The notes beneath the pieces were generated by a model. The model was not told the origin of the DNA. It was given only the letters and a program-made list of their open reading frames with translations, and searched no databases. From Bacillota bacterium (GTDB lineage Bacteria > Bacillota > Clostridia > Acetivibrionales > DSM-2933), in NCBI GenBank assembly GCA_030705945.1, contig JAUZPS010000002.1, forward strand, positions 1 through 35,139: a stretch of DNA of 35,139 bases, written 5' to 3'. Both the position numbers and the translations under genes were made by a program. The first letter of the stretch is position 1, and each line of letters begins with the position of its first letter. Positions 1 to 35,139 of the stretch are shown one piece after another.

Positions 1-1385
1 ACTTTGAGCTAAGCTTGAATAACCCACATAAGCGCTTACTTTGTCCCTTTCCTGAGTATTAATTGTAAATTGGCCAAGGAGAAGGGGCTTATAATTTGCT
101 TTTGCAGTTATCCAATAAGCGTTATTATACCACCATCCTCCTTTTTTAACCGCATTGTAAGAGCACCAGGTAAACCCACTTTCCTTCCAGTATGTTCCCC
201 ATGAGTTGGCAATTCTGAAAGCTCCTTTTTCTCCAGCGTCAACAACATTATTATTATTAAGGTCAACCCATATGTTATCATCATAACCGACGATTGTCAT
301 TGCATGTCCGCCATTTGAACCGCTTACAAGGTAACATACATCCTTTCCTACATAACCATCGTCGCTTGTCGTTGAAGGATCGTTTTTCGCAGGCTTAAAC
401 AGCCATGAATTTATATAGGTTGCAAAGGTTAAAACATACCCATTTACAAGCATTTGTTTTAATGAACTTATGCCCGCGTCTGTAGTTAAATTGCCTACCA
501 CTCCTGTTTGGTCTACTTTATAATTTACGGCGTTACGCCAAACATTTGCGTTTGTTGGCCATTCTGTATAGTTTACTCCATCATAAGGGAAATCATTCCA
601 TGTTGCGGCCCCGTTATTGCTCAACACATCATATATGCTGGAAAACCACGAACCGCCGTCTACCCCTCCATTGACCATATTATAAGTCCACTTTGGCGAA
701 AATCTCTTGGTCTCATCGGAGTTTTTTGCATCCCAGTCATTAGCAAGAGCATTCATATATGTAAACTGATAATATGTAGAGGAAAATGCCCCGCAAGAGC
801 CTATGCCGCCCTGGCTTCGTATAGGTGGAAAGTACTTAAGTTTGCTGTTGTCAACAGAATCAGGCATTGCCATTGCAAGGTCCTGAGAAGGAGAAGCGCT
901 TACTGTATTTGAAGTGGTAGTTGTGGTGGTTGTTGTGGTAGTTGTGGTGGTCGTTGAATTGGTTGTTGAAGTTGCGGCTGAGGTAGCTAACACAGCCCTG
1001 TTGGAATTTTCAGCAGTGTCGCCTTCAATCTCCGCGCCATATTTAACAGTGTCCTGAATATATCCGCTGGACACATTGGAGCTTCCTTTAGTCTTCAGAC
1101 CGTTTCTTCTTTTCGACCTTGCTTGGTTGATTCTGTCTGCTCCAATCTTATTTATGTTAATTCTTTTGGGAACAATCATATGCTTATTCATCCACTTCTG
1201 TTCCTCCTGATTCGGAGGCTTTAGCCCTGTAGAATGAGGATCAGCGCCTCTTTGCGTCAGGTTGTTGCCAATACCAGGATTACTGCCGGAATTATTTGTT
1301 TGCCCTTCCGCATTAATTATGAAGGTATTGGATACAACAAAGACGCAAATAATTGCAACAACCAAATAAGACTTTAAATTTCTCA
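1..1385 (-). CDS. Secreted papain-family (C1A) cysteine protease, C-terminus beyond window edge
   Basis: Not in the ORF track because it runs off the edge. Own translation from ATG at 1385: MRNLKSYLVVAIICVFVVSNTFIINAEG (signal peptide), poly-Thr linker, then PPIRSQGGIGSCGAFSS (active-site Cys), GGHAMTIVGYDDN (His) and GAFRIANSWG (Asn). Confidence 0.85.
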
Positions 1386-1541
1386 TAAAGACACCTCTTA
1401 ACTCCTATATAAATTATATTTAAATCCAACACAAAAAATTAAACACCAACAAATGTTGCAGATATCAGTTGCTTTATGCTATATTAAAATCATTATTAAT
1501 CTTAAATTTAGAAATGTTGAAAAAATAACTAACAGTCTTAC

Positions 1542-1597
1542 GCTATTTTGCGATAGGCAAATGTAAGTACCTAAAAGATTAATCACTTTTAATATAA
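1542..1597 (-). repeat. Half copy (left arm only) of palindromic family 1, inverse orientation, with ~8-nt insertion (copy F)
   Basis: Reverse complement reads tatattaaaagtgattaatctttt-aggtactt-acatttgcctatcgcaaaatagcg, matching the left arm of the copy at 5898-6001. Confidence 0.7.
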
Positions 1598-1831
1598 CCT
1601 TAATATTTTGATTTGGAATTTTACATGATTGCTTTAAGGAATTAAGAAATGTTTATTATCTTTGGACAATAAGTTAAATTATAAACACTTGATTAATTGG
1701 CAATCTGGCAATCATGGCATTAATTATGCTTTAGACCCATAACTTTGCGTCCCTATCTTTCGATAAGTTTGCTCTTTTCAATTATACTGAATTGTTAAAA
1801 ATCGCGATATAAATATATTATAGCATAATAA

Positions 1832-1867
1832 AGCCAATAATTCAATTGAGAATCTGAATTATTGGCT
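1832..1867 (-). terminator. Hairpin downstream of fliB
   Basis: agccaataattca / tgaattattggct, 13-bp perfect stem; weak U-tract. Confidence 0.5.
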
Positions 1868-1908
1868 CTATAAAATATTCTATCGTTTATAGGCTTTTGG
1901 AGAAAAAT

Positions 1909-3153
1909 TTAATTTTTTATCAATATAGCCATATACGTCATTTTATTATAGTCATTTTCTTTTAATATATTTTTAATAGCATTCAAATATGTTACATTGT
2001 GCTCTATGGCTTTTGCAAATGATTGGATTAACCTAATTACTTGTTGATCTGTCAAGCCTTTATGATAACCTGCAATTCCAATAAGGTTCATTTTAATAAG
2101 CGCATAATGTATTACCATCATCATATACGCGTCAAATACTTCTGCTTCCTCATCAAATGGAAACAAACTTTTAAAAACGTAATTCACCAGATAATTTTCC
2201 AAAATATATTCATGATCTTTCATATAAGGCTCATAGAAATTTTCCCATGCTTCCCTATATCTTGCGCCGTTTTCATCCATTGTTGCTTCGCTGTTATATT
2301 GAATACCGTTCATAAACTCAGCAAAACACTCCATATATCGCGCGCTATTTATACCCATTTCATGTCGTTTATCAGCAATTTCCTTTAATAGCTCCATCTG
2401 AATATGATATTTAGCAGGAATACCTGACAAACTCTCGCCAAATGCTTCCTTCTCCAAATTATCAACATAAGTTCCTATTAAAATTGGTATATCATCAACC
2501 CTTTTTTCTTCTAAATATTCCTGCAACTTCTGATAAAACAAACCCAAAATTATGAGCCTGTCTGAAAGTCTGTACTTTCTATCCTGAAGCACAGTTATGG
2601 TAAATATTCTGATCTCCCATAAGTACTTATGGGGCCTATTGTTAAATTTGAGCTCATTTGTATTTATTTGAGTCCTAACAATATTTCTAGCGGTCACAGG
2701 TTCATCGCATTCATCAAACTCCATTTCCTTCGGATTAAGAAGCGCGATTCTTGCCGCTTCAGGACAGGACATTGTTGCGCATTTTTCCAATATATCATTA
2801 ACAATATTAGTTATTCTTGGATAGGTGGTACAAACATCTGATAAATATTCCGGACCCCGCTTTATTTGGATTTTGCAAAGACTGGATTCATTTAAAAACG
2901 GACATCTCGATTCATCCATTAGTTTGATTTTCGCATAATTAGCATCTGTATGATTTGTTGCTCTGTTCCTATGCATATATTTGCTGAACAAATCAGTCAG
3001 TTCCTCATCCTTAACCTTCTGATATTTACGAAATGTTTCGTTGTCGATATCAACCCTCCACCCTACGCAACAACTATCTTCACAGGCTGAACCAATGCAA
3101 CGGAACTCCTTCAAATACTGTGGTACTAGAATTGCTCTTCTTCTTTCGCCCAT
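1909..3153 (-). CDS. fliB: Flagellin lysine-N-methylase (FliB family)
   Basis: 414 aa; N-terminal PQYLKEFRCIGSACEDSCCVGWRVDID Cys cluster typical of FliB; adjacent to flagellin. Confidence 0.85.
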   Translation of the reverse strand: MGERRRAILVPQYLKEFRCIGSACEDSCCVGWRVDIDNETFRKYQKVKDEELTDLFSKYMHRNRATNHTDANYAKIKLMDESRCPFLNESSLCKIQIKRGPEYLSDVCTTYPRITNIVNDILEKCATMSCPEAARIALLNPKEMEFDECDEPVTARNIVRTQINTNELKFNNRPHKYLWEIRIFTITVLQDRKYRLSDRLIILGLFYQKLQEYLEEKRVDDIPILIGTYVDNLEKEAFGESLSGIPAKYHIQMELLKEIADKRHEMGINSARYMECFAEFMNGIQYNSEATMDENGARYREAWENFYEPYMKDHEYILENYLVNYVFKSLFPFDEEAEVFDAYMMMVIHYALIKMNLIGIAGYHKGLTDQQVIRLIQSFAKAIEHNVTYLNAIKNILKENDYNKMTYMAILIKN

Positions 3154-3230
3154 AGGTCACCTCAATTAAAATAGATTATTTGTCTTGCGATATTTTCTAT
3201 AGTAAGCAATAATTTATGTAGTTTTATAAA

Positions 3231-3257
3231 ATATCGGCTATATTAAATAAAGGTTTA
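3231..3257 (-). promoter_or_regulatory. Sigma-28/SigD-type promoter for fliB
   Basis: Minus strand TAAA-N15-GCCGATAT, an exact match to the flagellar sigma-28 consensus, ~80 nt upstream of the fliB start. Confidence 0.8.
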
Positions 3258-3297
3258 TATTAAATTTTAAAAAAGCGCATGAAATTTTTGGGCGCAT

Positions 3298-3334
3298 AAA
3301 AAGAGACCCTGGAATATATCCAGAGTCTCTTTTA
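3298..3334 (-). terminator. Rho-independent terminator after flagellin
   Basis: aaaagagaccctgga atata tccagagtctctttt hairpin with T/A tails immediately downstream of the flagellin stop. Confidence 0.85.
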
Positions 3335-3346
3335 TTACTGAACCAA

Positions 3347-5836
3347 TTATCTTAATAACTGGAGAACACCTTGAGGTTGTTGGTTGGCTTGAGCCATCAT
3401 TGATTGAGCAGCCTGTGAAAGAATGTTGTTCTTTGTGAACTCCATCATTTCTTTTGCCATATCAACATCACGGATACGTGATTCAGCAGCTGTCAGGTTT
3501 TCAGATGATGTTCCAAGGTTATTGATAGTGTGTTCCAATCTGTTCTGGTAAGCGCCAAGTTGTGATCTTTGAGCTGAAACAGACTGTATGGCATTATCCA
3601 GAACCTTGATTGCAGCTGTAGATGATTCATGGGTAGATACATCCAATGCGAATTCATTTGCATCGTTGTCAGTTCCGTTGGTAACATTCTTTACAGCTGT
3701 AAATTTAGCTCCTTCAACACCGCCTGCTGTTGCGCCAGCTTGAGTGCCTGAAATCTCCAAGGCTTGAGAACGCATATCTTTAATATCCATCTGGAAGCTC
3801 TGGCCCATATTTGCGCCGATCTGCAATTTAGCTGAGAATGTGCCGCCTGAAACACTTGCAGGAGTCAAACCAGCTTGCTCTGTCTTAAATGAGAAGGATG
3901 ATGTATCGCCAGGCGCAAATTTTGTTGGATCTGTATCAAATGCGCCTATATCAACAACAGCTTCACCAATACCATCGCTTGATGATAATTTAACGCCCTG
4001 TTGTCCTGATTTGACTGTAACAGCTGCACCAGCAGTAGCGCTTCCTGCTTCAGTTAAGGATGCTGTATAATGGTTTGAGTCAACTGTAAATTGCGCAAAG
4101 TCTGTGGTTGCAGCAAAATTGTTAGCTACATAACCTGCTCCAACAGTTACAGTTAAATCACCGAATGTCATTGCTGAACCCGCAGTTAGACCTGTTAATT
4201 GTTTAGCTCCGGCTTGATCATAACCAGTAACTGCCGCAAAGGTTCCATCTGACTGCATCATCTGCAATTCAGCTTCATCATTGGTACCTGTGCCGACCAA
4301 TCTATAAGTACCAGATTGTAATGTGCTTGATCCATTATTAAAAGATACTGTTACATCACCTGCTGCAACGTTACCACCAACTCCAGTAGCTGTTCCATCC
4401 ATTGTAGCTGATGCTGCAACGTTGGTGATTATAACTTTCTGTTCACCATCAGAAAGACCTTTTGCAGATGTTACGCCAGCGCCTGGTAATTTTGTATTAC
4501 CATATACTTCATCAACTTTAACATTAGCGTTGTTGCCCATAACTATTGAGTTACCAGCGCCACCGCCTGTTGACGCAGTGATTAACAATTTTGAAGTATC
4601 GGTTTTAGATAATAACACATTTGCCAAAGCGCTGTTATTAGCGCCGTAATTGGTTGCGGTTGTTGCTGAAGAAACCGCGTTACCGGATGTGCCTGCCATT
4701 GAAGTAACAATAGCATCGACTATTTTTTCTGATGTTCTTGCTCCGTTTAAGTCAATTGCAAAATCAGCTGATCCGGAATACTTTCCGTTTGCGCTGTCAA
4801 AGAAATCAATTTTCTTACCGTCTACGACTATTCCAGATCCAATAAGATCACTAGCTTTTGAATTTGAGAAATCTATTGTATTCTGAGCGTTAGAATTTGC
4901 CGCAGCTGTGTTTGCAGGCACACCAATATTAATTGTGCCGCCAACAGTACCGCTCGCAGCGCTTGCAACTCCTCCATCGGCAACGCCTGTAAGGACTCCT
5001 TTTGCTGATAATGATGGAGCGGTAGCTTGTATTGTTACTGCGGCTGCGCCATTATCTGTTGCTGTATAGTTACCCTTTAAATCATCATGGTTTGCTATAT
5101 AGCTGCTTACCTGACTGGATATATCCTTAGCAACATTAGCAGCGCTTTCAGCGCCTGTTGTTTTAAGTGTGATTACATCACCTGAAACATTACTTGCTGC
5201 AGCAGTAGAATCGTACTGAACTTTTATAGTATGACTTCCAAGAGTTAAACTAAAATTCTTACCATCATCATTAGAAGCAGTTGCGTTTACAGCTGCGCCT
5301 ACAGTAAATACTGTTTTTGCTGGTGTTATTGCGCCCGTTGCGCCTGATCCACCCAACAGTGTTGCGGGAACAGTCAATCCGTTGCCTGATACCCCTTTTG
5401 TAGCCGTAGCAGCATTTCCGCCGCCGTTTAATAACTTCTGAGTGTTGAACTCTGTAGTATTACCGATTCTGTTTATTTCAGAAGTAAGCTGATTGATTTC
5501 CTTCTGTATTTCACCACGGTCTGTATCAGTGTTTGTACCGTTGGCAGATTGTGTCGCAAGTTCTTTCATTCTCTGAAGGATGCTGTGAGTTTCATTCAAA
5601 GCGCCTTCAGCCGTCTGAATCATTGAAATACCATCCTGAGCATTTCTTCCTGCCTGGTCGAGACCACGGATCTGACCTCTCATCTTTTCACTGATAGCCA
5701 AGCCTGCCGCATCATCGCCTGCGCGGTTGATACGCATACCTGATGACAATTTTTCCAAAGATTTTTGTGAATTTACGCCATTAGATTCCAATTGGCGATA
5801 GGTATTTAACGCTGCAATATTGTGATTGATTCTCAT
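3347..5836 (-). CDS. hag: Flagellin (large, ~829 aa, with expanded central variable region)
   Basis: [21 protein letters not shown]-terminus and ...[26 protein letters not shown]-terminus. The 862-aa track ORF starts too early; the ATG at 5836 has an AAGGAGGAG SD. Confidence 0.95.
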
Positions 5837-5842
5837 AAAAAA

Positions 5843-5876
5843 CTCCTCCTTGATTTGTTTTAGGGAATCCTTTCCC
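5843..5876 (-). promoter_or_regulatory. Predicted CsrA-binding leader of flagellin mRNA (AGGA-loop hairpin plus SD GGA)
   Basis: Minus strand GGGAA-AGGA-TTCCC hairpin (5863-5876), then AAGGAGGAG SD (5843-5851) before ATG 5836. Confidence 0.65.
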
Positions 5877-5897
5877 CAAGTTAATAGTTTTGTTATT

Positions 5898-6001
5898 ATA
5901 TTAAAAGTGATTAATCTTTTACATTTGCCTATCACAAAATAATGTTAAAGCATTCGTTATTTTGATTTGTCAAATGTAAGATTAATAGCGCCTTTAATTT
6001 A
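5898..6001 (+). repeat. Palindromic family 1, diverged copy E, in the flagellin leader
   Basis: attaaaagtgattaatcttttacatttgcctatcacaaaataatgttaaagcattcgttattttgatttgtcaaatgtaagattaatagcgcctttaat; same architecture as copies A-D. Confidence 0.85.
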
Positions 6002-6063
6002 GTTAAATAATGCGCCTCTATCCGGCCAGCCTAGAGAACACTTTGATTAACTGCTCATTATAT

Positions 6064-6089
6064 ATATCGGAAACTCCTTTAAAATATTA
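6064..6089 (-). promoter_or_regulatory. Sigma-28-like promoter for flagellin
   Basis: Minus strand TAAT-N15-CCGATAT upstream of flagellin. Confidence 0.6.
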
Positions 6090-6104
6090 ATACTAATTTA
6101 TAAT

Positions 6105-6142
6105 TTAATTTATATAAATCAAATTAATTTATATAAATCAAA
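6105..6142. repeat. Perfect 19-bp tandem repeat x2
   Basis: ttaatttatataaatcaaa repeated at 6105-6123 and 6124-6142. Confidence 0.9.
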
Positions 6143-6172
6143 GAATTTTTATAGTTGTTCTGAAAATGAAAA

Positions 6173-6233
6173 AACTTTCAGGTTATATGCGTCCCTAACC
6201 GTTCTAAACGTAAAGGGGAACATAAACCGAAAG
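6173..6233 (-). terminator. Terminator after fliW-csrA
   Basis: Minus strand AACTTTCGGTTTATGTTCCCC...GGGACGCATATAACCTGAAAGTTTTTTC: long imperfect stem followed by T-run, downstream of the csrA stop. Confidence 0.7.
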
Positions 6234-6257
6234 TTCTGTATGATTATAATAATTGAC

Positions 6258-6488
6258 CTATTTCTGATCTCTCTTATCAAGCAATTTATTTAAGGGAACT
6301 GAATTTACTTCCGCAGCTCTTCTGTTTTCATCCTGAATCTCCTGATAGATCTCTTTCCTGTGAATCGTTATATTCTTAGGCGCATTTATACCAATTCTTA
6401 CCTGATCACCTTGTACATCTACAATAGTGATTTCGATATTGTCACCTATTATTATTGACTGTTCTTTCTTTCTAGTAAGAACCAGCAC
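6258..6488 (-). CDS. csrA: Carbon storage regulator CsrA
   Basis: (V)[54 protein letters not shown] start at 6488 gives canonical MLVLTRK spacing and a GGAGG SD; the track ORF starts at 6497. Confidence 0.93.
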
Positions 6489-6939
6489 AAACTTCATCCT
6501 CCCTTTGCTTTAGCTCCTGAAATATATAATGCTTAATCTTGTAATCCCTATTTTCCAGTATAACCTGTTTGCCTCTTTTGACAGTGGTATTAATCAGCAA
6601 AGGAGCTTTAAGGTTTGCAGTTATTTGAGAAACATCGTCCGGCACAACAACAATGCATAATACAATTACTGAATTAACATCTTTAATCTCTAAGCTCTCT
6701 ACCTCGTCATCATTAATATCAATAATATAATCTGGCTTAAAGAATTTAGGATCTACTACGACAAACGCAAGCTCCGCAATATTTACGCATTGAAGCCACT
6801 GAAAAGGTAATATCTCCTCGCTTCCGGCAATTAAAACAAATTTCTGGGCATTTTCAAAACCTGGCAATCCTTCTGGAAAATCTATAATATTTTTTTCATC
6901 AATTTCCAATTGCCCGAAATGCCTTGTGTTGAGCTGCAT
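6472..6939 (-). CDS. fliW: Flagellar assembly factor FliW
   Basis: 155 aa; [19 protein letters not shown] and FQWLQCVN; overlaps csrA. Confidence 0.93.
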
Positions 6940-7049
6940 ATTATTTCCTCCTCACAAATTATATGTCCGGGCTTAGAGCTTTAGTAACATTCTATCACTA
7001 AAGAAAGCCGCTTACAATATTTTTACAACAAATAAAGAATAATTCGATG

Positions 7050-7625
7050 CTATATTTTCACATCAACCTTATTGTCCTGGTATTTTATATCCACAGACGC
7101 GTATTGAGCCATATATGTCCTTACTTTTGCAGGAGTAAAGTTAATGTTAACTTCGCCTGGAGTGAATTCGCCGTCTACCCCATTGTTTACCCCTTCGCTT
7201 GTATTTTCAGGATCAATCTCAATCGAGCCTGTGACGCTTATTTTAGGTCCTACCGCTGGCATTGTTACCATGCCGAATTCATGTTCAGGGTTAGAATCCC
7301 TTACAGCAATTTCTACTATAGGTTTTCCGCCTTTTTCAATGGCTGCAAGCCTATCTCCATCCTCAGCAAGCTTTCCTGTGTACTCAAGCGCGCTTTCATA
7401 TCCTCTTTGAGCCGCATCCCTAGTAAGGTCCAATGGACCTTTTAACCCTGAACTTGCAAAGCACTCGTACTGGTCAATTTGAACTCTTGGCGCTTCAGTA
7501 TGAATATTTACCTTTGGTCTTTTTGATTGAATTTCAAGTTTAGCGTTGTTTGTTTTAATCTCTAAATTAGATGGCGTTGTCTCAATACCTATCTTCGCAT
7601 ATGTCTGACTAATTATCAAACCCAT
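7050..7625 (-). CDS. DUF6470 / YviE-like flagellar-locus protein
   Basis: 191 aa; MGLIISQTYAKIGIETTPSNLEIKT; sits between flgL and fliW as in Bacillus-type flagellar operons. Confidence 0.75.
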   Translation of the reverse strand: MGLIISQTYAKIGIETTPSNLEIKTNNAKLEIQSKRPKVNIHTEAPRVQIDQYECFASSGLKGPLDLTRDAAQRGYESALEYTGKLAEDGDRLAAIEKGGKPIVEIAVRDSNPEHEFGMVTMPAVGPKISVTGSIEIDPENTSEGVNNGVDGEFTPGEVNINFTPAKVRTYMAQYASVDIKYQDNKVDVKI

Positions 7626-7670
7626 TTAATCACCACACTTGATATAATTCCCAATTATATATTTTGCTAC

Positions 7671-7775
7671 TATATAAAAAGCAATTAATCTTTTACATTT
7701 GCCTATCGCAAAATAACGTTAAAGCGTTCGTTATTTTGCTCCGTCAAATGTAAGATTAATAGTGCTTTTTATATA
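7671..7775 (+). repeat. Palindromic family 1, copy A (105 bp)
   Basis: tatataaaaagcaattaatcttttacatttgcctatcgcaaaataacgttaaagcgttcgttattttgctccgtcaaatgtaagattaatagtgctttttatata; arms are near-perfect inverted repeats. Confidence 0.97.
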
Positions 7776-7917
7776 CCTAAATTACATTCTTATTTGACTG
7801 TCACAAAATATATAGACTTACTCATATGTTGCAAAGATTTAAGTTAGGGCAAATGCATAAGCCTTAACGGCATTAACAGCATTTGAGTTATCAAATTCCT
7901 TTTTACCGCGCATAAGT

Positions 7918-9582
7918 TTATCTTAAGAAATCCATCAAGGACGGTTGTATTACTCTTGCCCCGCCTTCAAGAGACGCTTTGTATACATTTTCTTCATTTT
8001 TCAGGTTCATTATTGTTTCAGCCATATCCACATCTTCATTCTCACTCATTAACTGAGTAAAATTGATATTGTCATTTTCAAGCCTGTTTAATGTAAGATC
8101 AATACGGTTGGTTCTTGCTCCAACATCGGAACGTATGCCCATAACCTTATCCCTGAGATTATCCAATTCAGTTATGGAATTATCAATTCCTTCTTTACCT
8201 GTATATGAAGAAACTGTTTTATCAAGATTAGTGTATATTCTTAATGATCTTAACGCATCGTTACTTGCAGGCCCCTCCATCAAAGTTAATTTTCTTCCGC
8301 CATTTGCGGAAAAAACCAACCTTCCGTCTTCATTTTTTACTGTTACATTTGCGTCCACTAAATTTTTATCTGATGTAATAGAAGCCTGAATGCTGTTTAC
8401 CAAATCATCCAGTGTTTTTCCAGGCGTACCGTCATAAGTGTAGCCCCCTGGATCAGGTATAGTAATAGTTGTATACGAGCTCATTCCATCAACTTTAATA
8501 TTGAACTGATTGTTGTTGGTAAGATTTAAAGGCTTGCTGGCGCTGGCTTCAACATTTTGTCCTGTTATATATGTAGTTGTGTCAGGCCTTGACAGCGAAT
8601 CTATAAAGCTGTTGAGCCCCACCATAAATTCTCCCATATCACCTTTTATGCCTGTGCCGAAAAGTTGAGATCCCAATACATTTACATTGAGATTATCGTT
8701 GATTCCTATCTGATAATTGATATCCTCACTCTTAGAAACAACAATATTTGTAACAGGATCAGTTTTTAACTTTATACTCTGCAGCAAATCCGCGGGAGTT
8801 CCTTGCTTTATATACATTTTCATCCTGTTGCCATTGCTGTCAACAGTATTTCTCAGTGAAAACTGCAGTCTTCCTCCATCATTTGTGACTCTTATGTCAG
8901 CAAGTTCAGGATTGGCGTTAATGCCAGTCTGTATATCCAAAGCTAATGTATTTAAATCATTAGCAGTACCGTCATAATTTTTTGCGGGCAATGTAACAGT
9001 TTTATAATTGGTTCCATCAAGACATATCTGAAAGGACAAATTAGCCGTTGTATTATCGACAGGCGCTTTTGTCAAATCATTGAGACCGCTCTTTATTACA
9101 GCTGTCTCATTTGAAGCAACTGATATTTTATAAGTGCCATCCTCATTCATCAAGGGAGTGTCGGTTGAAAAACCGGAAAATACATACCTTCCTGCATAAG
9201 TAGAATTGGATAAATGAATTATTTGCCCCTTTAATTGTTCAACCTCTTTTTTTACCTTTTCCCTGTCATCAGTCGTCATGGTTCCGTTTGCGGATTGCAC
9301 AGCCAATTCACGAGCTCTCTGTAGCACGTCAACAATCATACCCATAGAACTTTCAGTGATATCCATCCATGAGTTAGCGTCATTGGCATTTTTTTTGAAC
9401 TGATCAACCTCAGCTACATCTGTTCTGAGTTTCAAAGCCTTTGCGGCTACAATAGGATCATCTGACGGAACATTGATTTTTTTTCCAGTCGCTAACTGGG
9501 TTTGATACTTATCCATTCTAGTTAAATTGTTGCTAACAAATCCCATCATGTTATTTATCAACATATTATTTGTAATTCTCAT
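7918..9582 (-). CDS. flgL: Flagellar hook-associated protein 3 (FlgL)
   Basis: 554 aa; MRITNNMLINNMMGFVSNNLTRMDKYQTQLATGKKINVPSDDP and C-terminal heptad region. Confidence 0.92.
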   Translation of the reverse strand: MRITNNMLINNMMGFVSNNLTRMDKYQTQLATGKKINVPSDDPIVAAKALKLRTDVAEVDQFKKNANDANSWMDITESSMGMIVDVLQRARELAVQSANGTMTTDDREKVKKEVEQLKGQIIHLSNSTYAGRYVFSGFSTDTPLMNEDGTYKISVASNETAVIKSGLNDLTKAPVDNTTANLSFQICLDGTNYKTVTLPAKNYDGTANDLNTLALDIQTGINANPELADIRVTNDGGRLQFSLRNTVDSNGNRMKMYIKQGTPADLLQSIKLKTDPVTNIVVSKSEDINYQIGINDNLNVNVLGSQLFGTGIKGDMGEFMVGLNSFIDSLSRPDTTTYITGQNVEASASKPLNLTNNNQFNIKVDGMSSYTTITIPDPGGYTYDGTPGKTLDDLVNSIQASITSDKNLVDANVTVKNEDGRLVFSANGGRKLTLMEGPASNDALRSLRIYTNLDKTVSSYTGKEGIDNSITELDNLRDKVMGIRSDVGARTNRIDLTLNRLENDNINFTQLMSENEDVDMAETIMNLKNEENVYKASLEGGARVIQPSLMDFLR

Positions 9583-9591
9583 TCGCTATCC

Positions 9592-11259
9592 CTACCTTCC
9601 GGAAACACCAACTCTATTAACCAAAGTATCATAAATTTCTCCTAACGTAGCAATCAACTTAGCCGCCGCTGTATAAGCGTGTTGGTATTTAACCATGTTG
9701 GCCATCTCTTCATCCAGAGAAACCCCTGAAACTGAGGCCCTTCTGTTATCAAGCTGACTGATGATATTGTCCTGAGTATTTGAAATCTGATCAGATTGCT
9801 GAGCATCAATGCCTAAAGTGGATACAAGCGCTTTCATATAATCCTCAGGCGCTCCTTCAACAAAAAGGTGGCTGTTGTGTCTCATATCTATCATATTCGT
9901 AAGGTTTGACGCGTCCTCAGACTGTCCTGAAGTTGAAGATGCGGCAATATTATATTCACCGCTTTCTTCATGAAGTAAATCAGCGCTTACTGAAAAGTTT
10001 TTGGCAGTCAGATTATTATACTGTTTTCCGATATCATCGACAGTTGCGGCTGTTCCTATAAATTCAGATGAGTACATCTCAGACTGAGCATTTTGCTTCT
10101 GAGACCATCCATTCATTGTAAAAAATCTTATCCCCGTTGGACTGACTGTATCGCCAGGCTTCATCATACCATAACCGTCCGCATGTCCCTGGCATACCTT
10201 TGAATAAACTATCGCGCCGGTATTATCCGTGTACTGCGTTATTCCTTCATTCATGGCAAGGGCGAACTTTCTTACAAATTCATTGAGTTTTTTTGTATAA
10301 AATGGTACTCCCTTGTAAGCTGGAGAATTCCCGTTGCCTTCATTGACTCCTTCATTTCCGTCACGCATATCAAGGTATCCCTTAAGTTCCCCGCCTCTTA
10401 CATCTAATGTGTTGCCATCTTCCCACGAAACGTCATACAAATTATCTACGTCCTCATCCACATTGAGTTTTTTGTCTCTTTGCTGTACTTTTAATGAAGT
10501 CATGTTATAGTGATCCACAAATGACTTTCCATTTATGGTAATTACAAAATGTTTCTCGTCTTTGCCGTTTGGCGTCTTTCCCACTACAACTTCAGACGCC
10601 TGTATATTAATTAGCTTTGAAAGTTTGTCCACAAGGACATTTCTTTGGTCCCTTAGATCATTCGCCTTGTTATCATCTAGTTCAGCTTGGTAAATCTGCT
10701 TATTAAGCTGCTGTATTTGTTTACCATATGAATTTATTTCATCGACTTTAATTTTAACATCGTAATTAAGATCTGATTGAAGTTTTTCCATATGAACAGC
10801 AACAGTGTTGAAATATTTTGTAAGAGTTACTCCCTTACCTATTACCAACTTTCTCGCCGCTGTGCTGCTCGGATCTTTAGTAAGCTCCTGAACCGCTGAA
10901 AAATAATCGTTTACAACTGTATTGAAGCCACTGTCTGAAGGCTCGTTAAAGGTTTTCTGAATATCATTAAGCTGTGTGGATTTTACTTCCCACTCGCCTA
11001 AAGCAGTGCTTTCACTCCAATATTTAAAATCAAGATAATCATCATGAATCCTGTCTATCGAAACAGCGTCTGAGCCAGTTCCTATCATTCCTGTACCATC
11101 ATAAACAGACATAGCCGGCGAGGCTTGTTGTACAGACATTTGTCTGGAATATCCTGGTGTATTTACATTGTTGATATTGTGGTTAACTACATCCAGACCT
11201 CTTTGAGCAGTATACAACCCGCTCGTAGCTACATTAAGAGCAAAAAATGAAGATCTCAT
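9592..11259 (-). CDS. flgK: Flagellar hook-associated protein 1 (FlgK), paralogue 2
   Basis: 555 aa; LNVATSGLYTAQRGLDVVNHNINNVNTPGYSRQ; C-terminal SLDEEMANMVKYQHAYTAAAKLIAT. Confidence 0.92.
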   Translation of the reverse strand: MRSSFFALNVATSGLYTAQRGLDVVNHNINNVNTPGYSRQMSVQQASPAMSVYDGTGMIGTGSDAVSIDRIHDDYLDFKYWSESTALGEWEVKSTQLNDIQKTFNEPSDSGFNTVVNDYFSAVQELTKDPSSTAARKLVIGKGVTLTKYFNTVAVHMEKLQSDLNYDVKIKVDEINSYGKQIQQLNKQIYQAELDDNKANDLRDQRNVLVDKLSKLINIQASEVVVGKTPNGKDEKHFVITINGKSFVDHYNMTSLKVQQRDKKLNVDEDVDNLYDVSWEDGNTLDVRGGELKGYLDMRDGNEGVNEGNGNSPAYKGVPFYTKKLNEFVRKFALAMNEGITQYTDNTGAIVYSKVCQGHADGYGMMKPGDTVSPTGIRFFTMNGWSQKQNAQSEMYSSEFIGTAATVDDIGKQYNNLTAKNFSVSADLLHEESGEYNIAASSTSGQSEDASNLTNMIDMRHNSHLFVEGAPEDYMKALVSTLGIDAQQSDQISNTQDNIISQLDNRRASVSGVSLDEEMANMVKYQHAYTAAAKLIATLGEIYDTLVNRVGVSGR

Positions 11260-11287
11260 GCCTCTTTCCTCCTGTCAAAAAACGGTA

Positions 11288-13357
11288 TTACCTGCCTACA
11301 GTTCCCAATTTATTTACTATAGACTCAAACATCTCATCAAACACATTAAGAACCCTTGCAGCAGCATTATACGCATACTGGTATTTCATCATGTTGGTCA
11401 TTTCTTCATCCATGGAAACGTTTGTTATCGCTTGTCTAGCATTATCCGCTGAGCTGACAAGGGTGTTCTGCCCTTCGGCAGCTGTTTGAGCTTCATCCCC
11501 GCCATTGCCTATTCCGCCTATTATTGAACGGTAAAAGTCATCCATGTCCTGAATATTCGCCGTGTTTCCCATCATTGCCTTATTCCTGAGGTTTGATATA
11601 CCAACAGCAATCGTATTATCTCCAACCGCTCCGTTTACTGACGATACAATATTCTTAAGATCATCAAGTTTAGGGTTGACCATTATGTTTCCCATTTGCA
11701 TCGGATAATAAGGATTTATTGGAACAAAAAAATCGACTCCGCCGTCACCGTTTAAATTAAATCCGCTTCTATGAAGGCTGTTAACCTCTCTTGTCATAGC
11801 ATTTACCATAAGATTCATCTTGTTCTTCAAATCAGAAATTATATTATTGGATTGAATCATATCCCCATAAATACTGCTTCTTATGCTTTCAGAAACATTA
11901 TCAGCTATATCTGACGCAGACAAACTGTTATCTACAAAACTTCCTCCCGAGTTGTCTATGAAGCCCTTCAGCGCAGTTTTGTTACTTGCATCAGATATTA
12001 TTGTAGTTTTTACCCTGTCAGTGTTAAACTGATTTCCCAGAGCGCTCAAACCTGTAGTATCAATCGCGCTGTTTGAATATATAATTATCTGCTTTGAAGT
12101 ATTTCTCCAGTTAGTAGCCGCATCCGCAGTATCAGACGCGCTTTGGGCATCCTTTAACGCCACCTCGGCAACTCCTGCTGTTCCTGTTCCTGTGAAGCCA
12201 ATACCTGTTCCTAACGCTGTATTTCCAATATGAGCTTTAAAGGAATCCACATCCGGAACATATATTCCGCTTGCATTTTTAGTAGAGTTCTCAAAAATAG
12301 TCGGGGAAGTCATTCCTGTATCATCAAAAGTTACATATCCAAGTCTGACGCCAATACCTCTGTTGTTGTAGTCTTTTACAATTGAATCAATCTTGTCATA
12401 AAGCTCATCTCTTCTTTGCGCAGTATCATTTGTATTAAACGCGAATACAAGGTCAACTTTGTCATTAGGCGAACCATTTTCAAAACTGCCTGTGGTTCCT
12501 GCAACTTCACCTCTTGACTCCATGAGTCCTTTTAAAACTCCATTTTTTATTGGGACTATAGTACCGGTTTTTTCAAGGGCGACTGCGGAGAACATGCTGC
12601 CTGCTTTATTATCTACCGTTTTTAATCTTTCATTTACTCCGCGATTAACCAGAAAATAGCCTCCAATTGTTATATCTATCTGACCATCCTGCGTCTCATT
12701 GATGCCGCAGTCAACCAGCTTTGAAATCCGATCAAGCAATACGTTTCTCTGATCTCTCAAATCGTTTGCGGAATCGTCTGCAGTCTCAACCGAAAGTATT
12801 TTAACGTTAAGTTCCGCAACATTTTTTGTTATATCATTTATTTCATTCACCCGCACATTAATTTCCGAATTCAAATCAGACTGAAGTTTGTCAAGCTGGC
12901 TGCCTAAATGGTTAATATATTGCGCTATGGAGTCCCCTCTCTGACGCACAAGCGCTCTTGTTGTCAAGCTTTCAGGGTCTTTTGAAAGTTCCTGCCATGA
13001 ATCCCAGTATTGATTCATGACATTCTGGAGCCCTGCATTCATAGGCTCGCCCATTACTGCCTGGATATCGGTAAAGGTTTTTTGCCTTGTCTCCCAATAA
13101 CCAAGATTCTCACTTTCCATTCTGTACACGTTATCTAAAAATGTATGCCTTATTTGCCTTGTCCTTTGAACGTCAGCTCCCAAACCTATCTGGTAATTTA
13201 CCTCATTCTGATATTTGGAGTCAGATATTGATAATTGCTGTCTGACATAACCAGGTGTATTAACATTTGATATATTATGTCCAGTGACAAACAATCCCCG
13301 GTCGTTTAAAGACAGACCTGACCTGGCAATTTCTATACTTGAGAAACCAACTCCCAT
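11288..13357 (-). CDS. flgK: Flagellar hook-associated protein 1 (FlgK), paralogue 1, with vWA-like insertion
   Basis: 689 aa; IARSGLSLNDRGLFVTGHNISNVNTPGYVRQ; C-terminal SMDEEMTNMMKYQYAYNAAARVLNV; approx. aa 298-495 are not FlgK-like. Confidence 0.92.
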   Translation of the reverse strand: MGVGFSSIEIARSGLSLNDRGLFVTGHNISNVNTPGYVRQQLSISDSKYQNEVNYQIGLGADVQRTRQIRHTFLDNVYRMESENLGYWETRQKTFTDIQAVMGEPMNAGLQNVMNQYWDSWQELSKDPESLTTRALVRQRGDSIAQYINHLGSQLDKLQSDLNSEINVRVNEINDITKNVAELNVKILSVETADDSANDLRDQRNVLLDRISKLVDCGINETQDGQIDITIGGYFLVNRGVNERLKTVDNKAGSMFSAVALEKTGTIVPIKNGVLKGLMESRGEVAGTTGSFENGSPNDKVDLVFAFNTNDTAQRRDELYDKIDSIVKDYNNRGIGVRLGYVTFDDTGMTSPTIFENSTKNASGIYVPDVDSFKAHIGNTALGTGIGFTGTGTAGVAEVALKDAQSASDTADAATNWRNTSKQIIIYSNSAIDTTGLSALGNQFNTDRVKTTIISDASNKTALKGFIDNSGGSFVDNSLSASDIADNVSESIRSSIYGDMIQSNNIISDLKNKMNLMVNAMTREVNSLHRSGFNLNGDGGVDFFVPINPYYPMQMGNIMVNPKLDDLKNIVSSVNGAVGDNTIAVGISNLRNKAMMGNTANIQDMDDFYRSIIGGIGNGGDEAQTAAEGQNTLVSSADNARQAITNVSMDEEMTNMMKYQYAYNAAARVLNVFDEMFESIVNKLGTVGR

Positions 13358-13382
13358 GCTATTACACCTCTTTTAAAAATTC

Positions 13383-13910
13383 CTATATTTTAAAGTCAAA
13401 CATGCTCGATGCCTTCGAACTTGATTTTTCCGCGTCAATTCCATAATTATTATCCTTGGTTCCTGAGTTAGCAAAAAGGTTTAAAGAAAAATTAATATAA
13501 TCAAGGGAATTTCTTATCAGCTTTGAATTTAGATCATTTAAGTTTGTTAGCTCCTTTACCAGCTTACTTAAACTTTCCTGCTGAGATCTAAGCTTCTCTC
13601 CCAAATCGCCTTGAACAATTTCGATAAGCGTTGTTAATGTTATTTCCTCAGATTTCAATTTTAAAGCCCTGGATATCTTAAAAATTATTGTCTCTCTTTG
13701 ATTTTCAATTTGGGTAACTCTTAATATTAATTGCTGCTCAGCCTGAACTATTTTTTCAAGCTCGCTGACCTTACCTTCAACAATAATATCGGTCTTTTCC
13801 TTGGATATTTTATAAATATCATTGTATGTCGCAATTTCATTATCTAATATATTTATTAATTCATTATACAAACAATCCAAAAGAACACCCCCATTTTTAT
13901 AATCGAACAT
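13383..13910 (-). CDS. flgN: FlgN-family flagellar chaperone
   Basis: 175-aa coiled-coil-like protein between flgM and flgK. Confidence 0.75.
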   Translation of the reverse strand: MFDYKNGGVLLDCLYNELINILDNEIATYNDIYKISKEKTDIIVEGKVSELEKIVQAEQQLILRVTQIENQRETIIFKISRALKLKSEEITLTTLIEIVQGDLGEKLRSQQESLSKLVKELTNLNDLNSKLIRNSLDYINFSLNLFANSGTKDNNYGIDAEKSSSKASSMFDFKI

Positions 13911-13980
13911 AAAATATTACTGACTATCATAAACATTCCTTAATTGAAAATTTATATATATTTTTGTCCCTTATAGCATA

Positions 13981-14007
13981 TTTGCGGGATAAAAATTATC
14001 CCGCAAA
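13981..14007. other. GC-rich hairpin between flgM and flgN
   Basis: tttgcgggataa aaa ttatcccgcaaa, perfect 12-bp stem with weak T-run. Confidence 0.6.
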
Positions 14008-14108
14008 ATGTTTTAATATTGCTATTAAAATTCAGTATTAAACTACCTTCCTCAACTTTCCCACATCATTAATATTCTTGCAACCATATTCACTTGATGT
14101 AGGAGAGT

Positions 14109-14399
14109 TTAGCTATTTGTTTTGTTTATTACCGAATCAATTAACTTGTCTGCGACCTCATTACCACCCACATTGTACTCGCCTGAGTTGTATTTCTCCT
14201 CGATTTGCTTAACCTTTTCTGTCCTGATTTCCGGGATATCCTTCAAGGCCTTTAATGCTGTCTGAAAGTCCTTTGCTTGATTAGATATTGAGAGAACATC
14301 TTTCTTTCCAGCAGTTGCTTCTGATTTGTCAACCTTGTTGATATTTTTGTTTTTGCTGTAGATCCCGGAGACCTTTGGCGCATCTCCATTGATTCTCAT
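14109..14399 (-). CDS. flgM: Anti-sigma-28 factor FlgM
   Basis: MRINGDAPKVSGIYSKNK...DVLSISNQAKDFQTALKALKDIPEIRTEKVKQIEEKYNSGEY. Confidence 0.92.
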   Translation of the reverse strand: MRINGDAPKVSGIYSKNKNINKVDKSEATAGKKDVLSISNQAKDFQTALKALKDIPEIRTEKVKQIEEKYNSGEYNVGGNEVADKLIDSVINKTNS

Positions 14400-14696
14400 A
14401 AATACCACCTACCTTCTTAAACTTTAGATATAATTTAATTATACATTTTTCTTTATATAAAACTTATATAAATTCACATATAATTTCGACTTTTACTTCT
14501 ATTGTATATTTATGTTAAACCGGTAATTTTTAAATACCAGCTTATATACTTGTAAATAGGAATTTTAAGAAATAAGTTAGTCCCCCATAATAAAACATTA
14601 TCATTTAAACTTTTAATCTCTATATTCAAAGCCCAACTATACAGCGTTTACGTTAATGTTTAATTTAAATTTAATCTTATATTCCTCTCACTAAAT

Positions 14697-14722
14697 ATAT
14701 CGGAAATTTGTATTATTAGTTA
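14697..14722 (-). promoter_or_regulatory. Sigma-28-like promoter upstream of flgM
   Basis: Minus strand TAAC-N15-CCGATAT. Confidence 0.45.
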
Positions 14723-14791
14723 ATAGTTTTTTTATAAAAATTTCCTAATTGCAAATGCTTAACGCATGCCTTAAAAATTATTCTATTAATA

Positions 14792-14829
14792 AAAACTGCC
14801 CCCTTATTGAAATTATCGGAGGCAGTTTT
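14792..14829 (-). terminator. Terminator after comFC-yvyF
   Basis: aaaactgcc...ggcagtttt hairpin with flanking T-run, just past the 14848 stop. Confidence 0.75.
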
Positions 14830-14847
14830 CTTAAACTTAACACTTTT

Positions 14848-15270
14848 TTATTTTTTTTCGTTTTTATTTAAAAACCTCATTTCATATTCTTTTTTAGAAT
14901 TTGAAGAACCCGCCAGCGTTTCTGAAATGTCAGTCGCCGTCTTTTTTAAGCTTGTTGTTAAGCTGCTCTGGCAAATATCACAAAAACGACCGGTTTTAAT
15001 TGATTTGCCGCAGTTTTCACATGAAAGCACAATATTAGCTTCTTCGCCTACAATCTCAAGCCGCCCTTCTCTTAGATACCTGGTTATCTTATCAACACTT
15101 ATTTCCAAGTCCTCAGATACTTTTGACATCGCTGCTCCCGGATATTTATACAAATATTCCTTAACCCTCTTAAAGTCTTCATCATCTGCCTGTATACAAG
15201 TCGGGCAAAGCGGGTTGCCAATATAGTTATATACCTTGCCGCATCTTCTGCAATTTCTTACATCCGGCAT
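14848..15270 (-). CDS. TIGR03826/YvyF-like flagellar operon protein (Zn-ribbon plus wHTH-like)
   Basis: 140 aa; MPDVRNCRRCGKVYNYIGNPLCPTC, second CENCGKSIKTGRFCDIC cluster. Confidence 0.8.
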   Translation of the reverse strand: MPDVRNCRRCGKVYNYIGNPLCPTCIQADDEDFKRVKEYLYKYPGAAMSKVSEDLEISVDKITRYLREGRLEIVGEEANIVLSCENCGKSIKTGRFCDICQSSLTTSLKKTATDISETLAGSSNSKKEYEMRFLNKNEKK

Positions 15271-15288
15271 TATTAGCCCTCCATTCTC

Positions 15289-15963
15289 TTATATAAATTT
15301 TTTCCCTGAAGCAATAGCAACTACTGTTATATCTTTAGCGCCTGATTCTTTGAGAACTCTGCTGCACTCAGATAATGTATTTCCTGTAGTCAATATATCA
15401 TCGACAATAATAATGCTTTTTCCTTCAATCTCTTTGGGATAGCGCGCTTTAAACGCGTCTTTCACATTAAGATATCTCCCTTCCTTTTTTGTTAAGCTCT
15501 GAACGTTTGTATTCTTTACTCTTGTAATACAATAAGATTTTTCTTTTATTTTTAGTTCTTTGCTGATAAATGAGGATATAAGATATGATTGATTGTAGCC
15601 TCTTGAGATCTGCCTTTCCTTATGAAGCGGCACACTAATTATTATATCAAATTTTTGGCCTCTTGTCACTTTTTTAATTTTATCTGATAAAAGCCTGCCA
15701 AAAGTCCTGTAATAGTGAGATTTATTGTGAAACTTAAACCTCTTTATTGCGTCTTTAATAATACCTGTGTATTCACAAAGACAAATTACGCTGTCGAAGG
15801 AATAAGCCGGGCCTAATTTATATATTTCATCCGGTAAAAAAGGTATCTTATCAAGGCATAAATTACATATATCAGCTTTTGAATTGAATGCCAATAATTC
15901 CCCGCAAAAAACGCATTTTGGTGGAAACAATAAGTTTATAAACTGTTTTAACATTCTTCTCAC
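15289..15963 (-). CDS. comFC: ComF-family amidophosphoribosyltransferase-like protein
   Basis: 224 aa; FPPKCVFCGELL Zn finger and PRPP motif IIIVDDILTTGNTL. Confidence 0.9.
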   Translation of the reverse strand: MRRMLKQFINLLFPPKCVFCGELLAFNSKADICNLCLDKIPFLPDEIYKLGPAYSFDSVICLCEYTGIIKDAIKRFKFHNKSHYYRTFGRLLSDKIKKVTRGQKFDIIISVPLHKERQISRGYNQSYLISSFISKELKIKEKSYCITRVKNTNVQSLTKKEGRYLNVKDAFKARYPKEIEGKSIIIVDDILTTGNTLSECSRVLKESGAKDITVVAIASGKKFI

Positions 15964-16278
15964 CTAATGAATGGTAAATTTTATTATTAATAATATCGGA
16001 CCTAATATCATTTTTCATTATGAAACATTGAAAATTATGATAACTTTTATAATATTTTTATGATAATTGAAGATATAGCGAGATAATAATAACTAGGATA
16101 TGAGAATCAACTAAAATGTAATTATTTGATATAAAACTGCTAAAAATAATTATAAAGTATTGCGAATTGAGTTTTTCACAATACTAAAATCGTTATATAA
16201 TTGGCAAATAGTACTTTTTTTGAATAAGAATTTAGAAATTTATTAATTAACAATAATTTAATATTCGAAGGTGGTTTT

Positions 16279-18168
16279 ATGTTTAAAGGTTTAAAAAGAC
16301 TATTAATAGGCCGTCCACTAAAAAATGAAGTAGCAGATGAAGAAAAGTATAGCGTATTTGGCGGTTTGCCTATACTTGCCAGCGATGCTTTATCATCAGT
16401 AGCATACGCGACTGAAGAAATTCTTTTGGTTCTGACTCCGGCAATTGGTTTATTGGCTTTTCCATATTTAAATTATATATCTATAGCTATTATATCCCTT
16501 GTTCTGATACTTGCCATATCTTACAGCCAGACGATAAAGAGTTATCCAAACGGCGGGGGAGCATATATTGTTGCTAAAGAAAATATTGGCGTTATTGCTG
16601 GAGTAGCTGCAGGCGCTGCGTTATCATTGGATTACATTTTGACGGTATCTGTAAGTATATCTTCAGGTGTTGCCCAGATAGTCTCTGTTTTTTCAGATTT
16701 AGCTCCATACAAAGTTCCTCTATGCGTTGTCATTGTTCTCCTTCTGATGGTTGGCAATCTGAGAGGCTTGCGTGAATCCGCCAAACTTTTCAGTTTCCCG
16801 GCTTACGCTTTTATGTTTGCAATGTTTTCCATGATTATTTGTGGAATAGCGAAAATAAAGTCCGGTTATACGCCCGTATCTCATCCGATTGACACCGGAA
16901 CACAAGCAGTATCCATGTTTCTGCTTCTTAAAGCTTTTTCTAACGGTTGCGCCGCGCTGACAGGTATTGAGGCTGTAAGCAACGCGGTACCAAATTTTAA
17001 AAGCCCATCTACCAAAAATGCCCGTAAAGTAATGGTCATTCTTGGCTTCCTGATAGTCTGCTTTTTTGGTGGAACTTCCCTTCTGGCAAACCTATATCAT
17101 GTTGTTCCTATAACAGAGATTCATCATGAGAAAACAGTGCTTGTAGGGATCGCGGAACAGGTTTTCACAGGCAACCTGAAATTCATGTTTTACTTTTTGC
17201 TGGCCGCAACTTTCACAATACTCGCTTTAGCTGCTAATACCGCATTTTCCGGCTTCCCGCTGCTTATATCCATAATGGCTAAGGAAGGATACGCTCCTCG
17301 TCAGTTAAGCATGCGTGGCGACAGATTGAGCTATTCAAATGGTATAATTGTTTTATCATCATTATCCATACTCTTAATTGTAGTATTCAAAGCTGAAGTA
17401 AGCGCATTGATAGGACTTTATTCCATAGGAGTTTTTATCTCTTTTACGTTATCCCAGTCGGGTATGTTTTTAAAATGGGTGCGCAATAGAAATAAAAATT
17501 GGATGTTTAAAGCCTTTATTAATGGTTTAGGCGCCCTGGTAACCTTTGTAGCGGTAATCGTAATTGCGATTGTTAAATTTGACCAAAAAGCCTGGGTAGT
17601 AGTTATAGTTATTCCAATCCTAATATTTGGTATGTTAAAAGTTAAGAAACATTATACCGCTGTCTCCAAACAATTAAGAATTCCTACTGAAGAACTCACT
17701 CAGATAGATATTAACGCTTCTCTTTACACAAACCGTGTTATTGTTCCTATTGAGAGCGTCAATAAGGCTAGCATACGAGCATTGAGATACGCCCGCACAA
17801 TATCCGAGAATGTTGTCGCGTTTAATGTCTCAATTGATGAAGAAACAGGAAATAAAGTCAAGGAGAGATTTGCGTTAATCAAAACCGATATTCCTCTTAT
17901 TGTAAAGTATTCGCCTTTTAGAAAAGTAGTGGAGCCTCTACTTAAGTTTATTGAATCAACAGAATATGATTATCAGAAAGGTGATATGGTTACGGTAATT
18001 TTACCTGAATTTTCAGTAAAATCAGCGTGGCAGGAATTGCTTCATAACCAGACCAGATTGTTTATTCAGAATGAACTCATGAAACATAAACACATTGTGG
18101 TTTCAACTATGCCGCTTCAATTAAAGGATGATGATTATGTTATGAAATCTCCGAAGTACAAAATCTAA
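16279..18168 (+). CDS. APC-superfamily permease, KimA/YdaO-type (K+ transporter-like)
   Basis: 629 aa; LKRLLIGRPLKNEVADEEKYSVFGGLPILASDALSSVAYATEEIL, multi-TM, soluble C-terminal domain. Confidence 0.8.
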   Translation: MFKGLKRLLIGRPLKNEVADEEKYSVFGGLPILASDALSSVAYATEEILLVLTPAIGLLAFPYLNYISIAIISLVLILAISYSQTIKSYPNGGGAYIVAKENIGVIAGVAAGAALSLDYILTVSVSISSGVAQIVSVFSDLAPYKVPLCVVIVLLLMVGNLRGLRESAKLFSFPAYAFMFAMFSMIICGIAKIKSGYTPVSHPIDTGTQAVSMFLLLKAFSNGCAALTGIEAVSNAVPNFKSPSTKNARKVMVILGFLIVCFFGGTSLLANLYHVVPITEIHHEKTVLVGIAEQVFTGNLKFMFYFLLAATFTILALAANTAFSGFPLLISIMAKEGYAPRQLSMRGDRLSYSNGIIVLSSLSILLIVVFKAEVSALIGLYSIGVFISFTLSQSGMFLKWVRNRNKNWMFKAFINGLGALVTFVAVIVIAIVKFDQKAWVVVIVIPILIFGMLKVKKHYTAVSKQLRIPTEELTQIDINASLYTNRVIVPIESVNKASIRALRYARTISENVVAFNVSIDEETGNKVKERFALIKTDIPLIVKYSPFRKVVEPLLKFIESTEYDYQKGDMVTVILPEFSVKSAWQELLHNQTRLFIQNELMKHKHIVVSTMPLQLKDDDYVMKSPKYKI

Positions 18169-18176
18169 TAGAGTAA

Positions 18177-20402
18177 TCACCATATCCCGGAAAATCCTTT
18201 AATAAGCCTTTGCGAAAGACTTGAATACCTGTCGGTTTCCTTTACATTATTAACCATAAGTTGAAGCACACTCTCATAACCCACAAGTATTACAATGTCT
18301 TTTGCTCTTGTTATGGCAGTATAGAGAAGATTTCTGGTAAGCAGTATATTGGGGCCGCTAAACAATGGGATTATTACCGCAGGGAATTCGCTTCCCTGAC
18401 TTTTATGAATTGTAACTGCGTAAGCAAGTTCTAGTTCGTCCAAAATACTGAAATCATACTCTACAATTTTTTCATCATCAAAAATTACAGTCATATAATG
18501 TTCTTCAATGTCGATGCTCTGTATAATTCCAGTATCGCCATTAAAGACCCCTTGACCTTCGCTCCTTATTAGTCCGGTCTTTTCCCATCTTAAGCTGTAG
18601 TTATTTTTTATTTGCATGACCCGATCGCCTTCACGAAAAATAAAATCTCTGAAGGTTTTCTCTGATCTCCCCCTGTCCGCTGGATTCAAATATTTCTGTA
18701 ATTCTTTATTCATGCTTAGCACACCCGTAATACCCTTCTTTGTCGGAGTAAGAACCTGTATTTGTTTCATGGGGTCATAGCCGTAGCTTGCAGGCAACCT
18801 TTTGTAACATAACTCAGCAATGGTTGAAACTATATCTTCTCCTCTCTGGCGTGGCATAAAAAAGAAATCTTTATCCTTTACATTGAGATATGGCATGTTT
18901 CCTTTGTTTATTCTATGAGCGTTTACAACAATCATGCTTTCCTCTGCCTGTCTGAAAACATCGGTCAGCTTGACGGTATTTATCATATTGCTTGATATTA
19001 TATCCTTCAATACGCGCCCGGCGCCAACAGATGGAAGTTGATCAATATCTCCTACAAGAATAAGCCTTGTTCCTTGCGCTATTGCTTTTAACAGGCTATT
19101 CATCAGAAGTATATCAACCATGGACATTTCATCAACTATTATTGCATCTGACTCTATCGGGTTTGCCTCTGTCTTTGAAAAAAGCATTTCCTCGTTATCA
19201 CCGCTGTAACCGATTTCAAGGAGCCTGTGAATTGTTTTTGCTTCAAAGCCGGTAGCTTCCGTCATACGTTTTGCGGCTCTTCCCGTTGGCGCTGTTAGCG
19301 CTACATCTAATCCTTCCTTAATCAGAAGCTTAATTATACTCTTTATGATTGTCGTTTTTCCAGTTCCTGGCCCACCGGTTATTACAATAACCCCATTTGT
19401 GAGGGACTCTTTTATAGCGGTTAACTGATTATTCGCAAAATCAATTCCTTCCTCTTTCTGAACCTCAATAATACGATTTTCCAGCTCAATAACATCACCC
19501 TTAAACTCCACCGAAGAAAGTTCCATTAATCTTTTGCATACGGATTTCTCAGCATTATAAAAAGCGCTTAAATATATTTTATTTACCCCTTCATCCTTTT
19601 CCAAATAGATTACTTTATCTAAAAGAAGTCTTATTATCGCATCCTTAATTTGATCAATTTGAATTTCCAGCAATTGCGCCGTAAGTTCAGTCAGTTTATC
19701 TTCAGGCAAATAAGTATGACCATTTGCCGCTCCTTGCGTCAAAACGAACTTTATTCCACTGCTAACCCTATATGTTGACATAGGATCTATGCCAAGACTC
19801 ATAGCCACTTTATCAGCTGTTTTGAAGGTTATTCCGAATATCATCTCTGAAAGCTTATACGGGTTCTCTTTTATTTCATCTATTGACCTATCACCAAACA
19901 ATTTATATATTTTAGTTGAGTATATCGGACTTATTCCATACTCCTGGAAAAATAATATAACATTTCTTAGTCCTTGCTGTTCATTAAAGGCTTGTCCTAT
20001 ATTAATTGCCTTTTCAAGACTTATTCCCCTGATAAGGGACAGCTGTTGAGGGTTGAATCCGATTATATTTAATGCGTCATCTCCAAAACGCTTTACTATT
20101 TTAGCTGCCGTAGCAGGCCCAATACCCTTTAACACTCCTGAAGCAAGATATTTTTCAATAGCTTCAGATGTTTTTGGAAGCAGCTTTTCATAGCACTCGA
20201 CCTTAAACTGCTCACCATAATCAGGGTGTTCAACCCACCTGCCCATGACCTTTACCGTCTCCCCAATATTTATAAACGGCATAAAACCCACGGCCGTTAC
20301 TATTACCTTTTCAGCTCTTACATCGCAAACGGTATATCCGTTAGCTTCGTTAGTAAATATTATATCTTCAATTATTCCTTCTATCGTATCCAATAATTTC
20401 AC
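18177..20402 (-). CDS. recD2: RecD2-family ATP-dependent DNA helicase
   Basis: 741 aa; ITGGPGTGKTTIIKSIIKLL (Walker A), VDEMSMVD (Walker B), AVTIHKSQGSEFPAVI, LLYTAITRAK. Start may be the TTG at 20393 (MDTIEGIIEDIIF). Confidence 0.93.
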   Translation of the reverse strand: MKLLDTIEGIIEDIIFTNEANGYTVCDVRAEKVIVTAVGFMPFINIGETVKVMGRWVEHPDYGEQFKVECYEKLLPKTSEAIEKYLASGVLKGIGPATAAKIVKRFGDDALNIIGFNPQQLSLIRGISLEKAINIGQAFNEQQGLRNVILFFQEYGISPIYSTKIYKLFGDRSIDEIKENPYKLSEMIFGITFKTADKVAMSLGIDPMSTYRVSSGIKFVLTQGAANGHTYLPEDKLTELTAQLLEIQIDQIKDAIIRLLLDKVIYLEKDEGVNKIYLSAFYNAEKSVCKRLMELSSVEFKGDVIELENRIIEVQKEEGIDFANNQLTAIKESLTNGVIVITGGPGTGKTTIIKSIIKLLIKEGLDVALTAPTGRAAKRMTEATGFEAKTIHRLLEIGYSGDNEEMLFSKTEANPIESDAIIVDEMSMVDILLMNSLLKAIAQGTRLILVGDIDQLPSVGAGRVLKDIISSNMINTVKLTDVFRQAEESMIVVNAHRINKGNMPYLNVKDKDFFFMPRQRGEDIVSTIAELCYKRLPASYGYDPMKQIQVLTPTKKGITGVLSMNKELQKYLNPADRGRSEKTFRDFIFREGDRVMQIKNNYSLRWEKTGLIRSEGQGVFNGDTGIIQSIDIEEHYMTVIFDDEKIVEYDFSILDELELAYAVTIHKSQGSEFPAVIIPLFSGPNILLTRNLLYTAITRAKDIVILVGYESVLQLMVNNVKETDRYSSLSQRLIKGFSGIW

Positions 20403-20421
20403 CTTTTTAGTAATTTATAAT

Positions 20422-20461
20422 TTATATGTAAATCTATATAATTATATGTAAATCTATATAA
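20422..20461. repeat. Perfect 20-bp tandem repeat x2 abutting palindromic family 2 copy
   Basis: ttatatgtaaatctatataa at 20422-20441 and 20442-20461. Confidence 0.95.
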
Positions 20462-20561
20462 GTTTCGAAAAAGATTTTACATTAAAAATGCAGTTAATGC
20501 GTCTGCATTTTACCATCAAAGCTGTACTTTTCGCAGCTTATGAATCAAAGTATATATTTTG
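20460..20561 (+). repeat. Palindromic family 2, copy 2a (~102 bp)
   Basis: aagtttcgaaaaagattttacattaaaaatgcagttaatgcgtctgcatttt...cttttcgcagcttatgaatcaaagtatatattttg; high identity to 34977-35077. Confidence 0.9.
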
Positions 20562-20573
20562 TTTTTTTGATGC

Positions 20574-20678
20574 TATATAAAAAGCAATTAATCTTTTACA
20601 TTTGCCTATCGCAAAATAACGTTAAAGCGTTCGTTATTTTGCTCCGTCAAATGTAAGATTAATAGTGCTTTTTATATA
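20574..20678 (+). repeat. Palindromic family 1, copy B (105 bp, identical to copy A)
   Basis: Direct comparison: no differences from 7671-7775. Confidence 0.97.
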
Positions 20679-20786
20679 CCTTATATAATATCAAATAAAC
20701 ATAGCAGTTTCAAACTTCATCAAAATTTAAATGTTTCTAATATTTAGAAAATTGTTAATTGATTTCATTGCGCCCTTTTATATAGC

Positions 20787-21167
20787 TCATTCTTTACCGA
20801 GCGCCCTTTTTTCATTGTCAGCAAAATCCTTAAATATTTCGTTTCTTTCTGTTTTATTGTAAATATCAATCACATCATAGCTATTTTTTAGTTTGGTAAG
20901 AATCTGCAGAGTGTCATCATTTGAGCCCATATCAATGATATTGAGCTTTCCGTTCATAATTATGTTTCTTATAGCTCCTCCTGTAAGCATGCCCCTTACA
21001 AGCCCTTCAACCGTATCCTGTTGGTTTTTAACAATCAAAACCAACTTCGCGTCGGAATTTTTAGTTGTCTTATGCTGAGTTATGGAATCCACAACACTTA
21101 TTACCAGTGATAACATACCATACACTGCCAGTAAATAAATAAGTATTTCAGGAATTATATTAAACAT
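20787..21167 (-). CDS. Small membrane-anchored protein with truncated GT2/GT-A-like domain
   Basis: 126 aa; N-terminal TM helix, then LVLIVKNQQDTVEGLVRGML...LNIIDMGSNDDTLQILTKL, resembling the GT2 nucleotide-binding pattern. Confidence 0.55.
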   Translation of the reverse strand: MFNIIPEILIYLLAVYGMLSLVISVVDSITQHKTTKNSDAKLVLIVKNQQDTVEGLVRGMLTGGAIRNIIMNGKLNIIDMGSNDDTLQILTKLKNSYDVIDIYNKTERNEIFKDFADNEKRALGKE

Positions 21168-21240
21168 TATAATACACCCCCATAAATTAATTTATTCTGG
21201 AAAAACATAAAAGGTTACAATAAGATTAGAACAAATAAAA

Positions 21241-21340
21241 ATAAAGCGTTTCAGACATTTTTCTATAGATAACTTCGGAATAAGCTGTTTTCACGGCTTG
21301 TCAGAAGTTGCATAAAATAATGTCCGAAACGCCCTTATGT
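21241..21340. repeat. Single ~100-bp imperfect long palindrome between metK and the 126-aa ORF
   Basis: Left arm ataaagcgtttcagacatttttctatagataacttcggaataagc; reverse complement of right arm ataagggcgtttcggacattattttatgcaacttctgacaagc. Confidence 0.75.
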
Positions 21341-21364
21341 ATTTTGCAATAAAATATTAACTTG

Positions 21365-22558
21365 TTATATAATCTCTGCCTCTCTTTTTAATATATCAGC
21401 CTTATCTGTCTTTTCCCATGATAATTCAACATCAGTACGTCCAAAATGACCATACGCTGCTGTCTGCTTGTAAATTGGTCTTCTTAATTCCAGTGTCTTT
21501 ATTATACCTGCAGGTCTTAAATCAAAGTTCTTTTGAACTAACCTAACAAGCTTATCCTCAGAAATTTTACCGGTTCCGAAAGTATCAACCAAAATAGATA
21601 CCGGCCGAGCTACTCCGATTGCGTAAGCCAGCTGTACTTCACATCTTTTTGCCAATCCCGCAGCTACGATATTTTTAGCGACATACCTTGCTGCATAAGC
21701 TGCTGAACGGTCAACTTTTGTCGGATCTTTGCCTGAGAAAGCTCCGCCTCCATGTCTTGCATATCCTCCATATGTGTCAACAATGATCTTTCTTCCTGTC
21801 AATCCTGAATCTCCTTGAGGTCCCCCAACTACAAATCTTCCCGTAGGGTTAATAAGAATTTTTGTATTTGAGTCAATCAATTCAGCAGGTATAGTGGGCT
21901 TAATTACTAGTTCAATTAAGTCTTTTTCGATTGTATCATGGTCTACATCAGCGCTGTGCTGAGTAGAAATTACTATTGTATCAACTCTTACCGGCCTATT
22001 GTCTTCATACTCGACAGTAACCTGTGATTTTCCATCAGGTCTTAGATATTTTACTTTGCCTGCTTTTCTTATATCAGTCAGTTTCTTTACAAGTTTATGC
22101 GCCAGCGAGATCGGCATCGGCATGAGCTCTGGCGTCTCGTCGCAAGCAAAACCGAACATCATGCCCTGGTCGCCTGCGCCAATGGCTTCTATTTCTGCAT
22201 CGGTCATTTCACCTTTCTTTGCTTCTAGAGCCTTATTTACACCCATGGCAATATCAGGCGACTGCTCGTCTATTGAAGTGATGACGGAGCATGTATCACA
22301 GTCAAAACCATATTTTGCTCTGTCATAACCAATTTCTCTTATGGTATTTCTTACGATGCGAGGTATATCAACATAACAATTAGTTGTAATTTCACCCATT
22401 ACAAGCACTAATCCCGTTGTTACGGCAGTCTCGCAGGCTACCCTTGCATTTGGATCCTTTTCAAATATTGCATCCAGCACTGAATCAGATATCTGATCGC
22501 AAATTTTATCTGGATGCCCCTCTGTTACTGATTCTGAAGTAAATAATATTCTTCCCAT
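21365..22558 (-). CDS. metK: S-adenosylmethionine synthetase
   Basis: 397 aa; [37 protein letters not shown]. Confidence 0.98.
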
Positions 22559-22610
22559 TTTAATTCCTCCGCTTGTACAATTTTATTTTTTAGACAATTA
22601 ATCTATTTTA

Positions 22611-22715
22611 TAGATAAAAAGCAATTAATCTTTTACATTTGCCTATCACAAAATAACGTTAAAGCATTCGTTATTTTGCTCCGTCAAATGTAAGATTAAT
22701 AGTGCTTTTTATATA
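22611..22715 (+). repeat. Palindromic family 1, copy C
   Basis: Three substitutions relative to copy A (tatata>tagata, atcgc>atcac, gcgttcg>gcattcg). Confidence 0.96.
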
Positions 22716-22747
22716 GATTAGATCTTTTCTGTCGTTCCCAAGGAGTA

Positions 22748-22897
22748 CAAAAAAACCCCTTCAAAAGAAGAGGTTAAACATACGCTTTCCTCATCTTTCA
22801 GAATATTTGCAAATATTCTGCAGGAATTGGCACCGATACAATAAGCCGGTTGCCGGGTTTCATAGGGCTCAGTCCCTCCACCTCTCTTGATAAGGTC
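22748..22897 (-). ncRNA. SAM-I (S-box) riboswitch with terminator, upstream of metK
   Basis: Minus strand cttatcaagagaggtggagggactgagccctatgaaacccggcaaccggc...ggtgccaattcctgc...gaaagatgag, then aacctcttcttttgaaggggtttttttg terminator. Confidence 0.96.
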
Positions 22898-23122
22898 AAT
22901 ATTAATTTGTAGAATTCAATAAAATCATTTTCGTTATATAACTGCTTATTTAATATAACTATTTACTTACTACTGGATACGTTAAGCAAGTATTGATTTT
23001 ATCTAAAAATAATATACCATATGGCTTATTAGACGTCAAGCAAAAAATTGCCTTTTTTTACATAATAAAATCTTTTTTACAATATTTTTATATTCAAATC
23101 GGTTTAAGGACGTTACAACAAA

Positions 23123-24931
23123 TTAAGCGCTTGCGAAAACTTCTTCAAACTCTGGACCTTCAATTTTCTCTTTTTCTAATAATATATTCGCCACATTATG
23201 AAGTCTGTTTATATTTTCCTTTAACAAGCTAATAGTTTTTTCATACGCGTTATCAATTATGCTCTTTATCTCATTATCTATTACCGAAGCTGTCTCTTCG
23301 CTGTAATTCTTTGATTGAGCAAAGTCTCTTCCGATAAAAACCTCGTCATTTTCGTTTCCGAATATGAGATTTGTCAGCTTATCGCTCATACCATACTTTA
23401 TTATAATGTCTCTGGCAACACTATTAGCCCGCTTCAAATCACTAGACGCGCCAGTGCTTACTTCACCTAAAACTATCTCTTCCGCAGCTCTACCGCCAAG
23501 GGCAATGACAATGCTCTCAATCAGTTGCGATTTTGTGTAATGGGTAATGTCCTCTTCTGGTCTTGCTGAAGTATATCCACCTGCCATACCTGCAGGAATT
23601 ATTGATATTCTATCCACTTTGTTGGTAGAAGAAATCACTTTAATAGCTATTGCATGGCCTGCCTCATGGTAAGCAGTAAGTTTCTTTTCTTTTTCACTCA
23701 TAACTCTGCTCTTCTTTTCAGGTCCCATAACAACCTTGAAGGTTGCTTCCTTAATTTCATCAAATGATATCTGCTTCTTATCTTTTCTTGCAGCAAGCAA
23801 TGCCGCCTCATTGAGTAGATTCTCAAGATCCGCTCCTGTAAATCCTGACGTGTTTTTAGCTATTTCGTCAAGTTTTACATCATGCCCTAACGGCTTACCT
23901 CTTGCGTGCACCTTTAAAATCTGTTCTCTTCCTTTAATATCAGGATAACCGACAATTACTCTTCTATCAAATCTTCCAGGCCTTAATAAAGCAGGATCCA
24001 GAATATCCGGTCTGTTTGTTGCGGCAAGAATAATAACACCTTCATTAAGTCCAAATCCGTCCATCTCAACAAGCAGCTGGTTCAAAGTCTGTTCACGTTC
24101 ATCATGACCACCGCCGAGCCCTGCTCCTCTATGGCGGCCAACAGCGTCTATTTCATCTATAAATACAATACAAGGCGAATTCTTTTTAGCTTGGTCAAAT
24201 AAATCTCTAACTCTTGATGCTCCAACACCGACAAACATTTCAACAAAATCAGAACCGCTTATGCTGAAAAACGGAACACCGGCCTCACCAGACACAGCTT
24301 TGGCAAGCAAAGTCTTACCTGTTCCTGGAGGTCCCACCAAAAGTACTCCCTTTGGGATTCTAGCGCCTAATTCGACGAATTTTCTAGGCTGCTTTAGAAA
24401 CTCAACAATTTCTTTAAGTTCTTCCTTTTCTTCATCTGCGCCTGCAACATCTTCAAATGTAACTTTCTTCTTTTCATCAACACTCATCTTAGCGCGGCTT
24501 TTACCAAAAGACATTACACGGCTTCCTCCGCCACCCTGAGATTGTTGTAGGAAAAATACCCAGAATAATATAAATATTACTATAAGACCAACTGTAGGTA
24601 ATATTGTAACCCACCAAGGAGCTGTTGAAGGAAGTTTACCTTCCAGGATAATCTTTTTATCCTTAACTAATGGATTTACCTCATCTAAAAATTTATCAAT
24701 AGATGGAATTACAACAGTGTATTTTGATCCTCCCGAAGCCTTATTGAGAATAACAGTTGCTTTATTTCCCTCTAAGGTTATGGATTGAACACTATTCAAT
24801 TGCGATAACAGCACTGTGTAGCTCTTAGATTCAGGATCCTGACTCAAACTGAATATGGAAAGAATGGCCAGTATTATAACCAACAGTACTATATAAAAAC
24901 TTATTCCTCTGAAATACTTCAAACAGCTCAC
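23123..24931 (-). CDS. ftsH: ATP-dependent zinc metalloprotease FtsH
   Basis: 602 aa; [51 protein letters not shown] zinc site. Confidence 0.98.
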
Positions 24932-25187
24932 TCCTTATTATTTTATATAAATCCAAACGACATTTTTCAATAGATATATAAACTTCAAATAATAAAATTA
25001 AGTAATATTTAACATTAAGTAATCATTAACATTATCTTAAACAATACCGTTTGTTCAAAAGCCATACGAAAGAGTTGATTTGACTTCGCTTAACGTATGA
25101 TTAATTGTGGTTTTACTATAGTATGATTATTAAATACTATATATTAACATATACTTTAATAAAACACAATAAATGTGTAATTAAAAT

Positions 25188-25721
25188 TTATGAATATGCA
25201 TCTTCTTTTAGTATACACAAATCAGGTAAATTTCTGTACTTTCCAGAATAATCAAGCCCGAAACCTACAACAAACTCATCAGGAATCGTGAATCCCTCAT
25301 AATCAATGTCAATATGGACTTTTCTCCTGGAAGGCTTATCTAACGCAGTACATATCTTTACACTTAAAGGTCCTCTGGTATACAACATTTCTTTGAGATA
25401 TTTCAGAGTAAGTCCGGTATCAACAATATCCTCAACAATCAAAACATGTTTATTTGTTATTGAGGTATCTATATCCTTAATTATTCTTACAACCCCCGAA
25501 GATTTTGATGAATTGCCATAACTTGAAACTGAAATGAAATCAATATCTACAGGAATCTTTATTTCCCTCATCAAATCCGCAAGGAAAACGAATCCGCCCT
25601 TTAGAACTCCTACCAGTATTAATTCCTTACCTTCGTAGTCGGAGGATATCCTATTTCCCATATCTTTGATTTTTGCGTCTAATTCTTCTTTACTAATCAG
25701 TATTTTTTTAATCGCGTCCAG
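25188..25721 (-). CDS. hpt: Hypoxanthine phosphoribosyltransferase (probable non-AUG start)
   Basis: PRPP motif VLIVEDIVDTGLTLKYL. Frame extends upstream of ATG 25661 as (CTG)DAIKKILISKEELDAKIKDMGNR and closes at a TAA at 25722-25724. Confidence 0.9.
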   Translation of the reverse strand: MDAIKKILISKEELDAKIKDMGNRISSDYEGKELILVGVLKGGFVFLADLMREIKIPVDIDFISVSSYGNSSKSSGVVRIIKDIDTSITNKHVLIVEDIVDTGLTLKYLKEMLYTRGPLSVKICTALDKPSRRKVHIDIDYEGFTIPDEFVVGFGLDYSGKYRNLPDLCILKEDAYS

Positions 25722-25775
25722 TTATAATCACCCCTAATTAAATAACAATTTCGAAACTTTCCTATTTACGCGTAT

Positions 25776-27212
25776 TTACATATTCCAATTTTTAAATTCC
25801 AGCTTTAATATATACTTAGTATTTTCATTTACTTTAAATTTATCACTTGTTTTACTTCCGATAATCCAAACAACTTCTTTTCCAATTGCTATAAGCGCCT
25901 TTCTATCTCTTTCGTCTCTAGGAACCTTAGAATCTATAAAGTATTCTTTGAGTTTTTTTTGACCATTTCCATTATAAGGTTTAAAATAATCTCCATCTTT
26001 CCTATTTCTTAAATATATTCCCGTTTTTAGCTTTTCATAATCAAAGTATTGTATGTAAGAATTTTGTGAAACCTTCAAGAGTTTGTTTATATTCTCATTT
26101 CTCTCAATTATTTCAGCTTCTAAAAAAGCCCCGGAAGAATAATACTCTGTAACCCCTGGTATTGTGACAGGTATTTCTTCTTTATCGCTGCCATTATTGT
26201 CATTAATTTTATCTTTATTTGCAAGTAAAGAAATTTTTAATTGATCATAGGATTTTTCTCCTTGAAGTCTGCATGGAAGAGATATTTTAGAACCGGTCCT
26301 TCCGGCTAATCCCAACTCAATTAATCCATCTATATGTTTTTTCTCTATGCCATTTAAGTTCCCTTTGATCCTTTTAATGGCTAATCTTACTATTCTATTC
26401 TTTATAGAATTATGAAAATCCTTTAGAATTTTGATATTAAGTACAATTTTATTATTGTTTTGTTCTATAACACATTTATCAAAAGCCATATCAGTATATT
26501 CTTCAATAAAGTAAAGATCGTCCCGTATAATTTCAGAAGTTCTTAAAAGACTTCCAGTCAAATCTGAATTAAATCGCTCATTTATAAATGGTATAAGTTC
26601 CAGACGAATTTTATTACGCGTATATGAGTTTTGTAAATTTGAACTATCGATCCTTGGAGATAAGTTATTCGCTTTACAATATTTTTCTATTTCCTGTCTG
26701 TCGATATCAAGGAGAGGGCGTACTATCCTGCCTCTTTTATATTGAATGCCCTTTAATCCGTCCAATCCTGTTCCTCTGATTATATTCATAAGGACTGTTT
26801 CAACCTGATCATTTCGATTATGAGCAACAGCTATCTTTTGAGCGTCGAATTTGTCGGCATAAAACTCAAATTGTTTGTACCTGACGATCCTACCAGCCTC
26901 TTCCAAAGATTTCGACTCTTGTATTGCCATTCTCCTAACATCGATCTTGTCAGAATAAAATGGTATTGATAATTCACGGCATAATTCGAGAGCATAACTC
27001 TCATCTAAATCCGCCTCTTCACCACGCAGCATATGATTAATATGAACTGCGATTACTTTTAAACTGAATTGTAGAGATATGTAATGCAGAGCATGAACCA
27101 GACATACTGAATCAGGACCACCTGATATGCCAACAATAACAGTATCCCCTTGTGAAAATAAACTATTCTTTGTAATTGTATCAATAACCTTATTAATTAA
27201 GCTTTTTTCCAT
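25776..27212 (-). CDS. tilS: tRNA(Ile)-lysidine synthetase
   Basis: 478 aa; VIVGISGGPDSVCLVHAL PP-loop. Confidence 0.95.
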   Translation of the reverse strand: MEKSLINKVIDTITKNSLFSQGDTVIVGISGGPDSVCLVHALHYISLQFSLKVIAVHINHMLRGEEADLDESYALELCRELSIPFYSDKIDVRRMAIQESKSLEEAGRIVRYKQFEFYADKFDAQKIAVAHNRNDQVETVLMNIIRGTGLDGLKGIQYKRGRIVRPLLDIDRQEIEKYCKANNLSPRIDSSNLQNSYTRNKIRLELIPFINERFNSDLTGSLLRTSEIIRDDLYFIEEYTDMAFDKCVIEQNNNKIVLNIKILKDFHNSIKNRIVRLAIKRIKGNLNGIEKKHIDGLIELGLAGRTGSKISLPCRLQGEKSYDQLKISLLANKDKINDNNGSDKEEIPVTIPGVTEYYSSGAFLEAEIIERNENINKLLKVSQNSYIQYFDYEKLKTGIYLRNRKDGDYFKPYNGNGQKKLKEYFIDSKVPRDERDRKALIAIGKEVVWIIGSKTSDKFKVNENTKYILKLEFKNWNM

Positions 27213-27221
27213 ATTGAATTT

Positions 27222-28559
27222 CTATGTCCTGTATTTTTCAACATTTGCAAATTTTGTGTACTGTCCGAGCCATGTAAGTTCAACCGTGCCGGTAGAGCCG
27301 CTTCTATGCTTTGCTAAAATCAACTCTGCAATATTTTTCTTCTCAGATTCCGGATTGTAATAATCATCTCTGTACAAGAACATAACTATGTCAGCATCCT
27401 GTTCTATAGCTCCTGATTCTCTCAAGTCACTTAGAATAGGTCTGTGATCTGCTCTCGCTTCCGGGGCGCGGCTTAACTGAGAAAGTGTTATAATCGGTAC
27501 ATTTATCTCCTTTGCCAAGATCTTCAGGGATCTTGAAATATCCGATATTTCCTGTTGTCTGCTTTCATTCTTGCCCCTACCCTGCATTAACTGAAGATAG
27601 TCTATTACAACCAATCCAAGGTTCTTTTCAAGTTTCAGTCTTCTGCATTTAGCCCTCACTTCTGAAATGGATATCCCTGGAGTATCATCGATATAAATCG
27701 GCGCTTCAGCCAGAGGTCCTAGCGCGCGGGCAATTTTTTTCCAATCATCATCTTCAAGTTTTCCTGTCTTAATCTTCTGACTGTCTACCATCGCCTCACT
27801 GCACAGCATTCTGCTAACTAACTGCTCCTTGGACATTTCAAGACTGAATACCGCAACAGGAACGCCTGAGTACACTGCGGCATTCTGAGCAACATTGAGC
27901 GCGAATGCGGTTTTACCCATGGCAGGCCTTGCGGCGACCAGTATAAGGTCCGAGTTATGCAAGCCTGAGGTCTTGTAGTCGAGGTCAACAAATCTTGTCG
28001 GGATGCCTGTTATATGACCCTTGTTGTTATAAAGTTCTTCAAGCTTATTAAATGTGTCTACAAGCACTTCCTTTATAGGAGCAAAGCCCTGAGTACTTCT
28101 TTTTTGAAGGACATCAAATATGCTCTTCTCCGCTCTGTCAACAATAAAAGAAAGTTCTTCCGAAGCTTCATAACCCATATTTACAATTTCTGAGGAAGCC
28201 TTGATAAGTTTTCTTAATACCGACTTTTCCTCAACAATTTTTGCATAATATCTTGCGTTCGCTGTAGTGGGAACAGCGCTTGCAATATTGGTCAGATATT
28301 CCAACCCCCCAATATTATCAATAGTTCCCCTTAGTTTTAACTGTTCTGAAACTGTGATGAGATCTATAGGCTCTCCATTATCAAAAAGATCCATTATAGC
28401 CTCAAATATCTCTTTATTATCAGCCCTGTAAAAATCCTCATTCTTTAAAATCTCGGTTATGATGGGTATTACCTCTTTATCAAGCAGCATAGAACCCAAA
28501 ACAGACTGCTCAGCCTCTATACTTTGAGGCGGTACTCTTCCTAAAGAACCGACATCCAT
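27222..28559 (-). CDS. dnaB: Replicative DNA helicase DnaB
   Basis: True start likely ATG at 28559 (MDVGSLGRVPPQSIEAEQSVLGSML); ARPAMGKTAFALN Walker A. Confidence 0.97.
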   Translation of the reverse strand: MDVGSLGRVPPQSIEAEQSVLGSMLLDKEVIPIITEILKNEDFYRADNKEIFEAIMDLFDNGEPIDLITVSEQLKLRGTIDNIGGLEYLTNIASAVPTTANARYYAKIVEEKSVLRKLIKASSEIVNMGYEASEELSFIVDRAEKSIFDVLQKRSTQGFAPIKEVLVDTFNKLEELYNNKGHITGIPTRFVDLDYKTSGLHNSDLILVAARPAMGKTAFALNVAQNAAVYSGVPVAVFSLEMSKEQLVSRMLCSEAMVDSQKIKTGKLEDDDWKKIARALGPLAEAPIYIDDTPGISISEVRAKCRRLKLEKNLGLVVIDYLQLMQGRGKNESRQQEISDISRSLKILAKEINVPIITLSQLSRAPEARADHRPILSDLRESGAIEQDADIVMFLYRDDYYNPESEKKNIAELILAKHRSGSTGTVELTWLGQYTKFANVEKYRT

Positions 28560-28609
28560 TATACTGCACCTTCTTAAACCAGTTTTATAACAAATCCTAC
28601 CTGTAATAA

Positions 28610-28681
28610 GGGAGTTCCAAAAAATTCCTTGTTCAAGTTTTGTATGATAAAAACCCATTATATCAAGTTTTTGAAACTCCC
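28610..28681. other. Inverted repeat between rplI and dnaB
   Basis: gggagttccaaaaa ... tttttgaaactccc, 14-bp outer arms with one mismatch. Confidence 0.6.
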
Positions 28682-28720
28682 AGTTGACCAATTTATTTTT
28701 TGATACTACCTAATCTGATC

Positions 28721-29167
28721 TTACTCTTGCTCTATTTTTATTTTAAGCTTAGCGCTAACCTCAGGGTAGAGTTTAACATTAGCCTCAGTAGTTCCTAGTG
28801 ATTTAATTGCGTCCTCAAGAATAATTTGTTTTTTATCGATATCAAGTTTAAAATCACTCTTAAGCTTGTCCGATACATCCTTATTTGTTATTGATCCAAA
28901 AAGTTTACCGCTTTCGCTTGCCTTAGCTTTTAACACTACTGTGATATTCTTTATTTTTTCAGCTGTTTCCTTAGCTTTCGCGAGTTCTTTTTCCTTCTTC
29001 ATCTTTTCGGATTCATTCTTGCTTTTCATTACATTTATATTTGACGCGCTTGCTTCAATAGCTAATCCTTTAGGCAAAAGAAAATTTCTTGCGTAACCGT
29101 CGCTCACTTCCACCAGATTGTCTTTCTTGCCTAATCCTTTAACATCCGCCTTTAATATGACTTTCAT
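28721..29167 (-). CDS. rplI: 50S ribosomal protein L9
   Basis: 148 aa; MKVILKADVKGLGKKDNLVEVSDGYARNFLLPKGLA. Confidence 0.97.
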   Translation of the reverse strand: MKVILKADVKGLGKKDNLVEVSDGYARNFLLPKGLAIEASASNINVMKSKNESEKMKKEKELAKAKETAEKIKNITVVLKAKASESGKLFGSITNKDVSDKLKSDFKLDIDKKQIILEDAIKSLGTTEANVKLYPEVSAKLKIKIEQE

Positions 29168-29200
29168 ATGGATACCCCCAAAAGTATTATTTTGTACTTC

Positions 29201-31210
29201 CTAATTGCTGACTGAATTAAGTTCATTAGTATATTCAATTATAGCGCATTTTAATTTTTCTATGGCATTTTCAACAGAAATTCCTTCAAGCTGAGCTCCA
29301 GCTACGGATAAATGGCCTCCGCCTCCAAGCTTTTCCATAATCATCTGGACATTTATATCGCCAAGTGATCTGCCGCTTATTACAACCTCATTTCCCAGAT
29401 TACTCAAAACAAATGCCGCCGTGATGCCTAGAAGGTTCAAAAGCTGATCTGCGGCCTGAGCCGATATTAACTGGGCGTTTTTTACATTTTGCGGACACAC
29501 AGAGATTGCAATTTTGTCATTGATAATCTCAGCATTTTTAACTACATTAGAAATATTTACATACGTCTCTATGTCATTCTGGAAAAGCTGCTTAACCGCA
29601 ACCGTATCAACTCCCTGCCTTCTTAAGAACGACGCGGCTTCAAAGGTTCTCACGCCTGTCTTAAAGGTAAAATTCTTGGTGTCAACAACAATTCCGGCAT
29701 ATAATGCCTCGGCTTCTAATTGTTTAAGCTTAACTTTTTCTTCAACATACTGCAAAATCTCAGTGATGAGCTCACATGTAGAAGAAGCGTAGGTTTCCTG
29801 ATAAGTCAGGACAGCATCCTGAATATAATCCGCCCCTCTCCTGTGATGATCTATTACAACAATCTGATTGGTAAACTTTATAAGATCAGGACTCTCTGTG
29901 AATGACGGTCTATGGGTATCTAGTATTATCAGCAGGGTTTTCTTGTTAATTCTGTCCAAAGCTTCGCTGCTTCTTATAAAAAGACCTGTGTAATCAGGAT
30001 TTTTTTCTATTTTGGTCAATATATTTTCAATGGTTGGATTAGAGCTATTTAGAACCATATGAACATTTTTATCCCTGTTCTTTACAATCCGGCTAACCCC
30101 CAAAGCCGCCCCAAGGCAATCAATATCGCAATATTCATGCCCCATAATCAATACTTCCGGGGCCTGTTCTATCAGCTCCCTTAAAGCGTAAGCAATAACT
30201 CTCGCTTTGACTCTTGTTCTCTTTTCCAGCTCCCTGGTTTTTCCTCCGAAAAAGCTGAAATTTTCTCCATTTCTTATAACAACATGGTCGCCTCCCCTTC
30301 CAAGCGCTATATCAATACATGCGCTTGCGTTTGAGAAGTTCTCTGTGATTGTCTTACCATTTATTCCAAATCCCAGGCTTAAAGTAACTGGAATTTTATT
30401 TCCGACATTAATTTCTTTAACAGTATCAAGTATCTCATATTTCTTATCTTCAAATTCTTTAAGGTATTTACATTCAAACACAAAAAGGTACTTGTCCCTT
30501 TCAAACTTCCTTATAATCCCTCCGGTATGACTCATCCAATTTACAATCTTCTTTTCAACTTCCGCAAGAAGCTGCGGCCTCGTTCCATCCTCAGCGCTCT
30601 GCATAAGATCGTCATAATTGTCAATAACTATTAATGCTATACATGTTTTTTCATCGTAATACTTTTTCTGCAGCTCAACAAATTCCGTATCGTCAAGAAG
30701 ATACAACATCAAAATAAATTCGCCCTTCTCGCTTTTCTTTTCTGCTTTTACAAAATTACCAAGGACATTGTAATTCCTGCTATTTATTATAACATTTTTA
30801 TTGATTTTAGCCTGTCCATCCAGTATCTTTTTGGGTTCTAGTTCATTCACAAAGGTTGTGATGGTCTTTTCTAAAAGGTCCTTCCCTCCAAATATATCTC
30901 TAAATGGTGGATTGTACCAGATTATCGTCCCATCCAGTTCCAGCACAACAAACGGCAATGGAAAATTTAACAAAGTATCCTTTGTTGCAGTATCAATGTG
31001 AAATGTTAAATCCTCAATATATTTTGTAAGTTCATTCTGCCTCTTGTACTCAAGTCTGATATTTAAAAAAACCATGAATGCAAAAAGCGCGAACCCCGCC
31101 ATACCAATCCAAAATTTGAGTATGGTCAAAATAACTACAAGTAGCAGTATGATCCCTAAGTAACTGCTTGCTCTGGGGATAAATGCCCACAAATACTTTT
31201 TATTCTCCAT
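29201..31210 (-). CDS. gdpP: GdpP-type cyclic-di-AMP phosphodiesterase (TM-PAS-degenerate GGDEF-DHH/DHHA1)
   Basis: 669 aa; two TM segments, PAS-like LPFVVLELDGTIIWYNPPF, DHH motifs GHEYCDIDCLGAALG and VVIDHHRRG, GGGGHLSVAG. Confidence 0.92.
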   Translation of the reverse strand: MENKKYLWAFIPRASSYLGIILLLVVILTILKFWIGMAGFALFAFMVFLNIRLEYKRQNELTKYIEDLTFHIDTATKDTLLNFPLPFVVLELDGTIIWYNPPFRDIFGGKDLLEKTITTFVNELEPKKILDGQAKINKNVIINSRNYNVLGNFVKAEKKSEKGEFILMLYLLDDTEFVELQKKYYDEKTCIALIVIDNYDDLMQSAEDGTRPQLLAEVEKKIVNWMSHTGGIIRKFERDKYLFVFECKYLKEFEDKKYEILDTVKEINVGNKIPVTLSLGFGINGKTITENFSNASACIDIALGRGGDHVVIRNGENFSFFGGKTRELEKRTRVKARVIAYALRELIEQAPEVLIMGHEYCDIDCLGAALGVSRIVKNRDKNVHMVLNSSNPTIENILTKIEKNPDYTGLFIRSSEALDRINKKTLLIILDTHRPSFTESPDLIKFTNQIVVIDHHRRGADYIQDAVLTYQETYASSTCELITEILQYVEEKVKLKQLEAEALYAGIVVDTKNFTFKTGVRTFEAASFLRRQGVDTVAVKQLFQNDIETYVNISNVVKNAEIINDKIAISVCPQNVKNAQLISAQAADQLLNLLGITAAFVLSNLGNEVVISGRSLGDINVQMIMEKLGGGGHLSVAGAQLEGISVENAIEKLKCAIIEYTNELNSVSN

Positions 31211-31219
31211 TTTAACTCC

Positions 31220-31555
31220 TTATTTCTTTATCCTGGAACAATTAAGATGTCTTGTCAACTCTGATAAATCACCATAATATTTTTCCACATCATGTTTCTC
31301 TACCAGACCCAATCTAATTTTGTTCTCCATTTTCATTTCAATGGCATTATAGCTAATTCCAAGCCTTTTTCCAAGCAAATAGCAGATCAGTATAATATTT
31401 GACAGGCTTTCGGTCACGGCTTCATGCACTTCCTCTTTAGCGCCGTTTACCAGTATCTTGAACAAGCCTGCAATATCGGTTAAAAGCTCACTCTTTAGCC
31501 ATTCGATTATTTTTATGTTTCGAGTTATATCTATTTCCTTATCAAAAAATGCCAT
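31220..31555 (-). CDS. MazG-like family protein
   Basis: 111 aa; helical KEEVHEAVTESLSNIILICYLLGKRLGI; location beside gdpP. Confidence 0.65.
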   Translation of the reverse strand: MAFFDKEIDITRNIKIIEWLKSELLTDIAGLFKILVNGAKEEVHEAVTESLSNIILICYLLGKRLGISYNAIEMKMENKIRLGLVEKHDVEKYYGDLSELTRHLNCSRIKK

Positions 31556-31614
31556 CTTACCACTCCAGTATAGTTTTATAATTAAGTATTATACCACAGA
31601 AAATAAAGTTATTT

Positions 31615-32451
31615 TTAATTTCCCTTAAATACAGGATAGGAACCTAAAAATTTATAAAACGATGTTTTTCTTGTAACCATAGTAAGCGCGTTTTTTAAGT
31701 CCTCATCCTCCCTATGGCCTGAAATATCAATGAAGAAAATATACCTGCCAAGCTTATTTTTAGCCGGTCTCGACTCGATTCTTGTCATATTTATATCCCA
31801 TAGGTTAAAAATGTCTAATATTCTATAAAGACTTCCGGGTTTATCCTCTGAAGAAAATGCAATAGACGTCTTGTCATCACCTGTTCTCTCGCTGTCACTT
31901 TGAGATATAACAGCAAACCTGGTATGATTGTTATCATTATCCTGTATCGACTCGTTAAGTATATCAAGCCCATACACTTTTGCGGCTATAGAGGACCCAA
32001 TTGCCGCCAATGAGCCATCGCCTTTAGCAACTTCTTCGGCAGCTCCTGCCGTACTGTATACGTACTTGATATGGGCATTAGGAAATTTCTCATTGATGTA
32101 TTTCCTGCATTGTCCAATAGGCTGAGGGTGGGAAATAATACAATCAATTTTTTTAGGATCGGTTCCCTTTTTTATCAATAAGTTCTGTTTAACTAAAATT
32201 ACTACCTCGCCTTTAATCTTCAAATCAACATCAATCGCCAGCATATCAAGAGTAACGTTTATAGCGCCTTCTAGAGAGTTTTCGATAGGAGCCATAGCTT
32301 CATCAATTTCTTTATTCTGAACCGCTAAAATTAAATCCGATATTCCGTTATACTCATATATGTCATACTTATCGTTTCTTCCTTCAATATATTTTAAAGT
32401 GGCCTCCTGAGAAAATGTTCCTTTAGGGCCTAGATAACCTATTTTTATCAT
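31615..32451 (-). CDS. pheA: Prephenate dehydratase
   Basis: MIKIGYLGPKGTFSQEATLKYIEG, NHTRFAVIS, C-terminal ACT domain KTSIAFSSEDKPGSLYRILDIF. The ATG at 32451 fits the SD better than the GTG at 32466. Confidence 0.95.
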   Translation of the reverse strand: MIKIGYLGPKGTFSQEATLKYIEGRNDKYDIYEYNGISDLILAVQNKEIDEAMAPIENSLEGAINVTLDMLAIDVDLKIKGEVVILVKQNLLIKKGTDPKKIDCIISHPQPIGQCRKYINEKFPNAHIKYVYSTAGAAEEVAKGDGSLAAIGSSIAAKVYGLDILNESIQDNDNNHTRFAVISQSDSERTGDDKTSIAFSSEDKPGSLYRILDIFNLWDINMTRIESRPAKNKLGRYIFFIDISGHREDEDLKNALTMVTRKTSFYKFLGSYPVFKGN

Positions 32452-32504
32452 ATTATAATCCCTCACAGGCGTATTTTTTATTTAACATTTTTAATATAGA
32501 CCTT

Positions 32505-32538
32505 AAAAAAGCCTATAGAATGTTCTATAGGCTTTTTT
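32505..32538 (-). terminator. Terminator after rpsF-ssb-rpsR
   Basis: aaaaaagcctatagaa tg ttctataggctttttt, perfect 16-bp palindrome. Confidence 0.9.
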
Positions 32539-32547
32539 ATCTTTTTA

Positions 32548-32838
32548 TTATTCAGCTGTATATGGCAAAAGCGCAACATGTCTTGCTCTTTTTATAGCCA
32601 TTGTCAACTGACGTTGATGTTTAGCGCAATTTCCAGAAATTCTTCTTGGAAGTATCTTTCCTCTTTCAGATATGAATTTACGGATTTTAGCTACATCCTT
32701 ATAATCGATATCATCAACTTTATCTACACAGAAGGCGCAGACCTTTTTCTTAGCCCTTCTCATTCTCATTCCGCCCTTGCCTTCTCCTTTATCGTAGGAA
32801 TCTCTTCCGCCGCTCTTTTCTCTTTTTCCACCTGGCAT
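32548..32838 (-). CDS. rpsR: 30S ribosomal protein S18
   Basis: [48 protein letters not shown]. Confidence 0.97.
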
Positions 32839-32901
32839 TCTTCAAACCTCCTCTCGAACAATTAGCTTGTATATATTAAAATCATCATTAATCGATTTTA
32901 A

Positions 32902-33318
32902 TTAAAATGGCAACTCATCATCTTCTGGAATTGGATAGAATCCATCCTCATTCCCACTGTTATCTCCAAATGATGGTTTACCTGGAGTTCCTTCAGACTT
33001 TTTGCCGTCCGCAAAATAAGCTTCGTCAGCAATAACTTCAGTCACATAATGCCTCTTTCCCTCATTATCGTCCCAAGTTCTGGTCTGAATTCTTCCAACA
33101 ACAACAACCTGACGGCCTTTCTGAAAATACTTGCCGCATATTTCCGCAAGCTTGTTCCAAGCAACAACTGGAATAAAATCCGCCTGCTTTTCTTCACCTT
33201 GCTTTGAATAATTCCTGTTTACTGCAAGCGTAAAACTGCATACAGGAATATTATTTGCGCTTGTATATCTCAGTTCAGGCTCCTTTGTAAGTCTTCCCAT
33301 TAAAATGGCTTTATTCAT
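32902..33318 (-). CDS. ssb: Single-stranded DNA-binding protein
   Basis: MNKAILMGRLTKEPELRYTSANNIPVCSFTLAVNR; acidic tail PEDDELPF. Confidence 0.97.
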   Translation of the reverse strand: MNKAILMGRLTKEPELRYTSANNIPVCSFTLAVNRNYSKQGEEKQADFIPVVAWNKLAEICGKYFQKGRQVVVVGRIQTRTWDDNEGKRHYVTEVIADEAYFADGKKSEGTPGKPSFGDNSGNEDGFYPIPEDDELPF

Positions 33319-33327
33319 AAAATCACC

Positions 33328-33615
33328 TTATTTATCCTTTTTAATGATCATGTATTTTATTATGCCATCTGTAATTTTGTAAATTCTTTCAAGTTCATGT
33401 GGGAAACTAGATTCCGCGCTGAAATTTGCCATCACATAGTAGCCTTCATTACGGTCATTAATTGGGTACGCGAGCTTTCTCTTGCCCCATTCATCAATAC
33501 TGTCCAATTGAGCGGATGTTTCTAAAAGGCTCTTAAACTTTTCAACAAGAGCTTTTGTGCTTTCCTCGCCAATTTCAGGACTGATGATAAATATAGATTC
33601 GTATTTATTTACCAT
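33328..33615 (-). CDS. rpsF: 30S ribosomal protein S6
   Basis: MVNKYESIFIISPEIGEESTKALVEKFKSLL; WGKRKLAYPINDRNEGYYV. Confidence 0.97.
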   Translation of the reverse strand: MVNKYESIFIISPEIGEESTKALVEKFKSLLETSAQLDSIDEWGKRKLAYPINDRNEGYYVMANFSAESSFPHELERIYKITDGIIKYMIIKKDK

Positions 33616-33625
33616 TCGACTTCAC

Positions 33626-33666
33626 CTCCTCCCGGACTAAACGGCCCTGTATCTCGAATACAGAGC
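33626..33666 (-). promoter_or_regulatory. Structured rpsF leader, possible S6:S18 autoregulatory motif
   Basis: Minus strand CTCTGTATTCGAGATACAGGGCCGTTTAGTCCGGGAGGAGG: hairpin plus GGCCG/CCGG element over the SD. Confidence 0.4.
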
Positions 33667-33682
33667 AAGGATACGGTAACAG

Positions 33683-33711
33683 ATTGTATCATACTTTAGT
33701 TGTTTTTTCAA
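33683..33711 (-). promoter_or_regulatory. Sigma-A-type promoter for rpsF-ssb-rpsR
   Basis: Minus strand TTGAAA-N17-TACAAT. Confidence 0.7.
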
Positions 33712-33722
33712 GTATTTTTAGA

Positions 33723-33793
33723 AAATTTACGTAATATTATAAATTGCAAGTTAAAGTGACGTGAAATATCTGGTAAATTTACGTAATATTATA
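33723..33793. repeat. Perfect 19-bp direct repeat, 52-bp period, upstream of yabG
   Basis: aaatttacgtaatattata at 33723-33741 and 33775-33793. Confidence 0.9.
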
Positions 33794-33918
33794 TTGATTA
33801 TTATATTTAAACAATAAGTCTATTCTTTTTTGCAATCCTAAATTCATTTTCAAATAGTCCCATAATCTGACCTCTTGCATATTATGTAATATGCATTTTT
33901 TTATTGGAGGATTTTATA

Positions 33919-34745
33919 TGGCTGACTTTAGTGTTGGAGACATTGTGGTCAGAAAATCATATGGAAAAGATGTTTATTTCGTTATTACAGAGATCAAAAA
34001 TACTGAAAGCGGAAAACCATCTTACACATTACGAGGGCTTTTGATGAGAATTGAAGCAGACTCAGACGGTCACGATCTTCTAAAACAAAATCCAAGATTA
34101 GTAGATCAGGATAAACTAAATTATATAAAAAAAATGAAGCAGAATTTATTAGCTCTAAATCATTCAAGATATACGTATGGAATAAACCGACCTACTGGAA
34201 GATTCGGCAGGGTTTTGCAGTTAGACTCAAGTCAGGAATTTCTGAATATATGCCTCGACCACTACAGAGAGAATAAATTAGAATGCTATGGTCATGCAGT
34301 AGCAGAAAGTGAGCAGCCTCATGCAGTTGAGGATATGCTTAGTAGATACAAACCAGATATAATTGTTTTAACAGGTCACGATGGAATAAAAAAGAACGCT
34401 TCGGATCTTTACTCAATGGATAGTTACAGAAATTCAAAATATTTCGTCCAGTCAGTTATTGAAGCGCGAAAATATGAACCTGATAAAAACAGGCTCTGCG
34501 TATTTGCCGGCGCCTGCCAATCATATTTTGAGGCAATAATGAACGCTGGAGCAAATTTTGCAAGTTCACCTGGAAGAGTTTTAATAGACTGCCTTGATCC
34601 TGCAATTGTCTCAGAAAAAATCGCAACTACCGACACAAGGATGACAATAACTCCATGGTCAGTCGCGCAGCTCACTAAGTCAGGAAGTAAAGGTATTGGA
34701 GGTATAAACACAAGAGGTCGCATGATAGTCGGACGAATTAACTAA
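33919..34745 (+). CDS. yabG: YabG-family sporulation-specific protease
   Basis: MADFSVGDIVVRKSYGKDVYFVITEI, DIIVLTGHDGIKK, VFAGACQSYFEAIMNAGANFASSPGRVLIDCLDP. The ATG at 33919 follows a GGAGG SD. Confidence 0.93.
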
Positions 34746-34808
34746 TAAATTCCTTTGACTTAAGTCAATATCACATATAATATAAAATTACTTTTGTTCA
34801 GTATTTCT

Positions 34809-34848
34809 AAAGATATGGAACTGTTAGGTTTTACAGTTCCATATCTTT
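34809..34848. terminator. Strong hairpin downstream of yabG
   Basis: aaagatatggaactg ... cagttccatatcttt, 15-bp perfect stem, no clear T-run. Confidence 0.6.
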
Positions 34849-34855
34849 AGATAAC

Positions 34856-34960
34856 TATATAAAAAGCAATTAATCTTTTACATTTGCCTATCGCAAAATA
34901 ACGTTACAGCGTTCGTTATTTTGCTCCGTCAAATGTAAGATTAATAGTGCTTTTTATATA
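34856..34960 (+). repeat. Palindromic family 1, copy D
   Basis: One substitution relative to copy A (gttaaag>gttacag). Confidence 0.97.
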
Positions 34961-34961
34961 T

Positions 34962-34987
34962 ATAAGTTACGAAAATAAGTTACGAAA
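34962..34987. repeat. 13-bp tandem duplication at the left end of family 2 copy 2b
   Basis: ataagttacgaaa at 34962-34974 and 34975-34987. Confidence 0.9.
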
Positions 34988-35077
34988 AAATTTTACATTA
35001 AAAATGCAGTTAATGTGTCTGCATTTTTCTATCAAAGATGAACTTTTCGTAACCTATGAAGCAATGTATATATTTTG
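34977..35077 (+). repeat. Palindromic family 2, copy 2b
   Basis: aagttacgaaaaaattttacattaaaaatgcagttaatgtgtctgcatttttctatcaaagatgaacttttcgtaacctatgaagcaatgtatatattttg. Confidence 0.9.
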
Positions 35078-35139
35078 CAATATAAAAAATATATTTAAAA
35101 TGTTTATCACGAAACATCTATAAAATTAGTTTTATGCTA

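Follow-up and report, generated by a model that had tools for sequence, protein, structure and literature searches.

The repeat unit of pneumococcus (RUP) is a 107-bp element for which IS630-Spn1 is the probable mobilizer in trans (PMC2229807, PMC3049150), and RUP, ERIC, Correia and the Rickettsia palindromic elements (RPE) all end in TA, duplicate their target and form long stem-loops (PMC2229807). ERIC reaches 711 copies in Photorhabdus (PMC10969869), and the several families of RPE are palindromes of 105–146 bp (PMC2229807). We analysed a 35,139-nucleotide stretch of a Bacillota genome (contig JAUZPS010000002.1; hereafter the window) that holds six copies of a palindromic repeat, R1 (Table 1). 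R1 and RUP have in common their length, intergenic position, TA-containing target, IS630-like tips (for R1, in a sister genus) and near-identical copies; unlike RUP, R1 is one palindrome over nearly its whole length, lives in an unrelated host, numbers ~400 copies and has a partner that was not found in its own assembly. With ERIC and Correia (NEMIS) elements it has in common a terminal TA on both sides, target duplication, long stem-loop transcripts and the capacity for hundreds of copies, but it belongs to another host group and combines a fixed core with changing tips, the sequence comparison with these elements being through Rfam only. RPE are palindromes of similar length; they often lie inside genes, whereas 86 of 87 recent R1 copies lie between genes. 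REP/RAYT elements and PATE, the latter derived from IS200/IS605, are likewise imperfect palindromes of intergenic DNA, but R1 duplicates a TA target and a genome with dozens of copies gave no Y1 match. On comparisons that covered Rfam, phages and plasmids, R1 is apparently a new and unnamed family of a kind already known.

Copies, insertion sites and spread of R1

The first-pass annotation of the window had described four full copies of the repeat (A–D), a diverged copy (E) and a half copy (F). The sequence identities among A–D are as it gave them, and E is indeed diverged, with 85% identity over the repeat unit; F had been misread, and is a full-length, degenerate copy in the opposite orientation with a small insertion and the ends TATTAAAAGTG / TGATTTTAATA. 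The element proper is TATAAAAAGC...GCTTTTTATA, 101 bp long, and the TA flanking it left and right is the duplicated target. With terminal inverted repeats, no coding capacity and a length below 300 bp, R1 has the size and structure of a MITE. As far as can be told, all six copies are intergenic, as had been claimed. Copy E overlaps a GTG-started ORF (3347–5935) by ~37 bases; the flagellin domain of this ORF starts at residue 36, so that the true start probably lies inside the ORF. Copy C separates metK from a SAM riboswitch, lengthening the metK leader (22611–22896), and the decayed copy F lies directly downstream of a c-di-GMP-I riboswitch (1482–1783). The host MetK has its relatives among Clostridia and Bacilli.

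Table 1. Positions of R1 copies and other features in the window
Feature	Position	Strand	Remarks
Copy A	7671–7775 (element 7673–7773; TA duplication 7671–7672 / 7774–7775)	+	many identical copies elsewhere in the genome
Copy B	20574–20678	+	0 differences from A; upstream of recD2-like gene
Copy C	22611–22715	+	3 changes; TAGA flanks left and right
Copy D	34856–34960	+	single change, in loop
Copy E	5898–6001	+	older subfamily, tips TATTAAAAGTG
Copy F	~1482–1594	−	full-length, decayed, old; earlier given as 1542–1597
metK	21365–22558	−	
SAM riboswitch	22788–22896	−	
R2	28610–28710		
R3	20458–20541; 34975–35057		
R4	35069–35107		

Where R1 has inserted into another repeat (R2), filled and empty sites can be compared directly: GATAC-TA-[element]-TA-CCT stands against GATACTACCT, and further junction pairs agree that TA is duplicated. 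At 52 targets outside repeats, C occupies position −1 in 48% (10% background) and G position +3 in 44% (9% background), which gives (C)TA(G) and then A or T as the target. A preference for CTAG is a trait of IS630. The 86 recent copies that lie outside ORFs do so despite 81% coding sequence, in calls that rest on plain ORFs; the strands are evenly used (43/44), and placement between tandem, divergent and convergent genes is close to that of intergenic TA. We infer that selection eliminates genic insertions, which would leave copies between genes.

The left junction has a polarity of its own. About one fifth of junctions have a longer TANA match instead of TA, and one copy is flanked by CAGA on both sides. 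At TANA sites where N is not T, the N of the target appears at the left end in 20 of 28 cases, against 2 of 46 where the fourth base is not A (P = 9 × 10−10); the mirror-image test of the right end gave 0 of 22. All of these counts hinge on how copies were defined by regular expression. That TAGA left ends are heritable tips was considered and rejected, as TAAA, TACA and CAGA left ends match their own right flanks too. Target bases are thus often found on the left and not on the right, a polarity that standard TA transposition does not predict.

Across the 5.11-Mb genome of the host (G000; 789 contigs), an exact core pattern matched 391 times (196 forward, 195 reverse) and a reversed control pattern 0 times. 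In a 769-kb sample of this genome, 87 full copies match copy A at 96% identity or more and a further 34 are older, a density not to be extrapolated because the contigs were partly chosen for holding copies; ~100 near-identical copies were examined with their flanks. Among sampled copies, the median identity to the nearest neighbour is 1.0 in the host genome, 0.91 and 0.93 in the same-genus genomes G001 and G002, and 0.98 in G003, of a sister genus. Bursts are recent in G000 and G003; G001 and G002 hold only older copies, with one exception in G001, where a copy is 99% identical to copy A, a match that makes interspecies exchange or recent movement likely. We searched 58 genomes of the order with a covariance model based on 13 representatives; R1 was found in G000–G004 and once in G054, which belongs to another family. 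Both G001 and G002 preserve the 35 kb of the window in synteny, without any of its six R1 copies. Recent mobility, which had been offered beside homogenisation to account for the near-identity of the window copies, is therefore borne out by the burst and by orthologous sites without copies, and R1 is polymorphic between species.

Plasmid and phage collections yielded no match to R1. Viral contigs gave 14 matches to an 18-base degenerate core, and BLAST with the element set returned only two 21-base identities, which we took as chance. ORFs between close R1 pairs have no constant size or arrangement. Loci in the host genome include a recent copy nested in an old copy, as well as copies with internal deletions (C46:22191–22366, L208:6965–7030, C1:1561–1635), and three loci in G001 (L337, L320 and L348) carry head-to-tail arrays, with full copies after a right-end fragment.

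The hairpin and its fixed core

The one long hairpin proposed in the first-pass annotation is far stronger than the folds of shuffled sequences, both as RNA (−37.6 kcal/mol, z = −9.3, no shuffle as good) and as DNA (−28.9, z = −9.4). In an alignment of R1 copies, pairing holds in 89.7% of cells and both partners have changed in 13 pairs; the covariation score was reached by no shuffle and lost when the partner was slid. These values are supportive rather than independent, as the structure was taken from the fold of copy A itself and the 13 rows were picked by hand. RNAalifold found no structure in 63 unedited copies, and the 13 chosen representatives were used instead.

Change is concentrated away from the centre of the element. 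In the outer stem, 11 of 27 pairs differ on both sides with pairing kept, and the palindrome tips differ between subfamilies yet remain complementary; most invariant columns, unpaired ones included, fall within the core, and an asymmetric internal loop is kept across genera. The core of a MITE is usually less conserved than its tips, and R1 across species shows the reverse. In several copies, one arm has been overwritten with the reverse complement of its partner, which shows that arm-to-arm correction happens and can yield covariation without selection for structure.

Candidate mobilisers

A search for IS630 transposases (DDE_3) in six genomes gave matches above the cut-off in G002, G003 and G004. 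The IS630 of G003, a genome that also carries near-identical R1 copies, is ~1.22 kb long, has two uninterrupted ORFs in different frames and the terminal sequence TATAGATAACGAA; its transposase halves match NF033545 IS630 (NCBIfam) and Pfam DDE_3. Three R1 copies in G003 start with TATAGATAACGC, 11 bases of which are identical to the first 11 of this resident IS630, in the left arm only. Other R1 copies in G003 read TAGATGATGC, and the R1 tips of G000–G002 have only 4 bases in common with that IS630 tip. A full-length IS with the ends of R1, the partner envisaged in the first-pass annotation, was thus found in the sister genus to the extent of these 11 bases and not in the host assembly. A second short sequence in G003 (L071 near 1239, reverse complement) begins with a more complete match to the IS630 tip (TAGATAACGAAGTGTAAA) and ends in the inverse of that start; it is possibly an IS630-derived MITE.

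The host assembly gave no IS630 match by the DDE or the HTH half, despite the recent activity of R1 there, in a search that is possibly incomplete, as part of the assembly is withheld as N and four sampled small contigs end in N; the HTH half was also without a match in G001 and G002. G001, a complete genome whose R1 copies are mostly old, has no IS630 match above the cut-off. In G004, the same type of IS ends five contigs at one place, which indicates that short-read assemblies lose the element, so that its absence from the host assembly is not decisive. No high-copy repeat of IS length was found in the 769-kb sample, where the few long matches are two-copy and diverged, and 137 sampled contig ends have only known repeats in common, a sample that a low-copy IS would escape. 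The IS630 and Y1 loci of relatives hold no whole R1 copy.

We consider it likely that R1 is a palindromic, non-autonomous MITE moved in trans by an IS630-type transposase. An IS630 (Tc1/mariner-like) transposase encoded elsewhere would recognize the tips of this 101-bp, non-coding element and insert it at TA, preferably in CTAG followed by A/T-rich sequence, with duplication of the TA. A recent burst has raised the host genome to ~400 near-identical copies, with older or independent bursts in relatives, and tip sequences vary by subfamily as if tracking whichever IS630 is at hand. For the host genome itself, IS630 is the inferred mobilizer. The comparison with MITEs and PATE in the first-pass annotation holds in its first part, given the target duplication, the filled and empty sites and the IS630 tip of the sister genus, and fails in its second, given the TA duplication and the lack of a Y1 match in G001.

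A different reading is that a structure-reading system (HUH/REP-like, attC-like, or RNA with a reverse transcriptase) acts on a folded single strand and recognizes the core. The constancy of the core and internal loop across genera, the paired changes of the outer stem, the uptake of target bases at the left junction, the reverse transcriptase genes in 6 of 6 genomes tested and the head-to-tail and partial arrays of G001 would all accord with it; we nevertheless regard it as unlikely, because TA duplication and CTAG targets indicate IS630, arm-to-arm correction in a quasi-palindrome can account for the covariation, and G004 has reverse transcriptases yet one R1 copy. Y1 transposases had no match in G001 (complete, with dozens of R1 copies) or G054, and the one Y1 match in G000 has a 2.8-kb locus without an R1 copy. 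We are similarly doubtful of a combined version, in which the asymmetric core would itself have a function, its folded strand being read while the element is copied, and the outer stem would be swapped for the tips of the IS630 present, its arms kept complementary by arm-to-arm correction.

Mobilization by another transposase family, such as IS3, IS256 or IS110, is improbable. Our searches covered IS630, Y1, DDE_Tnp_1 and RVT_1; the last three yielded no candidate better than IS630, the ends of three multi-copy DDE_Tnp_1 elements of G001 were compared with those of R1 and differ, and TA duplication in CTAG together with the common tip favours IS630. Least plausible of all is the mobile regulatory RNA hairpin of the first-pass annotation, a chromosomal element spread and kept for regulating or terminating neighbouring transcripts: the hairpin is very stable and copies C and F lie downstream of riboswitches, but copies in tandem gene pairs have no strand bias (23 in the same orientation, 16 opposite), gene arrangement around them is near the intergenic TA background, no Rfam covariance model matched at its gathering score, and relatives are without copies at the same places.

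Other repeats and significance

Three more short repeat families occur in the window (R2, R3 and R4; Table 1), at 124, 67 and 56 places, respectively, in the 769-kb sample; none was found in the tested stretches of relatives. R3 and R4 each fold into a hairpin and have the motif TTTTACAT in common with R1.

With R1, the palindromic MITEs gain a family that has been very active in recent times, whose subfamilies extend over one bacterial family and for which a sister genus offers a candidate helper. The combination of changing tips and a fixed core would serve as a natural data set for studying how non-autonomous elements track their helpers, and whether an element alters a regulated leader could be tested on insertions such as copy C, downstream of the SAM riboswitch in the metK leader.

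Follow-up and report, generated by a model that had tools for sequence, protein, structure and literature searches.

FlgK is usually viewed as a conserved part of the hook-filament junction with a variable outer domain, D2. The window analysed here, a stretch of 35,139 nucleotides, carries a filament locus made up of flgM, flgN, flgK1, flgK2, flgL, the gene for a DUF6470 protein, fliW and the gene for a large flagellin, and a first-pass annotation had claimed that one of its two FlgK paralogues is interrupted by some 200 residues with a vWA-like pattern. This raises the question of whether such a domain is genuinely present in a junction protein and, if so, what it might do there. The features concerned are listed in Table 1.

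Table 1. Features of the filament locus and of the FlgK1 insert, in window coordinates
Feature	Position	Strand	Size or residues	Basis
flgK1, hook-filament junction protein FlgK with inserted domain	11288..13357	(-)	689 aa	TIGR02492, FlgK_D1, Flg_bbr_C
flgK2, second FlgK, without insert	9592..11259	(-)	555 aa	TIGR02492, E 2.7e-97
flgL	7918..9582	(-)	554 aa	TIGR02550, E 1.9e-76
flgN, export chaperone of FlgK and FlgL	13383..13910	(-)		PF05130, E 2.2e-25
flgM	14109-14408			filament locus
Large flagellin	3347-5935		862 aa	
Inserted segment, absent from insert-free FlgK of the window's order	11834..12493	(-)	aa 289-508	alignment
vWA-fold domain proper	11858..12460	(-)	approx. aa 300-500	AlphaFold, Foldseek; VWA HMM in relatives
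Linker preceding the vWA domain, GSFENGSP region	12467..12487	(-)	aa 291-297	
NTNDT, at the position of the DxSxS metal-site motif	12422..12436	(-)	aa 308-312	
N429, at the position of the later metal-site Asp	12071..12073	(-)	aa 429	

FlgK1 is a FlgK protein that carries an additional domain

The product of flgK1 matches TIGR02492 with an E-value of 1.9e-92 (310.9 bits, above the cut-off of 170.75), and it also matches FlgK_D1 (1.7e-50) and Flg_bbr_C (1.1e-10). When a model of the full-length protein (pLDDT 75.9) was compared using Foldseek, FlgK ranked first and vWA domains next; the best matches were the Salmonella and Campylobacter FlgK proteins, with E-values to 6.4e-14 and the same D0/D1 architecture as solved FlgK. 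The D0/D1 core, D1b and the C-terminal helices are thus shared with FlgK (HAP1; PDB 9go6, 9gsx, 2d4y, 5xbj and 4ut1), as is the position of the gene in the operon, after flgN and before flgL. Alignment with insert-free FlgK proteins of about 490 aa from the same order revealed, however, an extra piece of approximately 220 residues (about aa 289-508). The first-pass annotation had placed it at 11873-12466 (aa 298-495); the peptide motifs that it quoted were all found in the sequence, and the neighbouring FlgK2 lacks the insert, as it had stated. Two residues of the linker that precedes the new domain, N294 and G295, are invariant.

Searches using the window's own insert as a single sequence, which are too weak for this purpose, returned no Pfam family and no PDB sequence match. 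Homologous inserts matched Pfam VWA in 18 of 33 cases, the best at 9.7e-12 and several above the curated cut-off, and a profile of the insert matched the integrin alpha-M I domain in the PDB at 1e-5. An AlphaFold model of the window's insert, built with 41 sequences (pLDDT 88.3, pTM 0.85), showed the strand-helix alternation of a vWA domain, and Foldseek searches of the PDB with this model gave as best matches the vWA domains of Rpn10, integrin beta chains, TFIIH subunits and BatB (E-values from 2.9e-6, probability 1.00; TM-scores by query of around 0.39-0.57 in the best 50 matches). The insert therefore shares its fold and its order of strands and helices with the vWA domains of PF00092 (integrin I domains, Rpn10, TFIIH p34/p44, BatB), and more than half of the inserts match that HMM, although here the domain sits within a flagellar axial protein. 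As family HMM, PDB profile and predicted structure agree, we are confident that the insert has a vWA fold, as the first-pass annotation had suspected.

The domain is inserted next to D1b, upstream of D2

When set against solved FlgK, all of which align without an insert, the FlgK family profile ends at GxLxGLLxxRG (Salmonella residue 288) and picks up again at RNTLGQLALAFADAFN (Salmonella residue 295), so that some 220 residues stand in place of about six. The insertion point lies in the loop after D1b, between it and the next long D1 helix, and upstream of D2. In Campylobacter FlgK, D1b spans Val214-Gly289 and has been modelled as contacting the hook protein, the next helical segment begins at Gln291, and D2 covers Ser340-Asn499 (PMC5691160). 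At the Salmonella junction, where each ring has 11 FlgK subunits, the D1 helices are buried and D2 is exposed (PMC12221982). Taken together with the insertion site, these structures indicate that the vWA domain probably lies on the outer surface of the junction ring, near the hook side.

FlgK outer domains do differ in size and fold among species (PMC5691160), and the insert might on that ground be regarded as merely an enlarged D2. This is highly improbable, and we rejected it: the insert precedes the helix before D2, it has the alpha/beta fold of a vWA domain whereas D2 has been described as mostly beta, and FlgK1 retains a separate, small D2 region. The structural comparison proposed in the first-pass annotation thus returned a vWA fold and not an ordinary FlgK D2.

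The metal site is degraded in all 41 inserts

In the window, neither of the metal-site positions listed in Table 1 conforms to the canonical residues, in keeping with the degenerate MIDAS that had been described from the sequence. vWA domains of this kind use the metal site for adhesion. The first metal-site Asp is retained in 34 of the 41 inserts; however, a Dx[ST]x[ST] motif together with the later MIDAS Asp was found in none of the 41, and this lack of a complete MIDAS separates them from the PF00092 domains. The MIDAS Thr position was not conserved in the HMMER alignment to integrin alpha-M, in which the alignment of the Thr is itself uncertain. From the degraded motifs, a canonical metal site would not be expected.

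This result bears on the suggestion of the first-pass annotation that the domain is of an adhesion type. An outward-facing module could bind plant polysaccharide, a surface or a host protein through a non-canonical vWA surface; vWA domains are common among adhesins, and the closest non-flagellar matches to the insert profile are surface proteins (LPXTG, Fn3, TSP3/Big_2). However, the MIDAS is degraded in 41 of 41 inserts, nothing was found that indicates a ligand, and by analogy with Salmonella only 11 copies would be expected per flagellum, near the cell (PMC12221982). The adhesion label was not supported, and we consider binding of an outside ligand rather unlikely, though it is the strongest of the competing explanations.

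The insert is an old and inherited feature

The first-pass annotation had proposed looking for the same insertion in relatives. Of 48 first FlgK copies obtained from the window's order, 36 contain it. Among the named carriers are Pseudobacteroides cellulosolvens (with 74% identity to the window protein), Ruminiclostridium papyrosolvens, R. cellobioparum, R. hungatei, Acetivibrio alkalicellulosi, Herbivorax, Anaerobacterium and Thermoclostridium caenicola, along with a few other clostridia. Acetivibrio carries the insert only in part, as A. mesophilus and A. straminisolvens are among the insert-free relatives. Many of the carriers degrade cellulose, which would suit a module binding plant polysaccharide, but A. 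mesophilus and A. straminisolvens are cellulose degraders too and do so without the domain.

In a class survey that drew on 292 genomes, the insert was found in 14 of 14 genomes of one family (f23) with FlgK among the matches listed, and in two genomes of another (f40; FlgK of 760 and 779 aa). Most clostridial FlgK in this survey, unlike FlgK1, lack the insert; the other FlgK proteins among the matches listed were mostly of about 450-560 aa and matched the core only. Six larger clostridial FlgK proteins of 577-659 aa (L167-L171, L173) gave no Pfam VWA match.

An unrooted tree of the FlgK core alone required five changes in the presence of the insert, at least four of which are forced by supported branches; since its root was not inferred, gain and loss are inseparable. 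Distances between inserts correlated with those between cores (rho 0.34, with 0 of 500 permutations as high), which indicates that the domain travelled with its gene. We conclude with high confidence that the insert is an old, inherited feature of FlgK1 in much of the window's order.

Several variations on this architecture were seen. Two insert-free FlgK1 proteins (L112, L116) retain a GS[VI]ENGS linker motif, which in carriers precedes the vWA domain, and this would fit either a scar left when the domain was lost or an older linker into which the domain was placed. In three members of the Clostridiales and Oscillospiraceae (L093, L095, L117), FlgK1 is approximately 742-761 aa long and has some 40 additional residues ahead of the vWA linker; in two of these FlgK2 is around 700-715 aa. 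The FlgK1 of L083 (a 713-aa frame) has roughly 55 extra residues near the D0-D1 junction, where the profile match breaks between positions 59 and 90. An adjacent pair of differing flgK genes is itself widespread in Clostridia, being found in the window (9592-13357) and at most of the loci surveyed in the order and the class.

The insert profile was also used to survey 300 Bacillota genomes. One genome of another class (G410) encodes a 488-aa flagellin (L183:1036-2499, (+) strand) with matches to Flagellin_N (1.9e-39), VWA (8.8e-12) and Flagellin_C (7.9e-20), in which the vWA domain (aa 162-310, with a DNTGS motif) lies between the N- and C-terminal helical regions. A search of eight further genomes from its order gave no such flagellin.

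Selection on the insert and the search for a co-varying partner

Between the window and P. cellulosolvens, dN/dS of the insert was about 0.13; synonymous sites of the window's core were saturated in this comparison. Between two relatives the insert gave 0.11 and the core 0.04. These values show that the insert is under purifying selection. Because the insert also occurs in single-contig genomes and is conserved across many families, with dN/dS of approximately 0.11-0.13, an assembly error or chance was ruled out and the insert is taken to be real.

The insert has nevertheless diverged more rapidly than the core (median identity 29% vs 53%) and ranges in length from about 170 to 240 aa, with rudimentary forms of some 170 aa in L070-L072 and L083. 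Fast divergence and variable loops would suit a domain that faces the environment, as an adhesive module would. A further explanation is that the domain was once metal-dependent and is now a decaying, tolerated passenger, which would accord with the decay of the MIDAS, the presence changes forced by supported branches (at least four) and the rudimentary forms; it sits poorly with the purifying selection on the insert and with a predicted fold that is well packed even in the window's divergent member, and we regard it as improbable.

No co-enlargement of FlgE with the insert was observed, as FlgE frames were mostly of 442-526 aa whether or not the insert was present. FlgL size likewise showed no general association with the insert. 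Raw FlgK2 lengths did differ in relation to the insert (medians close to 544 and 520 aa; p 0.001, Mann-Whitney test) but gave no signal in independent pairs. Thus no partner co-varies with the domain among FlgE, FlgL and FlgK2.

Enlarged FlgL proteins of about 548-566 aa occur only in the window's own clade (window, G001, G002, G003, G033, G052); elsewhere in the order FlgL is mostly of 303-330 aa, with some of 416-449 aa. This is also the clade in which the vWA insert has Asn in place of the first metal-site Asp. In two of its members, G001 and G002, flagellin-like frames of 1062-1064 aa lie near flgL.

Discussion

A vWA-fold domain entered FlgK1 at an early stage in the evolution of these clostridia, in the short loop that joins D1b to the D1 helix following it, and has since been inherited along with flgK1. 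As the D0/D1 core has been kept, FlgK1 most likely still assembles as the hook-filament ring. Judging from the Salmonella and Campylobacter structures, each subunit would then show one vWA domain on the outside, near the hook-facing edge of D1b. With its MIDAS degraded, the domain is most likely a metal-independent protein-contact module, like the vWA domains of Rpn10 or TFIIH, and it may make contact with the vWA domains next to it or with nearby subunits of the ring or hook, giving a collar around the outside of the junction. We put the probability that the domain serves as such a collar or contact, and does not bind an outside ligand, at roughly 0.45. Fast divergence and variable length would fit a free outer domain equally well, and the lack of a co-varying partner also counts against contact. 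Since several relatives do without the domain, it is not required for a working flagellum in general. More speculatively, and with a good deal less conviction, a vWA collar could surround a double-layered FlgK1-FlgK2 junction and alter its mechanics or seal it, with vWA having been recruited independently into flagellin elsewhere in the phylum.

Parts of this picture were already known. Two consecutive, non-identical flgK genes have been noted in the filament loci of Roseburia and Eubacterium, an arrangement like that of the window, and the accessible part of that report does not mention a vWA domain (PMC3720852). Flagellinolysin is a flagellin with an inserted metallopeptidase; like FlgK1 it has a foreign domain at an outward site of an axial flagellar protein, but the host is flagellin, present in thousands of copies, and the domain is a different one and enzymatic (PMC5595980). 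In the open-licence literature, no description was found of vWA joined with FlgK, hook-associated proteins or flagellin.

Much of a clostridial order, then, has an integrin-like domain in FlgK, away from D2, near the modelled hook contact, and has another FlgK as well. According to a model of the Salmonella junction, FlgK layers stacked on each other would clash (PMC12221982), and organisms with two flgK genes therefore make the build of a two-FlgK junction directly testable. The FlgK1 loop is also a naturally occurring site that can accommodate a domain of some 220 residues, for which the insert-free forms provide natural controls.
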